DNA of 64,000 nt, from NCBI RefSeq assembly GCF_024451105.1, contig NZ_JANGEY010000007.1, positions 1 to 64,000 on the forward strand, given 5' to 3'. Within the stretch, counting starts at the first letter, position 1. Every line of letters starts with the position of its first letter. Of the stretch, positions 1 to 64,000 are shown in pieces. The stretch comes from Stutzerimonas stutzeri. GTDB taxonomy: Bacteria; Pseudomonadota; Gammaproteobacteria; Pseudomonadales; Pseudomonadaceae. The position numbers and the translations under genes are program-made. The notes under the pieces were generated by a model, which worked only from the letters and a program-made list of their open reading frames with translations, did not search any database and had not been told where the DNA came from.

Positions 1-200
1 GCCGCCGCCGGTTCCTCCGCCGCTAGCTCGGCCGCGGCGGCGGCAGACAGCGGGCGCGGCCGCCGGGCCAGCGCCAGGGCCGCGGCGCCGGCCAGCGCCG
101 CCAGCAGCCCGTCGAGCAGCGCACCGCCGCGCACGGCGAGGGTCGCCGCCACCACCACGATCAGCAGCGCCAGCGCCGCGTCCACCTTCCTGCCCTGCAT
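1..200 (-). CDS. Small membrane protein, C-terminus outside window (partial)
   Basis: The frame opens with ATG at 198-200 and runs off the window edge, so at least 66 residues are coded. A purine-rich AAGGGGG lies a short distance upstream of the ATG, which supports this start. The visible part starts MQGRKVDAAL and contains two hydrophobic stretches rich in Ala, Leu and Val (about residues 8-18 and 24-42), then an Ala/Glu-rich tail. It lies 63 bases downstream of the last ABC ATPase gene on the same strand and may be the tail gene of that operon. I do not recognise the family and assign no function. Confidence 0.5.
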   Translation of the reverse strand, partial: MQGRKVDAALALLIVVVAATLAVRGGALLDGLLAALAGAAALALARRPRPLSAAAAAELAAEEPAA

Positions 201-263
201 GTGCCTGCCCCCTTGCGCAAGTCGACGCAGCGGCGACGCCCGGCACGGCGCCGCCGCCGTCCT

Positions 264-1013
264 TCACAGGCCGATGTGCTCCTGGAGCAGCTCCGGCTGT
301 TGCTTGAGCTCGGCGCTCGGCCCGTCGTAGACCACCCGGCCCTTGACCATGATCATGCTGCGGTCGGTCAGGTCGAGCAGCACGCCGACGTTCTTGTCGA
401 CCACCAGGGTGGCGATGCCGGTGTCCTTGACCGCGCGGATCACCTGCCAGATCTCCTTGCGGATCAAGGGCGCCAGGCCCTCGGTAGCCTCGTCGAGGAT
501 CATCAGTTCGGGGTTGGTCATCAGCGCGCGGCCGATGGCGACCATCTGCTGCTCGCCGCCGGAGAGGTTGCCGGTCAGGTGGCTGTAGCGCTCGGTGAGG
601 CGCGGGAAGGTCTCCAGCACCCGCTCCAGGGTCCAGTCGCGACGGCCGTCGACGCCGGGCCGCGCGGCCATCACCAGGCTCTCGCGCACGGTGAGGTTGG
701 GGAACATGCCGCGCCCCTCGGGGACGAAGCCGATGCCGCGGCGGATGATCTTGCAGGTCGGCTGGCCGGTCACCGGCTCGCCCTTGATGCGCACCTCGCC
801 GCGGCGCGGCGCGGTGAGGCCGAGGATCGAGCGGATGGTGGTGCTCTTGCCCATGCCGTTGCGGCCGAGCAGCGCCAGGGTCTCGCCCGGCGCGATCTGG
901 AAGTCGACGCCGTGCAGGATGTGGCTGTTGCCGTAGTAGGTGTGCAGGCCGCGGGCCTCGACCAGCGGGGTAGCCGCCTCGACGCGGGTGGCCATTGCCG
1001 TTGCTGCGCTCAT
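264..1013 (-). CDS. Branched-chain/aromatic-type ABC transporter ATPase (LivF family)
   Basis: This 249-residue ATPase is the second nucleotide-binding subunit of a hydrophobic amino-acid type importer. The Walker A motif reads GRNGMGKST near residue 50, the signature is LSGGEQQ, and Walker B is LMILDEAT. Length and motif order match LivF. Its ATG overlaps the stop of the upstream ATPase gene by one base (TGATG), so the two are translationally coupled. A longer frame runs further upstream, but it overlaps the LivG-type gene and was not used. Neighbouring aromatic catabolic genes suggest aromatic acids rather than leucine as the substrate, which is inference from context. Confidence 0.93.
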   Translation of the reverse strand: MSAATAMATRVEAATPLVEARGLHTYYGNSHILHGVDFQIAPGETLALLGRNGMGKSTTIRSILGLTAPRRGEVRIKGEPVTGQPTCKIIRRGIGFVPEGRGMFPNLTVRESLVMAARPGVDGRRDWTLERVLETFPRLTERYSHLTGNLSGGEQQMVAIGRALMTNPELMILDEATEGLAPLIRKEIWQVIRAVKDTGIATLVVDKNVGVLLDLTDRSMIMVKGRVVYDGPSAELKQQPELLQEHIGL

Positions 1014-1771
1014 CAGAAGTTCTCCTCGCCGTCGCCCAGATAGGCTTCCTGTACCGCCGGGTCGTTGCGCACCGCCTCCAGCGGGCCGCTGGCCAGCATC
1101 TGGCCGTTGACCATCACGGTGAGCTTGTGGGCGATGCTGAACACCGCGTCCATGTCGTGCTCGACCAGCACCAGCGAGTATTCCTTCGACAGCCGGGCGA
1201 GCAGCTCGACCACCCGGCTCGACTCGTCCTTGCCCATCCCGGCCATCGGCTCGTCGAGCAGCAGGAAGCTCGGCTCGGTGGCCAGCACCATGCCGATCTC
1301 CAGCTGGCGCTGCTCGCCGTAGCTCATGGTGCCGGCGATCACGTCGCGCTTGGCGGCCAGGCCGCACAGCTCCAGGCCCAGCTCGGCGCGCTCGCGCACC
1401 TGCGCGTAGCTCTCGCTGCGGCGGAAGAAGCGGAACGAGTTCTTCAGCCGCGACTGCGCCGCCAGCCAGCAGTTCTCCATGCAGGTGAAGGTCGGGAAGA
1501 TGTTGGTGCGCTGGAAGCTGCGGCCCATGCCCAGGTGCGAGATGCGCTGCGGCGGCGTGCCGGTGATGTCCTCGCCACGGAACAGGATCTGCCCGTCGCA
1601 GGGCGGCAGGTGGCCGGACAGCAGGTTGACCATGGTGCTCTTGCCGGCGCCGTTGGGGCCGATGATGGCGTGCACCTCGCGCTCGCCGACCTGCAGGTCG
1701 ACGGCGTTGACCGCGGTGAGACCGCCGAAGGTCTTGGTCAGCCCGCGGGTTTCCAGAATGATCGTGCTCAT
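1013..1771 (-). CDS. Branched-chain/aromatic-type ABC transporter ATPase (LivG family)
   Basis: This 252-residue nucleotide-binding subunit starts MSTIILETRG and carries Walker A GPNGAGKST near residues 40-48, the signature MSYGEQRQLEIG, and Walker B FLLLDEPMAGM. It energises import through the two permeases encoded just upstream. The extended region between Walker A and the signature is typical of LivG. A GAGGAG ribosome-binding site precedes the ATG, and the start overlaps the stop of the permease gene by four bases. Together with the LivF-type partner it forms the ATPase pair of a five-component importer. Confidence 0.94.
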   Translation of the reverse strand: MSTIILETRGLTKTFGGLTAVNAVDLQVGEREVHAIIGPNGAGKSTMVNLLSGHLPPCDGQILFRGEDITGTPPQRISHLGMGRSFQRTNIFPTFTCMENCWLAAQSRLKNSFRFFRRSESYAQVRERAELGLELCGLAAKRDVIAGTMSYGEQRQLEIGMVLATEPSFLLLDEPMAGMGKDESSRVVELLARLSKEYSLVLVEHDMDAVFSIAHKLTVMVNGQMLASGPLEAVRNDPAVQEAYLGDGEENF

Positions 1772-2799
1772 CGTGCCGTCTCCTCTTGCACCTTGCCGGC
1801 CGCGGCGGCGGCCTTGGCGTTCTGCGCCTTGCGCTCGCTCAGTTGCAGCAGCAGCCCGGCGATGCCGCGCGGCAGCAGCAGCACCATGCCGACCACCACC
1901 AGGCCCATCAGCAGCTCCCAGTGCGGGGTCAGCGCGGCGAAGCCGGCGTGCAGGCCCTCGAAGGCGAAGGCGCCGAGGATCGCGCCGAACAGGGTGCCCA
2001 TGCCGCCGAGGATGACCATCACCAGCACGTGGGCGGACAGCTCCCAGCCGACCTGGCTGGGGCTGACGAAGCCGTACTGGGTGGCCGAGAGCATGCCGGC
2101 GTAGCCGGCCAGGGTGCCGGCGATGACGAAGGCGGCGAGCTTGTAGTACAGCGGGTTGTAGCCCATGGCGCGGACCCGCGACTCGTTCTCGCGGATGCCC
2201 AGCAGCACCTGGCCGAAGGGCGCGCGCAGGAAGGTGCGCAGCAGCAGGAACACCCCGACCAGCGAGGCCAGCGCCACGTAGAACAGGGTCTGGCGGTTCT
2301 CCAGGTCGAGCAGCTGCACGCCGGCGATGCTCACCTCGGGCTTCATGAACAGGTAGGCGCCGTCCGAGCCGCCGGCGAACGCGGCGTCGTGGAACAGGTA
2401 GTAGAGCATCTGCGAGAAGGCGATGGTCGCCATGATGAAGAAGATCCCCGAGGTGCGGATGATCAAGAGGCCCATGACCAGCGCGGCCAGCGCGCTGATG
2501 CCCAGGCACAGCGGCAGGGCCAGCCAGATGCTGATCGCCTCGTACTCGGGCGCCAGCAGCACCAGGCTGTAGCCGGCGATGCCGAAGAACGCCGCCTGGG
2601 CCAGGCTGACCATGCCGCCGATGCCGACCAGGAGGTCGAGGCTCAGCGCGACGATGGCGAGGATCATGATGGTGGTGAGCTTCTGCAGGTAGAAGTCGTG
2701 CTGCTCGCCGGCCAGGGGGGCGCCGAGCAGCGGGTAGAGCGCCAGCAGCAGGGCGCCGAGCGCCAGCAGCAGGCGGATCGGGGTGGGCAGGATGCGCAT
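1768..2799 (-). CDS. Branched-chain/aromatic-type ABC transporter permease (LivM family)
   Basis: This is a 343-residue integral membrane permease of the LivM type with about nine or ten hydrophobic segments. The conserved block LSLDLLVGIGGMVSLAQAAF near residues 53-72 is characteristic of the family. The C-terminal tail is Ala/Lys/Glu rich and cytoplasmic-like. It pairs with the LivH-type permease encoded 15 bases upstream to form the transmembrane channel. GGAG precedes the ATG at the usual distance. The stop overlaps the start of the next ATPase gene (ATGA). Confidence 0.93.
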   Translation of the reverse strand: MRILPTPIRLLLALGALLLALYPLLGAPLAGEQHDFYLQKLTTIMILAIVALSLDLLVGIGGMVSLAQAAFFGIAGYSLVLLAPEYEAISIWLALPLCLGISALAALVMGLLIIRTSGIFFIMATIAFSQMLYYLFHDAAFAGGSDGAYLFMKPEVSIAGVQLLDLENRQTLFYVALASLVGVFLLLRTFLRAPFGQVLLGIRENESRVRAMGYNPLYYKLAAFVIAGTLAGYAGMLSATQYGFVSPSQVGWELSAHVLVMVILGGMGTLFGAILGAFAFEGLHAGFAALTPHWELLMGLVVVGMVLLLPRGIAGLLLQLSERKAQNAKAAAAAGKVQEETAR

Positions 2800-2814
2800 G
2801 TCGAAGCTCTCCAG

Positions 2815-3675
2815 TCAGGCGAACAGGCCGCGGGGTTTGCACAGCAGCACGGCGGCCATCAGCACGTAGACCGCCATGCCGGCGAAGTCCGGCACCAGCA
2901 CCGCGCCCCAGGTGGCGGTCAGGCCGACCAGCAGGGCGCCGAGGAAGGCACCGCGGATCGAGCCGAGGCCGCCGATCACCACCACCACGAAGGCGATGAT
3001 CAGCACCTGGTTGCCCATCCCCGGGTACACCGAGGACAAGGGCGCGGCGATCATCCCGGCGAAGGCGGTCAGCGCCGCGCCGGCGGCGAACACCAGGGTG
3101 TAGATGCGGCGGATGTCGATGCCCAGGCCCTGGACCATCTCGCGGTTGCTGGCGCCGCCGCGGATGATCATGCCCAGGCGGGTGCGCTGCAGGATCAGGT
3201 ACATGGCCAGGGCGATCAGCGCGCAGACCGCCGAGACGAACAGCCGGTACACCGGGTAGTCGAGGGTCTCGGTGAGGGCGATCGAGCCGGCGAGGAACGC
3301 CGGGATCGCCACGCTGTGCACGTCGTTGCCCCAGAGGATGCTCTGCAGGGCGTCGAACACCAGGATCAGGCCGAAGGTCAGCAGCACCTGGTCGAGGTGG
3401 TTGCGCTTGTACAGCGCCTGCATCAGGAAGCGCTCGATCAGCACGCCGATGCCGACCGCCAGCGGAATCGCCAGCAGGATGGCGAGGAACAGCTGGCCGA
3501 CCAGCGAGGTCAGCCACCAGGCCAGGTAGGCGCCGACCATGTACAGCGCGCCGTGGGCCAGGTTGATGATGTGCATGATGCCGAAGATCAGCGTCAGGCC
3601 GCTGGCGATCAGGAACAGCAGCAGGCCGTACTGCAGACCGTTCATGGTCTGGATGAGGATGTTGGCGAAATCCAT
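2815..3675 (-). CDS. Branched-chain/aromatic-type ABC transporter permease (LivH family)
   Basis: This 286-residue inner-membrane permease is of the LivH type. The conserved region LTLIFGIMHIINLAHGALYM lies near the N-terminus and RTRLGMIIRGGASN near the middle. The start chosen is the ATG giving MDFANILIQT, because GGATAGG lies just upstream and LivH proteins begin this way. An ATG 24 bases further upstream would add MHRVDRYP, which has no family support. It is the first membrane subunit after the binding-protein gene, separated from it by a stretch containing a GC-rich hairpin. Confidence 0.92.
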   Translation of the reverse strand: MDFANILIQTMNGLQYGLLLFLIASGLTLIFGIMHIINLAHGALYMVGAYLAWWLTSLVGQLFLAILLAIPLAVGIGVLIERFLMQALYKRNHLDQVLLTFGLILVFDALQSILWGNDVHSVAIPAFLAGSIALTETLDYPVYRLFVSAVCALIALAMYLILQRTRLGMIIRGGASNREMVQGLGIDIRRIYTLVFAAGAALTAFAGMIAAPLSSVYPGMGNQVLIIAFVVVVIGGLGSIRGAFLGALLVGLTATWGAVLVPDFAGMAVYVLMAAVLLCKPRGLFA

Positions 3676-3708
3676 GGGATACCTATCCACGCGATGCAAT
3701 GCGGGAGG

Positions 3709-3752
3709 CCCGGACGCCGGCGGCCAGGGGACAGGAGCCGCCGGCGCCCGGG
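3709..3752 (-). other. GC-rich intercistronic hairpin between binding-protein and permease genes
   Basis: Two 16-base arms (3709-3724 and 3737-3752) are complementary with one mismatch, separated by 12 bases. No T-run follows on the minus strand, so this is not a classical terminator. Hairpins in this position often protect the upstream binding-protein mRNA or reduce read-through into the permease genes. That role is inferred from position only. Confidence 0.5.
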
Positions 3753-3798
3753 GGCGAACAACAGTGCGGGAGCGGCCGTCGCCCGCCGCACTGCCCGG

Positions 3799-5025
3799 TC
3801 AGCGGGTCGTGGCGACCTGCTCCAGCTTGCAGCCCGGCGCCGGGTCGCTGAGCTTGGCGCTGGCCACCTCGACCACCACGTTGGCGCCGTTGCGCACCTC
3901 GCGCAGGTAGATGTCCTGCACCGGGTTGTGCGCCTTGGAGAAGGTCCACTCGCCGCGCGGGCTGGCGATGCGCGCGTTCTCCATGGCCTGGATCCAGGCG
4001 GCGCGGTCCTTGGTGTTGCCGCCCACCGCGGCGAGCGACTGGGCGAGCAGCAGGCCGGTGTCGTAGCCCTGCACCGCATAGAGATCCGCCTCCTTGCCGA
4101 ACTTCTGCTGGTAGTCGCTGCGGAACCTGACGTTCTGCTCGGTTTCCAGCGAGTCGGCGTAGTGCAGGGTGGTCAGCAGGCCTTCGGCGGCCTGGCCCTG
4201 GGCGGTGAGAGTGCCCTCGGTGAGGAAGCCCGAGCCGAGCAGCGGGATCTTGCCCTTGAGGCCGGCCGCGGCGTAGTCCTGGACGAACTTGGCGGCGCCG
4301 CCGCCGGCGAAGAACACGAACACCGCATCGGGCTTGAGCGCGGCGATCTCGGTCAGCTGCGACTGGAACTCGACTTCCGGGAACGGCAGGTAGATCTCCT
4401 TGGTGATCTTGCCGCCGGCCTGCTGGAAGCCTTCCTTGAAACCGTCCACCGACTCGGTGCCGAAGCCGTAGCGCCAGGCCACGGTGACGATGTTCTTGTA
4501 GCCCTTGTCGGCGGCGATCTTGCCCATCGGGTAGGCGGTCTGCCAGGAGGTGAACGAGGTGCGGAAGATGTTCGCCGCGCACAGCGGGCCGGTGGCGGCG
4601 TTGAAACCGGCGTTGGGGATGATCAGCGGCACGCCGGTCTCGCGGGCGACCTTGACCGCGGCCATGCCGACGCCCGAGTGCACCGGGCCGACCACCACGT
4701 CGACCTTGGCGCCGGACACCAGCTTCTGCATGTTCTGCACCGCCTTGCCCGGGTCGGCCTCGCTGTCGACCACCACGAACTCGACCTCGCGGCCGCCGAG
4801 CTTGCCGCCCTGCTGCTCGATGGCCAGCCGGAGACCGTTGTTGGTGGCTTCGCCGAGGGCCGCGAAGGTGCCGGTGAAGGGCAGCAGGATGCCGACCTTG
4901 ACCGGCTCGGCGGCCTGCGCCGAGAAGGTCACGCCGGCGCTCAGGGCCATGGCCAGGGCACTGACGCTGAACAGCTTGCGCGGGGAGTTTGCGCGGATCG
5001 GAAATGCTTTCTTGTTGTTGTGCAT
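3799..5025 (-). CDS. Periplasmic substrate-binding protein of the ABC importer, probably for aromatic acids
   Basis: This 408-residue protein belongs to the type I periplasmic binding fold of the branched-chain amino acid/aromatic acid family. A basic start (MHNNKKAFPIRANSPRK) and a hydrophobic stretch end at a probable signal cleavage site near residue 38-39 (SAQAAEPVKV). The mature part begins VKVGILLPFTG, typical of this fold, and contains the conserved GPVHSGVG and PNAGFNAATG blocks. It is the first gene of the operon and should determine specificity. Its placement next to an OprD porin and the ben genes suggests benzoate-like ligands, but leucine-type or urea-type ligands are not excluded by sequence. 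Codons 2-5 contain an AACAACAA motif. Confidence 0.9.
   Translation of the reverse strand: MHNNKKAFPIRANSPRKLFSVSALAMALSAGVTFSAQAAEPVKVGILLPFTGTFAALGEATNNGLRLAIEQQGGKLGGREVEFVVVDSEADPGKAVQNMQKLVSGAKVDVVVGPVHSGVGMAAVKVARETGVPLIIPNAGFNAATGPLCAANIFRTSFTSWQTAYPMGKIAADKGYKNIVTVAWRYGFGTESVDGFKEGFQQAGGKITKEIYLPFPEVEFQSQLTEIAALKPDAVFVFFAGGGAAKFVQDYAAAGLKGKIPLLGSGFLTEGTLTAQGQAAEGLLTTLHYADSLETEQNVRFRSDYQQKFGKEADLYAVQGYDTGLLLAQSLAAVGGNTKDRAAWIQAMENARIASPRGEWTFSKAHNPVQDIYLREVRNGANVVVEVASAKLSDPAPGCKLEQVATTR
5012..5019 (-). promoter_or_regulatory. Possible Crc/Hfq catabolite-repression motif at the binding-protein start
   Basis: On the minus strand the start codon is followed by CACAACAACAAG, which contains AACAACAA. 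This matches the A-rich AAnAAnAA motif at which Hfq and Crc block translation of catabolic mRNAs in Pseudomonas. The motif overlaps the initiation region. Binding is inferred. Confidence 0.45.
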
Positions 5026-5212
5026 TGCGTTCTCCAGAACCAGACAGATGACGGTGGATGCAACCGGCTCGAAACCGGCGAATATTGCTTTGGCCTGCTC
5101 GCTACTCCCTGAAGTTCCTGGCCGGACAACTTCCTGCAGATGTAAGAATGCCTCCCTGGCAACTTCGGCAACGGACCGAATCAGGTATTTGGCAGGACAT
5201 TTGATCCGTGGC

Positions 5213-5238
5213 TTAAAAAGGCCCGCCTTGCGGCGGGC
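5213..5238 (-). terminator. Rho-independent terminator after the OprD-family porin gene
   Basis: On the minus strand a 7-bp stem (GCCCGCC, loop GCAA, GGCGGGC) is followed by CTTTTT. It lies about 40 bases past the porin stop and upstream of the ABC operon, so the two transcription units are probably separate. Confidence 0.8.
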
Positions 5239-5279
5239 AAGCCCCGTAAAACTCGCTATTGCGCGTTACTGAACGACGA

Positions 5280-6545
5280 TCAGAACAGTGCCAGGTTGTA
5301 GCTGACGATCAGACGGTTCTCGTCGATGCTGGCGCGGTAGTTGGAGCGGGCGACCACGTTGCGCACGCGCACGCTGACGTTCTTCAGCGGGCCGCTCTGC
5401 ACGGTGTAGCCGAGGTCCAGGTCGCGCTCCCAGTCCTTGCCTTCCTCGGCGGTGCCGGTGTCGACGTTGTCGCCCTTCACGTAGCGCACGGTGCTGACCA
5501 GGCCGGGGATGCCGAGGGCGGCGAAGTCGTAGTCGTAGCGCACCTGCCAGGAGCGTTCGTCGGTGGAGGCGAAGTCGAAGGTCGGCAGCTCGTTGGCCAG
5601 CGGCGTCACGTTGCCGAAGATGCGCACCATGCCGTCGTCGCCGGAGAGGTTCTGGTAGCCGACCTGGAAGGTGTGGCCGCCACGCCTGGCCGACAGCATG
5701 CCGTAGAAGGTCTGGTTGTCGATGGCGCCGGCCAGCCGGTCGCCGTCCTCGCTGGAGTCGAAGTAGCCGAGGTTGGCGCCGAGGGTCCAGGCGCCCAGCG
5801 GTTCGCTGTGCTTGAGGCTGAAGAAACGCTGGTGGTAGACGTCCTCCAGCTGCGCGTACCAGGCGCCGACGCTGCTGCGGTTGTCGTTGAAGGCGTAGTC
5901 GGCGCCGGCGTAGTTGAAGCGGTCGCTGGTCACCGCCAGCACCGCGCGGCGGCCGATCCACGGCGACATCTCGTCGTCGCCGGCCTCGTCGCGGTGGCTC
6001 ATCGCGCGCAGCTGGCCGCCCTGCAGGGTCAGCCCGGCGATCTCCTGGGAGACGATGCTGGCGCCGGTGTAGGACGGCGGCAGCAGGCGGATGTCGGAGA
6101 ACACCAGCACCGGCAGGTTGGGCTGCAGTTCGCCGACCTTCAGCTCGGTCTTCGACAGGCGCAGCTTGGCGGCCACGCCCAGGCGGCTGTACTCGTCGGC
6201 CGGCTCGCCGTCCTGCTGGCGCGGCATCAGGCCGGTGCCCTTGGCGCCGGCACGGTCCGCGCTGCCGTCGAGCTTGATGCCGAGCAGGCCGATGGCGTCG
6301 ACGCCGAAGCCGACCGGGCCCTCGGTGTAGCCGGACTTGTAGTTGAGGATGAAGCCCTGCGCCCACTCCTCCTGCTTGGACTGGGCGGCGGCGGGCACGT
6401 CGCGGAAATCGCGGCTGAAGTAGTAGTTGCGCGCCGTCAGGGTCGCGGTGGAGTCCTCGACGAAGCCGCCCGCCGTGGCCAGGGTCGGCAGGGCCAGGCC
6501 GCTGCAGGCCAGCGCCAGGAGGGTAAGTTCTGCTTTCTTTTTCAT
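5280..6545 (-). CDS. OprD-family outer-membrane porin (BenF-like position)
   Basis: This 421-residue protein is an outer-membrane substrate-specific channel of the OprD/OpdK family. The start [10 protein letters not shown] is chosen over an upstream frame because a normal signal peptide follows (cleavage near ATAGGFVED) and GAG lies upstream. The mature part begins with [18 protein letters not shown], the family's N-terminal signature, and has the family motif [20 protein letters not shown]. The chain ends in a terminal Phe (SYNLALF), as beta-barrel proteins do. It lies between the ABC importer and the BenK-type transporter, so uptake of benzoate or a related acid is the likely role. Confidence 0.92.
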
Positions 6546-6981
6546 GTGTTCACTCTTTTTATTATTGGGCTTTTTATTACTTAAAAGCACCGCCGCCACA
6601 GGACGACCGGCCAGACGATGCCCCTTCGGCGCAATACCGAAATGGCGCTATTCAACCACTCAATGCATCGAAATCTCGCGAACCGCGGCCATTGCGCCAC
6701 CTGACGGAGATTGCGCAACAGCTCCCGAGCTATCTTCTATCTTTTCCCGCGGAAAACAATATCGCCAGGACTTATGTGTGCGCTGATCGCACACTCGACG
6801 CCAGCGGAAGAACATTGGGCAAACAAGCGAAAACCCGGAATACCGGCAGCAGGAATCCCTTCCGGACAATTGGAAGATCACCGGAAAGCATTCCCCTGCA
6901 TATATCCCGAGCGGCACCCTGGACTGCCGCCAGACCGGCAGGTCGCCGGGCAGCGCGGGGTGCGCCACCCGGCACTGCCGG
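6546..6981. other. 436-base non-coding stretch between the porin gene and benK
   Basis: No convincing gene is seen here. The stretch is locally less GC-rich than its surroundings and should hold the promoter of the porin gene. It contains a perfect 7-bp dyad, GTGTGCG-CTGAT-CGCACAC, at 6776-6794, about 230 bases upstream of the porin start. This resembles an operator for a dimeric regulator, but no regulator can be named from it. Confidence 0.45.
6559..6566 (-). promoter_or_regulatory. Possible Crc/Hfq motif ahead of the porin gene
   Basis: The mRNA leader reads AATAATAAAAAGAG about 15 bases before the porin ATG. AATAATAA fits the AAnAAnAA motif bound by Hfq-Crc and lies against the ribosome-binding site. 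The inference is supported by similar motifs at the benK, benA and hutU starts. Confidence 0.45.
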
Positions 6982-8317
6982 TCAGACGGCCGGATCGGCC
7001 AGGCGCGCGGCCGCCGGTTCGCGGTCGCTGAGGGAGAACACCAGCATGGCGATGGCGGCGATCGCGCCGGGGATGGCGAAGGCCATGAAGTTGAGCTGCA
7101 GCGGCAGGTTGATGCCGAGCAGGGCGCCGCCGAGCAGCGGGCCGACGATGGCGCCGTTGCGGCCGATGCCGGAGGCCCAGCCGAGGCCGGTGGAGCGGAT
7201 CGACAGGCCGTAGAACTGCGCGGCGCAGGCGTACAGCAGGATCTGCGTGCCGATGGTGGTGGCGCCGGCCACGGCGATCAGCCCGTAGAGCACCGGCATC
7301 GGGCTGTTGAAGCCGAGCAGGCTGATCGACAGCGAGGCGATGACGAAAAACACCACCAGCACCCGCGGCAGGTTCATGCGGTCGCCCAGCCAGCCACCGA
7401 ACACCGCGCCGAACACCGAGCCGAGGTTGAGCGCGACCAGGAACGACAGGCTCGAACCCAGGGCTGTAGCCGGCGTTGGCCATCAGCTTGGGCAGCCAGG
7501 AGCTGAGCGCGTAGACCATCAGCAGGCAGCAGAAGAACGCGGTCCAGATCGACAGGGTGCGCACCGCGCGACCGTCGCGGAACAGTTCGAGCACCGAGGC
7601 GGCCTTGCCCTTGACGTCGGCCACGTGCAGCTCGGCGTCGGCGGCGAGGTCGCGTTGCGGGTCGACTCGCCGGAGCAGCGCGCGGGCCTGCTCGCTGCGG
7701 CCCTGGCGGACCAGGAAGCCGACCGACTCGGGCAGCAGGTACATGATCACCGGCAGCAGCAGCAGCGGCACGCCGGCGGCGAAGAACATCGCCTCCCAGC
7801 CGAAGCGCGGCAGCATGTAGATGCCCAGGCTGGCGGAGAGCAACCCGCCCAGCGCGTAGCCGCTGAACATGATCGCCACCAGGGTGCTGCGCAGGCGCTT
7901 GGGCGCGTACTCGTTCATCAGCGCCACCACGTTGGGCATCAGCCCGCCGCAGCCGAGGCCGGCGACGAAGCGCAGGATGCCGAACTCGGTCGGGCTGCTG
8001 GCGAAGCCGTTGATCACGGTGGCGGTGCTGAACAGCACGAAGCAGATGGCGATGCCCTTCTTGCGGCCGATCTTGTCGGCCAGGGTGCCGAAGCCGAGGG
8101 CGCCGAACATCATGCCGAACAGCGCGTAGCTGCCCAGCGCGCCGGCCTCCAGCGGGGTCAGGCCCCACTCCTTCATCAGCACCGGCAGGACCACGCCGTA
8201 GATGAACAGGTCGTAGCCGTCGAAGATCAGCAGCAGGGCGCACAGGCACATCACCATCCAGTGGAAGCGGGTGAAGGGCGCGTTGTCGATGATGTCGTGG
8301 ACGTCGATCTTTTTCAT
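6982..8317 (-). pseudogene. benK: BenK-type aromatic-acid:H+ symporter (MFS) with a single-base frameshift
   Basis: The 5' part (start MKKIDVHDIIDNAPFTRFHW) is a typical aromatic acid:H+ symporter of the PcaK/BenK group, with DGYDLFIYG in helix 1 and GTLADKIGRKKG after helix 2. After GYS at about 7464 the frame breaks. The expected LGSSLSF continues only in another frame, through FGGWLGDRMN to the stop at 6982. One extra C on the coding strand, in the GGG at 7461-7463 of the plus strand, accounts for this. Without it the product would be 444 residues, normal for the family. It follows benD and precedes the porin gene. It is either a recent inactivating mutation or a sequencing error in a short homopolymer. 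Confidence 0.88.
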
Positions 8318-8327
8318 GGCTTTTCTC

Positions 8328-8335
8328 TTGTTGTT
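8328..8335 (-). promoter_or_regulatory. Possible Crc/Hfq motif ahead of benK
   Basis: The leader contains AATAACAACAAGAG just upstream of the GAGAAAAG ribosome-binding site of benK. AACAACAA matches the Hfq-Crc A-rich motif. Inferred from sequence and from known Crc control of benzoate genes in Pseudomonas. Confidence 0.45.
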
Positions 8336-8350
8336 ATTTGCAGCACGGAA

Positions 8351-8379
8351 AACACCCGTCGCGGCTGGCCGCGGCGGGT
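8351..8379 (-). terminator. Hairpin with short T-run between benD and benK
   Basis: Arms 8354-8364 and 8369-8379 form an 11-bp GC-rich stem with one mismatch or wobble, and GTTTT follows on the minus strand. It could terminate part of the benABCD transcript or act as a processing site before benK. The T-run is short, so termination would be partial. Confidence 0.5.
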
Positions 8380-8391
8380 CGGGGATCGGGA

Positions 8392-9174
8392 TCAGCCGAG
8401 GTCGCCACCACCCACCGGCAGGGTCACGCCGGTGATGTAGGAGGCCTCGTCGGAGGCGAGGAACAGGATCGCCGCGGCCTGCTCGTCGATGCTGCCGTAG
8501 CGCTTCATCAGGCTGCTGGAGAGGGTCTGGTCGACGATCTGCTGGTACCAGACCTTCTCCTGCGGCGTCTGCTCGGCGGCGTTGCGCGGGATGCGCCGCG
8601 GCGGCGCCTCGGTGCCGCCCGGCGCGGTGGCGTTGACGCGGATGCCGCGCTCGGCGGTCTCGAAGGCCAGGCAGGCGGTCAGCGCGTTGACGCCGCCCTT
8701 GGCCGCGCCGTAGGGCACGCGGTTGACCCCGCGGGTGGCCACCGAGGAGACGTTGACGATGGCGCCGCTGCCCTGTTCGAGCATCTGCGGCAGCGCCGCG
8801 TGGCAGCACCACAAGGTGGGGAACAGCGAGCGGCGCACCTCGGCCTCGATCTCGTGCTCGCGGTAGTGCTCGAACGGCTTGGCCCAGATGGTGCCGCCGA
8901 CGTTGTTGACGAGGATGTCGAGGCGACCGAAGCGCTCCACCGCCGCGGCCATCACCCGCTGGCAGTCGGCGGCCTGTTCGAGGTCGGCGGTGAGGGTCAG
9001 CACCTCGGCGCTGCCGCCCAGTTCGTCGGCCAGCTCGTGGACCAGCTCGGAGCGGTCGACCAGCAGCAGGCGACCGCCCTCGGCGGCCATCCGCTCGGCT
9101 ACCCGGCGGCCGATGCCCTGGGCGGCGCCGGTGATCACGGCGACCTTGTTGTCGAATCTCTTGGTGTTGTGCAT
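8392..9174 (-). CDS. benD: Benzoate cis-diol dehydrogenase (1,6-dihydroxycyclohexa-2,4-diene-1-carboxylate dehydrogenase)
   Basis: This 260-residue short-chain dehydrogenase converts benzoate cis-diol to catechol, CO2 and NADH. The Rossmann motif TGAAQGIG is at residues 15-22, NNVGG near 90-94, and the catalytic Ser-Tyr-Lys set includes Ser143/144, Tyr155 and Lys159 (YGAAK). Length and sequence fit BenD/XylL. It follows benC on the same strand with a 66-base gap, completing the benABCD order. Its product feeds the catechol branch, whose genes are not in this window. Confidence 0.93.
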   Translation of the reverse strand: MHNTKRFDNKVAVITGAAQGIGRRVAERMAAEGGRLLLVDRSELVHELADELGGSAEVLTLTADLEQAADCQRVMAAAVERFGRLDILVNNVGGTIWAKPFEHYREHEIEAEVRRSLFPTLWCCHAALPQMLEQGSGAIVNVSSVATRGVNRVPYGAAKGGVNALTACLAFETAERGIRVNATAPGGTEAPPRRIPRNAAEQTPQEKVWYQQIVDQTLSSSLMKRYGSIDEQAAAILFLASDEASYITGVTLPVGGGDLG

Positions 9175-9240
9175 GGCAAGGCATCCAGGAAAAAAATAGC
9201 CCGCGCGGCCGACGGCCAGGACAGCGGGCCCAAGGGACTG

Positions 9241-10251
9241 TCAGGCACTGGCCGCGAACTTCTCGTAGTAGAAGTTCGCCGGCTGGATTCCGCGCTGGCG
9301 CAGATCCTGGTTGACCGCCTCGACCATCGGCGGCGGCCCGCAGAGGTAGATGTCGACGTCGCCGTCGTTCAGCTGGCCCGGGGCGATGTGCTGGGTCACG
9401 TAGCCCTTGTTCGGGTACTGGCTGTCCGGGCTGGCCACGCAGGCGCTCCAGGTGAAGTTCGGCAGCTTCGCCGCGAAGGCCTCCAGCTTGTCCAGCTCGA
9501 CCAGGTCGAAATCGTTGGTGACGCCGTAGATCAGGTGCACCGGCTGCTCGCTGGCAGCGGCCTCGAGCTTCTCGAGCATGGCCAGGAACGGCGCCAGGCC
9601 GGTGCCGCCGGCCAGCAGCAGCAGCGGCCGCTGCACTTCGCGCAGGTAGAAGCTGCCCAGCGGGCCGGTCATGGTCATCAGGTCGCCGGCCCGGGCCGCG
9701 CCGGTGAGGTAGCCGCTCATCAGGCCGCCCGGCACGTTGCGGATCAGGAACGACACCTGGCCGTCCCGGGGCATCGAGCTGAACGAGTAGGCGCGGCTGT
9801 GCTCGCTGCCCGGCACCTGCAGGTTGACGTACTGGCCGGGCAGGAAGGCCAGCTTGCCCAGCTCGTCGCCCTCGACGGTCAGGCTGATGGTGCTGTCGGA
9901 GAGGGTGCGTACCTCGCGGATCGCCGCGCGGAAGCTGCCCTGCTTGATGCGGCAGGCGCTGGAGGACATCGGCACGCGCACCACGCAGTCGCTCTGCGCG
10001 CGCATCTGGCAGGTCAGCGCCAGGCCCCGGGCGGCCTCCTCGGCGCTGAGGGCATCCTCGATGAAGTCCTCGCCGAGTTCGTACTTGCCGGATTCGACCT
10101 GGCACTTGCAGGCGCCGCAGGCGCCGACCCGGCAGTCCAGCGGGATGTTGATGCCCTGGCGGTAGGCGGCATCGGCCACGGTTTCGCTGGCGGTGGCGTC
10201 GATGAAGCGGGTGACCCCGTCTTCGAAATTCAGTGCGATCTTGTGCGACAT
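9241..10251 (-). CDS. benC: Benzoate 1,2-dioxygenase electron-transfer (reductase) component
   Basis: This 336-residue iron-sulfur flavoprotein passes electrons from NADH to the BenAB oxygenase. A plant-type [2Fe-2S] domain comes first, with ligands Cys40, Cys45, Cys48 and Cys81. A ferredoxin-reductase module follows, with RAYSFSS for FAD binding, GGTGLAPFLAM for the nucleotide, and CGPPPM near the C-terminus. This order is that of BenC/XylZ. The ATG giving MSHKIALNFE is the start, because any longer frame would enter benB. It is preceded by a GC-rich 104-base gap after benB. Confidence 0.96.
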   Translation of the reverse strand: MSHKIALNFEDGVTRFIDATASETVADAAYRQGINIPLDCRVGACGACKCQVESGKYELGEDFIEDALSAEEAARGLALTCQMRAQSDCVVRVPMSSSACRIKQGSFRAAIREVRTLSDSTISLTVEGDELGKLAFLPGQYVNLQVPGSEHSRAYSFSSMPRDGQVSFLIRNVPGGLMSGYLTGAARAGDLMTMTGPLGSFYLREVQRPLLLLAGGTGLAPFLAMLEKLEAAASEQPVHLIYGVTNDFDLVELDKLEAFAAKLPNFTWSACVASPDSQYPNKGYVTQHIAPGQLNDGDVDIYLCGPPPMVEAVNQDLRQRGIQPANFYYEKFAASA

Positions 10252-10355
10252 GCTGCACCTCGCTTGGAGCGGTATTCCACGCCGGCCTGGGCCGTGCGCG
10301 CACGCAGGTTGCTGCCGAGCGCTGCGGGCCGCCGGGGCGGCCCGCGCGCTTCTCC

Positions 10356-10844
10356 TTAGATGTGGTAGATGTCCATCACGTGGCGGACATAGTCGTTCTT
10401 CAGCACCACCTTCTTCTCCTTGACCAGCGGGCTCGGACCGCGGGTATCCAGGGTGTAGAAGCTGGTGCCGTAGTACTGGTCCACGGTCTTGTAGCGGAAG
10501 CTCAGGGTGTGCCAGTTGAAGCGCACCTTGCAGTAGCCCTCGCCCTGCTCGACGATCTCGATGTTGTTGATGTTGTGCGAGGTGCGGGTGTCCGGGATGC
10601 TCGCGCTGGAACGCTCGGTGCGGATGCGGAAGATGCGGTCTTCCAGGCCGGCGCGGCGGCCGTACCAGATCAGCGAGATTTCCTTCTGCGGATCCTCGGT
10701 CAGCTGGTCGTTGTCGTCCCAGGCCGGCACCCAGAAGCTGGCGTCCTGCGCGTACAGCTCCAGCCACTCGTCCCACTGCTTGTCGTCGAGATGGCGCGCT
10801 TCGCGGTAGAGGAAGTCGCGTACGGCTTCGTAGGAAATGCTCAT
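10356..10844 (-). CDS. benB: Benzoate 1,2-dioxygenase small (beta) subunit
   Basis: This is a 162-residue ring-hydroxylating dioxygenase beta subunit, which gives structure to the alpha3beta3 oxygenase and carries no cofactor. It starts [20 protein letters not shown] and contains the family's [12 protein letters not shown] and [20 protein letters not shown] regions. Length matches BenB/XylY. The start ATG overlaps the benA stop by four bases (ATGA), giving coupled and balanced synthesis of the two subunits. Confidence 0.96.
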
Positions 10845-12205
10845 TGCCCGGCCTCCACGTGGATCAGCTTCTGTTGTTCCTGTTCGACGGCTTTCTGCAT
10901 GGTGGCCAGCCAGTGACGGTGCTGGACCACGAACAGGCCTTCGTCCTCGGCGCGCGCACCGCTGAGCAGCGGCTTGAGATCGATGTCGCGCGCGGCGGCG
11001 TCGGCGCCCTCGATCCAGTGCTTGGCGCCGCGGGACATGTCGTTCCAGGGCGCGGAGCGGCCCATGAAGCCTTCCTGGCAGGCGCGGAACTCTTCCAGGT
11101 CGTCCGGGGTGGCCATGCCGCTGACGTTGAAGAAGTCCTCGTACTGGCGGATGCGGTGGGCGCGGGCCTCGGCGCTCTCGCCCTTGGGCGCGATGCAGTA
11201 GATGGTCACCTCGGTCTTGTCCACCGAGATCGGCCGGGCGATGCGCAGCTGCGAGCTGAACTGGTCCATCAGGTACAGGTTCGGGTACAGGCACAGGTTG
11301 CGCGAGTGGCCGATCATCCAGTCGGCGCGGGCCTCGCCGACCTCGGCGACCAGCTGCTCGCGGCGCTCGTGCAGCGGACGGTCTTCCGGGTTGTCCCAGC
11401 GGGTCCACAGCAGCAGGTGGCCGTTCTCGAAGGAGTAGAAGCCGCCGCCCTTCTTCGCCCAGCCGCCGGCGCTCATCGCGCGGATGTCGTCGCCGGCATC
11501 CTTCTCCTTGCGCTGGCCCTGGGTGGCCGCGTAGTTCCAGTGGGTGGCGGTGACGTGGTAGCCGTCGGCGCCGTTCTCGGCCTGCAGCTTCCAGTTGCCC
11601 TCGAACACGTAGGTGGAGGAACCGCGCAGCACTTCCAGGCCGTCCGGCGACTGGTCGACGATCATGTCGATGATCTTCGCCGACTCGCCGAGGTGCTCGA
11701 CCAGCGGCAGCACGTCGGGGTTGAGGCTGCCGAACAGGAAGCCGCGGTAGGATTCGAAGCGGGCGATCTTCTTCAGGTCGTGCGAGCCGTCGCAGTTGAA
11801 GCTGTCCGGGTAGCCGGCGTCGATCGGATCCTTGACCTTGAGCAGCTTGCCGTTGGTGTCGAAGGTCCAGCCGTGGAACGGGCAGGTGTAGGTGGCCTTG
11901 TTGCCGCTCTTGAAGCGGCACAGGGTGGCGCCGCGGTGGCTGCAGGCGTTGATGAAGGCGTTCAGCTCGCCGGCACGGTTGCGCGCGATGAACACGGGCT
12001 GGCGGCCCATGGTCACGCTGTAGTAGTCGTTCTTCTCGGGAATCTGGCTCTCGTGCGCCAGGTAGATCCAGTTGCCTTCGAAGATGTGCTTCATCTCCAG
12101 CTCGAACAGCTCGGGGCTGGTGAACATCTCCCGCTTGCAGCGGTAGAGGCCTTTTTCCCGGTCTTCTTCGAGCAGGGAATTCAAGTACTCGGGTCCCACG
12201 GACAT
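10841..12205 (-). CDS. benA: Benzoate 1,2-dioxygenase large (alpha) subunit
   Basis: This 454-residue catalytic subunit dihydroxylates benzoate to its cis-diol. The Rieske ligands are Cys88-X-His90 and Cys108-XX-His111 (CSHRG and CPFHGW). The mononuclear iron site lies in [13 protein letters not shown] near residues 210-222. Length and motifs match BenA. It is the first gene of benABC(D) and is preceded by a BenR-regulated promoter candidate and a Crc/Hfq-like motif in the leader. It differs from aniline- or phthalate-type oxygenases by its full ben gene context. Confidence 0.97.
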
Positions 12206-12219
12206 GGCTGAGCTCTCCG

Positions 12220-12227
12220 TTGTTGTT
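12220..12227 (-). promoter_or_regulatory. Possible Crc/Hfq motif in the benA leader
   Basis: The benA leader reads AAAAACAACAACGGAGAG, placing AACAACAA directly against the ribosome-binding site. This is the arrangement expected for Hfq-Crc translational repression. Direct binding is inferred. Confidence 0.5.
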
Positions 12228-12244
12228 TTTGTACTGTGGAGCTC

Positions 12245-12308
12245 AGGCTACGGCCCGGCGGCGCGGGGCAATATCCGCTTTCTGCACGATCGCTATCCGC
12301 TTTCTGCA
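12245..12308 (-). promoter_or_regulatory. benA promoter with two identical BenR/XylS-type operator repeats
   Basis: On the minus strand two identical 15-base boxes, TGCAGAAAGCGGATA, lie at 12294-12308 and 12272-12286 with a period of 22 bases. Each fits the XylS-family half-site TGCA-N6-GGNTA. The promoter-proximal box ends about 21 bases before TAGCCT (12245-12250), which resembles the -10 element of XylS-dependent promoters. That places the start of transcription near 12237, about 30 bases before the benA ATG. BenR, encoded directly upstream, is the expected activator with benzoate as effector. Confidence 0.85.
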
Positions 12309-12412
12309 CGGCGTGCGGAAAACGGACAGCGGCCGGCGCCGGCGCGTGGCAACGGGAGAAGCGGAAGGCGGCAGAGAGGCGCGGCGAGCCGGGCGGCTCG
12401 CCGCCAGGGGGA

Positions 12413-13366
12413 TCAGCTGCGGCGGCGCAGGGTGTCGGAGGGCAGCTCGCCGAAGGTGCTCTTGTAGCACTCGGAGAAGCGCCCGAGGTGCAGGAAGCCG
12501 TAGTCGAGGGCGATCTCGGTGACGTTGCGCACCGCCGCGCGCGGATCGCTCAGGCGGGCGTGGATCTGCTCCAGCTTGCGCTGGCGGATGTAGTGTTTGG
12601 GCGTGGTGCCGGCGTGCTTGTCGAACAGCGCGTACAGCGAGCGCTGGCTGATGTGCGCCAGCTCGGCGAGCTGCTCGAGGGTGATGTCCTGCTTGAGGTT
12701 GCGCTCGATGAACTCGACCAGCCGCTCGAACGACGGGCAGCCGGCGGCGAGCGGCTCGCGGCTGACGTTGCTGCCGGGCAGGCCGAGCAGCTTGCTGGCG
12801 ATGATCTTGGCGTAGTGCTCCTGCACCAGCGGCACGCTCTGTTCGGCCTCGGCCTCCTGGCAGACCAGGCCGAGCAGGCCGATGAAGCCGTCGAGCTGGT
12901 CGAGGCGGTGGCGCGGGGTGAAGCGTACGCCCTCGCCCGAATGGTGCCAGCGGTTCTCGCTGCAGGCCTGGTCGAGGAAGGTCGCCGGCAGCTTGACGAT
13001 GAACTTCTCGCAGTCGTCCGAGTAGGTCAGGTCGACCGGATCGTCGGGGTTGATCAGCAGCAGTTCGCCGGGAGTGAAGTAGTGCTCCTCGCCGCGCCCG
13101 CGCCACAGGCAGTGGCCGCGCAGGAGGATCTGCAGGTGGTAGAGGGTCTCCAGCGCCGGCGAGGTGACCTGCACGCGGCTGCCGTAGCTGATCTGGCACA
13201 GGTCCAGGCTGCCGAAGGAACGATGGCTGAGGCTGGCCTCGGGGTGGCCGCTGCGCGGCAGGCGGATGCGGTGGGTACCGACATGCTGGTTGACGTAGTC
13301 CGACACCGCATGGGGGTCGGCCTGGGCAAACACCAGACTCTTCTCGTTCAGCAGACGACAGTCCAT
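12413..13366 (-). CDS. benR: AraC/XylS-family activator of the ben operon
   Basis: This 317-residue regulator activates benABC in response to benzoate. The N-terminal effector-binding part has a DLCQISYGSRVQV segment. The C-terminal third carries two helix-turn-helix motifs (around LEQLAELAHISQRSLYALF and EIALDYGFLHLGRFSECYK), as in XylS and BenR. It lies on the same strand directly upstream of benA. A 207-base gap holds the paired half-sites it would bind. The ATG giving MDCRLLNEK is the natural start. Confidence 0.93.
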   Translation of the reverse strand: MDCRLLNEKSLVFAQADPHAVSDYVNQHVGTHRIRLPRSGHPEASLSHRSFGSLDLCQISYGSRVQVTSPALETLYHLQILLRGHCLWRGRGEEHYFTPGELLLINPDDPVDLTYSDDCEKFIVKLPATFLDQACSENRWHHSGEGVRFTPRHRLDQLDGFIGLLGLVCQEAEAEQSVPLVQEHYAKIIASKLLGLPGSNVSREPLAAGCPSFERLVEFIERNLKQDITLEQLAELAHISQRSLYALFDKHAGTTPKHYIRQRKLEQIHARLSDPRAAVRNVTEIALDYGFLHLGRFSECYKSTFGELPSDTLRRRS

Positions 13367-13558
13367 GGCTCACGGTGCTCTTGTAGTTTTTATGGTGACG
13401 CGAGGGTGGCGGGGCTAGGGGAACCACCCGGTATTTTGTGCATTGATCCACAACCGGAGCGCGGCGACAACCGCAACCGTGGTCGCAGGGCGTCGCGCGC
13501 GACGACCGGCAAAGGCCGCGCGCACACTAAGGGATTAGCCCGGACCGCGGACAGAGCC

Positions 13559-13582
13559 GCGGGCGATAATCGCCCGCTTTTT
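13559..13582 (+). terminator. Terminator-like hairpin reading on the plus strand between benR and the pcaR-like gene
   Basis: A perfect 7-bp stem, GCGGGCG-ATAAT-CGCCCGC, is followed by TTTTT on the plus strand. Both flanking genes are on the minus strand, and the last T of the run is the first base of the pcaR-like stop complement. On the minus strand the stem is preceded, not followed, by the A/T run. Its role is therefore unclear: it may block antisense transcripts or end a short plus-strand RNA. Confidence 0.55.
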
Positions 13583-14421
13583 CAGCGCAGCAGCTGCGCG
13601 CCCAGTTCGCGGCTGGCCGCCTGCAGGGCCGGCAGGTAGCGGCCCTCCAGCTCGGCGCGGGACACCCGCGAGGCATGCCCGCTGACGCTCATCGCCGCCA
13701 GCACGCGGCCCTCGGCGTCGTGCACCGGCACGGCGATCGAGCGCAGCCCGGCCTCCAGCTCCTGGTCGACGAAGCTCCAGCCCTGTTCGCGTACCTCGGC
13801 CAGGCGCGCGCGCAGCGCCTGCGGCTCGCACAGGGTGCGGCTGGTGCGCGCCGCCAGGCTGGCGCCGGCCAGGTACTCGTCCAGGCAGGCTGCATCCAGC
13901 GCGGCGAGCAGCACCTGGCCCAGCGAGGTGCAGTAGGCCGGCAGGCGGGTGCCGACGCGGATCTCCACCGACAGGAAGCGTTGCGCGGTGGCGGTGCAGG
14001 CCAGGTAGAGCACCTCGTGGCCCTCCAGGGTGGCCACGCTGCAGGCCTCGCCGAGCTGCTCGCTGAGGCGGTCGAGGAACGGCTGGGCGCTGACCGCCAG
14101 CGGCGTCGACGACAGGTAGGCGTGGCCGAGGGTGAGCACCTTGGGCAGCAGCGCGTAGGTGCGGCCGTCGTCGCTGCCGACGTAGCCGAGCCGGGCCAGG
14201 GTCAGCAGGCAGCGACGCACCGCGGCGCGCGGGATGCCGGTGCGGTGGCTGATCTGCGCGATGGTCAGCTGGCGCTTGCGCTCGTGGAAGGCGTCGATCA
14301 CCGCCAGGCCGCGCGCCAGCGAGGTCATGAAGGTCGGATCGCCGCCCAGCTCCTCGATGCGCTGCGCCGCCGACGGCGGCGACGGCGGACAGGGGCTGGC
14401 GGGGGGTGCAGGCTCGCGCAT
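13582..14421 (-). CDS. pcaR: IclR-family regulator, PcaR-like
   Basis: This 279-residue IclR-type regulator closely resembles PcaR, the activator of protocatechuate/beta-ketoadipate genes. The winged helix near residues 30-80 contains FMTSLARGLAVIDAF and IAQISHRTGIPRAAVRRCL, and the effector domain contains PAYCTSLGQVLLAAL and VDQELEAGLRSIAVPV, all hallmarks of the PcaR/PobR group. The start giving MREPAPPASP is preferred. A much longer frame upstream has no family support. Its position next to benR suggests it acts on the same aromatic pathway. The targets are not in this window, so the symbol rests on similarity. Confidence 0.82.
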   Translation of the reverse strand: MREPAPPASPCPPSPPSAAQRIEELGGDPTFMTSLARGLAVIDAFHERKRQLTIAQISHRTGIPRAAVRRCLLTLARLGYVGSDDGRTYALLPKVLTLGHAYLSSTPLAVSAQPFLDRLSEQLGEACSVATLEGHEVLYLACTATAQRFLSVEIRVGTRLPAYCTSLGQVLLAALDAACLDEYLAGASLAARTSRTLCEPQALRARLAEVREQGWSFVDQELEAGLRSIAVPVHDAEGRVLAAMSVSGHASRVSRAELEGRYLPALQAASRELGAQLLR

Positions 14422-14704
14422 GGCAGGCTCTCGGTGTCGTTGTCCGGCCCCTCCCTGGGGCGTTGCGCGGAGTATCGACCGGGACTCGGCGCCGGAGCAA
14501 TCGCCGATGTGCCGCGCGGCCCGGCGAGCATGAAGCCGCCTGCCCGGCCAAGGGGCGAATTCATTCGCCCGAACGCCCCGCCAAGGCGAACGAGCTCGTT
14601 TCGCAGGCTCATGCGCTGGCCTCGCGCAGCGGTCGCGGCACGGGACAAGCTCCGCCCGCGCCGCTAAGCTGTGGCGCCGACACATCCGGTTGCGATTCCG
14701 TCCC

Positions 14705-15985
14705 GTGAGCAGTTCCCCCGCCGCCGGCGCCATGCGCTGGCCCCATGCCGTGCGCGCCCTGCGCCACCGCAACTACCGCCTGTACTTCTGCGGCCACCTG
14801 GTGTCGATCCTCGGCAACTGGATCCAGCAGGTGGCGCTGGCCTGGCTGGTCTACCGGCTGACCGGCTCCGCCGCCCTGCTCGGCCTGACCAGCTTCCTCA
14901 GCCTGCTGCCGCAGCTCGTGCTCGGCCCGCTGATCGGCGCCTGGATCGACCGCCGCGACAAGCGCCGCCTGCTCCTCGCCACCCAGGCCCTGCTGGCCGT
15001 GCAGGCGGCGCTGCTCGCCGCGCTGACCGCGCTGGAGTGGCTCGGCCCGGCCCTGCTGGTGGCGATGGCCGCGCTGCTCGGCGTGCTCGGCGCCTTCGAC
15101 ACGCCGCTGCGCCAGGCGCTGATGAGCAGTTTCATCGACGACCGCGCCGACCTGCCCAACGCCCTGGCGCTCAACGCCATGCTGGTCAACGGCTCGCGCT
15201 TCGTCGGCCCGCCGCTGGCCGGCCTGCTGCTCGGCCTGACCGGCGAGGCGGTGTGCTTCGCGCTCAACGCGCTGTCCTTCCTCGCCCTGCTGGTCGGCCT
15301 GCTGCGCATGCGCATCGACGCGCCGCCGCCGGCGCGCGGTTCGATGGGCGCGGTGTTCCGCCAGGGTCTCGACTACCTGCTCGGCCAGGCCACGCTGCGC
15401 CAGCTGATGCTCGGCGTGATGGCGGTCAACTTCGCCGGCTCCTGCTACGCGGTGCTGCTGCCGGTGTTCGCCAAGGACGTGTTCGGCGGCGACGCCGCCA
15501 CCCTCGGCTGGCTGTGGGGTGCGGCCGGCGGCGGCGCGCTGCTCGGCTCGCTGCTGCTCGCCAGCCGCCGCTCCAGCGCCGGCCAGGTGCGACTGATCCT
15601 CGCCGCCAGCGCGCTGTCGGCCGGCGCCCTGCTGCTGTTTTCCGCCAGCACCGCCCTGCCGCTGGCGCTGGCGGCGATGGCCGCGCTCGGCTGCGGCCTG
15701 ACCTGCGCCAACGTCGGCACCAACATCCTCATCCAGGGCCTGGCGCCGGATGCCCTGCGCGGCCGGGTGGTGTCCTTCTACATCGCCTGCCGCTTCGGCT
15801 TCGAGGCGCTCGGCGGGCTGTGCGCCGGGCTGCTCGCCACCCGCCTGGGCGCCCAGCCGACCCTGGCCGGCGCCGGCGCCCTGCTGCTCGTCTGGTGCCT
15901 GTGGCTGCTGCCGCGCCACGCCGCGCTGGGCCGCGCGGTCTGTGCCGCCCAGCGCGCCGCGGAGGAGGCGCGCGCCGCCTCCTGA
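14705..15985 (+). CDS. MFS efflux transporter, EntS-like (MFS_3 type)
   Basis: This is a membrane protein of about 426 residues with 12 predicted helices. The N-terminus [21 protein letters not shown] and the loop [11 protein letters not shown] are typical of the MFS_3 group that includes the enterobactin exporter EntS. The start is uncertain: TTG at 14690, GTG at 14705 and ATG at 14732 are in frame, and none has a good ribosome-binding site. The helix-1 region begins right after 14732. It is transcribed away from the pcaR-like gene. Substrate is unknown. The ferritin gene that follows hints at iron, but weakly. Confidence 0.82.
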
Positions 15986-16094
15986 CCGGCGGCGCGGCAA
16001 GTGCGCGCAGGCCCGTCCGCAGCGGCTATATTCGGTTGATCCCCCGCCGCCACGGGGCGAACATAGGCTCCTTCACGCGCCAGGATGCCCCGCC

Positions 16095-16559
16095 ATGAAA
16101 GGTCACACCGCCGTCATCGACTACCTGAAGACCCTGCTCAAGGGCGAACTGGCCGCCCGCGACCAGTACTTCATCCACTCGCGCATGTACCAGGACTGGG
16201 GCTTCACCCGGCTCTACGAGCGCCTCGACCACGAGATGGTCGAAGAAACCGAGCACGCCGACGCCCTGCTGCAGCGCATCCTGTTCCTCGAGGGGGTGCC
16301 GGACATGACCCCCGACCCGGTGCGGGTCGGCAGGACCGTGCCGGAAATGCTGAAGACCGACCTGGCGCTGGAGTACGAGGTGCGTGCGGCGCTGGCCAAG
16401 GGCATCGCCCTGTGCGAGCAGCACCGGGACTACGTCACTCGCGAGATCCTCGAGAAGCAGTTGCACGACACCGAGGAGGATCACGCCTACTGGCTGGAGA
16501 TCCAGCTCGGCCTGATCGACAAGCTCGGCCTGGAGAACTACCTGCAGGCGCAGATGTGA
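16095..16559 (+). CDS. ftnA: Bacterial ferritin of the FtnA type (often annotated bacterioferritin BfrA)
   Basis: This 154-residue four-helix iron-storage protein has ferroxidase ligands visible as Glu18, Glu51 and His54, with further ones in the EDH region near residue 127-130. Overall it closely follows the P. aeruginosa protein first called BfrA and later shown to be a heme-free ferritin, FtnA ([28 protein letters not shown]). The heme ligand Met52 of true bacterioferritins is Thr here, in EMVEETEH. It is expected to form a 24-subunit iron-storing shell in the cytoplasm. Neighbours on the same strand are the CZB and hemerythrin genes. Confidence 0.9.
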
Positions 16560-16788
16560 GTCCCTCGGCGCCGCCGACGCGCGGCGCCCATCCTCCTTCC
16601 TTGCCCTGCGCGCGCTTCTGCCAAGCATTCCCGGAAAGCGGCTGACCCCGGTCAATGCCTGCGGTCCCGGGGCGATGTCAGGATGCAGACGGACGCGACA
16701 CCCCGCCGGACCGCACTCCTGCGGTCGCTCAGGAAGCATGCGCGCCACTCCCGCCGGGAGCGCCGCGCCCAGGACAAGGAAAACCGCC

Positions 16789-17235
16789 ATGAGCTTCTTC
16801 GACTTCTTCAAGTTCGACAGCCACTCCAAGGACACCGAGAAAGCCAGGCAGGAGGCGCAGGCCGCACTGATCAAGGCGGCGGAAACGCTCAACATCGACG
16901 TCGCGGTGATGGCCCACGAGAACTGGAAGCTGCGCCTGGAAACCTACCTGGCCGGCAAGTCGCAGGAGGACCTGCGTCCCGAGGTGGTGTGCTGCGACGA
17001 ACGCTGCGACCTCGGCAAGTGGATCCACGGCGACGGCGAGGAACACCTCGGCCAGTACATGACCTTCCAGGACCTCAAGGCCACCCACAAGATGTTCCAC
17101 TACACCGCCTCCAACGTGCTGATCCTCAGCCAGGCCGGCAAGCAGGAAGAAGCCCAGGCCCTGCTGCACGGCGAACTCAGCAAGCTGAGCAACACCGTCA
17201 GGCGCCGTCTGACCGACCTCAAGGCCCTGCTCTGA
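16789..17235 (+). CDS. Stand-alone CZB (chemoreceptor zinc-binding) domain protein
   Basis: This 148-residue soluble protein is built almost entirely of a CZB domain. The expected zinc ligands are His43 (HENWKLRL), Cys73 (CDLGKWIHG), His100 and His104 (HKMFH). CZB domains are known from chemoreceptors and diguanylate cyclases, where zinc or hypochlorous acid sensing through the Cys-Zn site has been shown. Here there is no output domain, so it may be a zinc or redox sensor acting by contact with a partner. An AAGGA precedes the ATG. The gene sits between ferritin and hemerythrin genes. Confidence 0.85.
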   Translation: MSFFDFFKFDSHSKDTEKARQEAQAALIKAAETLNIDVAVMAHENWKLRLETYLAGKSQEDLRPEVVCCDERCDLGKWIHGDGEEHLGQYMTFQDLKATHKMFHYTASNVLILSQAGKQEEAQALLHGELSKLSNTVRRRLTDLKALL

Positions 17236-17318
17236 ACCGGAGCGCCCGGCCGGACGCTGGACAACCCCGGCCGGCCTCCTAGACTGCCCAGAAAGCCCGC
17301 CAGCCGCGGAGGAGCCCC

Positions 17319-17858
17319 ATGAGCCAGGTCATCGCCGAACTCCGGCACGAGCACGACGTCATCCTCTCCGCCCTGGCGATCCTCGAGCGCATGGCGACGC
17401 GGGCCGAGCGTGGCCAGTTGCCGGCCGAGGCTGCCGGCGAACTCCTCGACTTCCTGCGCGCCTTCGTCGACCAGTGCCACCACGGCAAGGAGGAGGCTCT
17501 GCTGTTCCCGGCGCTGATCGCCGCCGGCCTCGCCGAGCACGGCGGCTTCGTCGACGAACTGCACGCCGAGCACGTGCAGGGCCGCGCGCTGGTCCAGGCC
17601 ATGGCGCAGGCCTGCGGCAACGGCCGGCCGGGAGGCGAATTCGCCGCCCTCGCCACGACCTATGCGACGCAACTGCGCGCGCACATCGACAAGGAGAACG
17701 CCGCGCTGTTCTCGATGACCGAGCGGCTGCTCGACGAACCGATCCTGGCAGAGCTGCAGCAGGCCTTCGCCGCGCACGAGGAGAAGGTCATGGGCCACGG
17801 ACGCCATGCCCAGCTGCACGCGCAGCTGCAGCGGCTGGCGGCGCAGTACCCGGGCTGA
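17319..17858 (+). CDS. Hemerythrin-like (HHE) domain protein
   Basis: This 179-residue four-helix protein has likely di-iron ligands in RHEHD (His10, His12), CHHGKEE (His54, His55, Glu58), HAEH near residue 82-85 and HIDKEN further on. Such proteins bind O2 or NO, or protect iron centres. It starts 83 bases after the CZB gene, with GGAGGAG before the ATG, and could be co-transcribed with it. No partner domain is fused. The combination with ferritin and a zinc sensor suggests metal or oxidative stress handling, which is inference. Confidence 0.86.
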   Translation: MSQVIAELRHEHDVILSALAILERMATRAERGQLPAEAAGELLDFLRAFVDQCHHGKEEALLFPALIAAGLAEHGGFVDELHAEHVQGRALVQAMAQACGNGRPGGEFAALATTYATQLRAHIDKENAALFSMTERLLDEPILAELQQAFAAHEEKVMGHGRHAQLHAQLQRLAAQYPG

Positions 17859-17864
17859 GGACGG

Positions 17865-18824
17865 CTAGAGGGCGAACGGCAACCCCTGCCCCGGCTCGAC
17901 GCGCCACCGCGCCTCGAGCAGGCGGCGGAATGCCTCGGGGTCCTTGACCAGCACGTCCGGCTGGCCGGCGAAGGCCGCGGCGGCGATCAGCCGCGACAGC
18001 CAGAAGCGCACGCAGGCGGCACGCAGCATGGCCGGCCACAGCTCGGCCTCGGCGGCGCCGAACGGGCGCAGCGCGGCGTAGCCGGCGAGCAGGGCGTTCA
18101 GACGATGGTGGTCGAACTCGCCGCACGGCTCCACGCACCAGTCGTTGGCGGCGATCGCCAGGTCGTAGAGCATCGGCCCGGAGCAGGCGTTGTGGAAATC
18201 GATCACCCCGGACAGGTGATTGCCGTCGAACAGCACGTTGTCGTGGAACAGGTCGCCGTGCAGGTTGGCCGCCGGCAGCGCCTCCAGACGCGGTCGCAGG
18301 CGCCCCAGCTCCTCCAGCGCCGCCCCGAGCAGCCGCCGGGCTTCCTCGTCCAGGCGCAGGGCCTGCAGCGGCCCCTCGGCGAGCATCCAGGCGAAGCCGC
18401 GGTCGCTGGGGCGCTCGATGATCGCGTCGCGGGTGGCCAGGTGCAGGCGCGCCAGCAGCTCGCCGACCGCCCGGCACTGGTGCGCATTGGGCAGGCCGAC
18501 GTGGTGGCCGGGCAGACGCGGCTGCAGGAGCGCCGGCAATCCGGCCAGTTCGCCGATGGCCGTGCCGTCGGCCGTGCGCAGGGCGAAGGGCACCGGCAGG
18601 CCGGCGGCGTGCAGCACGTCGAGCAGGGCGACGGCGAAGCCGAGGCTGTCGCGCGGGCCGCGCTCGACCAGGGTCAGCACGAACTCGCCGCTGTCCAGCT
18701 CGACGAAGAAGTTGCTGTTCTCGGTACCGGCGGCGATGCCGCGGAACTCCAGCAGACGGCCCAGCCGGTAGGGGGCGAGGAAGGCTTCCAGTTCGTGTCG
18801 CTCGAGCGGGGTGAAGACGGACAT
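17865..18824 (-). CDS. thrB: Homoserine kinase (ThrB, aminoglycoside-phosphotransferase fold)
   Basis: This 319-residue kinase phosphorylates homoserine in threonine synthesis. It belongs to the APH-fold homoserine kinases found in Pseudomonas, not the GHMP type of enterobacteria. The catalytic region NLHGDLFHDNVLFDG and the following GVIDFHNACSGP metal-binding motif are clear. The start MSVFTPLERHELEAFL is standard for the family. It lies upstream of polA in the same order as in other pseudomonads, 28 bases after a DUF2782 gene on the same strand. Confidence 0.94.
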   Translation of the reverse strand: MSVFTPLERHELEAFLAPYRLGRLLEFRGIAAGTENSNFFVELDSGEFVLTLVERGPRDSLGFAVALLDVLHAAGLPVPFALRTADGTAIGELAGLPALLQPRLPGHHVGLPNAHQCRAVGELLARLHLATRDAIIERPSDRGFAWMLAEGPLQALRLDEEARRLLGAALEELGRLRPRLEALPAANLHGDLFHDNVLFDGNHLSGVIDFHNACSGPMLYDLAIAANDWCVEPCGEFDHHRLNALLAGYAALRPFGAAEAELWPAMLRAACVRFWLSRLIAAAAFAGQPDVLVKDPEAFRRLLEARWRVEPGQGLPFAL

Positions 18825-18852
18825 GGAACCTCCTCGGTCGGGACTCGGCGGC

Positions 18853-19137
18853 TTACCAGCGGAAGATTTCCCACTGCGGGATCAGCATGTCCGGGTTGTC
18901 CGAGCGGATGAAGTTGCTGTCGCCGTCGGCGCGGACCAGGAAGTACGGCTTGCCGACCTTGGGGGTGACCTTGATGGCGTAGAGGAAGCCGTTGACGCGG
19001 TATTCCTGGATGGTCTTGTCGCCCTCCTGGCGGATGGTCACATCCGGTTCGGCGCTCGGCGCCTCGTCCTGGGCGCTGGCGGCCAGCGGAGCGGCGGCCA
19101 GCAGGCCAACGAGCAGCAGACGGTTGAATGCGCGCAT
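18853..19137 (-). CDS. DUF2782 family periplasmic protein
   Basis: This 94-residue protein has a signal peptide ([23 protein letters not shown], cut near residue 22) and a small conserved domain with [20 protein letters not shown] and KVGKPYFLV. The family is conserved between polA and thrB in pseudomonads but has no established function. It is probably periplasmic. It is divergent from polA, with 76 bases between the two starts, and likely co-transcribed with thrB. Confidence 0.9.
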
Positions 19138-19213
19138 GGTGGTAACCTTGTCCCTTTGCAGTCATCGATACAGCCATCTTAACCGGTCGCATCGCCGAAG
19201 AGTCGATTTCCCC

Positions 19214-21994
19214 ATGAGTCTAGCCCCTCTCGTCCTGGTGGACGGTTCCTCCTACCTGTACCGCGCCTTCCACGCCCTGCCGCCGCTGCACACCTCCGCC
19301 GGCCTGCCCACCGGGGCGGTGAAGGGCGTGCTGAACATGCTGCTGAGCCTGCGCCGGCAGTACCCGGACAGTCCGTTCGCGGTGGTGTTCGACGCCAAGG
19401 GTCCGACCTTCCGCGACGCGCTGTTCGAGCACTACAAGTCGCACCGCCCGCCGATGCCCGACGACCTGCGCGTGCAGATCGAGCCGCTGCACGCCTGCGT
19501 GCGCGCCCTCGGCCTGCCGCTGCTGTGCATCGAGGGGGTCGAGGCCGACGACGTGATCGGCACCCTGGCGCGCTCCAGCGCCGCCGCCGAGCGCCCGGTG
19601 CTGATCTCCACCGGCGACAAGGACATGGCCCAGCTGGTCGATGGCCACGTCACCCTGGTCAACACCATGACCAACCCGCCGACCTACCTGGACCGCGACG
19701 GGGTGGTGGCCAAGTTCGGCATCGGCCCGGAGCTGATCATCGACTACCTGGCGCTGATGGGCGACAAGGTCGACAACATCCCCGGCGTGCCGGGGGTCGG
19801 CGAGAAGACCGCGCTGGGCCTGCTGCAGGGCCTCGGCGGCGGCCTCGACCTGATCTACGCCAGCCTCGAACAGGTGCCGGCGCTGCCGATCCGCGGCGCC
19901 AAGAGCCTGCCGGCCAAGCTCGCCGAGCACCGCGAGATGGCCTACCTGTCCTACCAGCTGGCGACCATCAAGACCGACGTGGCGCTCGACGTGCACCTCG
20001 ACGAGCTGCATCCGGGCGAGACCGACCGCGCCGCGCTGATCGAGCTGTACCGCAGCCTGGAATTCAAGAGCTGGCTGAACGACCTGCTGAAGGACGGCAA
20101 GGCCAGCGCGGCGGCGGCGGATGCCAGCAGCGCAGTCGCGTCCGAGGCGGCAGAGCCGGCGGCACAGGCGCAACCGGTGATCGAGACCCGCTACGAAACC
20201 GTGCTGGAGCAGGCCCGGCTGGACGCCTGGCTGGACAAGCTCAAGGCCGCCGAGCTGTTCGCCTTCGATACCGAGACCACCGGCCTCGACGCCCAGCAGG
20301 CCGAGCTGGTCGGCATCTCCTTCGCGGTCAGCCCCCATGAGGCGGCCTACGTGCCGCTGGCGCACAGCTACATGGGCGTGCCCGAGCAGCTCGACCGCGA
20401 CGCGGTGCTCGCCGCGCTCAAGCCGCTGCTGGAGGACCCGGCGAAGGCCAAGGTCGGCCAGCATGCCAAGTACGACATCAACATCCTCGCCCGCTACGGC
20501 ATCGAGGTGCGCGGCGTGGCCTTCGACACCATGCTCGAATCCTACGTGCTGGACTCCACCGCCACCCGCCACGACATGGACAGCCTGGCGCTCAAGTACC
20601 TCGGCCAGAGCACGGTGAAGTTCGAGGACATCGCCGGCAAGGGCGCCAAGCAGCTGACCTTCGACCAGATCGCCCTCGAGCAGGCCGGGCCCTACGCCGC
20701 CGAGGACGCCGACGTGACCCTGCGCCTGCACCGCACTCTGTGGGACCGACTGCAGGCCGAGCCGGCGCTGGCGAAAGTGCTCACCGAGATCGAGATGCCG
20801 CTGGTGCCGGTGCTGGCGCGCATCGAGCGCCACGGCGCGCTGGTCGACGCCAAGCTGCTCGGCGAGCAGAGCCTCGAGCTGGGCGAGAAGATGCAGCAGC
20901 TCGAGCGGGCGGCCTTCGAGCTGGCCGGCGAGGAATTCAACCTCGCCTCGCCCAAGCAGCTCGGCGCGATCCTCTACGCCAAGCTCGGCCTGCCGGTGCT
21001 GTCGAAGACCGCCAAGGGCCAGGCCTCGACCGCCGAGAGCGTGCTCGCCGAGCTGGCCGAGCAGGGCCATGCGCTGCCCCAGGTGCTGATCGAGTATCGC
21101 AGCGTCAGCAAGCTGAAGAGCACCTACACCGACCGCCTGCCCGAGCAGATCAACCCGCGCACCGGGCGCATCCACACCAGCTACCACCAGGCGGTGACCG
21201 CCACCGGCCGGCTGTCCTCCTCGGATCCGAACCTGCAGAACATCCCGATCCGCACTGCCGAGGGGCGGCGCATCCGCCAGGCCTTCGTCGCCCCGCCGGG
21301 CTACAAGCTGCTGGCCGCCGACTACTCGCAGATCGAGCTGCGCATCATGGCCCACCTGGCCCAGGATGCCGGCCTGCTGGATGCCTTCCGCCACGACCGC
21401 GACGTGCACCGCGCCACCGCCGCCGAGGTGTTCGGCGTCGAACTGGAGCAGGTCACCCCCGAGCAGCGCCGCCGCGCCAAGGCGATCAACTTCGGCCTGA
21501 TCTACGGCATGAGCGCCTTCGGCCTGGCCAGGCAGCTGGGCGTCGAGCGCCGGGAGGCCCAGGAGTACATCGAGCGCTACTTCGCCAGATACCCCGGCGT
21601 GCTGGCCTACATGGAGCGCACCCGCGAGCAGGCCAGCGCGCAGGGCTACGTCGAGACCCTGTTCGGTCGCCGCCTGTACCTGCCGGAGATCCGCTCGCGC
21701 AACGGCGCGATGCGCAAGGCCGCCGAGCGCACCGCGATCAACGCGCCGATGCAGGGCAGCGCGGCGGACATCATCAAGCGCGCCATGGTCGCGGTGGACG
21801 CCTGGCTGCAGGACAGCGGGCTGGATGCGCGGATGATCCTCCAGGTCCACGACGAACTGGTCCTGGAGGTCCGCGAGGATCAGGTGGAAGAACTCAAGGC
21901 CGGGCTGCTGCCGCGCATGAGCAGCGCCGCCGAACTGGACGTGCCGCTGCTGGTCGAGGCCGGGGTCGGCGCCAACTGGGACGAGGCGCACTGA
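19214..21994 (+). CDS. polA: DNA polymerase I
   Basis: This 926-residue enzyme is used for repair synthesis and Okazaki fragment processing. A 5'-3' exonuclease domain ([20 protein letters not shown], then [12 protein letters not shown]) fills about residues 1-290. The 3'-5' exonuclease domain has Asp352 and Glu354 in FDTETTG. The polymerase domain has motif A DYSQIELR (Asp703), motif [15 protein letters not shown] and motif [11 protein letters not shown] (Asp880). All catalytic residues are present. The ATG at 19214 is chosen over an in-frame upstream extension because the family begins here. Confidence 0.98.
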
Positions 21995-22012
21995 ACCGGA
22001 CGACCGGCGGCT

Positions 22013-22041
22013 GAACTTTGGTCGCCCTGCGGGAGTCAATG
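22013..22041 (+). promoter_or_regulatory. Sigma-22 (AlgU/RpoE-type) promoter candidate ahead of the ErsA-like RNA
   Basis: GAACTT (22013-22018) is followed after 17 bases by TCAATG (22036-22041). This fits the AlgU/sigma-22 pattern GAACTT-N16/17-TC. It starts 19 bases after the polA stop. ErsA of P. aeruginosa, at the same locus, is known to be sigma-22 dependent. Confidence 0.75.
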
Positions 22042-22045
22042 TCTG

Positions 22046-22176
22046 CGAGAGGTTGGCAGACCCCTCGCGAGTCTCCATGCGCTGCCCTGCCCCGGCAGGA
22101 TGCCCGTCCGCCCCGCCATGGCGCTCGGGCCCGATGACCGGCCTTCCATCCCCCCAACGGAAGGTCGGTTTTTTTT
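22046..22176 (+). ncRNA. ersA: ErsA-like small RNA (Spot 42-position RNA) between polA and engB
   Basis: The stretch between polA and engB lacks a gene. It has a sigma-22-type promoter at its 5' side and ends in a strong intrinsic terminator: an 11-bp stem (22137-22147 with 22159-22169, one G-U pair), then eight T. The implied transcript is about 130 nt, close to the known length of ErsA, which occupies the same site in P. aeruginosa (as Spot 42 does in E. coli). An internal GGTTGGCAGACCCCTCGCGA region could expose C-rich pairing bases. Exact ends are estimates from promoter and terminator spacing. Confidence 0.78.
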
Positions 22177-22190
22177 GCCTGTGCGCCGGC

Positions 22191-22841
22191 TCAAGCCGGC
22201 TCGCCGGCCTCCTCGTCCGCCGGCTCGAGCAGGTCCATCCAGCCGGCCAGCACCTCCTGCGCGGCCTCGACGCCCATGCGCTTGGGCGCGGAGAACAGCT
22301 GCGCGCTGGCCACCTCGCCCCAGCCCTGGCGGATTTCCTTCTGCACCTTGAGCAGGGTGTTCTTCGCCGCGCCGTAGGTGAGCTTGTCGGCCTTGGTCAG
22401 CAGGATGTGCATGGGCAGGCAGCTGGCCTTGGCCCAGTCGAGCATCAACCGGTCGAACTCGGTGAGCGGATGACGGATGTCCATCAGCAGGACCACGCCG
22501 ACCAGGCTCCGGCGGCTGCCCAGGTAGGCCTCCAGGTGGCGCTGCCAGTGCTGCTTGAGCGGGATCGGCACCTTGGCGTAGCCGTAGCCGGGCAGGTCGA
22601 CCAGGCGACGCGCATCGTCGAGGCGGAAGAAGTTGATCAGCTGGGTGCGCCCCGGGGTCTTCGAGGTGCGCGCCAGACGAGCGTGAGTCAGGGTGTTCAG
22701 TGCGCTGGACTTGCCGGCGTTGGAACGTCCGGCGAAGGCCACCTCGAAGCCCTCGTCGGGCGGACACTGGTCGACCTGGGCGGCGCTCTTGATGAAAGCG
22801 GCCTGCTGGCACAGGCCGAGGATGGGATTCTTGACGGACAT
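22191..22841 (-). CDS. engB: Ribosome-biogenesis GTP-binding protein EngB/YihA
   Basis: This 216-residue GTPase is needed for assembly of the large ribosomal subunit. G1 is GRSNAGKSS (from residue 38), switch I TPGRTQ, G3 DLPGYGYAK and G4 TKADK, all intact. The start [10 protein letters not shown] is typical. It converges with the ErsA-like RNA, and its stop is 15 bases past the T-run of that terminator. The tail ends in an acidic stretch, as in related pseudomonads. Confidence 0.96.
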
Positions 22842-22955
22842 GACGTGGGGCCTGTTCTGCGCCTGCGCGAAAACGCCGGGCAGGCGGGGGGCTGGAGGAG
22901 TCTGCGACCAAGTGTCGCGGGCGGCGGTTCCGTTTCCGTTTTGACGTCGCCTGTA

Positions 22956-22961
22956 TATAAT
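22956..22961 (+). promoter_or_regulatory. Possible -10 element of the cytochrome c5 gene promoter
   Basis: A perfect TATAAT lies in the divergent region between engB and the cytochrome gene, about 107 bases before the ATG. A convincing -35 box at 17-base spacing is not seen; TTGACG lies only 9 bases upstream. Confidence 0.4.
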
Positions 22962-23067
22962 GCCACGGATTTTGTGTGCGCTTTATTCCCAAGTTCAGTG
23001 TCCACGCGGACGGACCCCGCCGGCAGAATGCTGGGCCGTTTCCCCCCTGATGTAGAAGAGGTCGACC

Positions 23068-23364
23068 ATGAAGAAACTGTTGCTTGCTGTGTCGCTCGTT
23101 GCTGCCGCCGCCTCCGCGCAGGCCGCCCAGGATCCGGAAGCGGTTTACAATCGTGCCTGCGCCGTCTGCCACAACGGCGCCATTCCCACCGCACCGCTCA
23201 AGGGCGACAAGGCTGCCTGGGAGCCGCGTCTGGCCAAGGGTATGGACGCACTGGTCGCAAGCGTCACCAACGGTCTCAACGCCATGCCGCCGCGCGGCAT
23301 GTGCATGGACTGCACCGCCGAGGACTACCAGGCCGTCATCGAGTGGATGAGCGCGTCCAAGTAA
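23068..23364 (+). CDS. Cytochrome c5-type periplasmic cytochrome
   Basis: This 98-residue monoheme cytochrome has a signal peptide MKKLLLAVSLVAAAASAQA (cut near residue 20). The heme site is CAVCH at residues 31-35. The GMCMDC segment near the C-terminus holds the probable axial Met and a disulfide pair typical of cytochrome c5. It carries electrons in the periplasm, usually with cytochrome c4, which is encoded 46 bases downstream. GAAGAGG provides a good ribosome-binding site. Confidence 0.93.
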   Translation: MKKLLLAVSLVAAAASAQAAQDPEAVYNRACAVCHNGAIPTAPLKGDKAAWEPRLAKGMDALVASVTNGLNAMPPRGMCMDCTAEDYQAVIEWMSASK

Positions 23365-23410
23365 GCCCGACACTCCCTTTCCCCCCCTTAGCCGTAGTTG
23401 GATTTAGCTG

Positions 23411-24016
23411 ATGAACAAACTACTCGTGAGTCTGCTGTTGACCCTGGGCGTGACCGGCGCGGCCCAAGCCGCCGGTGATGCCGCCGCCGGACAGACCAAG
23501 GCAGCCGTCTGCGGCGCCTGCCATGGCGTGGACGGCAACAGCCTGGCGCCGAACTTCCCGAAACTGGCCGGGCAGGGCGAGCGCTACCTGGTCAAGCAGA
23601 TGCAGGACATCAAGGGCGGCAAGCGAGTGGTGGTCGAGATGACCGGCCTGCTGGACAACATGAGCGATCAGGATCTGGCCGACATCGCCGCCTACTATGC
23701 CAGCCAGAAGGGCAGCATCGGCGCCGCCGATCCCAAGCTGGTCGAGCGCGGCGAAGCGCTGTTCCGCGGCGGCAACCTGGAGCTGGGCATGCCGGCCTGC
23801 ACCGGCTGTCACGCCCCGGACGGCCGCGGCAACGACCTGGCCGGCTTCCCGCAGCTGAACGGCCAGCATGCCGCCTACGTGGCCAAGCAGCTGACCGACT
23901 TCCGCGAAGGCAACCGCACCAACGATGGCGACAGCATGATCATGCGCGCCATCGCCGCCAAGCTGAGCAACAAGGACATCGAGGCGGTCTCCAGCTACAT
24001 CCAGGGCCTGCACTGA
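23411..24016 (+). CDS. cc4: Diheme cytochrome c4
   Basis: This 201-residue periplasmic protein has a signal peptide ending near residue 20 (AAQAAGDAAAG). Two related cytochrome c domains follow, with CGACH at 34-38 and CTGCH at 130-134. Each half has a Met-containing segment for the axial ligand (EMTGLLDNMS and DGDSMIMRAI). Cytochrome c4 donates electrons to terminal oxidases, including cbb3 types. The position after cytochrome c5 and before dsbA matches other Pseudomonas chromosomes. Confidence 0.95.
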   Translation: MNKLLVSLLLTLGVTGAAQAAGDAAAGQTKAAVCGACHGVDGNSLAPNFPKLAGQGERYLVKQMQDIKGGKRVVVEMTGLLDNMSDQDLADIAAYYASQKGSIGAADPKLVERGEALFRGGNLELGMPACTGCHAPDGRGNDLAGFPQLNGQHAAYVAKQLTDFREGNRTNDGDSMIMRAIAAKLSNKDIEAVSSYIQGLH

Positions 24017-24042
24017 GCCGGTCCCGCAGTAGCCTGCAACAC

Positions 24043-24070
24043 AAAAAGGGTGGCCACGGCCGCCCTTTTT
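24043..24070 (+). terminator. Rho-independent terminator after cytochrome c4
   Basis: AAAAAGGGTGGC pairs with GCCGCCCTTTTT around a four-base loop, and the stem ends in TTTTT on the plus strand. It lies 26 bases after the cytochrome c4 stop and ends the cytochrome transcript before dsbA. Confidence 0.85.
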
Positions 24071-24164
24071 GCTTTCCGTCTCGCCTACAATCGCGGGGAA
24101 TCCGGCGGCGACGACGCTGTCCAATCGCCGAACGAACCCACCTCATCCTGTGCAGGAGTCAAGC

Positions 24165-24809
24165 ATGCGTAACCTGATCCTCTCGGCCGTGCTGGCCGGC
24201 CTCAGCCTGTTCGGCGCCACCGCCTCGGCCGAGGACATCCAGGCCGGCAGGCAGTACGTCCAGCTGAGCAGCCCCGTGCCGGTCGCCGAGCCGGGCAAGA
24301 TCGAGGTGGTCGAACTGTTCTGGTACGGCTGCCCGCACTGCTACCAGCTGGAAAGCGCCGTGCAACCGTGGGCCGAGAAGCTGCCCGAGGACGTCAATTT
24401 CGTGCGCGTCCCGGCGCTGTTCGGCGGCCTGTGGAATGTCCACGGGCAGATGTTCCTGACCCTCGAGGCGATGGGCGCCGAGGCCCGCGTGCACGAGGCC
24501 GTGTTCCATGCCATCCACCGCGAAGGCAAGAAGCTGGCCACCCCGGACGAGATGGCCGAATTCCTCGCCGGCCAGGGCATCGACAAGGACAAGTTCCTCT
24601 CCACCTTCAACTCCTTCGCCGTGAAGGGCCAGATGGAGAAGGCCAAGAAGCTGGCCATGGCCTACCAGATCACCGGCGTGCCGGTGCTGGTGGTCAACGG
24701 CAAGTACCGCTTCGACCTCGGCACCGCCGGCGGACCGGGCGGCGCCATCCGAGTGGCCGACCACCTGATCGCCAAGGAACGCAGCACCCTGGCCGCCTCC
24801 GCCCAGTAA
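24165..24809 (+). CDS. dsbA: Thiol:disulfide interchange protein DsbA
   Basis: This 214-residue periplasmic oxidant introduces disulfides into exported proteins. A signal peptide ends near residue 22 (ATASAEDIQ). The active site Cys56-Pro-His-Cys59 is in FWYGCPHCY, and the cis-proline loop is ITGVPVLVVNG. The start at ATG 24165 follows a GCAGGAG ribosome-binding site. Its location next to cytochrome c4 is conserved in pseudomonads. Confidence 0.96.
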   Translation: MRNLILSAVLAGLSLFGATASAEDIQAGRQYVQLSSPVPVAEPGKIEVVELFWYGCPHCYQLESAVQPWAEKLPEDVNFVRVPALFGGLWNVHGQMFLTLEAMGAEARVHEAVFHAIHREGKKLATPDEMAEFLAGQGIDKDKFLSTFNSFAVKGQMEKAKKLAMAYQITGVPVLVVNGKYRFDLGTAGGPGGAIRVADHLIAKERSTLAASAQ

Positions 24810-24823
24810 GAAGGCGGCGGGCC

Positions 24824-25684
24824 GTGCTCAGGCGCTGGACCACCGCGCGCGCGCCCGGCATCCGGGCGGCGCGCCACAATCCGCAGGCCGGCGACACCGC
24901 CGACCTCGGCGAGACCCTGCGCCTGCTCAGCTTCAACATCCAGGTCGGCATCAGTACCCGCCGCTACCATCACTACCTGACCCGCAGCTGGCAGCACCTG
25001 CTGCCGCACCGCGAGCGCGCGGTCAACCTGCAACAGATCGGCAGCCTGCTCGGCGACTTCGACCTGGTCGCCCTGCAGGAAGTGGACGGCGGCAGCCTGC
25101 GCTCCGACTACATCAACCAGGTCGAGCACCTCGCCCAGCTCGGCAACTTCCCCTACTGGTACCAGCAGCTCAACCGCAACCTCGGCCCGCTGGCCCAGCA
25201 CAGCAACGGCCTGCTCAGCCGCCTGCGCCCGCAGCAGCTGGAGGACCACCCGCTGCCCGGCCCGCCCGGCCGCGGCGCCATCCTGCTGCGCTTCGGCGAG
25301 GGCCCGGAAGCCCTGGCGGTGGTGATGATGCACCTGGCCCTCGGCGCGCGCACCCGCACCCGCCAGCTGGCCTACATCCGCGAGCTGATCGACGGCCATC
25401 GCCACTGCGTGCTGATGGGCGACATGAACACCCACGCCGCCGAGCTGCTCGAGCACTCGCCGCTGCGCGACCTCGGCCTGGTCGCCCCGCAGACCTGCGC
25501 CACCTACCCCAGCTGGCAGCCGCAGCGCTGCATCGACCACATCCTGCTCAGCTCCGAGCTGACCCTCGAGCGCATGGCGGTGCTCGATGCGCCGATCTCC
25601 GACCACCTGCCGGTAGCGGTGGACATCCGCCTGCCCGGCGCGCTGCGCGACCGGCATCCGATCGAACGGCCCCGAGTCCCATGA
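24824..25684 (+). CDS. Endonuclease/exonuclease/phosphatase family protein
   Basis: This 286-residue protein of the DNase I-like fold starts at a GTG (MLRRWTTARAPGIR), 14 bases after dsbA. Catalytic motifs are present: LLSFNIQVG near the N-terminus, ALQEVDGGS (metal-binding Glu), LMGDMNTH (Asp and Asn) and a terminal SDHLPV (Asp-His). No signal peptide is evident. The family contains nucleases and lipid phosphatases, so the substrate cannot be named. The stop overlaps the ATG of the next gene (ATGA), implying co-translation with the cell-wall amidase. A GTG start is the reason the gene is easily called too long or missed. Confidence 0.88.
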   Translation: MLRRWTTARAPGIRAARHNPQAGDTADLGETLRLLSFNIQVGISTRRYHHYLTRSWQHLLPHRERAVNLQQIGSLLGDFDLVALQEVDGGSLRSDYINQVEHLAQLGNFPYWYQQLNRNLGPLAQHSNGLLSRLRPQQLEDHPLPGPPGRGAILLRFGEGPEALAVVMMHLALGARTRTRQLAYIRELIDGHRHCVLMGDMNTHAAELLEHSPLRDLGLVAPQTCATYPSWQPQRCIDHILLSSELTLERMAVLDAPISDHLPVAVDIRLPGALRDRHPIERPRVP

Positions 25685-26451
25685 AGATCCTGGCCCTGCT
25701 CGCCCTCGCCCTGCTGCTCGGCGGCTGCGCCGGCGGCCTGCGCTTCGACGACCGCCATCGCTCGGTCGACCACAGCAGCCGGGTCGAATTCGTCGTCATC
25801 CACTACACCTCCAGCGACCTGCCGCGTTCGCTGAAGACCCTCACCACGGGTGGCGTGAGCGCCCACTACCTGCTGCCGGCCGACGGCCGCAAGGTCTACC
25901 GGATGGTCGACGAGAACCGCCGCGCCTGGCACGCCGGCGACAGCCAGTGGCGCGGACGTACCTGGCTGAACGCCAGCTCGATCGGCATCGAGATCGTCAA
26001 CCCCGGCTACACCGACGGCCCTGACGGGCGTACCTGGCATCCCTACCCGCAGGCGCAGATCGACACCCTGATCGCCCTGCTCAAGGACATCCAGGCCCGT
26101 CACGGCGTGGCGCCGGTCAACATCGTCGGCCACAGCGACATCGCCCCGCAGCGCAAGGTCGACCCCGGCCCGCTGTTCCCCTGGCGCCAGCTGGCCGCCG
26201 CCGGGCTGGTGCCCTGGCCCACGGCCGCCACGGTACAGGACAGGCTGCGCCAGCTCGACGGCCAGCTGCCCGACATCGCCTGGTTCCAGCACCAGCTCGA
26301 ACGCATCGGCTACGCAGTGCCGCAGCACGGCGAGCTGGACCAGGCGACCCGCAACGTGCTGGCCGCCTTCCAGATGAGGTACCGCCCCGAGCGCCACGAC
26401 GGCCAGCCCGACCTGCACAGCGCCGCCCTGCTGCTGGCCCTGCCCGACTGA
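25681..26451 (+). CDS. N-acetylmuramoyl-L-alanine amidase, AmiD/AmpDh2-like lipoprotein
   Basis: This 256-residue lipoprotein has a lipobox LLGGC with Cys16. The amidase_2 zinc site is His41 (VIHYTSS), His151 (VGHSDIAP) and Asp161 (VDPGPLF), which fits AmpD-type enzymes that cut the MurNAc-L-Ala bond. A C-terminal peptidoglycan-binding-like region follows from about residue 180. In P. aeruginosa the periplasmic homologue AmpDh2 is near the same polA/dsbA block. It probably acts in cell-wall recycling and thereby affects beta-lactamase induction. It is translationally coupled to the upstream nuclease-fold gene. Confidence 0.9.
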   Translation: MKILALLALALLLGGCAGGLRFDDRHRSVDHSSRVEFVVIHYTSSDLPRSLKTLTTGGVSAHYLLPADGRKVYRMVDENRRAWHAGDSQWRGRTWLNASSIGIEIVNPGYTDGPDGRTWHPYPQAQIDTLIALLKDIQARHGVAPVNIVGHSDIAPQRKVDPGPLFPWRQLAAAGLVPWPTAATVQDRLRQLDGQLPDIAWFQHQLERIGYAVPQHGELDQATRNVLAAFQMRYRPERHDGQPDLHSAALLLALPD

Positions 26452-26600
26452 CCGCCCGCAACGCCGCGACCTTCTACACTCTGCACAGGGTTTCTGCCGC
26501 AATAGGCGGAAGCGCATGCGTTTGCAGGTAAACTTGCTGGCCTGCCGTCGTTCCACAAGCACGCCGGCAGCCCCAACAAACAGAAGAAGGAAGCACCTCC

Positions 26601-27572
26601 ATGAAAGGCAAAACCTTGGCATGGGCCCTGTCGGCAACACTGGCAGGCCTCTCTCTGGGCGGGACCGTTCAGGCACAGGACAGGTTCGTCACCATCGGCA
26701 CCGGCGGCCAGACCGGCGTCTACTACGTGGCCGGCCAGTCGATCTGCCGGTTCCTCAACCGCGGCGGCGCCGAGCACCGGATCAAGTGCAACGCCCCGGC
26801 CAGCGGCGGCGGCGTGGCCAACGTCAACGGCATCCGCAGCGGCGAGTTCAACTTCGGCATCATGCAGTCCGACCACCAGTACAAGGCGATGCAGGGCGAG
26901 GCGCCGTTCCAGGCCGAAGGGCCGATGGAAGACATCCGCGCGGTGTTCTCGCTGCAGAGCGAGGTGTTCACCATCCTCGCCCGCCGCGACGCCAGGATCG
27001 CCAGCTTCGACGACCTCAAGGGCAAGCGCGTCAACATCGGCAACCCCGGCTCCGGCCAGCGCGACACCCTCGACGAGATCATGCGCGTGAAGGGCTGGAA
27101 CAAGTCGGCCTTCGCCCTGGCCGCCGAGCTCAAGCCGGCCGAGCAGGCCGCCGCCCTCGGCGACAACAACATCGACGCCATGACCTACTTCGTCGGCCAC
27201 CCCAACGGCGCCATCCAGGAGGCCACCACCACGGTCGACGCCGTGCTGGTGCCGGTGACCGGCGCGGACATCGACAAGCTGCTGGCCGAGAAGAGCTACT
27301 ACACCAAGGCCGAGATCCCCGGCGGCCTGTACCGCGGCAACGACGCGCCGACCCCGTCGATCGGCGGCAAGGCAGTGCTCTCCACCAGCGCCAAGACCGA
27401 CCCGGAAGTGGTCTACCAGCTGGTCAAGTCGGTGTTCGACAACCTCGAGCGCTTCCAGCGCCTGCACCCGGCGTTCCAGGACCTCAAGGCCGAGGACATG
27501 ATCAAGGTCGGCCTGTCCGCTCCGCTGCACGAGGGCGCCGCGCGCTACTACAAGGAGCGCGGCTGGCTGTAA
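26601..27572 (+). CDS. TAXI-family TRAP transporter solute-binding protein
   Basis: This 323-residue periplasmic binding protein has a signal peptide cut near residue 25 (GTVQAQ). The mature start RFVTIGTGGQTGVYYVAGQSIC is the TAXI signature. ARRDARIASFDDLKGKRVNIG and the later DAMTYFVGHPNGAIQE are typical family regions. It delivers an anionic solute, possibly glutamate or another acid, to the fused permease encoded next. The two genes are separated by 122 bases. Confidence 0.92.
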   Translation: MKGKTLAWALSATLAGLSLGGTVQAQDRFVTIGTGGQTGVYYVAGQSICRFLNRGGAEHRIKCNAPASGGGVANVNGIRSGEFNFGIMQSDHQYKAMQGEAPFQAEGPMEDIRAVFSLQSEVFTILARRDARIASFDDLKGKRVNIGNPGSGQRDTLDEIMRVKGWNKSAFALAAELKPAEQAAALGDNNIDAMTYFVGHPNGAIQEATTTVDAVLVPVTGADIDKLLAEKSYYTKAEIPGGLYRGNDAPTPSIGGKAVLSTSAKTDPEVVYQLVKSVFDNLERFQRLHPAFQDLKAEDMIKVGLSAPLHEGAARYYKERGWL

Positions 27573-27694
27573 GCCACACCTCCCGGGCGCTGCTACGCTA
27601 GCAGTAGCGCCCGCCCCGCCGTTTCCACCCGGAACCCGCGCGCCGCGAGGCCGCGGGTTGCCGCGTTATCCGTTTTTCGATGCAGGTTCGCCCC

Positions 27695-30253
<2,559 letters not shown>

Positions 30254-30341
30254 ACCTGCCGCGTCCGAGATAGTCTGAACCGGCAACCGGCGGCGCCTGC
30301 GGGCGCCGCCGTCCTGCTCATCCTCCAGCAAGGAACCGCTG

Positions 30342-31037
30342 ATGACCCTGCATATCCGCATCTGGGACCTGCCCACCCGCATCTTCCACTGGTCGCTGGC
30401 GCTGTCCGTGACCGCCGCCCTCGCCACCGGCTGGGTCGGCGGCAACTGGATGGCCTGGCACGGCCGCCTGGGCCTGGCCATCGCCGGCCTGCTGGCCTTC
30501 CGCCTGGCCTGGGGCGTGCTCGGCTCCACCTACGTGCGCTTCGGCCAGGTGCTGCACCTGCCGCAGAGCCTGCCGGCCTACCTGCGCGGCGAATGGCACG
30601 GCGCCGGCCACAACCCGCTGGGCTGGCTGTCGGTGCTGGCGATGCTCGCCGCCCTCGGCTTCCAGGTCGCCAGCGGCCTGGTGGCCAACGACGACATCGC
30701 CTTCACCGGCCCGCTCTACCGGCTGGTCGACGCCGAGACCAGCAGCCGGCTGACCGGCCTGCACCGCCAGGGCATGTGGCTGGTGATCGCGCTGGTGGCC
30801 CTGCACCTGGCGGCGCTGCTGTTCTACCGCCTGGTGCGCGGCGAGAACCTGGTCGAGGCCATGCTCCACGGCAAACGCCGGATGCCGGCCGCGCGGCCGG
30901 TCAAGCCGGCCAGCGGCGGCAGCCTGCCGGCGCTGCTGGTCGCCCTGGCCTTCGCCGGCGCCACCGTGTGGGCGGCCAACGGCGGCTGGATTCCCGCGCC
31001 GCCACCGCCGCCGGCACAGAGCGCGCCGGCCTGGTGA
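30342..31037 (+). CDS. Cytochrome b561 family membrane protein
   Basis: This 231-residue protein has about five hydrophobic helices. It starts MTLHIRIWDLPTRIFHWSLA, with His in PTRIFHW and further heme-ligand candidates in WHGRLGL, LHRQGMWL and ALHLAALL. It resembles di-heme b-type electron-transfer proteins that work with c-type cytochromes. A Pro-rich tail (PPPPPAQ) ends the chain. It converges with a cytochrome c' gene, which may be its electron partner in function. Confidence 0.88.
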   Translation: MTLHIRIWDLPTRIFHWSLALSVTAALATGWVGGNWMAWHGRLGLAIAGLLAFRLAWGVLGSTYVRFGQVLHLPQSLPAYLRGEWHGAGHNPLGWLSVLAMLAALGFQVASGLVANDDIAFTGPLYRLVDAETSSRLTGLHRQGMWLVIALVALHLAALLFYRLVRGENLVEAMLHGKRRMPAARPVKPASGGSLPALLVALAFAGATVWAANGGWIPAPPPPPAQSAPAW

Positions 31038-31046
31038 ACGGGCAAC

Positions 31047-31076
31047 GAAAAGGGCGACCCGCGGGTCGCCCTTTTC
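31047..31076. terminator. Bidirectional terminator between cytochrome b561 and cytochrome c' genes
   Basis: GAAAAGGGCGACCC and GGGTCGCCCTTTTC form a perfect 14-bp palindrome around two bases, with a T-run at each outer end. It can stop transcripts from both convergent genes. Confidence 0.85.
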
Positions 31077-31092
31077 GTCTCTTGCCGCCCGG

Positions 31093-31140
31093 GCGCATGA
31101 CGCACCCTACAACGGCTTCTGCGCAGGGTGCGCCATGCGC
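31093..31140. repeat. GGGTGCG-type palindromic intergenic repeat
   Basis: Arms 31093-31108 (GCGCATGACGCACCCT) and 31125-31140 are inverted copies with one mismatch. The same core occurs as longer arms at 47856-47915. It resembles short interspersed palindromes common in Pseudomonas intergenic DNA. Confidence 0.7.
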
Positions 31141-31156
31141 ACCACGCGGCTGCCCA

Positions 31157-31627
31157 TCAGTCCATGCGGAACTGGTCGTGACAGCCCTTGCAGCTCTTGC
31201 CCACCTCGCCGAAAGCCTTGGCGATGGCTCCCTTGTCGCCCTCGACGGCGACCCTGGCCAGTTCGTTGGCAGCCTGGTTGAAGGCGATGGCCACCTTGGC
31301 GACCTCCTCCTTCCTCTCGAAGAACTCCGGCTTGACCCGGGTCTTCTGGTTGCCCACCGACTGCTCGGTGCCCGGGCCGTACAGCGCGCCCATGCCCGAG
31401 TTGGCGATGGCGGCGATGGCGTTGGCTGCGGCCTCGACCTGCTTCTGATCGTAGGCCACCGAACCGTCGACGACCTGCGCCTTGATCTTGCCCATGTTCC
31501 AGGACATGTAGCTGTAGCCGGCCTTGCGGAACTTGATCTGGTCTTCCGGGCTGACCTGGGCCACCGCCAGGCTGGCGGCACCGGCCATCAGCAGGCCGGC
31601 GGAGCAGGCCATCAGTTTCTTCATCAT
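31157..31627 (-). CDS. Cytochrome c'
   Basis: This periplasmic protein of about 156 residues has a signal peptide MMKKLMACSAGLLMAGAASL cut before QVSPEDQ. It forms a four-helix bundle and ends with the heme motif CKGCH (Cys146, Cys149, His150) close to the C-terminus, the hallmark of class II cytochrome c'. These bind NO and CO and may protect against NO. The start is taken at the first of two adjacent ATGs after GGGAGAGAG. A further upstream frame lacks support. It converges with the cytochrome b561 gene. Confidence 0.93.
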   Translation of the reverse strand: MMKKLMACSAGLLMAGAASLAVAQVSPEDQIKFRKAGYSYMSWNMGKIKAQVVDGSVAYDQKQVEAAANAIAAIANSGMGALYGPGTEQSVGNQKTRVKPEFFERKEEVAKVAIAFNQAANELARVAVEGDKGAIAKAFGEVGKSCKGCHDQFRMD

Positions 31628-31734
31628 CGGATCTCTCTCCCTTTCCATAGAGATGTAAGCGTGGATCGGCCGGCCTGCAGGCCGGCGAAGCGTCTAGAGT
31701 AACCGCTCAAGGGACCGCCGGCATGCCGGAGGGT

Positions 31735-32151
31735 TCACCCCCGGCGACTTTCGTACCAGCGATAAAGCCCCATGCCGGCCAGCATGGCGAGAAAGAACGG
31801 CAGGACGGCGGCGTTGCCGCTGCCCAGCACCACCACCGCCGGCCCCGGACAGATGCCGGCGATGCCCCAGCCGATGCCGAAGATCAGACTGCCGATCACC
31901 AGCGCGCGATCCGGCTCGCGCTTGCTCGGCAGCTGCATCGGGCAGCCGGCCAGCGATTGCTGGCGGCGCTTGGCCAGGGTGAAGGGCAGCAGCGCGGCGC
32001 CGATGCCGCCGCCCATCACGAAGGCCAGCGACGGGTCCCAGTTGCCGGCCAGGTCGAGGAAGGCCAGCACCTTGGCCGGGTTGGCCATGCCGGCCAGCAG
32101 CAGACCGAGGCCGAACAGCAGGCCGGCGAGGAAGGCAGTCAGACGGCTCAT
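31735..32151 (-). CDS. YeeE/YedE family membrane protein (second half-transporter, PmpB-like)
   Basis: This 138-residue protein has four hydrophobic segments and the family motifs LLFGLGLLLAGMANPAKV and GWGIAGICPGPAV, including the conserved Cys. Small paired YeeE/YedE proteins are linked to import of thiosulfate-like sulfur compounds. It lies two bases after the first half-transporter gene and belongs to the repressor-led operon. The final RRG at the C-terminus is cytoplasmic-like. Confidence 0.9.
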   Translation of the reverse strand: MSRLTAFLAGLLFGLGLLLAGMANPAKVLAFLDLAGNWDPSLAFVMGGGIGAALLPFTLAKRRQQSLAGCPMQLPSKREPDRALVIGSLIFGIGWGIAGICPGPAVVVLGSGNAAVLPFFLAMLAGMGLYRWYESRRG

Positions 32152-32153
32152 GT

Positions 32154-32588
32154 TCAGGCTCCGATCAGGTGACGGACGACGTAGACGGTGGCGAAGCCGG
32201 TAGCCATGAAGCACAGGGTCGCCACCAGCGAGCGCGGCGACAGCCGCGACAGGCCGCAGATGCCGTGGCCGCTGGTGCAGCCGGCGCCGAGGCGCGCACC
32301 GAAGCCGACCAGCAGGCCGGCGAGCAGCAGTCCCGGCGCCCCGGCCTGCATCTCGATGCTCGGCAGCGCGGCGAACGCCTGCCACAGCCAGGGGGCGAGC
32401 AGCAGGCCGGCGACGAACAGCAGGCTGTCCAGCCGGCCGCTGGCCTTCGGATTGAGCAGACTGCCGAGCAGGCCGCTGATCCCGGCGATGCGGCCGTTGG
32501 CGAGGACGAACAGCCCGGTCGCCAGACCGAGCAGGATGCCGCCGGCGAGGGCGCTCCAGGGGGTGAAATGGGCCCAGTCGATGGTCAT
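32154..32588 (-). CDS. YeeE/YedE family membrane protein (first half-transporter, PmpA-like)
   Basis: This 144-residue integral membrane protein contains the sulfur-transport motif GARLGAGCTSGHGICGLSRL with two conserved Cys residues. Its start overlaps the stop of the ArsR-type repressor gene by four bases. Together with the following gene it would form a two-part permease similar to the PmpAB proteins found beside BigR regulators. Sulfane sulfur or thiosulfate is the likely substrate by family. Confidence 0.91.
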   Translation of the reverse strand: MTIDWAHFTPWSALAGGILLGLATGLFVLANGRIAGISGLLGSLLNPKASGRLDSLLFVAGLLLAPWLWQAFAALPSIEMQAGAPGLLLAGLLVGFGARLGAGCTSGHGICGLSRLSPRSLVATLCFMATGFATVYVVRHLIGA

Positions 32589-32905
32589 GTGCGCTCCTCC
32601 GGACAGAACTGTTGATACAGGGTATGGATCACCGCCAGCGCGGCGGCGCTGGCGATGCGGTAGTGGATCTGCTTGCCGTCGCGGCGAGTACTCACCAGCC
32701 CCTCGCGGCGCAGCACACCGAGCTGCTGCGAGAGGGTCGGCTGGACGATGCCCAGCGCCGCCTGCAGCTCGCCGACATTGCGTTCGCCCTCGGCCAGTTG
32801 GCAGAGCAGCAGCAGGCGATCGGGATTGGCCAGCACCTTGAGCAGCTGACTGGCGGCATCGGCCCTGTCGCGCAGCAGGGCGAGATCGAGAGCGGCGAGA
32901 GGCAT
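32585..32905 (-). CDS. ArsR-family repressor, BigR/SqrR-like sulfur sensor
   Basis: This 106-residue winged-helix repressor has Cys35 (LLCQLAEGE) and Cys101 (FCPEE) at positions equivalent to the two redox cysteines of BigR and SqrR, which form a di- or polysulfide bond with persulfides and release DNA. The recognition helix region GIVQPTLSQQLGVLRREGLV matches BigR closely. No arsenic-type CxC motif is present. It is the first gene of an operon with two YeeE/YedE proteins, the context known for BigR. It probably represses its own operon at the AT-rich site just upstream. Confidence 0.88.
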   Translation of the reverse strand: MPLAALDLALLRDRADAASQLLKVLANPDRLLLLCQLAEGERNVGELQAALGIVQPTLSQQLGVLRREGLVSTRRDGKQIHYRIASAAALAVIHTLYQQFCPEERT

Positions 32906-32929
32906 GGCTGGCTCCTGACGATTTGCCGA

Positions 32930-32954
32930 AAAACAATATATTTAAAAACAATAT
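32930..32954 (-). promoter_or_regulatory. AT-rich candidate operator of the BigR-like repressor
   Basis: The upstream region contains two AAAACAATAT direct repeats (32930-32939 and 32945-32954), 15 bases apart, with the palindrome AATATATT at 32935-32942. It stands out in a GC-rich chromosome and lies 25-50 bases before the repressor start. BigR-type repressors bind AT-rich palindromes. Binding here is inferred. Confidence 0.5.
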
Positions 32955-33187
32955 GTAATTCAACAAACAGTTCAGCGGCAATACTTTGGTGCAAAAAGCC
33001 CCGTCCTTTAGCCCAAAGTCCACTTGCAATCATCGTCTTAATTCTATCTCGAGCTATTGAAGCCGAACCCCGGCAGCCTGCACAATGCCGCCACTGCCCC
33101 GCGCGGGCGCCCCGAGCGCCCCATGCCAGACGAGCTGGTGCCTTGCGGAGCTCCAGATAACAACAACTAGCCAATGGAGATTTGCCC

Positions 33188-34312
33188 GTGCAGATCGGCA
33201 TTCCTCTCGAGACCCACGCCGGGGAAACCCGCGTGGCCGCCACGCCGGAAACGGTCAAGAAACTCGTCGCCCAGGGCCACCAGGTGCTCGTCCAGACCGG
33301 CGCCGGCCGGCGCGCCAGCCTGAGCGACGACGCCTACCTCGCCGCCGGTGCGAGCATCGGTTCGGCCAGCGACGCCTTCGCCGCCGGCCTGGTGCTCAAG
33401 GTCGCCGCGCCCGACGCCGCCGAGCTGCAGCTGATGCAGCCCGGCGCCGTGCTGGTCGGCATGCTCAACCCGTTCGACGACGCCAACCTGGCGCGCATGA
33501 CCGAGCGCGGCATCACCGCCTTCGCCCTCGAGGCCGCGCCGCGCACCTCGCGCGCGCAGAGCCTCGACGTGCTGTCGTCGCAGGCCAACATCGCCGGCTA
33601 CAAGGCGGTGCTGCTCGCCGCCGAGCACTACCCGCGCTTCATGCCGATGCTGATGACCGCCGCCGGCACGGTGAAGGCCGCCCGCGTGCTGGTGCTCGGC
33701 GCCGGCGTCGCCGGCCTGCAGGCGATCGCCACCGCCAAGCGCCTCGGTGCGGTGCTCGAGGCTTCGGACGTGCGCCCGGCGGTCAAGGAGCAGGTGGAAT
33801 CGCTGGGTGCCAAGTTCGTCGACGTGCCCTACGAGACCGACGAGGAGCGCGAGTGCGCCGAGGGCGTCGGCGGCTACGCCAGGCCGATGCCGAAATCCTG
33901 GATGGAGCGCCAGGCCAGGGCCGTGCACGAGCGCGCCAGGCAGGCCGACATCGTCATCACCACCGCGCTGATCCCCGGCCGGCCGGCGCCGATCCTGCTG
34001 CACGAGGACACCGTGGCGGCGATGAAGCCCGGCTCGGTGGTCGTCGACCTGGCCGCCGCCCAGGGCGGCAACTGCCCGCTCACCGAAGTCGACCAGGTGG
34101 TGGTGCGCCACGGCGTGACCATCGTCGGCCACGGCAACCTGCCGGCGCTGCTGCCGGCCGACGCCTCGGCCCTCTACGCGCGCAACCTGCTGGACTTCCT
34201 CAAGCTGGTCCTCGATGGCGAAGGCAGGTTCCACCTCAATCGCGAAGACGACATCGTCGCCGCCTGCCTGATGTGCGAGGGCGGCCAGCTGGTCCGTCGC
34301 AACGCCGCCTGA
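33188..34312 (+). CDS. pntAA: NAD(P) transhydrogenase subunit alpha part 1
   Basis: This 374-residue soluble NAD-binding domain of the proton-translocating transhydrogenase moves hydride from NADH to NADP+. It starts at GTG giving MQIGIPLETHAGETRVAATPET, with GGAG eight bases upstream. A TTG six bases earlier is a less likely start. The Rossmann motif is LVLGAGVAGLQAI. As in other pseudomonads the alpha subunit is split, and the membrane part is encoded next. An AACAACAA motif lies at 33159-33166 in the leader. Confidence 0.95.
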   Translation: MQIGIPLETHAGETRVAATPETVKKLVAQGHQVLVQTGAGRRASLSDDAYLAAGASIGSASDAFAAGLVLKVAAPDAAELQLMQPGAVLVGMLNPFDDANLARMTERGITAFALEAAPRTSRAQSLDVLSSQANIAGYKAVLLAAEHYPRFMPMLMTAAGTVKAARVLVLGAGVAGLQAIATAKRLGAVLEASDVRPAVKEQVESLGAKFVDVPYETDEERECAEGVGGYARPMPKSWMERQARAVHERARQADIVITTALIPGRPAPILLHEDTVAAMKPGSVVVDLAAAQGGNCPLTEVDQVVVRHGVTIVGHGNLPALLPADASALYARNLLDFLKLVLDGEGRFHLNREDDIVAACLMCEGGQLVRRNAA

Positions 34313-34346
34313 CGCCTCCCGGCCCCATTACAAGAAGGACAATGCC

Positions 34347-34661
34347 ATGGACCCGATCTCCGACGGTCTCTACAACCTGATCATCTTCGTGCTGGCGATC
34401 TACATCGGCTACCACGTGGTGTGGAACGTCACCCCGGCGCTGCACACCCCGCTGATGGCGGTGACCAACGCCATCTCCGCCATCGTCATCGTCGGCGCCA
34501 TGCTGGCCGCCGCGCTGACCGAAACCGGCCTGGGCAAGACCATGGGCACCCTGGCCGTGGCGCTGGCCGCGGTCAACGTGTTCGGTGGCTTCCTGGTCAC
34601 CCGGCGCATGCTTGAAATGTTCAAGAAGAAAGACAAGCCGGCCAAGGCGGAGGCGCACTGA
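34347..34661 (+). CDS. pntAB: NAD(P) transhydrogenase subunit alpha part 2
   Basis: This 104-residue membrane subunit has three hydrophobic helices. It starts MDPISDGLYNLIIFVLAIYI and contains WNVTPALHTPLMAVTNAISA, the conserved signature of the PntA C-terminal part. It forms part of the proton channel with PntB. The gene lies 34 bases after pntAA and one base before pntB. Confidence 0.95.
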   Translation: MDPISDGLYNLIIFVLAIYIGYHVVWNVTPALHTPLMAVTNAISAIVIVGAMLAAALTETGLGKTMGTLAVALAAVNVFGGFLVTRRMLEMFKKKDKPAKAEAH

Positions 34662-34662
34662 G

Positions 34663-36099
34663 ATGAGCATGAACCTGATCACCGCCCTCTACCTCGTGGC
34701 GTCCGTGTGCTTCATCCAGGCGCTCAAGGGCCTCTCGCACCCGACCAGCTCGCGCCGCGGCAACCTGTTCGGCATGGTCGGCATGGCCATCGCCGTGCTC
34801 ACCACCGTCGGCCTGATCTACAAGCTCGGCGCGCAGATGGGCGAAGGCGCCGGCATCGGCTACGTGGTCCTCGGCCTGCTGCTCGGCGGCACGGCCGGCA
34901 CCATCATGGCCAAGCGCGTCGAGATGACCAAGATGCCCGAGCTGGTCGCCTTCATGCACAGCATGATCGGCCTGGCCGCGGTATTCATCGCCATCGCCGC
35001 GGTGGTGGAGCCGCAGTCGCTGGGCATCGTCGCCGCCGCCAGCGAGCCGATCCCGGCCGGCAACCGCCTGGAGCTGTTCCTCGGCGCGGCCATCGGCGCC
35101 ATCACCTTCTCCGGTTCGGTGATCGCCTTCGGCAAGCTGTCCGGCAAGTACAAGTTCCGCCTGTTCCAGGGCGCCCCGGTGACCTTCGCCGGCCAGCACT
35201 GGCTGAACCTGGCCATGGGCCTGGCCATCCTCGGCCTCGGTCTGGCCTTCACCTTCAGCGGCGACCTGACCGCCTTCGCCGTGCTGGTGGCGCTGGCCTT
35301 CGTCATCGGCGTGCTGATCATCATCCCGATCGGCGGCGCCGACATGCCGGTGGTGGTGTCGATGCTCAACAGCTACTCGGGCTGGGCGGCGGCCGGCATC
35401 GGCTTCTCGCTGAACAACTCGATGCTGATCGTCGCCGGCTCCTTGGTCGGTTCGAGCGGTGCGATCCTCTCCTACATCATGTGCAAGGCGATGAACCGCT
35501 CGTTCTTCAACGTGATCCTCGGTGGCTTCGGCGCCGAAGCCGGCGCCACGGTGGCCGGCAGCCAGGAGCAGCGCCCGGTGAAGTCCGGCTCGGCCGACGA
35601 CGCCGCGTTCCTGCTCGGCAACGCCGACAGCGTGATCATCGTCCCCGGCTACGGCCTGGCGGTGGCGCGCGCCCAGCACGCGCTGATGGAGCTGACCGAG
35701 AAGCTGAACCACCGCGGGGTGACCGTGAAGTACGCCATCCACCCGGTGGCCGGGCGGATGCCGGGGCACATGAACGTGCTGCTGGCCGAGGCCGAGGTGC
35801 CCTACGAGCAGGTGCACGAGATGGAGGACATCAACCCCGAGTTCGGCCAGGCCGACGTGGTACTGGTGCTCGGCGCCAACGACGTGGTCAACCCGGCGGC
35901 GAAGACCGATCCGCACTCGCCGATCGCCGGCATGCCGATCCTCGACGCGTACAAGGCGCGCACCGTGATCGTCAACAAGCGCTCGATGGCCAGCGGCTAC
36001 GCCGGCCTGGACAACGAGCTGTTCTACATGGACAAGACCATGATGGTGTTCGGCGACGCCAAGAAGGTGGTCGAGGACATGGTCAAGGCGGTCGAATAA
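34663..36099 (+). CDS. pntB: NAD(P) transhydrogenase subunit beta
   Basis: This 478-residue subunit has an N-terminal membrane part of about nine helices and a C-terminal NADP-binding domain. Typical segments are LKGLSHPTSSRRGNLFGM, VSMLNSYSGWAAAGIGF, VIIVPGYGLAVARAQHAL and the HPVAGRMPGHMNVLLAEA stretch. The ATG at 34663 is chosen over upstream in-frame codons that lie inside pntAB. The complex uses the proton gradient to make NADPH in the inner membrane. Confidence 0.96.
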   Translation: MSMNLITALYLVASVCFIQALKGLSHPTSSRRGNLFGMVGMAIAVLTTVGLIYKLGAQMGEGAGIGYVVLGLLLGGTAGTIMAKRVEMTKMPELVAFMHSMIGLAAVFIAIAAVVEPQSLGIVAAASEPIPAGNRLELFLGAAIGAITFSGSVIAFGKLSGKYKFRLFQGAPVTFAGQHWLNLAMGLAILGLGLAFTFSGDLTAFAVLVALAFVIGVLIIIPIGGADMPVVVSMLNSYSGWAAAGIGFSLNNSMLIVAGSLVGSSGAILSYIMCKAMNRSFFNVILGGFGAEAGATVAGSQEQRPVKSGSADDAAFLLGNADSVIIVPGYGLAVARAQHALMELTEKLNHRGVTVKYAIHPVAGRMPGHMNVLLAEAEVPYEQVHEMEDINPEFGQADVVLVLGANDVVNPAAKTDPHSPIAGMPILDAYKARTVIVNKRSMASGYAGLDNELFYMDKTMMVFGDAKKVVEDMVKAVE

Positions 36100-36118
36100 C
36101 CCGACGAAATGCACGGTA

Positions 36119-36153
36119 AAACAACCACTTCCGCCACGCGGAAGTGGTTGTTT
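36119..36153 (+). terminator. Terminator after pntB
   Basis: AAACAACCACTTCCGC and GCGGAAGTGGTTGTTT form a perfect 16-bp palindrome around a three-base loop, 19 bases past the pntB stop, ending in TTT. Likely works in both directions. Confidence 0.8.
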
Positions 36154-36288
36154 CTGCGGCATAAGGTCGCGAAATCCGGCAAAAACCGTCCGGCAACTTA
36201 CGACCTTAGTATTAGAGGCGTAGCGAAAGCGAATCCTTAGACTCGGCGCACTGTGTTCGCCATAAGCCGTATCCAAAGGAACCGCTCA

Positions 36289-37809
36289 ATGTCCCTGTAC
36301 CCTGATCGTATTCGCCTGCAGTCCCTGACCGACAAAATCACCACCGCCGAAGAAGCGGCCAAGCTGGTCAAGAACGGCAACACCGTCGGCATGAGCGGCT
36401 TCACCCGCGCCGGCGAAGCCAAGAAGCTGCCGATCGCCATGGCCGAGCGTGCCCGCCACGAAGAGCTGAAGATCACCCTGATCACCGGCGCCAGCCTGGG
36501 CAACGACATGGACAAGCTGATGGCCGAATCCGGTCTGCTGGCCCGCCGCATGCCGTTCCAGTCCGACGCCGGCCTGCGCCGGGCGATCAACAAGGGCGAG
36601 GTGATGTTCATCGACCAGCACCTGTCCGACACCGCCGAGCAGCTGCGCGCCGGCAGCCTGCCGAAGGTCGACGTGGCGATCATCGAGGCCTGCGCCATCA
36701 CCGAGAACGGCGGCATCGTGCCGACCACCTCGGTGGGCAACTCCGCCAGCTTCACCGAAGCCGACGTGGTCATCGTCGAGCTGAACCTGGCCCACCCGGC
36801 CGCCCTGGAAGGCCTGCACGACATCTACCTGCCGGCCAAGCGTCCGGAGCGCGGCCCGATCCCGCTGGTCAACGGCCAGGACCGCATCGGCACCCCGTAC
36901 ATTCCGTGCGACCCGGCGAAGATCGCCGCCATCGTCATCACCGACCAGGAAGATTCCTACTCCAGCGTCCTGCCGTCCGACGACGAGACCCAGGCCATCG
37001 CCGACCACCTGATCGCCTTCTTCGAGAAGGAAGTCGAGCGCGGCAACCTGAGCCCGAGCCTGCTGCCGCTGCAGGCCGGCGTCGGCACCATCGCCAACGC
37101 CGTGATGAGCGGCCTGCTGAAGTCCAACTTCAGCGGCCTGACCATGTACTCCGAGGTGCTGCAGGACTCCACCTTCGAGCTGTTCGACGCCGGCAAGCTG
37201 GTCGCCGCCTCCGGCTGCTCCTTCACCCTGTCCGAGAAGATGTGCCACCACGTGCTGGCCAACCTCGACAAGTACAAGGACAAGCTGGTGCTGCGCCCGC
37301 AGGAAATCTCCAACCATCCGGAGATCGTCCGTCGCATCGGCATCATCGGCATCAACACCGCGCTGGAGTTCGACATCTACGGCAACGTCAACTCCACCCA
37401 CGTCAACGGCACCCACATGATGAACGGCCTCGGCGGCTCGGGCGACTTCACCCGCAACGCCCACCTGGCCATCTTCGTCACCAAGTCCATCGCCAAGGGC
37501 GGCGCCATCTCCTCCGCCGTGCCGATGATCCCGCACGTCGACCACAACGAGCACGACGTCGACATCATCGTCACCGAGCAGGGCCTGGCCGACCTGCGCG
37601 GCCTGGCCCCGCGCGAGCGCGCCCAGGTGATCATCGACAACTGCGTGCACCCGGACTTCCGCCCGGCCATGCAGGACTACTTCGACCGCGCCTGCGCCAC
37701 CGTCGGCGGCCAGACCCCGCACATCCTCGCCGAGGCCTTCTCCTGGCACATCAACATGCAGCAGACCGGCCACATGCTGCGCCAGCCGGGCCACTGCGGC
37801 CTGCTCTGA
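36289..37809 (+). CDS. Acetyl-CoA hydrolase/succinate CoA-transferase family protein
   Basis: This 506-residue enzyme of the class I CoA-transferase group starts MSLYPDRIRLQSLTDKITTA after an AAAGGA site. Motifs include MSGFTRAGEAKK, and YSEVLQDSTFELF, where Glu289 is the probable catalytic glutamate by comparison with AarC. TEQGLADLRGL and a C-terminal PGHCGLL are also present. It probably moves CoA between acetyl-CoA and succinate, or hydrolyses acetyl-CoA, in acetate metabolism. It is a single-gene unit flanked by terminators on both sides. Confidence 0.92.
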   Translation: MSLYPDRIRLQSLTDKITTAEEAAKLVKNGNTVGMSGFTRAGEAKKLPIAMAERARHEELKITLITGASLGNDMDKLMAESGLLARRMPFQSDAGLRRAINKGEVMFIDQHLSDTAEQLRAGSLPKVDVAIIEACAITENGGIVPTTSVGNSASFTEADVVIVELNLAHPAALEGLHDIYLPAKRPERGPIPLVNGQDRIGTPYIPCDPAKIAAIVITDQEDSYSSVLPSDDETQAIADHLIAFFEKEVERGNLSPSLLPLQAGVGTIANAVMSGLLKSNFSGLTMYSEVLQDSTFELFDAGKLVAASGCSFTLSEKMCHHVLANLDKYKDKLVLRPQEISNHPEIVRRIGIIGINTALEFDIYGNVNSTHVNGTHMMNGLGGSGDFTRNAHLAIFVTKSIAKGGAISSAVPMIPHVDHNEHDVDIIVTEQGLADLRGLAPRERAQVIIDNCVHPDFRPAMQDYFDRACATVGGQTPHILAEAFSWHINMQQTGHMLRQPGHCGLL

Positions 37810-37836
37810 TCGCCTGATCGGCTGACCGCTGCATAA

Positions 37837-37867
37837 CTGCGCCGCCTTCGGGCGGCGCAGTCGTTTC
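37837..37867 (+). terminator. Terminator after the CoA-transferase gene
   Basis: CTGCGCCGCC and GGCGGCGCAG form a perfect 10-bp stem with a TTCG tetraloop, followed by TCGTTT on the plus strand. It lies 27 bases after the stop. Confidence 0.85.
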
Positions 37868-37942
37868 CGCGCCCCGGCACGATTGCCGCTAGACTGGCGG
37901 GGTTTCCCAGCGGCCTCCGCGCCGCGCCGCAACGGAGCCGCC

Positions 37943-38848
37943 ATGCCCTCCCTGCTGCTCGCCCTCTGGCCGCTGTTCGCGCTGATCGTCGCCGGCCACC
38001 TGCTGCGCCGCGCCGACTTTCCCGGCGAGGCCTTCTGGCCAGGCGCCGAGCGTCTCAACTACTTCCTGCTGTTCCCCGCCCTGCTGCTCGCCAGCCTGGC
38101 CCGCGCGCCGCTGGACAACCCGGCGCTGCCGCGCCTGGCGCTGGCGGTGCTGGTCGGCCTGGCCGCCGGCTGGCTCGCCCTGCTCGCCCTGCGCCGCTGG
38201 CGTGGCTGGTCGGCGGCGCGCTTCGGCGCCATCGCCCAGGGGACGCTGCGCTTCAACACCTACCTGGGCCTGGCCACGGTGGGCAGCCTGTTCGGCAACG
38301 AGGGGCTGGCGGTAGCCGCGCTGATGCTGGCGCTGATGGTCCCGGCGGTGAACGTGCTGTCGGTATGGGCGCTGAGCGCCGAACGCGGCATCGGCGTGCG
38401 CGGCCTGCTGCTGCCGATCGCCAGGAACCCGCTGATCCTCGCCTGCCTGGGCGGGGCGCTGCTCAATCTGTCCGGCATCGGCCTGCCCGGCGGCACGGAG
38501 CGCCTGCTCGGCCTGCTCGCCGCCGCCAGCCTGCCGCTCGGCCTGCTCTGCGTCGGCGCCGCGCTGCGCCCGCAGGAGCTGCGCGGCGAGACTCCCGCGC
38601 TGCTCGGCAACAGCCTGGCGCGCCTGCTGCTGATGCCACTGCTGGCCTTCGGCGTGGCGCGCCTGCTCGCCCTGCCGGCCATGGAGAGCGGCCTGCTGGT
38701 GCTGTTCTTCGCCCTGCCCACCGCGCCCACCGCCTACGTGCTGACCCGCCAGCTCGGCGGCGACAGCCAGCTGATGGCCGGCATCATCACCCTGCAGACC
38801 CTGCTCGCCGCCCTCAGCCTGCCGCTGCTGCTGGCCGCGCTGGCCTGA
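37943..38848 (+). CDS. AEC-family (auxin efflux carrier type) transporter
   Basis: This 301-residue membrane protein has about ten helices in two inverted halves. Typical features are LNYFLLFPALLLASL in the first half and ALPTAPTAYVLTRQLGGD near the end. AEC proteins export or exchange small organic acids such as malate, but the substrate here is unknown. The ATG at 37943 follows CGGAG at a good distance, and an earlier in-frame ATG would add 20 unsupported residues. The next gene begins 19 bases downstream. Confidence 0.88.
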   Translation: MPSLLLALWPLFALIVAGHLLRRADFPGEAFWPGAERLNYFLLFPALLLASLARAPLDNPALPRLALAVLVGLAAGWLALLALRRWRGWSAARFGAIAQGTLRFNTYLGLATVGSLFGNEGLAVAALMLALMVPAVNVLSVWALSAERGIGVRGLLLPIARNPLILACLGGALLNLSGIGLPGGTERLLGLLAAASLPLGLLCVGAALRPQELRGETPALLGNSLARLLLMPLLAFGVARLLALPAMESGLLVLFFALPTAPTAYVLTRQLGGDSQLMAGIITLQTLLAALSLPLLLAALA

Positions 38849-38866
38849 ACGGAGCGGAGGCCCACC

Positions 38867-39748
38867 ATGCACCTCGTCCCCTGGCAGCACCCCTGCTCGA
38901 CGGGCTTCACCCTGCGCGGCTGGCACAGCGAGCCCTCCGGCCGGCCGCTGCTGCATTTCCTGCACGGCAACGGCTTCTGCTGCCGGGCCTACGAGCCGCT
39001 GCTGGCCCTGCTGGCACGCGACTTCGATCTCTGGCTGTGCGACGTGCAGGGCCACGGCGACAGCGACCACGGCGGACGCTTCCTCGGCTGGAACCGCAGC
39101 GCCGAGCTGGCGGTCGAGGCCTTCCTGGCCGGTGCCGGGCGCTTCGGCGCGGTGCCGCGCCACGCCTGCGGGCACAGCTTCGGCGGCGTGCTGACCGGCC
39201 TGATCCTCGCCGGCGAGCCGGCGCTGTTCCGCCGTGCGGTGCTGCTCGATCCGGTTCTGTTCCCGCCGGCGATGATCGGCGTGATGGCGCTCTCCGAACT
39301 GCTCGGCCTGCACGAGCGCCGCGAGCTGGCGCGCCGCGCCCGCAGTCGACGCAGCCACTGGCCGGATCGCGCCGCCGCCCGGGCAAGCCTGCACGGCCGC
39401 GGCATCTTCCGCGACTGGAGCGATGCGGCGCTGCACGCCTATCTCGAGCACGCGCTGCGCAGCATGGCCGACGGCGTGGAGCTGAAGTGCCGGCCGAGCC
39501 GCGAGGCGGAGATCTTCGCCTCCTGTCCCCGGCGCCTGTGGCGCTCGCTGACACGGGTGACGACGCCGACCCTGGTGCTGCACGGCACGCACAGCTACCC
39601 CTTCGTCGGCCGCGGCGTGGCGCACTGGTGCGCGCTCGACCACCACGTCAGCGCGCAGCGGGTGGCCGGCGGCCACTGCTTCATGCAGGAGGATGCCGAG
39701 GAGGCGGCGCGCCGCAGCGCGGCCTTCCTGCTCGGCGTCGTCGACTGA
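38867..39748 (+). CDS. Alpha/beta hydrolase
   Basis: This 293-residue enzyme of the alpha/beta-hydrolase fold has the oxyanion region LHFLHGNGFC, the nucleophile elbow GHSFGG (Ser near residue 104) and an acid in VLHGTHSYPF. The catalytic His is probably in VAGGHCFMQED near the C-terminus. No signal peptide is seen, so it is cytoplasmic. Substrate is not predictable. It is probably co-transcribed with the preceding AEC transporter. Confidence 0.88.
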   Translation: MHLVPWQHPCSTGFTLRGWHSEPSGRPLLHFLHGNGFCCRAYEPLLALLARDFDLWLCDVQGHGDSDHGGRFLGWNRSAELAVEAFLAGAGRFGAVPRHACGHSFGGVLTGLILAGEPALFRRAVLLDPVLFPPAMIGVMALSELLGLHERRELARRARSRRSHWPDRAAARASLHGRGIFRDWSDAALHAYLEHALRSMADGVELKCRPSREAEIFASCPRRLWRSLTRVTTPTLVLHGTHSYPFVGRGVAHWCALDHHVSAQRVAGGHCFMQEDAEEAARRSAAFLLGVVD

Positions 39749-39757
39749 AGGGCGCCG

Positions 39758-40147
39758 TCAGCGCTCGCGCGACGAGCGGCGGCGCCAGGCCTCGAGCTCG
39801 ATCACCTGCGGATCGTCGCGCGCCTCGGGCTCGCGCATGGGATGCGGCGCCAGCTCGATCTGCGCCGGCGTGCGACCGAGCAGCACCAGGCGGCCGGGAT
39901 GGCGCTGCTCGCCGGTGACGGTGAATTCGAAGGCATACTCGCGGGCCAGCCGCAGCCGGCCGCTGCGGTCGCGCAGCAGGCGCAGGCGGCGGAAGGCGAC
40001 GTTGTCGTCGAGCAGCAGCACGTCCTCGCGCAGGCAGGCCTGGCGCACCAGGCGCAGGGCGTGCTCGTGGATGCCGTGGGCGTGCCACAGCCAGGCGCAG
40101 GCCGAGCAGGCCAGCAGCAGCACCGCCAGTTCGCCGAGTGTCAGCAT
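39758..40147 (-). CDS. DUF3301 family membrane-anchored protein
   Basis: This 129-residue protein has one N-terminal helix (MLTLGELAVLLLACSACAWL) followed by a soluble part with CLREDVLLLDDNVAF and YAFEFTVTGEQRHPGRLVL. These segments mark the DUF3301 family of gammaproteobacteria, whose function is not established. The start MLTLGEL is preferred to an upstream in-frame ATG. It is encoded 62 bases after the thioesterase gene on the same strand. Confidence 0.87.
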   Translation of the reverse strand: MLTLGELAVLLLACSACAWLWHAHGIHEHALRLVRQACLREDVLLLDDNVAFRRLRLLRDRSGRLRLAREYAFEFTVTGEQRHPGRLVLLGRTPAQIELAPHPMREPEARDDPQVIELEAWRRRSSRER

Positions 40148-40209
40148 GCACGCCTCCGGGCGGGGCTGCGGTGGAACGGCGGACGGCACTGCAGCGGCAT
40201 GGAGACTCC

Positions 40210-40692
40210 TCAGTCGTGGCTCATGATGGCCTTGTAGCGCTCTTCCAGCTCGCGGCGGATCTGCCGGCGCTGCTGGGCCTGGGCGAAGCGGCGCTTCTGC
40301 TCGGGAGTCTCGGGCTCGAGCGGCGGCACCGGCACGGTCTTGCCGTGGCCGTCGACCGCGACCATGGTGAAGAAGCAGCTGTTGGTGTGGCGCACCGTCT
40401 GGTTGCGGATGTCCTCGGTGATCACCTTGATGCCGATCTCCATCGAGGTGCTGCCGGTGTAGTTGACCGAGGCGAGGAAGGTGACCAGCTCGCCGACGTG
40501 GATCGGCTGACGGAAGATCACCTGGTCCACGGAGAGCGTCACCACGTAGCGACCGGCGTAGCGGCTGGCGCAGGCATAGGCGACCTCGTCGAGGTACTTG
40601 AGCAGGGTGCCGCCGTGCACGTTGCCGGAGAAGTTGGCCTTGTCCGGAGTCATCAGGACGGTCATGGTCAGCTGCGAATTGCCGGATTGCAT
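40210..40692 (-). CDS. Acyl-CoA thioesterase (hotdog fold, YciA/BACH type)
   Basis: This 160-residue enzyme is a single hotdog domain. The signature is MTPDKANFSGNVHGGTLLKYLDE, with catalytic Asn and Asp in that stretch. SVDQVIFRQPIHVGE and HTNSCFFTMVAVD also fit the family. It would hydrolyse acyl-CoAs in the cytoplasm. The charged C-terminus (RRQIRRELEERY) is common in Pseudomonas homologues. The start MQSGNSQLTMTV matches these; a longer frame is possible but unsupported. Confidence 0.92.
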   Translation of the reverse strand: MQSGNSQLTMTVLMTPDKANFSGNVHGGTLLKYLDEVAYACASRYAGRYVVTLSVDQVIFRQPIHVGELVTFLASVNYTGSTSMEIGIKVITEDIRNQTVRHTNSCFFTMVAVDGHGKTVPVPPLEPETPEQKRRFAQAQQRRQIRRELEERYKAIMSHD

Positions 40693-40982
40693 GGGTGGCT
40701 CGGGCTCGATTGCGGGTGAAGAGGACGCTACTTTAGTCGAATATGGACGCATTGTGTCGAGCAATTTCGCCCCCGTGGCGCAGGCTGCCAAGCACCGTGG
40801 CGCGCGGCTTTGCGTCCTGTCCGAGGGGCGCGCGACGAACGCACGAGCATCGTGCGGCAACCTGCGGCGAATTGTCGCGTTTGCGGGATCTCGCCGGGCT
40901 GCGCAGGGCAACCATGGTCGACGATTGCCCCGACTGACGGCAAGGACATTTTCCGCCGCACCGCCCTTGCCGCCGCTGGCCC

Positions 40983-42380
40983 TCAGGCGTGACCCAGATA
41001 CCAGCGCCAGTCCTGCTCGCCCACCTCGGCCATGAACTGCCGGTACTCCTCGCGCTTGATCGCCAGGTAGACGCGCAGGAAATCCGCGCCGAGCGCCTCG
41101 CGCACCCAGGCCGAGGCCTCCAGCCGGTCCAGTGCGGTCAGCCAGTCGCTGGGCAGCACCTCGCGGGCCTGCACGTAGCCGTTGCCCACGACGGGCGCGC
41201 CGGGATCGAGCCGCTCGCGCAGGCCGCGGTGGATACCGGCCAGCAGCAGTGCGGCGGCCAGATAGGGGTTGGCGTCGGCGCCGCAGATGCGGTGTTCGAC
41301 GTGCCGACTGGCCGCCGGGCCGCTCGGCACGCGCAGCGACACGGTGCGGTTGTTCACCCCCCAGCTCTTGGCCAGCGGCGCATAGCTGTTGGCCTGGAAG
41401 CGGCGGAACGAGTTGGCGTTGGGGCAGAACACGGCGAGGCCGTCCTCGAGGGTCTCCAGCAGGCCGCCGATGGCCTGGCGCAGCAGCGGGGTTCCCGTCC
41501 CGGCGGCAGGGGCGCCGCCTTCGAGGTCGGCCAGCTCGCCGGCGAACAGGTTGTTGCCGGCGGCGTCGGCCAGGCTGACGTGCAGGTGCAGGCCGCTGCC
41601 GGCCAGCTCGCCGAACGGCTTGGCCATGAAGCAGGCCTGGTAGCCATGCCTGTGCGCCACCCCGCGCACCAGGCGCTTGTAGCGCACCGCCTCGTCCATC
41701 GCCTGCAGGGCGTCGCTGCGGTGCTCGAGGGTGATCTCCACCTGCCCCGGCGCGTACTCGGAGATCGCCGTGCGCGCCGGCAGGCCCTGGGCGGCGCAGG
41801 CGGCGTAGAGGTCGTCGAGGAACGGCGCCAGCTGCTCCAGCTCGAGCACGCCGTAGACCTGCGGCGCCTGCGGGCGCACGCCGTTGGCCTGGCGCGCCGG
41901 CTGCGGACGGCCCTCGGCGTCGCGCTCGCGGTCGAGCAGGTAGAACTCCAGCTCGGCGGCCATCACCGGCCGGTAGCCGTCGGCCTCGAGCCGCTCGATC
42001 TGTCGCGCCAGCACGTGGCGCGGGTCGGCGACGCTGGCCGGCTGGCCCTGGGTCGGGTGCATGGACACCTGCAGCTGGGCGGTCGGCCGGGCGCGCCAGC
42101 TCTGCAGGGCGAGACTGCCGGGCAGCGGGAAGGCCCAGCAGTCGGCGTCGGCGACCTCCCAGACCAGGCCGGTGGCGTCGACGTCCTCGCCACGGATGGT
42201 CAGGCCGAGGATGCTGCTCGGCAGCGGCCGGCCGTGCTGGTAGATGGCACGCAGTTCCTCGCGGCGCAGCAGCTTGCCGCGCGGCACGCCGCAGGGGTCG
42301 ATGATGAACAGCTCGAAGGTCTGGACATCGGGATGGGCGGCGAGGAAGGCGTCGGCTTCCTGGAGATCGGCGAAATGCAT
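40983..42380 (-). CDS. Glutamine synthetase family protein, gamma-glutamylpolyamine synthetase-like
   Basis: This 465-residue enzyme has the glutamine synthetase fold with catalytic blocks MAAELEFYL, YAPGQVEITLEH, GSGLHLHVSL and EHRICGADANPYLAAA. The Tyr adenylylation motif of true GlnA is not evident, and the shortened N-terminus (FELFIIDPCGVPRGK) is that of PuuA/Spu-type enzymes, which add glutamate to an amine. The start at ATG 42380 has AAGGA upstream. The gene lies downstream of an aminotransferase gene on the same strand. The amine acted on is not known. Confidence 0.87.
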   Translation of the reverse strand: MHFADLQEADAFLAAHPDVQTFELFIIDPCGVPRGKLLRREELRAIYQHGRPLPSSILGLTIRGEDVDATGLVWEVADADCWAFPLPGSLALQSWRARPTAQLQVSMHPTQGQPASVADPRHVLARQIERLEADGYRPVMAAELEFYLLDRERDAEGRPQPARQANGVRPQAPQVYGVLELEQLAPFLDDLYAACAAQGLPARTAISEYAPGQVEITLEHRSDALQAMDEAVRYKRLVRGVAHRHGYQACFMAKPFGELAGSGLHLHVSLADAAGNNLFAGELADLEGGAPAAGTGTPLLRQAIGGLLETLEDGLAVFCPNANSFRRFQANSYAPLAKSWGVNNRTVSLRVPSGPAASRHVEHRICGADANPYLAAALLLAGIHRGLRERLDPGAPVVGNGYVQAREVLPSDWLTALDRLEASAWVREALGADFLRVYLAIKREEYRQFMAEVGEQDWRWYLGHA

Positions 42381-42479
42381 GGGGAAATCCTTGGGCAACA
42401 GGGCAGGTCGGCGCCCCGGCGCGACGGCGGAAAGGACCTGCGGTCGTTTTCCACCCTGCGGCGGATCGAGCGCCATGAC

Positions 42480-42511
42480 GTAGGGCGGGCAACGGCGCAG
42501 CCTTGCCCACC
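42480..42511. repeat. Short palindromic intergenic repeat
   Basis: GTAGGGCGGGCAA and TTGCCCACC are inverted arms with one mismatch, around ten bases. It sits in the gap between the glutamine synthetase-like and aminotransferase genes and resembles the other GTAGGG-led repeats of this window. Confidence 0.55.
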
Positions 42512-42559
42512 TTCCCTTCAGTGCCCGGGCGCGATGCCGGAAGGATACAGGGCCACGGT

Positions 42560-43954
42560 TCAGGACTCCCGTGCGCCGGGGATGGCCAGCAGCTCGCCCA
42601 GCCCCTCGTCGAGGACGGCGAGCAGCCGGTCGACGTCGGCGGCGGTGGTCTCCGGACAGCACAAGGTCATGTTGTGGAACGGGGTGATCAGGATGCCGCG
42701 GTTGATCAGGTACAGGTGCAGGGCCATCTGCAGGCTGTCGTGGAACGCCGCCTCGGCCTCGGCGCCGTTCCTCGGCGGCACGGCGCAGAACTGGAACTCG
42801 CAGCGCGCACCCAGCTCGGTCACCGACCAGGCCAGGCCGTGGCGGGCGATCAGCGTGCGGAAGCCCTCGGCCAGACGCGCCGCCAGCCAGAGCATGTGCT
42901 CGTAGGCCGCCGGGGTCATCACCTGCTCGAGGTTGGCGCGCATGCAGTGCATGGCCAGCGCGTTGGCCGACAGGGTGGTGCCCATGCCGCTGTGGCCGTG
43001 GCCGTGGCTGGTCTCGCTGGCGTGGCGACGGGCCGTCTGCATGGCCTGGGCCATCTCCGCGCTACAGCCGTACACCGCGCAGGGCACGCCGCCGGCCACC
43101 GGCTTGCCGAGGGTCAGGAAGTCCGGCTCGAGGCTCCAGGCGCGGGTGCAGCCGCCGGGGCCGGTGGAGATGGTGTGGGTCTCGTCGACGACCAGCAGGG
43201 TGCCGGCCTGGCGGGTCAGCTCGCGCAGCCGGGCCATGAAGCCCGGCTCGGGCAGGACCATGCCGATGTTGGTCAGCGCCGGCTCGCAGAGCACCGCGGC
43301 GACGTCGCCGGGGGCCAGCGCCGCCTCCAGCGCGGCGAGGTCGTTGAACGGCACCACGCGGCTGTGCTGGGTCAGGTTGCGCGCCTGGCCGATCAGCCCC
43401 GGACGGTGCACGGTGCGGCCGCCCTTGGCGCGCACCATGGCCTCGTCGACGGTGCCGTGGTAGCAGCCGTCGAACACCAGGATCACCTTGCGCCCGGTGA
43501 TCGCCCGCGCCCAGCGCAGCACGAAGCGGTTGGCGTCGGTGGCGGTGGTCGCCACCTGCCAGTAGGGCAGGCCGAAGCGCGCGGCGAGCAGCTCGCCGCA
43601 GACCACCGCGTCCTCGCCGGGCAGCATGCTGGTCAGGCCGTCGCCGGCCTGCTCGCGCAGCGCCCGGGCGATCGGCGCCGGCGAGTGGCCGAACATGCTG
43701 CCGGTGTCGCCCAGGCAGAAGTCGACGTACTCGTGGCCGTCGACGTCGAAGAAGCGCGCGCCGCGGGCGCGCTCGACGAACAGCGGCACCGGCGTCGACC
43801 AGTCGCTCATCCAGTGCATCGGCACGCCGCCGAACAGCGAATGGCGCGCGCGCTCGGCGAGCGCCACGGACTGGGGGTTGCGTTCAAGAAAGCGCTGGCG
43901 CTCGCGCGCCGCGAAGGCCGTCACGGCCGATTCGGCGATGCCACTGGGGCTCAT
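42560..43954 (-). CDS. Class III PLP aminotransferase (glutamate-1-semialdehyde aminomutase-like)
   Basis: This 464-residue PLP enzyme has cofactor lysine Lys284 in FLTLGKPVAGG. Other conserved features are VDETHTISTGPGG and GCYHGTVDEAMV, which place it in class III near glutamate-1-semialdehyde aminomutases. It is not HemL by context, because HemL genes do not pair with glutamine synthetase-like enzymes. A catabolic aminotransferase acting on an amine or gamma-glutamyl compound is likely. The start MSPSGIAESAV is preferred. It diverges from pbpG with about 180 bases between starts. Confidence 0.85.
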   Translation of the reverse strand: MSPSGIAESAVTAFAARERQRFLERNPQSVALAERARHSLFGGVPMHWMSDWSTPVPLFVERARGARFFDVDGHEYVDFCLGDTGSMFGHSPAPIARALREQAGDGLTSMLPGEDAVVCGELLAARFGLPYWQVATTATDANRFVLRWARAITGRKVILVFDGCYHGTVDEAMVRAKGGRTVHRPGLIGQARNLTQHSRVVPFNDLAALEAALAPGDVAAVLCEPALTNIGMVLPEPGFMARLRELTRQAGTLLVVDETHTISTGPGGCTRAWSLEPDFLTLGKPVAGGVPCAVYGCSAEMAQAMQTARRHASETSHGHGHSGMGTTLSANALAMHCMRANLEQVMTPAAYEHMLWLAARLAEGFRTLIARHGLAWSVTELGARCEFQFCAVPPRNGAEAEAAFHDSLQMALHLYLINRGILITPFHNMTLCCPETTAADVDRLLAVLDEGLGELLAIPGARES

Positions 43955-44136
43955 GTCTGAACACCTCGTTGGATTTCCTGCACATCTTCGAGGCCGCGGC
44001 GGGACAAAGTCAATCCGCGCCGCCCTGCCGCCCGCCGCCACCCCCGACAGGCACCCGGGCGTTCTCTATACTGTGCCGACAAGCATGGACCGCTGCCCGA
44101 TTCTCCCCAGTCACGTCCCACAGCGAGCCCCGTGTC

Positions 44137-45057
44137 ATGAACATCCGATCCTCGATATTCGGCCTGTTGCTGTCCTGCGCATGCATCGCCCTGACCCCGA
44201 ATATCGCCAGCGCCGGCCTGCCCGCCCGCGATCCGGCCAGGCTGGAACTGGCCTCCAGCAGCGCCATGGTGGTCGACCTGGCCAGCGACCAGGTGCTCTA
44301 CGCCAGCCATCCCGACGCCGTGGTGCCGATCGCCTCGATCAGCAAGCTGATGACCGCGATGGTCGCCCTCGATGCTCGCCTGCCGCTGGACGAGGTGATC
44401 CCGGTGACCATCCACGACACCCGCGAGCTGCGCGGGGTGTTCTCGCGGGTGCGGGTCGGCAGCCAGATCAGCCGCCGCGAAATGCTGCGCCTGGCGCTGA
44501 TGTCCTCGGAGAACCGCGCCGCCTCGGCGCTGGCGCACAACTACCCGGGCGGCCATGCGCGCTTCGTCGCGGCGATGAACGACAAGGCCCGCACGCTGGG
44601 CATGACTCGCACCCGCTTCGTCGAACCCACCGGCCTGTCGGAGAAGAACGTCTCCACCGCCCGCGACCTGGTGCGCCTGCTCAAGGCCGCCCGCGAGTAC
44701 CCGCTGATCCGCGAGCTGAGCACCACGCCGAATCGCGACGCGCACTTCCAGAAGCCGCGCTACGCGCAGAGCTTCTTCAACACCAACCCGCTGGTGCGCA
44801 ATCCGGCCTGGGACATCGAGGTGACCAAGACCGGCTTCATCAACGAGGCCGGCCACTGCCTGGCCATGCTCGCCCGCCTGGAGCAGCGCCCGGTGGCCAT
44901 GGTGCTGCTCGGCACCTTCGGCAAACGCACCCACATCGGCGACGCCAGCCGCGTGCGGCAATGGCTGGAAACCGGCAAGAGTGCGCCGGTCCCGGCGGCG
45001 GCGCGCTCCTACAGGCAGCAGCGCATCCAGCAGCTACGGCTGGCCGGCCAACCCTGA
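44137..45057 (+). CDS. pbpG: D-alanyl-D-alanine endopeptidase (penicillin-binding protein 7)
   Basis: This 306-residue periplasmic enzyme cuts peptide cross-links in peptidoglycan. A signal peptide ends near residue 26 (NIASAGLPA). The active-site motifs are S67-I-S-K70 (IASISKLM), SEN (MSSENRAAS) and KTG (VTKTGFIN). All three are intact and spaced as in the S11 family. A Cys in the signal region (LLSCACIAL) may matter for processing. The tail is basic and short. Confidence 0.93.
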   Translation: MNIRSSIFGLLLSCACIALTPNIASAGLPARDPARLELASSSAMVVDLASDQVLYASHPDAVVPIASISKLMTAMVALDARLPLDEVIPVTIHDTRELRGVFSRVRVGSQISRREMLRLALMSSENRAASALAHNYPGGHARFVAAMNDKARTLGMTRTRFVEPTGLSEKNVSTARDLVRLLKAAREYPLIRELSTTPNRDAHFQKPRYAQSFFNTNPLVRNPAWDIEVTKTGFINEAGHCLAMLARLEQRPVAMVLLGTFGKRTHIGDASRVRQWLETGKSAPVPAAARSYRQQRIQQLRLAGQP

Positions 45058-45076
45058 GCGCGGCCCGCGACGGCGC

Positions 45077-45613
45077 TCAGAGATCGGCCTCCTCGACCAG
45101 CCGCACGCCCTCCGCCTCGAGGGCGTAGGCGGCGTCGGCCAGCTCGTTGCCGACCGTCTCGATGCGCAGCGTGCCGCTGACCCACAGCGGCGCGTAGAGG
45201 TCGTCCAGCGCCACGCCCTTGGGATAACGCACCAGCACGATCTGGTTGGGCGGCGGCGGCGGCACGTGGATGCAGGCGCCCGGGTAGGGCACCAGGAAGA
45301 AGGTATGGAAGCGCCCGTCGGAGGTGCTTTCCAGCGGCACCGGATAACCGCCGAGGCGCACCTGCCGGCCGTCGAGGGCCGCCACGGTGCGCGTCGAGTA
45401 CATCACCGCCGGCAGGTCGGCCTGCTGCTTGAGGCCGCCGGGGGTGTAGAACGGGCTGTCGTCCTCGGCGCCTTGGTGGTCGATCTCCGGCATCGCCTCC
45501 AGCGCCGCCAGATCCTCCGGCGGCAGCAGTTCCAGCCAGTCGGTTTCCGCCGGCTCGGCGGCGTGGCTCAGGGTGGCGAACAGGGTCAGGCAGAGGACGG
45601 GCAACAGGCGCAT
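45077..45613 (-). CDS. DUF3299 family periplasmic protein
   Basis: This 178-residue exported protein has a signal peptide ending near residue 19 (LSHAAEPAET). The conserved domain includes VRLGGYPVPLES, FFLVPYPGACIHVPPPPPNQ and PLWVSGTLRIETV, which define the DUF3299 family, often found near lipoprotein-type or ABC export genes. Its function is not established. It converges with pbpG, with 19 bases between the stops. Confidence 0.87.
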   Translation of the reverse strand: MRLLPVLCLTLFATLSHAAEPAETDWLELLPPEDLAALEAMPEIDHQGAEDDSPFYTPGGLKQQADLPAVMYSTRTVAALDGRQVRLGGYPVPLESTSDGRFHTFFLVPYPGACIHVPPPPPNQIVLVRYPKGVALDDLYAPLWVSGTLRIETVGNELADAAYALEAEGVRLVEEADL

Positions 45614-45641
45614 GCGGATCTCGCGGCGCCACGGCGGCGCC

Positions 45642-45887
45642 TCAGGGCTTCTTCAGATAGCCGAACACTACCAGCAGGACGATGGCGCCGACCACTGCGC
45701 CGACGAAGCCGGCCGCCTGACCGGCGCGGTAGATGCCCAGTGCCTGGCCGCCGTAGGTGGCGATGACCGAGCCGCCGATGCCGAGCAGGATGGTCATGAC
45801 CCAGCCCATCGGCTGGTCGCCCGGCTTGAGAAAGCGCGCGACCACGCCGACCAGCAGGCCGATCAGGAGGGTGCCGAGGATGCCCAT
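45642..45887 (-). CDS. GlsB/YeaQ/YmgE family small membrane protein
   Basis: This 81-residue protein has three hydrophobic helices. It shows the family pattern LLIGLLVGVVARFLKPG, then MGWVMTILLGIGGSVIATYGG, and ends FGYLKKP. These are stress-associated inner-membrane proteins of unclear function, sometimes called transglycosylase-associated. It is 28 bases upstream of the DUF3299 gene on the same strand. Confidence 0.92.
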   Translation of the reverse strand: MGILGTLLIGLLVGVVARFLKPGDQPMGWVMTILLGIGGSVIATYGGQALGIYRAGQAAGFVGAVVGAIVLLVVFGYLKKP

Positions 45888-45952
45888 GGCGAGTGCTCCG
45901 CTGGGATGGAGTTGCCTTCAGCCTAGCCTGCGCGGGCGCTCGCCGCTGGAGT

Positions 45953-46071
45953 CGTAGGGTGGGTTAGCCGCAACGCGGCGTAACCCGCCGAGGATGCCGC
46001 CAGGCATCCTGCTTGCCGGCCTCGCGGCCGGTTGGTGGGTTACGGCCTGCGGCCTGACCCAGCCTACGGTG
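45953..46071. repeat. Inverted pair of GTAGG-led palindromic repeats
   Basis: The left unit reads GTAGGGTGGGTTAGCC followed by GTAACCCGCC. The right unit, on the other strand, reads GTAGGCTGGGTCAGG followed by GTAACCCACC. The pair forms a large imperfect palindrome between the GlsB-like gene and purK. It probably belongs to a dispersed Pseudomonas intergenic repeat family. Confidence 0.7.
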
Positions 46072-46082
46072 AAAAAAGGCCA

Positions 46083-47165
46083 TCAGCCCTTGATCAGCGC
46101 CTCGACGTCCCTGATGCGCGCCTCGAGGGTCGCGCGGTCGGCACAGCGCAGGGTGGCGTGGCCGACCTTGCGCCCGGCCTTGAAGGCCTTGCCGTAGTGG
46201 TGCAGGTGGCAGTCGGCGATGGCCACCACCTTGCTCACCTCGGGCACGGAGCCGATGAAGTTGAGCATGGCGCTCTCGCCGACCTTGGCGGTCGAGCCCA
46301 GCGGCAGGCCGGCGACGGCGCGCAGGTGGTTCTCGAACTGGCTGCACTCGGCGCCTTCGATGGTCCAGTGCCCGGAGTTGTGCACCCGCGGGGCGATCTC
46401 GTTGGCCTTGAGGCCGCCGTCGACCTCGAAGAACTCGAAGGCCAGCACGCCGACGTAGTCGAGCTTCGCCAGCACGCGGCCGACGTAGTCCTCGGCCAGC
46501 GCCTGCAGCGGATGGTCGCTGCTGGCCACCGACAGCTCGAGGATGCCGCCGACGTGGGTGTTGTGCACCAGCGGGTAGAAGCGCGTCTCGCCGTCGCGGC
46601 CACGCACCGCCACCAGCGACACCTCGCCAGTGAACGGCACGAAGCCCTCGAGAATGCACGGCACGCTGCCCAGCTCGGCGAAGGCGCCGGCGACGTCCCC
46701 GGGCTGGCGCAGGACCTTCTGGCCCTTGCCGTCGTAGCCCAGGGTGCGGGTCTTGAGCACCGCCGGCAGACCGATGGCGGCCACCGCGGCGTCCAGGTCG
46801 GCCTGCGACTGGACGTCGGCGAATTCCGGGGTGGGAATGCCCAGCTCCCTGAACAGCGACTTCTCGAACCAGCGGTCGCGGGCGATGCGCAGCGCCTCGG
46901 CGCTCGGATAGACCGGCACGAACTGGGAGAGGAAGGCCACCGTCTCGGCCGGCACGCTCTCGAACTCGAAGGTCACCAGGTCGACCTCGTCGGCCAGCTG
47001 GCGCAGGTGGTCCTGGTCGCCGTAGTCGGCGCGGATGTGCTCGCCCAGGGCCTGGGCGCAGGCATCCGGCGCCGGGTCGAGGAAAGCAAAGTTCATCCCC
47101 AGCGGAGTGCCCGCCAGGGCCAGCATGCGGCCCAGCTGGCCGCCACCGATTACGCCGATCTTCAT
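46083..47165 (-). CDS. purK: N5-carboxyaminoimidazole ribonucleotide synthase
   Basis: This 360-residue ATP-grasp enzyme carboxylates AIR in purine synthesis. It starts MKIGVIGGGQLGRMLALAG. It has VLKTRTLGYDGKGQ in the ATP-grasp region, and EIAPRVHNSGHWTIEGA is the conserved active-site block. Length matches PurK. It follows purE after 11 bases, as in most gammaproteobacteria. The long open frame extending upstream lies over purE and is not coding. Confidence 0.96.
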   Translation of the reverse strand: MKIGVIGGGQLGRMLALAGTPLGMNFAFLDPAPDACAQALGEHIRADYGDQDHLRQLADEVDLVTFEFESVPAETVAFLSQFVPVYPSAEALRIARDRWFEKSLFRELGIPTPEFADVQSQADLDAAVAAIGLPAVLKTRTLGYDGKGQKVLRQPGDVAGAFAELGSVPCILEGFVPFTGEVSLVAVRGRDGETRFYPLVHNTHVGGILELSVASSDHPLQALAEDYVGRVLAKLDYVGVLAFEFFEVDGGLKANEIAPRVHNSGHWTIEGAECSQFENHLRAVAGLPLGSTAKVGESAMLNFIGSVPEVSKVVAIADCHLHHYGKAFKAGRKVGHATLRCADRATLEARIRDVEALIKG

Positions 47166-47176
47166 GGGAGTGGGCC

Positions 47177-47668
47177 TCAGATTTCGCGGGGGTCCGGGTT
47201 TTCCAGCACCGACTCGGTCTGCTGGGTGCGGAACGCCTTGAGCGCCTCGTGGAACTGCGGGTGCTTGCCGCCGAGGATGCTGGCGGCGAGCAGCGCGGCG
47301 TTGATCGCGCCGGCCTTGCCGATCGCCAGGGTGGCGACCGGGATGCCGCCGGGCATCTGCACGATCGACAGCAGCGAGTCGACGCCGGAGAGCATCGACG
47401 ACTGCACCGGCACGCCGAGCACCGGCAGGTGGGTCTTGGCCGCGCACATGCCCGGCAGGTGGGCGGCGCCGCCGGCGCCGGCGATGATCACTTCCAGGCC
47501 GCGCTCTTCCGCCTGTTCGGCGTACTGGAACAGCAGATCCGGGGTGCGGTGGGCGGAAACCACCTTCACTTCGTGGGGAATGCCGAGCTTGTCCAGCATG
47601 TCGACGGTGTGGCTGAGGGTGCTCCAGTCGGATTTGGAGCCCATGATCACGCCTACCAGTGCGCTCAT
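47177..47668 (-). CDS. purE: N5-carboxyaminoimidazole ribonucleotide mutase
   Basis: This 163-residue mutase moves the carboxyl group made by PurK. Class I PurE motifs are MGSKSDW near the start, [19 protein letters not shown] and [11 protein letters not shown]. It starts [10 protein letters not shown] with AGAGGCACG upstream. The gene leads the purEK operon and is preceded by a leader containing a terminator-like hairpin. Confidence 0.96.
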
Positions 47669-47703
47669 CGTCGTGCCTCTTGTTCTGCGCCGGCTGGCGC
47701 GAC

Positions 47704-47744
47704 AAAAACCAACAAGCCACGCCGGATGACCGCGCGTGGCTTGT
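47704..47744 (-). terminator. Terminator-like hairpin in the purE leader (possible attenuator)
   Basis: Arms 47712-47722 and 47734-47744 form an 11-bp stem (ACAAGCCACGC with GCGTGGCTTGT) and are followed on the minus strand by TGGTTTTT. The hairpin ends 36 bases before the purE ATG. A TATACT box at about 47788-47793 on the minus strand could start transcription upstream of it, which would put the hairpin inside the leader. Otherwise it is the terminator of the upstream photolyase operon. Confidence 0.6.
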
Positions 47745-47855
47745 CTGCGAAGGAGAGTGGACCGGACAGCGTGACCGGCCGAAGGGCGCGCAGTATATCG
47801 CAAGGCACCGGCGACGGGCATACCCACCCATCATCGCGCGTACCGCCGGCAGCCG

Positions 47856-47915
47856 TAGGGTGCGCCGTGCGCACCGGGAATATCGCGCGGCCCATGGTGC
47901 GCACGACGCACCCTA
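47856..47915. repeat. Long GGGTGCG-type palindromic repeat overlapping the DUF2256 stop codon
   Basis: Arms 47856-47875 (TAGGGTGCGCCGTGCGCACC) and 47896-47915 are inverted copies with one mismatch around 20 bases. The outer TAG of the right arm is the stop codon of the DUF2256 gene. The core matches the shorter copy at 31093-31140. Confidence 0.75.
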
Positions 47916-48059
47916 GGTAGGGCGGCGAACGCCGCCGCGCCGGCAGCGCTCCGAGCAGTAGCGCACCTCGTCCCAGCAGCGCGCCCACTTCCTGCGCCAG
48001 GCGAACGGCAGGCCGCACACGGCGCAGGTCTTCACCGGCAGGTCGCGCTTCTTCCTCAC
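47913..48059 (-). CDS. DUF2256 domain protein
   Basis: This tiny 48-residue Cys-rich protein starts at GTG ([12 protein letters not shown]). It has two Cys pairs (CAVCGLPF and CSERC), a likely zinc knuckle. The GTG overlaps the stop of the photolyase gene by four bases, implying coupled translation. DUF2256 genes commonly sit beside photolyase-type genes, but no activity is established. The stop codon coincides with the end of a palindromic repeat. Confidence 0.85.
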
Positions 48060-49603
48060 AGCGCCTCCCCGGCATCCAGCCGCGCCAGCAGCACCTCGCC
48101 GCGCCGCCAGAGCGCCTGCTGCTTGTCTTCGCTCATCCGCGCCAGGCTCCGGTAGACCATCGCCATGCGCGGGTTGCCGGCCAGTCGTTCGCGGTGGCGG
48201 AGCAGGAAGCGCCAGTAGAGCGCGTTGAACGGGCAGGCGTCTTCCGTGGTGCTCTCGCCGACCTTGTAGGCGCAGCCGGTGCAGTAGTCGGACATCCGCT
48301 TGAGGTACTGGCCGCTGGCGCAGTACGGCTTGGAGCCCAGGTAGCCACCGTCGGCGTGCAGCACCATGCCCAGGGTGTTGGGCAGCTCCACCCAGTCGAA
48401 GGCGTCCATGTACACCGCCAGGTACCAGTCGCACAGCTGGCGCGGCGCGATGCCGGCGAGCAGGGCGAAGTTGCCGGTGACCATCAGCCGCTGGATGTGG
48501 TGGGCGTAGGCGTGCTCGAGGGTCTGGCCGATCGCCTGGCGCAGGCAGTTCATCCGCGTCTGCCCGCTCCAGTAGAACGCCGGCAGGTCGCGCGTATTGG
48601 CGAAGGCATTGCGCTGCGCGTAGTCCGGCATCTGCAGCCAGTAGATGCCGCGCACGTACTCGCGCCAGCCGATCAGCTGGCGAATGAAGCCCTCGGCGGC
48701 GTTCAGCGCCACCCGCCCTTCCCGGTACGCCGTCTCCACGTCGGCGCACAGGCGGCGCAGATCGAGCAGGCCGACGTTCAGCGCGGCGCTGATCCGCGCG
48801 TGGAACAGGTAGGGTTCGCCCACGGCCATCGCATCCTGGTAGTCGCCGAAGGCGGCCAGGCCGAAGTCGAGAAAATGCGCCCACAGCTGCTCGGCCTCGG
48901 CATGGGTCACCGGGTAGGCGAAGCCGTCGAGACTTCCATAGTGGTGGGCGAAGCGCGCGGCCACCAGCGCCAGCACCTCGCGGGTGATGGCATCCGGGGC
49001 GAACTGCGCCGACAGCGGCCCGCGCAGCCCTTTCGGCAGGCGCTTGCGGTTGTCGGCGTCGAAGTTCCACGCCCCACCCTCCGGCGAGCCGTCCGGGTGC
49101 AGCAGCAGGCCGCTCTTGCGGCGCATCTCGCGGTAGAAGAACTCCATGCGCAGCTGCTTCCTGCCCTGCGCCCAGCGGGCGAACTCGGCGCGCGAGCAGA
49201 GAAAGCGCGTGTCGGCGTACCAGGTGAGCGGCAGGCCGCTGGCCTTGAGCGCCTGCTCGACGCGCCAGTCGCCGGCCTCGGTGACATGGATCGCGGCGGG
49301 GCGGTAGCGCGCGGCGAAGCGCGCCAGCTCGCCGGCCAGCGAGCCCGTGTTGGCCGGGTCGTCGAGGCTCACGTAGTCCACCGCCACGCCGCGTGCGCGC
49401 AGCGCCGCGGCGAAGTGGCGCATGGCGCTGAACAGGAAGGCGATCTTCTGCGGATGGTGCGGCACGTGGCCGGCCTCCTCGGCCACCTCGGCGAGCAGCA
49501 CGCGGTCGCGCTGCGGGTCGAGGCCGGCCAGCGAAGCCAGGTCGAAGGACAGCTGGTCGCCGAGGACCAGGCGCAGGGCGGCGACGCTCACCGCGCGGCC
49601 CAC
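48056..49603 (-). CDS. Iron-sulfur cryptochrome/photolyase (PhrB/CryB-like, FeS-BCP family)
   Basis: This 515-residue flavoprotein of the prokaryotic (6-4) photolyase group starts [16 protein letters not shown] and has FAD-binding blocks including [20 protein letters not shown] and [12 protein letters not shown]. Four Cys positioned as in PhrB would bind a [4Fe-4S] cluster: one in TRMNCLRQ (about 353) and three near 441, 444 and 457 (YCTGCAYK and DACPFNALY). It should repair UV (6-4) photoproducts using light. GTG codons at the start leave the exact N-terminus open by a few residues. It is encoded between a DUF6482 and a DUF2256 gene. Confidence 0.9.
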
Positions 49604-49631
49604 CCGGCCGTGCAGCGCTCCGGCAGCGCCG

Positions 49632-49937
49632 TCACCAGTGCGAACGCATGCCGATCGGCACGCGCAGCGGTTCGCGGCGGCCCTCGGCGAGGCCGCACAT
49701 CTCGTCGTAGGGCGACTGGTGCACCAGATGGAAGGGCAGCAGCGGCACCTCCTGCAGCAGGTCGCGGGCGTGCTCCACCGAACGCAGGTGGCAGACGCGG
49801 CCCTGCTCGTCGACCAGGCTGTGCGGGCGGCCGTCCATCTGCGCCTCCAGCACGTAGATGCCGCCCTCCAGGGAGATCAGATCGAGACTGTCGATGCGCC
49901 CGGCCAGGGCGTGGGTGGACAGGGCGTGCAGGTTCAT
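49632..49937 (-). CDS. DUF6482-like small conserved protein ahead of the photolyase gene
   Basis: This 101-residue soluble protein starts [20 protein letters not shown] and contains [28 protein letters not shown] and [14 protein letters not shown]. These match a small family seen in Pseudomonas, which I relate to DUF6482 with moderate certainty. Function is unknown. GAGGTGAG precedes the ATG. It is 28 bases upstream of the photolyase gene and is probably the first gene of that operon. The operator-like palindromes at 49967-49992 lie directly upstream. Confidence 0.75.
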
Positions 49938-49966
49938 GGCGCTCACCTCGCAGTTATCTGCACAAG

Positions 49967-49992
49967 AAATATTGCAAGTACAATATTTGTAC
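49967..49992 (-). promoter_or_regulatory. Overlapping palindromes ahead of the photolyase operon
   Basis: AAATATTG-CAAGTA-CAATATTT (49967-49988) and GTACAA-TAT-TTGTAC (49978-49992) are two perfect inverted repeats sharing bases. They lie 30-55 bases before the DUF6482 start in an AT-rich patch. TTGTAC-type dyads are found at MerR/LitR-type light-response promoters, so a light-responsive regulator is possible. This is inference. Confidence 0.55.
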
Positions 49993-50083
49993 AACTTTGC
50001 CCGCAACACAAGTGCATCCTGCAACCTTCCGTCAGGGCCCCGCGCTCAGCGCCGCCACAGCTGCACGCGCAGCAGGCGGCAAA

Positions 50084-50093
50084 TGTATATACA
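50084..50093. promoter_or_regulatory. Upstream HutC-type operator candidate
   Basis: TGTATATACA is a perfect palindrome within ATGTATATACAT. It matches the TGTA-N2-TACA half-site pattern bound by HutC in Pseudomonas. It lies about 255 bases before hutI in the region shared with the photolyase operon. Confidence 0.6.
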
Positions 50094-50310
50094 TGAAAGA
50101 GGCAAACGCAACCGCAGGTACCCAAACCGGCCACCCGCCCTGCACCGCACTGCGCCCATCAGCCCACTGCGCCGGCCAACCCGGCAGCGCCTACCACCCT
50201 CTATTCATCAGGCCTGCCATGGATTTCCCGACGGCCGCCGTGGCGCGCGGGCGAAATCTGCCGGACCAACGGCAGGCGCAACGGTTGACGATCTGCGTCC
50301 CCGCCCATAT

Positions 50311-50320
50311 TGTATATACA
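50311..50320 (+). promoter_or_regulatory. HutC-type operator ahead of hutI
   Basis: TGTATATACA, inside TTGTATATACAA, is a perfect palindrome 27 bases before the hutI ATG. It has the same 10-base core as the site at 50084-50093. The position suits repression of the hut operon by HutC, with urocanate as inducer. Confidence 0.75.
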
Positions 50321-50347
50321 AACAACGTCACCCGAAGGTCATCCGCA

Positions 50348-51565
50348 ATGCCCGCACCCTCCACCCCCCGCCTGCTGTGGCGCGACGTCAGCGTCTTCGA
50401 CGGCCTGCAGGAGCTGCCCGCGCCGATGGCCGTGCTGGTCGAGGACGGCCGCGTCGCCCTGCTCTGCCCGATGAGCGAGCTGGACGAGGAGCGCGTCGCC
50501 GGCGCGCGGCTGGCCGGGCGCGGCGGGCTGCTGACCCCCGGGCTGGTCGACTGCCACACCCACCTGGTGTACGCCGGCAACCGCGCCGGCGAGTTCGAGC
50601 AGCGTCTGGAGGGCGCCAGCTACGCGGAGATCGCCCGCGCCGGCGGCGGCATCCTCGGCACCGTGCGCGCCACCCGCGAAGCCGGCGAGGACGAACTGTT
50701 CGCCCTGGCCCGCCCGCGCCTGGAAGCGCTGCTCGCCGACGGCGTGACCACCGTGGAGATCAAGTCCGGCTACGGCCTGTCGGTGGCCGACGAGCTGAAG
50801 CTGCTGCGCGTCGCCCGCCGCCTCGGCGCGGAACTGCCGGTGCGGGTGCTGACCACCCTGCTCGGCGCCCACGCCCTGCCGGCGGAGTACGCCGGCAACA
50901 GCGACGCCTACATCGAGCTGGTCTGCGAGGAGATGATCCCGGCGGCCGCCGCCGAGAATCTCGCCGATGCGGTGGACGTGTTCTGCGAGTCCATCGCCTT
51001 CAGCCCGGCGCAGTGCGAACGGGTGTTCGCCGCCGCCGCGCGCCACGGCCTGCCGGTCAAGGCGCACGCCGAGCAGCTGTCCAACCAGGGCGCCAGCGCG
51101 CTGGTGGCGCGCCACCGCGGCCTGTCCGCCGACCATATCGAATACCTCGACGAGGCCGGCGTCGCCGCCATGGCCGCCGCCGGCACCGTCGCCACCCTGC
51201 TGCCCGGCGCCTTCCTGGTGCTCGGCGAAACCCAGCGCCCGCCGATCGATCTGCTGCGCCAGTACGGCGTGCCGATGGCGCTGGCCAGCGACGCCAACCC
51301 CGGCACCTCGCCGCTGTTCCTGCCCACCCTGCTGCTCAACCTGGCCTGCAGCCTGTTCCGCCTGACCCCGCGCGAGGCGCTGGCCGGCATGACCGCCCAC
51401 GGTGCACGCGCCCTCGGCCAGCCGCAGCTCGGCCGCATTGCCGAAGGATTGCCGGCCGACCTGTGCCTGTGGGACGTCGCGCGCGCCGCCGAGCTGGCCT
51501 ACGCGGTGCAGGCCGGGCGCCTGCGCCAGCGCATCTTCAATGGAGCCATCACGAATGAACGTTGA
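50348..51565 (+). CDS. hutI: Imidazolonepropionase
   Basis: This 405-residue amidohydrolase opens 4-imidazolone-5-propionate to N-formimidoyl-L-glutamate. Metal ligands His70 and His72 lie in [11 protein letters not shown]. Further conserved blocks are [17 protein letters not shown] and [10 protein letters not shown]. All fit HutI. It is the first gene of the operon, with HutC-type operators upstream. It overlaps hutG by 11 bases. Confidence 0.96.
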
Positions 51566-52502
51566 TCGCCTGAACCTGGACGTCTGGAGCGGCCGCGTCG
51601 ACCCCGAGGCCGACAGCCCGCGCTGGCACCAGCGCATCCAGCCGCTCGGCGCGGACAGCCAGCCGGGTCTGGCCCTGCTCGGCTTCGCCTGCGACGAGGG
51701 CGTGCGCCGCAACCAGGGCCGCGTCGGCGCCGCCAGCGCGCCGGCGGCGATCCGCAAGATGCTCGCCAACCTGGCCTGGCACCGACGCGGTCCGGCCTAT
51801 GACGCCGGCGACGTGTGCTGCGCCGACGGCGATCTCGATACCGCCCAGCAGCGCCTCGGCGCCAGCGTCGCCGAACTGCTCGACGCCGGCCACCTGCCGG
51901 TGGTGCTCGGCGGCGGCCACGAGGTGGCCTTCGGCAGCTGGCAGGGCATCGCCGCGCACCTGGCCAAGACGCTGCCGCACCCGCCGCGCCTGGCCATCGT
52001 CAACTTCGACGCCCACTTCGACCTGCGCGACCCGGCGCATGTGCACTCCTCGGGCACGCCCTTCGCGCAGATCGCCGGTGCCTGCGCCGCGCGCGGCTGG
52101 CCGTTCCGCTACGCCTGCCTCGGCGTCAGCCGCGCCGCCAACACCCGCGCGCTGTTCCGCACCGCCGCCGAGCTGGGCGTGCTGGTGCGCGAGGACCATG
52201 AGATCCGCGAGAGCACCCTCGATGCCATCGGCGCCGAGCTGGACGCCTTCATCGCCGATTGCGACGCCCTGTACCTGACCGTCGACCTCGACGTGCTGCC
52301 GGCCTGGGAAGGCCCCGGCGTCAGCGCGCCGGCCGCCCACGGCGTCTCCATCGCCCTGCTCGAACCGCTGATCGAGCGCCTGCAGGCCAACGGCAAGCTG
52401 CTGCTCGCCGAGCTGGCCGAACTGAACCCCGAACACGACCAGGACCAGCGCACCGCCCGCGTGGCGGCGCGCCTGATCCACCGGCTGTCCCTGCACGGCT
52501 GA
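51555..52502 (+). CDS. hutG: Formimidoylglutamase (arginase-fold HutG)
   Basis: This 315-residue ureohydrolase splits formimidoylglutamate to glutamate and formamide. Manganese ligands are His122 (GGGHEV), Asp152, His154 and Asp156 (FDAHFDLRD), and two Asp in TVDLDVLP. Length matches enterobacterial HutG (about 313). It is not the N-formylglutamate deformylase type used in the five-step pathway. The start overlaps the end of hutI, so the two are coupled. Confidence 0.93.
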
Positions 52503-52522
52503 CTCCCACCCCACGCCCCGAC

Positions 52523-52530
52523 AACAACAA
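52523..52530 (+). promoter_or_regulatory. Possible Crc/Hfq motif ahead of hutU
   Basis: The short hutG-hutU gap contains GACAACAACAAGCG, with AACAACAA just upstream of the GAAAGAGG ribosome-binding site of hutU. This fits Hfq-Crc control of histidine catabolism. Inferred. Confidence 0.45.
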
Positions 52531-52547
52531 GCGAAAGAGGAACCCCG

Positions 52548-54254
52548 ATGAGCACCGTCGATCCCCGCCACGACCCGAGCCGCCAGATCGCCGCCCCGAC
52601 CGGCACCACCCTGCGCTGCAAGAGCTGGCTGACCGAAGCGCCGCTGCGCATGCTGATGAACAACCTGCACCCGGACGTGGCGGAAAAACCCGAGGATCTG
52701 GTGGTCTACGGCGGCATCGGCCGCGCCGCGCGCAACTGGCAGTGCTTCGACAAGATCGTCGAGGTGCTCGAGCGCCTGGAGGACCACCAGACCCTGCTGA
52801 TCCAGTCCGGCAAGCCGGTCGGCGTGTTCGAGACCCACAAGGACGCCCCGCGCGTGCTGCTGGCCAACTCCAACCTGGTGCCGCACTGGGCCACCTGGGA
52901 ACACTTCAACGAGCTGGACCGCAAGGGCCTGGCCATGTACGGCCAGATGACCGCCGGCAGCTGGATCTACATCGGCAGCCAGGGCATCGTCCAGGGCACC
53001 TATGAAACCTTCGTCGAGGCCGGCCGCCAGCACTACCACGGCGACCTGACCGGCCGCTGGGTGCTCACCGCCGGCTTGGGCGGCATGGGCGGTGCCCAGC
53101 CGCTGGCCGCCAGCCTCGCCGGCGCCTGCTCGCTGAACATCGAGTGCCAGCAGTCGCGCATCGACTTCCGCCTGCGCACCCGCTACGTCGACGAGCAGGC
53201 CACCGACCTGGACGACGCCCTGGCGCGCATCGACCGCTACACCAGCCAGGGCAAGGCGGTGTCCATCGCCCTGTGCGGCAACGCCGCCGAGATCCTCCCG
53301 GAACTGGTGCGCCGCGGCGTGCGCCCGGACCTGGTCACCGACCAGACCAGCGCCCACGACCCGCTGCACGGCTACCTGCCGCTGGGCATGAGCTGGGACG
53401 AGTACGTCGAACGCGGCAAGACCGAGCCGGAAGCGGTGGCCAAGGCCGCCAAGCGCTCGATGGCCGTGCACGTGCAGGCCATGCTCGACTTCCAGAAGAT
53501 GGGCGTGCCGACCTTCGACTACGGCAACAACATCCGCCAGATGGCCCTGGAAGAGGGCGTCAAGAACGCCTTCGACTTCCCCGGCTTCGTCCCGGCCTAC
53601 ATCCGCCCGCTGTTCTGCCAGGGCATCGGCCCGTTCCGCTGGGTGGCGCTGTCCGGCGACCCGGAGGACATCTACAAGACCGACGCCAAGGTCAAGGAGC
53701 TGATCCCCGACAACCCGCACCTGCACCGCTGGCTGGACATGGCCCGCGAGCGCATCAGCTTCCAGGGCCTGCCGGCGCGCATCTGCTGGGTCGGCCTGAA
53801 GGACCGCGCGCGCCTCGCCCAGGCGTTCAACGAGATGGTCGCCAACGGCGAGCTGAAGGCGCCGATCGTCATCGGCCGCGACCACCTGGATTCCGGCTCG
53901 GTGGCCAGCCCCAACCGCGAGACCGAGGCCATGCTCGACGGCTCCGACGCCGTGTCCGACTGGCCGCTGCTCAACGCCCTGCTGAATACCGCCGGCGGCG
54001 CCACCTGGGTGTCGCTGCACCACGGCGGTGGCGTGGGCATGGGTTATTCGCAACACTCCGGGGTGGTGATCGTCGCCGACGGCACGCCGGACGCCCACGC
54101 CCGCCTCGGCCGCGTGCTGCGCAACGACCCGGGCACCGGGGTGATGCGCCACGCCGACGCCGGCTACCAGATCGCCATCGACTGCGCCCAAGAGCAGGGT
54201 CTCGACCTGCCGATGATCAATCCGGCGATGCCCAATCCGGTGAAGGGAGCCTGA
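52548..54254 (+). CDS. hutU: Urocanate hydratase
   Basis: This 568-residue NAD+-dependent enzyme hydrates urocanate to imidazolonepropionate. The tightly bound NAD site contains [10 protein letters not shown] at residues 176-185. [14 protein letters not shown] and the C-terminal [15 protein letters not shown] are signature blocks. The full length matches HutU. It precedes hutH by three bases. Confidence 0.98.
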
Positions 54255-54257
54255 GCC

Positions 54258-55796
54258 ATGACCCACAACCTGCATCTCGTTCCCGGCCAGCTGACCCTCG
54301 CCGACCTGCGCGCCGCCTACCAGCAGCCGCTGCGCGTGACCCTCGACCACAGCTGCCACGCCGCCATCGACGCCAGCGTGGCCTGCGTCGAGAGCATCAT
54401 CGCCGAGGGCCGCACCGCCTACGGCATCAACACCGGCTTCGGCCTGCTGGCCTCGACCCGCATCGCCCCGGCCGACCTGGAGAAGCTGCAGCGATCCTTG
54501 GTGCTGTCCCACGCCGCCGGCGTCGGCGAGCCGCTGGACGACGCCATGGTCCGCCTGATCATGCTGCTCAAGGTCAACAGCCTGGCGCGCGGCTTCTCCG
54601 GCATTCGCCGCCAGGTGATCGACGCGCTGCTCGCCCTGATCAACGCCGAGGTCTACCCGCACATCCCGCTGAAGGGCTCGGTCGGCGCCTCCGGCGACCT
54701 CGCCCCGCTGGCGCACATGTCGCTGCTGCTGCTCGGCGAGAGCAAAGCGCGCTACCAGGGCCAGTGGATCGACGGCCGCGAGGCGCTGGCGGTGGCCGGC
54801 CTCGAGCCGCTGACCCTGGCCGCCAAGGAGGGCCTGGCCCTGCTCAACGGCACCCAGGCCTCCACCGCCTACGCCCTGCGCGGCCTGTTCGAAGGCGAGG
54901 ACCTGTTCGCCGCCGCCACCGTGTGCGGCGGCCTCAGCGTCGAGGCCATGCTCGGCTCGCGCGCCCCGTTCGATGCGCGCATCCATGCCGCCCGCGGCCA
55001 GCGCGGGCAGATCGACGTGGCCAGCGCCTACCGCGAGCTGCTCGGTGCCAGCAGCGAGATCGCCCGCTCCCACGAGAAGTGCGACAAGGTCCAGGACCCC
55101 TACTCGCTGCGCTGCCAGCCGCAGGTGATGGGCGCCTGCCTGACCCAGCTGCGCCAGGCCGCCGAGGTGCTGCAGATCGAGGCCAACGCCGTGTCGGACA
55201 ACCCGCTGGTGTTCGCCGCCGAGGACGACGTGATTTCCGGCGGCAACTTCCACGCCGAGCCGGTGGCCATGGCCGCCGACAACCTGGCGCTGGCCATCGC
55301 CGAGATCGGCTCGCTGTCCGAGCGGCGCATCTCGCTGATGATGGACATGCACATGTCGCAGCTGCCGCCGTTCCTGGTGGCCAACGGCGGGGTCAACTCC
55401 GGCTTCATGATCGCCCAGGTCACCGCCGCCGCGCTGGCCAGCGACAACAAGGCCCTCGCCCACCCGCACAGCGTCGACAGCCTGCCGACCTCGGCCAACC
55501 AGGAGGACCACGTGTCCATGGCGCCGAACGCCGGCAAGCGCCTGTGGGCGATGGCCGACAACGTGCGCGGCATCCTCGCCATCGAATGGCTGGGCGCCTG
55601 CCAGGGCCTCGACTTCCGCACCGGCCTGAAGACCTCGCCGAAGCTGGAACAGGCGCGCAGCCTGCTGCGCGACCGGGTGCCCTACTACCAGGAAGACCGC
55701 TTCTTCGCCCCGGACATCGAGGCGGCCAGCGCGCTGCTCGCCGCGCGCGGCCTCAACGCGCTGATGCCGGCCGGCCTGCTGCCCTCCCTGGGCTGA
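54258..55796 (+). CDS. hutH: Histidine ammonia-lyase
   Basis: This 512-residue enzyme removes ammonia from histidine to give urocanate, the first step of the pathway. The self-made MIO cofactor comes from Ala144-Ser145-Gly146 in [27 protein letters not shown] and the Glu/Gln-rich [18 protein letters not shown] are further hallmarks. Length is as usual. It is the last enzyme gene before hutC. Confidence 0.98.
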
Positions 55797-55906
55797 CCGC
55801 CGCCCTGCTGAGCAAATGAATTCGCGCCTAGCGCTTCCCGGTCCCCTGCGCTTGCCCCGGCGGGCCGGGTATCATCCCGCCAGCCGCGAACATGAAGGAA
55901 CCCGCC

Positions 55907-56620
55907 GTGACCAGCACACCGCGCTACAAGCAGATCGAGGACTTCCTGCTCGAGCGGATCGACAGCGGCGCCTACCCGGCGCACCACCAGATCCCGCCGG
56001 AGGAGCAGCTGGCCCGCGACTTCGGGGTCAGCCGGATGACCGCCAACAAGGCGATCCGCGACCTGGTGCAGAAGGGCTACCTGGTGCGCCAGGCCGGCCT
56101 CGGCACCTTCGTCACCGACCGCAAGGCCGAATCCTCGCTGCAGGAAGTGCTCAACATCGCCGCCGAGGTGCGCGGCCGCGGCCACCGCTACGCCAACGAC
56201 GTGCTGCGCTGCGAGGCCATCGCCGCCGACGACGAGGTGGCCCTGCGCCTGGGCGTGCGCCTGGGCAGCCCGGTGTTCCACACCATCCTCGTGCACCGCG
56301 AGGACGAGCTGCCGATCCAGCTCGAGGAGCGCTTCGTCAACCCGCGCTGGGTACCCGACTACCTGAACACCGACTTCTCCCAACGCACCCCCAACGAGGT
56401 ACTGGTCGCCGCCTGCCCGATCTCCGACGTCGAGCACGTGGTCGAGGCGGTGCTGGTCGACCAGCCCACCGCCGAAGCGCTGGGTATCGACAGCGCCGCG
56501 CCCTGCCTGTCGGTGATCCGCCGCACCTGGTCGGGGGAGAACCTGATCAGCTACGCGCGGCTGATTCATCCGGGGGATCGGTACAAGCTAAGGTCGTCGA
56601 TGCGGGGGTTGCAGGGGTAG
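55907..56620 (+). CDS. hutC: HutC, GntR-family repressor of histidine utilization
   Basis: This regulator of about 237 residues represses hut genes and is released by urocanate. The winged helix near the N-terminus holds PPEEQLARDFGVSRMTANKAI and the wing GLGTFVTD. The C-terminal UTRA domain has LPIQLEERFVNPRWVPDYL. GTG at 55907 (MTSTPRYKQIEDF) is chosen because AAGGA lies eight bases upstream. An ATG at 55892 would add five residues without a ribosome-binding site. Unlike many pseudomonads, it lies at the downstream end of the operon. Confidence 0.93.
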   Translation: MTSTPRYKQIEDFLLERIDSGAYPAHHQIPPEEQLARDFGVSRMTANKAIRDLVQKGYLVRQAGLGTFVTDRKAESSLQEVLNIAAEVRGRGHRYANDVLRCEAIAADDEVALRLGVRLGSPVFHTILVHREDELPIQLEERFVNPRWVPDYLNTDFSQRTPNEVLVAACPISDVEHVVEAVLVDQPTAEALGIDSAAPCLSVIRRTWSGENLISYARLIHPGDRYKLRSSMRGLQG

Positions 56621-56660
56621 GAGGGGGAAGCTGGGCCAATCACCACCGACTACACATCAA

Positions 56661-56714
56661 CAGGCGCGGCACCCAGGCCACGTCGCCGCCCTGCAGGGCC
56701 ATGTTCTTCAGGCT
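56661..56714 (-). pseudogene. Relic of a LysR-type regulator gene (C-terminal fragment)
   Basis: This 54-base stretch matches 62790-62843, inside the LysR gene near aspA, at 50 of 54 positions. On the minus strand it reads LKNMALQGGDVAWVPRL, against LKSMALQGLGVAWVPRL in that gene. The match stops abruptly on both sides and the open frame around it is not LysR-like. It is best read as the remnant of a decayed paralogue. Confidence 0.7.
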
Positions 56715-56877
56715 CCCACCCCCGCTTCCCGAAATGGTGCAAAAGGCCACCCTCCCGCCCCACGGCGAAGCATCTTGTCGAAACTGACAGGGAAACACTG
56801 CAGAAAACACCGATAAACGGTCAATTCCTTGTGCAAACTGCACAAAACCGTTGAGGCAAAACGCCAAACCCACGACC

Positions 56878-56893
56878 TGGCACGGCCTTCGCA
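56878..56893 (+). promoter_or_regulatory. Sigma-54 promoter candidate for codB
   Basis: TGGCACGGCCTTCGCA fits the -24/-12 consensus TGGCAC-N5-TTGCA with one mismatch (TCGC). The GG at 56879-56880 and GC at 56891-56892 are exactly ten bases apart, as required. Transcription would start near 56904, about 28 bases before the codB ATG. This agrees with nitrogen control of pyrimidine breakdown. Confidence 0.7.
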
Positions 56894-56931
56894 AAAGACT
56901 CCGTATCCCCACCCATTACGGAGCACCCGTC

Positions 56932-58200
56932 ATGACCCAGACAGACAGTGACTTCCCCCTCAGCGAAGTGCCCGCCGGCGCGCGCCAGGGGCTGTGGTCC
57001 ACCACCCTCCTGCTGTTCGGCTTCACCTTCTTCACCGCCACCATGTTCGCCGGCGGCAAGATCGGCCTGGCGTTCGACTTCAAGACCATGCTGTGGGCGG
57101 CGGTGCTGGGCAATTGCCTGCTCGGCCTGTATGCCGCGGTGCTTGGCCTGATCGCCTGCCGCAGCGGCCTGAATTCGGTGCTGATGGGCCGCTTCTGCTT
57201 CGGCGAGCTGGGCAGCAAGCTGTCCGACGTGCTGCTCGGCTTCACCCAGATCGGCTGGTACGCCTGGGGCACCGCGACCATCGCCATCGTGCTGGTCAAG
57301 CTGCTCGGCCTGCCGGAGGGCTGGACCATCCCGCTGATGGTGCTGTTCGGCTTCGGCTTCTGCCTGACCGCCTATGTCGGCTACAAGGGCATGGATATCC
57401 TGTCGCGCTTCGCCGTGCCGGCGATGCTGATCCTGCTGGGCATCTCGCTGTGGATCGCCACCCGCGACATCGGCGGGCTGGACCGGCTGCTGGCCGTGCA
57501 GCCGCAGGAAAGCATGAGCCTGAACATGGCCATCACCATGGTCTTCGGCACCTTCGTCAGCGGCGCCATCCAGGCCACCAACTGGACCCGCTTCGCCAGG
57601 AGCGGCCGGGTGGCGGTGCTCGCCAGCCTGTTCGGCTTCTTCATCGGCAACGGCCTGATGATCGTCACCGGCGCCTACGGCGCGATCATCTACCAGCAGC
57701 CGGACGTCGTCGAAGTGCTGGTCGTGCAGGGGCTGTCGATGGCCGCCGTGGTGCTGCTGTTCCTCAACATCTGGACCACCCAGGACAACACCATCTACAA
57801 CTTCGCCGCCGCCGGCTGCAACCTGGTGCGCAGCGACCGCCGCAAGACCATCACCCTGTGCGGCGCCGCGATCGGCACCCTGCTGGCCATCGGCGGCATG
57901 TACGAGATGCTGATCCCCTTCCTGATCCTGCTCGGCTCGGTGATTCCGCCGCTGGGCGGGGTGATCATGGCCGACTACTTCCATGCCCATAAGGGCCGCT
58001 ATCCGAAGCTCGCCGAGGCCCGCCTGCCGAAGTTCAACCTGCTGGGCCTCAGTGCCTACGCCATCGGCGTGGCCTGCGCCTTCGTCTCGCCCTGGCTGGC
58101 GCCCATCGCCGGCATCGCCGCGGCCTTCTTCGGCTACGTCGCCCTTTACGAGATCCGCCGCGCGGCCCTGGCCCAGCGCGTCGAGGTGCCCAGCGCATGA
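56932..58200 (+). CDS. codB: Cytosine permease-type NCS1 transporter
   Basis: This 422-residue membrane protein has about 12 helices and belongs to the NCS1 family. The segments FTFFTATMFAGGKIG, FCFGELGSKLSDVLLGFTQIGWY and NIWTTQDNTIYNFAAAG are typical of CodB. The start MTQTDSDFP follows GGAGCAC. A longer frame reaching into the promoter is rejected. It overlaps the PucR gene by four bases. Related codB-like genes also occur in some Pseudomonas hut clusters, so another purine or pyrimidine substrate is possible. Confidence 0.9.
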   Translation: MTQTDSDFPLSEVPAGARQGLWSTTLLLFGFTFFTATMFAGGKIGLAFDFKTMLWAAVLGNCLLGLYAAVLGLIACRSGLNSVLMGRFCFGELGSKLSDVLLGFTQIGWYAWGTATIAIVLVKLLGLPEGWTIPLMVLFGFGFCLTAYVGYKGMDILSRFAVPAMLILLGISLWIATRDIGGLDRLLAVQPQESMSLNMAITMVFGTFVSGAIQATNWTRFARSGRVAVLASLFGFFIGNGLMIVTGAYGAIIYQQPDVVEVLVVQGLSMAAVVLLFLNIWTTQDNTIYNFAAAGCNLVRSDRRKTITLCGAAIGTLLAIGGMYEMLIPFLILLGSVIPPLGGVIMADYFHAHKGRYPKLAEARLPKFNLLGLSAYAIGVACAFVSPWLAPIAGIAAAFFGYVALYEIRRAALAQRVEVPSA

Positions 58201-59438
58201 GCCTTAGCGTCGCCGACGTGCTCGCCCTGCCCGGCCTGGAGAGCCTGAGCCTGCGGGCCGGGCAGGCCCGCCTGCACAACCGGATCAGCTGGCCCTACGT
58301 GGCGGAGAACGAGAGCATCGCCGAGTGGGTGCTGGGCGGCGAGCTGGTGTTCGTCACCGGCATCAACCACCCGCGCGACGAGGCCAGCCTGCTGCGCCTG
58401 GTGCAGGAAGCCCACGACAGCCTGTGCGCCGGTCTGGTGATCCTCACCGGCGGGGACTACCTGCACGCCATTCCCGCGTCGGTGAGCGCCGCCGCAGAGC
58501 GCCTGGGTTTGCCGCTGCTCGAGCAGCCCTACGCGCTGAAGCTGGTGCTGGTCACCCACAGCATCGGCACGGCGCTGGTGCAGGCGCAGATGCTCGGCCG
58601 CTCGCGCCAGCATGTGCTGGAGCAGCTGCTCGAGGGCGACTACCACTCCCTCGACCTGCTGCACCAGCGTGCCGACGCGGTGCAGCTGTCGCTGAGCACG
58701 CCGCAGCAGATCGCCCTGTTCAAGCTGGAGGGCAGCGAGGCGCTGTTCGCCGCGCAGTCCGCCGGCGAGGCCGAGCAGCAGCTGCAGGCCCGGCGCCAGC
58801 GCGTGCAGCTCAGCCTGCAGCAGGCGCTGAGCGAGCTGGGCGCGGAACTGCCGCTGGTGCCGCAGGGCGAGCACTGGATCGCCCTGCTGCCCTGCGCCGA
58901 CAGCCAGGCCGCGGCGCGCAATCGCCAGCGGCTGGCCGACTTCCTGGCAGCCCTCAGGGCGGAGCTGGCGCCGCTGCGCCTGTTCCTCGGCCTGAGCAGC
59001 GGCGAGCACCGCCCGGAGCGCTATGCCGCGGGACTGCGCGAAGCGCGTCAGGCGCTGCAGGCGGCGCAGGGCTTTCCCGAGCGGCTCGGCCTGTGCTGCT
59101 TCAGCGAGCTGGGCGTGCTGCGCCTGCTCGGCGCGATCGGCGACCGCCACCTGCTCGACCGGTTCGTCGCCGAGGTGCTCGGCGCGGCGCTCGGCGACGA
59201 CCTGCGCCACGAGCCGGTGCTGCTGCCGACCCTGGAAGCCTGGACCCAGGAGAACGGCAACCTCGCCCTCGCCGCCCAGCGCCTGGGCGTGCACCGCAAC
59301 ACCCTGAGCTACCGCCTGCAGCGTTTCGAGACGCTCACCGGGCGCAGCCTCGACGATCCCCACGCGCGTCTCGACATCGCCGTCGCGCTGCTGATCCGCC
59401 GCCTGTTTTCCACCCAGCCTTCCCGGAGTCACTCATGA
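58197..59438 (+). CDS. PucR-family transcriptional regulator
   Basis: This 413-residue regulator has an N-terminal PucR effector region (SVADVLALPGLESLSLRAG, ELVFVTGINHP) and a C-terminal helix-turn-helix (GNLALAAQRLGVHRNTLSYRLQRFETLTG). The family controls purine, pyrimidine and amino-acid catabolic genes. It is embedded between codB and codA with four-base overlaps on both sides, so it very likely controls this operon. Activator or repressor action is not visible from sequence. Confidence 0.9.
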   Translation: MSLSVADVLALPGLESLSLRAGQARLHNRISWPYVAENESIAEWVLGGELVFVTGINHPRDEASLLRLVQEAHDSLCAGLVILTGGDYLHAIPASVSAAAERLGLPLLEQPYALKLVLVTHSIGTALVQAQMLGRSRQHVLEQLLEGDYHSLDLLHQRADAVQLSLSTPQQIALFKLEGSEALFAAQSAGEAEQQLQARRQRVQLSLQQALSELGAELPLVPQGEHWIALLPCADSQAAARNRQRLADFLAALRAELAPLRLFLGLSSGEHRPERYAAGLREARQALQAAQGFPERLGLCCFSELGVLRLLGAIGDRHLLDRFVAEVLGAALGDDLRHEPVLLPTLEAWTQENGNLALAAQRLGVHRNTLSYRLQRFETLTGRSLDDPHARLDIAVALLIRRLFSTQPSRSHS

Positions 59439-60682
59439 ACATCATCAACGCCCGCCTGCGTGGCCGTGACGGCCTGTACCGCATCGAGCTGCACGGCCAG
59501 CGCATCAGCGCCATCGAGGAGCAACAAGGCCCGAACGCAGCGCTGCTGATGCCGGGCGACCTGGACGCCGCGGGCAACCTGGTCACCGCCCCCTTCGTCG
59601 AGCCGCACATCCACCTCGACGCCGCGCTCACCGCCGGCGAGCCGCACTGGAACATGAGCGGCACCCTGTTCGAGGGCATCGAGCGCTGGGCCGAGCGCAA
59701 GGCGCTGGTCACCCACGAGGACACCAAGAGCCGCGCCAGGCGCACCATCGACATGCTGGTCGACCACGGCATCCAGCACGTGCGCACCCACGTCGACGTC
59801 ACCGACCCGTCGCTGGCCGCGCTCAAGGCCATGCTCGAGGTGCGCGAGGAGACCCGCCACCTGGTCGACCTGCAGATCGTCGCCTTCCCCCAGGAGGGCA
59901 TCGAATCGTTCAGGAACGGCCGCGAACTGATGACCGAAGCGGTGGCCATGGGCGCCGACGTGATCGGCGGCATCCCGCACTTCGAATACACCCGCGACCA
60001 GGGCGTCAGCTCGGTGAAGTTCCTCATGGACCTGGCCGAGCGCAGCGGCTGCCTGGTCGACGTGCACTGCGACGAGATCGACGACCCGCAGTCGCGCTTC
60101 CTCGAGGTGCTCGCCGAGGAAGCGCGGGTGCGCGACATGGGCGAGCGGGTCACCGCCAGCCACACCTGCGCCATGGGTTCCTACGACAACGCCTACTGCT
60201 ACAAGCTGTTCCGCCTGCTCAAGCGCTCGAAGATCAACTTCATCTCCTGCCCGACCGAGAGCATCCACCTGCAGGGGCGCATGGACAGCTACCCGAAGCG
60301 CCGCGGCCTGACCCGCGTCGCCGAGATCGACCGCGCCGGGATGAACATCTGCTTCGCCCAGGACTCGATCGTCGACCCCTGGTACCCGCTGGGCAACGGC
60401 AACATCCTGCGCGTGCTGGAAGCCGGCCTGCACATCTGCCACATGCTCGGCTACGCGGACCTGCAGCGCGCCCTCGACCTGGTCACCGACAACGGCGCGA
60501 GGACCCTGCAGCTGGGCGAGCGCTACGGCATCGAGGTCGGCCGCCCGGCCAACCTGCTGATCCTCTCGGCGCCCAGCGACTACGAGCTGCTGCGCAGCCA
60601 GGGCCAGGTGCTGGCTTCCATCCGTCATGGCGAGCTGCTGCTGCGGCGCCGGCCGGCGCAGGTGGAGCGCTGCAGGTACTGA
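59435..60682 (+). CDS. codA: Cytosine deaminase
   Basis: This 415-residue amidohydrolase converts cytosine to uracil and ammonia. Metal ligands are His58 and His60 (EPHIHLDAA), His in VHCDEIDD, His in TASHTCAMGSY, and Asp310 in CFAQDSIVDPW. The Glu of HCDE is the proton carrier. The residue after Asp310 is Ser311, where E. coli CodA has Asp314. It overlaps the PucR gene by four bases and is the last gene of the operon. Confidence 0.92.
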   Translation: MNIINARLRGRDGLYRIELHGQRISAIEEQQGPNAALLMPGDLDAAGNLVTAPFVEPHIHLDAALTAGEPHWNMSGTLFEGIERWAERKALVTHEDTKSRARRTIDMLVDHGIQHVRTHVDVTDPSLAALKAMLEVREETRHLVDLQIVAFPQEGIESFRNGRELMTEAVAMGADVIGGIPHFEYTRDQGVSSVKFLMDLAERSGCLVDVHCDEIDDPQSRFLEVLAEEARVRDMGERVTASHTCAMGSYDNAYCYKLFRLLKRSKINFISCPTESIHLQGRMDSYPKRRGLTRVAEIDRAGMNICFAQDSIVDPWYPLGNGNILRVLEAGLHICHMLGYADLQRALDLVTDNGARTLQLGERYGIEVGRPANLLILSAPSDYELLRSQGQVLASIRHGELLLRRRPAQVERCRY

Positions 60683-60739
60683 GCGGCGCCCGGCGGCCAG
60701 TCCAGGCAGCGTCTTCGTCCGCCCGGAGCGCACCGGGCC

Positions 60740-62443
60740 TCACCGATCCCGCTCGCGGTCCAGCACGGGCTTGTAGCCCCAATCCCTCACACCCTGGATC
60801 AGCTGATCGATCTCCTCGGCCGGCACGTTGAGCATCTGCAGGGCCGTCGCGCCGAGGCGCAGGCTCGCCTCGATGGTTTCCGGGTAGGCATGCAGGGCGC
60901 CGGCCTCGAGCAGTCGGGTGCTCGCGTCGAGGTCGCGGGCCCGCGCGATGACCGGCACCTGCGGGCACATCCGGCTCAGATGGGCGATGGCGCGCAGCGC
61001 CGTGCTGGAACTGTCGACCGTGATCACCACCAGCGAGGCGCGCTCCACGCGGATGGCCGAGAGCAGCTCCGGATCGGAGACGTCGCCGTAGGCCACCGGG
61101 TGACCGTCCGCCCGGCCCTGGGCGACCCGTTTCGGGTCGCTGTCGAAGGCCACGAACGGCACGCCGCGGGCGTGCAGCAGCACCGCGATGGCGTGGCCGA
61201 CGCGGCCATAGCCGCCGAGCACGACGCGCTGCTCGGGCTCCTCCAGCGAGGCCGGCAGGGCGGTCGTCTCGACGTGCGGGAGCCGGGCCAGCCGGCCGGC
61301 GATGGCGCCGTTGAAGCGGATCAGCACGGCGCCGGCGATCATCGAGAGCAGCACCGCGGTGATGGCGACCTGTCCCAGCTGCATGTCGAGCACCCCGGAG
61401 TCCAGGGCGATGGCGACGAGCGCCAGGCCGAATTCGCCGCCCACGCTCAGCAGCAGGCCGGAGCGCCAGGCGGTCTGGATGTCGACCCCGCTCATGCGCA
61501 CCAGGACGGCGACGACCAGCGTCTTGCTGGCCAGGATGAGCAGCGCGCCGAGCAGGACCCAGTGCCAGATGGGCGGTATCGCGGCCGGGTCGAAGCGCAT
61601 GCCGATGCCGATGAAGAACAGGCCGAGCAGCACGTCGCGGAAGGGCCGGATGCTCGACTCCACCTGGTGGCGGAACTCCGTCTCGCCCAGCATCATGCCG
61701 GCCAGAAAGCCGCCGAAGGCCAGCGACAGGCCGAGGCTGTTGGTGGTCCAGGCGGCCAGCAGGGCGACCAGCAGCACCGCCAGGGTGAACACCTCGATGG
61801 AGCGGCGCGCGGAGACCAGATGGAACAGCGGGCGCAGCAGCCAGCGGCCCACCAGGAACACCAGGGCGAAGGCCAGCACCGCCTGTGCGAGCGCCCAGCC
61901 CAGCGCGCCCGCCAGCACGTCCGCGGCGACCGACGCGCCGAGCACGGGGACGATCACCAGGAAGGGCACGGCGGTGACGTCCTGGAACACCGACATCGCC
62001 AGGCCGAGGCGGCCGTGGGGGGTGCTCTCCTCGCCCTGCTCGCCGAGCAGGCTGGCGATGATGGTGGTCGACGACTGGGCGAACACGGCGCCGAACACGA
62101 AGGCGGCGGCGACGGGCAGCCCGGCGAGCCACACGAGGCCCCCGACCAGCAGGGTGGTGAGGACCACCTGGCCGGTGCCCAGGCCCAGCACCTGGTGGCG
62201 CAACGCCTGCAGTTGCGGCAGGGAGAAGTTGAGCCCGATGGTGAACAGCAGGAAGACCACGCCGAACTCGGCGAGCGTTGCGAACTCCGGCACCGAGACC
62301 GTCGGCCCCAGGGTGTGCGGGCCGAGGATCACGCCCACCAGCAGATAGCCCAGGCTGGTCGGGATGTGCAGGCGCTGGAAGGCGACCACCACGGCGATCG
62401 CCACGCCCAGCAGCAGCAGGATCTGTGCGAGATGCTCCATCAT
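60740..62443 (-). CDS. CPA2-family cation/proton antiporter, Kef/YbaL-like
   Basis: This 567-residue membrane protein has about 12 helices (LHIPTSLGYLLVGVILGPHTLG, AQSSTTIIASLL and FGGFLAGMMLGETEF are typical), followed from about residue 400 by an RCK_N domain with the Rossmann motif VVLGGYGRVGHAI. The acidic QDV segment (MSVFQDVTAVPFL) carries the ion-binding Asp. It probably exports K+ in exchange for protons, with NAD(H)-type control. No ancillary KefF/G gene is nearby. Confidence 0.92.
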   Translation of the reverse strand: MMEHLAQILLLLGVAIAVVVAFQRLHIPTSLGYLLVGVILGPHTLGPTVSVPEFATLAEFGVVFLLFTIGLNFSLPQLQALRHQVLGLGTGQVVLTTLLVGGLVWLAGLPVAAAFVFGAVFAQSSTTIIASLLGEQGEESTPHGRLGLAMSVFQDVTAVPFLVIVPVLGASVAADVLAGALGWALAQAVLAFALVFLVGRWLLRPLFHLVSARRSIEVFTLAVLLVALLAAWTTNSLGLSLAFGGFLAGMMLGETEFRHQVESSIRPFRDVLLGLFFIGIGMRFDPAAIPPIWHWVLLGALLILASKTLVVAVLVRMSGVDIQTAWRSGLLLSVGGEFGLALVAIALDSGVLDMQLGQVAITAVLLSMIAGAVLIRFNGAIAGRLARLPHVETTALPASLEEPEQRVVLGGYGRVGHAIAVLLHARGVPFVAFDSDPKRVAQGRADGHPVAYGDVSDPELLSAIRVERASLVVITVDSSSTALRAIAHLSRMCPQVPVIARARDLDASTRLLEAGALHAYPETIEASLRLGATALQMLNVPAEEIDQLIQGVRDWGYKPVLDRERDR

Positions 62444-62621
62444 CGGCGCATTCCGCCCGCGACCGCGAGCGGACGGTCGCGCGCCGGGTCCCCGTGCGGC
62501 AGGCGGAGCAGGCGACGGTCATGCGGCATGGCGGAAGACTCCCTCACGGCTGACGACGAACCGCCCCGAGGGTAGCGCGGCGCCCGCGGGAAAAACAGCG
62601 CACGCGACCGCGGCGCCGGCA

Positions 62622-63536
62622 TCAGCCGGAAGCGGCGGCGCCCCCGCCGGCCTCCAGCGCCCGCCACAACCGCCGCACCGCCGGCTTGTGCAGCAGTGCG
62701 CAGCGGTACAGGCGGATTTCCAGCGGCACCTGCCACTGCTCGTCGCCGCACACCGCCAGCTCGCCGCGCGCCAGTTCGTGCTCCACCGACAGGCGCGGCA
62801 CCCAGGCCACGCCGAGGCCCTGCAGGGCCATGCTCTTCAGGCTGTCGGCCATCGCCGTCTCGTACACGGTGGTCGAGCGCAGGCCGCGCTGGCGCAGCAG
62901 CAGGTTGACCGAGCGGCCGAGGAAGGCGCCGGCGGTGTAGGCCAAGAGCGGCACGCTCTGCCCGCCGTCGAGGTCGAACAGCGGGCGGCCGGCGTCGTCC
63001 ACCGCGCACACCGGCAGCATGGCGGTGGCGCCCAGGTGCAGCGAGGGGAACAGCTCGGGGTCGAGCTGCAGCGAGGCTTCCGGGTCGTAGTAGGCGAGGA
63101 TCAGGTCGCAGGTGCCGTCGCGCAGGGCGTGCATCGCCTCGCCGACGTTGGTGGCGACCAGCCGGCTCTTGATCGTCAGGCCGGCGCGGCGCAGGCCGGC
63201 GATCCAGCTCGGGAAGAAGCCGAGGGTCAGCGAGTGGGCGGCGGCGAACTGCAGCAGGTCGCCCTGCTCGCCCTCCAGATCGTGCAGGTGGCGCACCGCC
63301 TCGCCGAGCTGGCCGACCACGTTGCGCGCGGTGACCAGGAACAGCTGGCCGGCCTCGGTCAGCTCCACCGGGGTGCGCGCGCGGTTGACCAGGGTCAGGC
63401 CGAGGGCCTCCTCCAGCGCCTTGATGCGCCGGCTGAACGCCGGCTGGGTGACGAAGCGCTTGAGCGCCGCCTGGGAGAAGCTGCGGGTGGCGGCCAGGGC
63501 GACGAAGTCCTCCAGCCACTTGGTTTCCAGATTCAT
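62622..63536 (-). CDS. LysR-family regulator, HypT/YjiE-like
   Basis: This 304-residue regulator has an N-terminal helix-turn-helix (MNLETKWLEDFVALAATRSF, TQPAFSRRIKALEEALG). Its effector domain (AMADSLKSMALQGLGVAWVP) resembles HypT/YjiE, a hypochlorite-responsive protein. In other pseudomonads a LysR gene also sits divergent from aspA, so control of aspA is likely. It is transcribed away from aspA with 170 bases between starts. A short related fragment lies at 56661-56714. Confidence 0.88.
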   Translation of the reverse strand: MNLETKWLEDFVALAATRSFSQAALKRFVTQPAFSRRIKALEEALGLTLVNRARTPVELTEAGQLFLVTARNVVGQLGEAVRHLHDLEGEQGDLLQFAAAHSLTLGFFPSWIAGLRRAGLTIKSRLVATNVGEAMHALRDGTCDLILAYYDPEASLQLDPELFPSLHLGATAMLPVCAVDDAGRPLFDLDGGQSVPLLAYTAGAFLGRSVNLLLRQRGLRSTTVYETAMADSLKSMALQGLGVAWVPRLSVEHELARGELAVCGDEQWQVPLEIRLYRCALLHKPAVRRLWRALEAGGGAAASG

Positions 63537-63706
63537 CGCGCCTCCGCGGGGGCCGGCCGGGTCGCCGGCGTCAATTTGCCGTTACGGCCTCATTATGCCG
63601 ATTCGACATGACCCAGCAAGCAACAGCATTGGCCGCCGCTGCGCCAGGAGCCCTAACCTATGGGCGTCGCGGTGCTCGCCGCCATCCTTCGGAACCTCGC
63701 CCCATC

Positions 63707-64000
63707 ATGTCCGCTGCTGCATCCTTCCGTATCGAAAAAGACCTGCTCGGTACCCTCGAAGTCCCCGCCGACGCCTACTACGGCATCCAGACCCTGCGCG
63801 CGGTGCAGAACTTCCGCCTGTCCGGGGTGCCGCTGGCGCACTACCCGAAACTGGTGATCGCCCTGGCGATGGTCAAGCAGGCCGCCGCCGACGCCAACCA
63901 CCAGCTCGGCCACCTCGACGGCGACAAGCACGCGGCGATCAGCCAGGCCTGCGCGCGGCTGATCCGCGGCGAGTTCCACGACCAGTTCGTGGTCGACGTG
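63707..64000 (+). CDS. aspA: Aspartate ammonia-lyase, N-terminal part (truncated by window end)
   Basis: The 98 visible codons read MSAAASFRIEKDLLGTLEVP, then DAYYGIQTLRAVQNF, the start typical of AspA, which splits aspartate to fumarate and ammonia. The catalytic Ser loop lies beyond the window. The reading frame is open to the end. The divergent LysR gene supports the identification. Confidence 0.94.
   Translation, partial: MSAAASFRIEKDLLGTLEVPADAYYGIQTLRAVQNFRLSGVPLAHYPKLVIALAMVKQAAADANHQLGHLDGDKHAAISQACARLIRGEFHDQFVVDV

Follow-up and report, generated by a model that had tools for sequence, protein, structure and literature searches.

Small RNAs (sRNAs) are often assumed to retain their targets when their locus and promoter are retained. 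Whether this holds for the sRNA candidate found between polA and engB in this genome is the question addressed here, using the 64-kb stretch of DNA containing this locus (the window) and related genomes. In Pseudomonas aeruginosa, ErsA is a 132-nt sRNA that is encoded between polA and engB and is strictly dependent on σ22 (AlgU) (PMC5819304, PMC7565897, PMC8575079). These reports agree with the description of ErsA (about 132 nt, the same locus, σ22-dependent) from which the original prediction of an ErsA-like sRNA in the window started. It is highly probable that the locus encodes an ErsA orthologue with a likely AlgU-dependent start, a predicted RNA of 130 nt, a rewritten linker, and a probably changed set of targets. 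On the basis of sequence comparison, the sRNA is of a known kind, namely ErsA, and what is new is the remodelled targeting region in the genus.

The polA-engB locus and its assignment to ErsA

The stop codon of polA, whose start at MSLAPL was inferred from the sequence, is located at positions 21992-21994, and the GAACTT/TCAATG pair begins 18 bases downstream (Table 1). Inspection of the ORF list and the translations revealed no plausible gene in the polA-engB interval. Long ORFs running across the interval were rejected as ordinary GC-rich artefacts, the frame of which is broken by indels among relatives, and a search for a phage origin of the region gave no match. EngB was 93% identical to that of Pseudomonas sp. 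A-1 (G005), a member of the genus and the nearest named relative in the genome collection compared. Both polA and engB flank ErsA in relatives within the family Pseudomonadaceae and in families f8 and f34, while the neighbours in family f2 were not confirmed; the interval is thus the location of ErsA/Pseudomon-1 (RF01719). A contig titled Pantoea sp. Cy-639 (L114, NZ_VWXI01000017.1) carries engB and an ErsA promoter of the Pseudomonas type, and this title is therefore probably a mislabelling. In Escherichia coli, the equivalent site beside polA is occupied by the sRNA Spot 42. ErsA has been called a functional orthologue of Spot 42 in a review (PMC8395346), and no Rfam match to Spot 42 was found in the region.

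Among all Rfam families searched with 4 kb around the locus, the best match was RF01719 (positions 22070-22184, 29.3 bits, E 0.0066), and this family had only one match in the whole genome (E 0.0014). The proposed search with the ErsA covariance model therefore returned ErsA as its top match, but with a score under the gathering cutoff of 50 bits. Matches to RF01719 were obtained in all eight genomes of the genus, the seven others scoring 34-67 bits, so that the shortfall below the cutoff represents graded divergence. Because the Rfam model (116 positions) omits the 5' stem-loop, 16 relatives were used to construct a full-length covariance model, R1, which gave a sole match in the window, at 25.8 bits, spanning positions 22047-22176. 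P. aeruginosa ErsA was compared indirectly, by way of the Rfam model and close relatives, and the orthologue call rests on synteny, promoter, and structure rather than on the Rfam cutoff. The prediction of an ErsA-like sRNA between polA and engB is borne out by the Rfam match, the synteny, the conserved promoter, the covarying structure, and the presence of algU-mucA and hfq. These features mark the sequence as a true orthologue of ErsA that has a conserved σ22-type stress promoter.

Promoter, predicted transcript, and secondary structure

As predicted, GAACTT and TCAATG separated by 17 bases are present just past the polA stop codon, at positions 22013-22041. The pattern GAACTT-N14..17-GTCNN(A/T) occurs only once in the 64-kb window of 70% GC when both strands are counted. 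A σ22-type −35 element, GAAC(T/C), together with a TC-containing −10 element was found in nearly every ErsA locus compared. The genome encodes algU-mucA, and GAACTT-N16-TCTAC, the same motif as that of the sRNA promoter, precedes algU; hfq is also encoded. On the other hand, the −10 sequence here (TCAAT) differs from TCAGA of the family, which counts against the explanation that we favor. Since the σ22-type promoter is conserved and the genome carries algU-mucA with a matching motif, control of the sRNA by AlgU is likely, and the proposal that the RNA has its own σ22-type promoter stands.

The covariance model gives a predicted transcript of 130 nt, in agreement with the approximately 131 nt predicted originally, with the putative +1 placed according to the promoter position and the beginning of SL1. 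The terminator had been described as an 11-bp stem followed by eight T residues. The stem and the T-run are both real; the stem consists of 12 pairs including two G-U pairs (22136-22147 with 22159-22170), which is a difference in counting. The outer pairs of the stem use the first two bases of the T-run (22169-22176), and this is the only run of at least seven T residues on the plus strand of the window. Among 59 ErsA sequences, standard pairs occupied 95% of the cells over the three stem-loops, compared with 54-56% when the partners were slid by one column, and 26 of 27 pairs had changed on both sides, although the alignments follow a model derived from relatives and the pair counts therefore lean toward its structure; the difference from the slid pairing is nevertheless large. 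The window sequence itself folds into the same three stem-loops, the last of which is an intrinsic terminator.

AlgU-loaded RNA polymerase would most likely initiate at approximately 22047, and SL3 would end transcription at approximately 22176, yielding an RNA composed of SL1, a linker (domain II), SL2, and the terminator. The 3' U-tail of the terminator appears suited to Hfq, which may bind there. By analogy with P. aeruginosa ErsA, the sRNA would most likely base-pair with mRNAs, and the likeliest pairing parts would now be the invariant SL1 with its UUGGCAG and the C-rich terminator loop.

Table 1. Positions in the window of the sRNA locus, its predicted elements, and the neighbouring genes.
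Feature	Position	Strand	Basis
polA (DNA polymerase I), upstream neighbour	19214..21994	+	ORF; relatives 74-94% at ErsA loci, 3 families
−35 element GAACTT, σ22 (AlgU) type	22013..22018	+	Sequence; GAAC(T/C) in nearly all ErsA loci
−10 element TCAATG (GTCAAT; most genera GTCAGA)	22036..22041	+	Sequence; comparison with relatives
ErsA-like sRNA, predicted transcript of about 130 nt	22047..22176	+	Full-length covariance model R1; Rfam RF01719
SL1, 5' stem-loop	22047..22066	+	Fold; covariation of helix 1; 92% mean identity in genus
UUGGCAGA in SL1	22053..22060	+	Its UUGGCAG equals the 3' part of the ancestral domain II core
Domain II, remodelled	22067..22101	+	8/16 match to core, the shuffled level
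Hairpin CCUGC-CCCG-GCAGG inside domain II, predicted, window only	22086..22099	+	Fold
SL2, central stem-loop	22102..22130	+	Fold; covariation of helix 2
SL3, intrinsic terminator stem-loop and eight T	22136..22176	+	Fold; covariation of helices 3 and 4
C-rich terminator loop AUCCCCCCAAC	22148..22158	+	CCCC near 3' end in 58/59 ErsA sequences
engB/yihA (GTPase), convergent downstream neighbour	22191..22841	−	ORF; relatives 58-93% at ErsA loci

Domain II and SL1 in the genus

Domain II of P. aeruginosa ErsA is a U-rich, unstructured pairing domain (PMC8575079, PMC5819304). Outside the genus, its 16-nt core, GUGUUUAGUGUUGGCA, was matched at 13 or more of the 16 positions in 54 of the 55 ErsA genes compared, families f2, f8, and f34 included. 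Within the genus, the match fell to 8-10 positions in all eight genomes, and the 8 positions matched here compare with a mean of 7.7 for shuffled sequences. The U content of domain II was 18%, compared with approximately 40% in relatives, and the domain is predicted to form a hairpin; a U-rich, unstructured domain with the conserved core is thus not found here. GGCAG of the core persists at positions 22095-22099, where the predicted fold pairs these bases. We also rejected the idea that the genus shares an additional hairpin in domain II: such a hairpin is possible in G005, G001, and G002, does not exceed shuffled sequences, and is absent from the window. No second ErsA with the old core was found elsewhere in this genome in a search allowing up to 3 mismatches.

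In the PolA tree, the genus forms a single clade within the family, and the neighbouring genus, represented by G023, retains the core. The loss of the core is therefore a derived change, and by this comparison the linker was rewritten after the genus split from its sister genus. The ErsA of G023 (locus L017) shares the locus, promoter, and layout with the sRNA studied here, and the C-terminal part of PolA is 90% identical, but its core is intact at 15 of the 16 positions, and UUGGCAG is missing from its SL1. P. aeruginosa ErsA (RF01719, Pseudomon-1) likewise shares the polA-engB site, the σ22-type promoter, a length of approximately 130 nt, the SL1-linker-SL2-terminator layout, the C-rich terminator loop, and the U-tail. 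In contrast to it, domain II here is not U-rich, lacks GUGUUUAGUGUUGGCA, and is predicted to be folded; SL1 holds UUGGCAG, and the Rfam score is under the cutoff.

Conservation has also shifted between the two domains. The identity of SL1 and domain II was 92% and 54%, respectively, within the genus (MAFFT), and 77% and 84%, respectively, in 13 other genera. Each of the eight genomes of the genus carries UUGGCAG in SL1, where none of the other ErsA sequences examined has it. In domain II, GUUGGCAG is retained as well in five of the eight genomes and is absent here and in G001 and G002. It is conceivable, if somewhat doubtful, that the pairing site was relocated: UUGGCAG would have arisen again in SL1 and become invariant, and the original would then have been lost here and in G001 and G002. 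A seven-base match in SL1 has a chance of approximately 1% on a rough estimate and reflects one evolutionary event only, and we therefore put relocation forward as a hypothesis. If it is true, the targeting site of the sRNA was moved or replaced on an otherwise retained scaffold and under the same stress promoter.

Targets and alternative explanations

Since the genus has a rewritten version of the linker that serves for target pairing elsewhere, the target list has probably changed; the sRNA probably controls different genes than does P. aeruginosa ErsA. The genome encodes algC, an AmrZ-like gene, and an Anr-like gene. In its algC, neither ATG nor GTG lies just upstream of the catalytic domain, and an ATG ahead of this domain was found in seven of eight other readable genomes, the exception being G022. 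No member of the AlgX/AlgJ family, to which the search for alginate genes was confined, turned up in the eight genomes of the genus, whereas the family was found in G015 and partly in G012. Duplex energies between domain II and the start regions of amrZ, own and swapped, were no better than those of shuffled sequences even for genomes with an intact core, so that this test was without power. The AmrZ-like proteins of the genus (L187-L192; L190 here) have themselves diverged, scoring 73-75 bits to Arc compared with 86-97 bits in other genera. The original prediction further held that regulation of carbon and exopolysaccharide metabolism by envelope stress has been maintained in this organism. 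This is not supported, since the output part of the sRNA has changed. Domain II is unrecognisable in the genus, AlgX/AlgJ was not found, and the internal ATG of algC is missing in this genome. The AlgU input side looks conserved, whereas the output side does not.

Could the function of ErsA nevertheless be fully conserved, with both its AlgU input and its targets (algC, amrZ, anr, and oprD) unchanged, and with a domain II that drifts because few of its bases matter? The retained promoter, architecture, and C-rich loop, the presence of algC and of amrZ-like and anr-like genes, and the remaining GGCAG would fit such a case. However, three other families keep the core and its loss is confined to this genus, GGCAG is predicted to be paired, and the AlgX/AlgJ and algC results point the same way; we regard full conservation as unlikely. 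Even less probable is that ErsA is decaying, so that promoter and terminator remain and the RNA regulates nothing. A domain II at the shuffled level and drifting toward GC-rich sequence, together with the low model score, is what decay would produce, but SL1 is 92% identical in the genus, and the promoter, stems, and terminator are kept in all eight genomes, which requires selection.

It might also be argued that the interval holds just the polA terminator and unrelated sequence, with no separate RNA, as the stem and T-run would stop polA transcripts too. The promoter, SL1, and SL2 are, however, conserved and covary across genera, and P. aeruginosa ErsA is a known transcript at the same locus (PMC8575079, PMC5819304), which makes this explanation highly improbable. 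With an ErsA orthologue of probably changed targets as the preferred reading, a single genus has lost a core common to the ErsA of four families and yet retains the input and the scaffold, and the sister genus serves as a clean reference. The genus may thus offer a natural test of target change in an sRNA, and it cautions against transferring the functions of P. aeruginosa ErsA by synteny alone.

ErsA-like RNAs with the same domain II core were also found in families f34 and f2 of the order (L129, L131, L133-L135, L138, and L141). The tested ErsA-like RNAs outside the family scored below the RF01719 cutoff, and the Rfam model lacks the 5' stem-loop; the Rfam family therefore understates the range of ErsA. 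Second, partial matches to RF01719 (model positions 34-108, 30-33 bits) were obtained at G008:C11:34892-34961, G025:C9:20603-20665, and G014:C4:1037391-1037458. In family f8, tandem pairs of complete ErsA-like genes lie beside polA (L128, L130/L144, L132/L142, and L139/L145 in G193, G215, G256, and G236, respectively), and every copy in these pairs has a GGAACTT promoter and a terminator of its own. A third copy, diverged and lacking an evident promoter, is present in G193 (L128:1657-1784).
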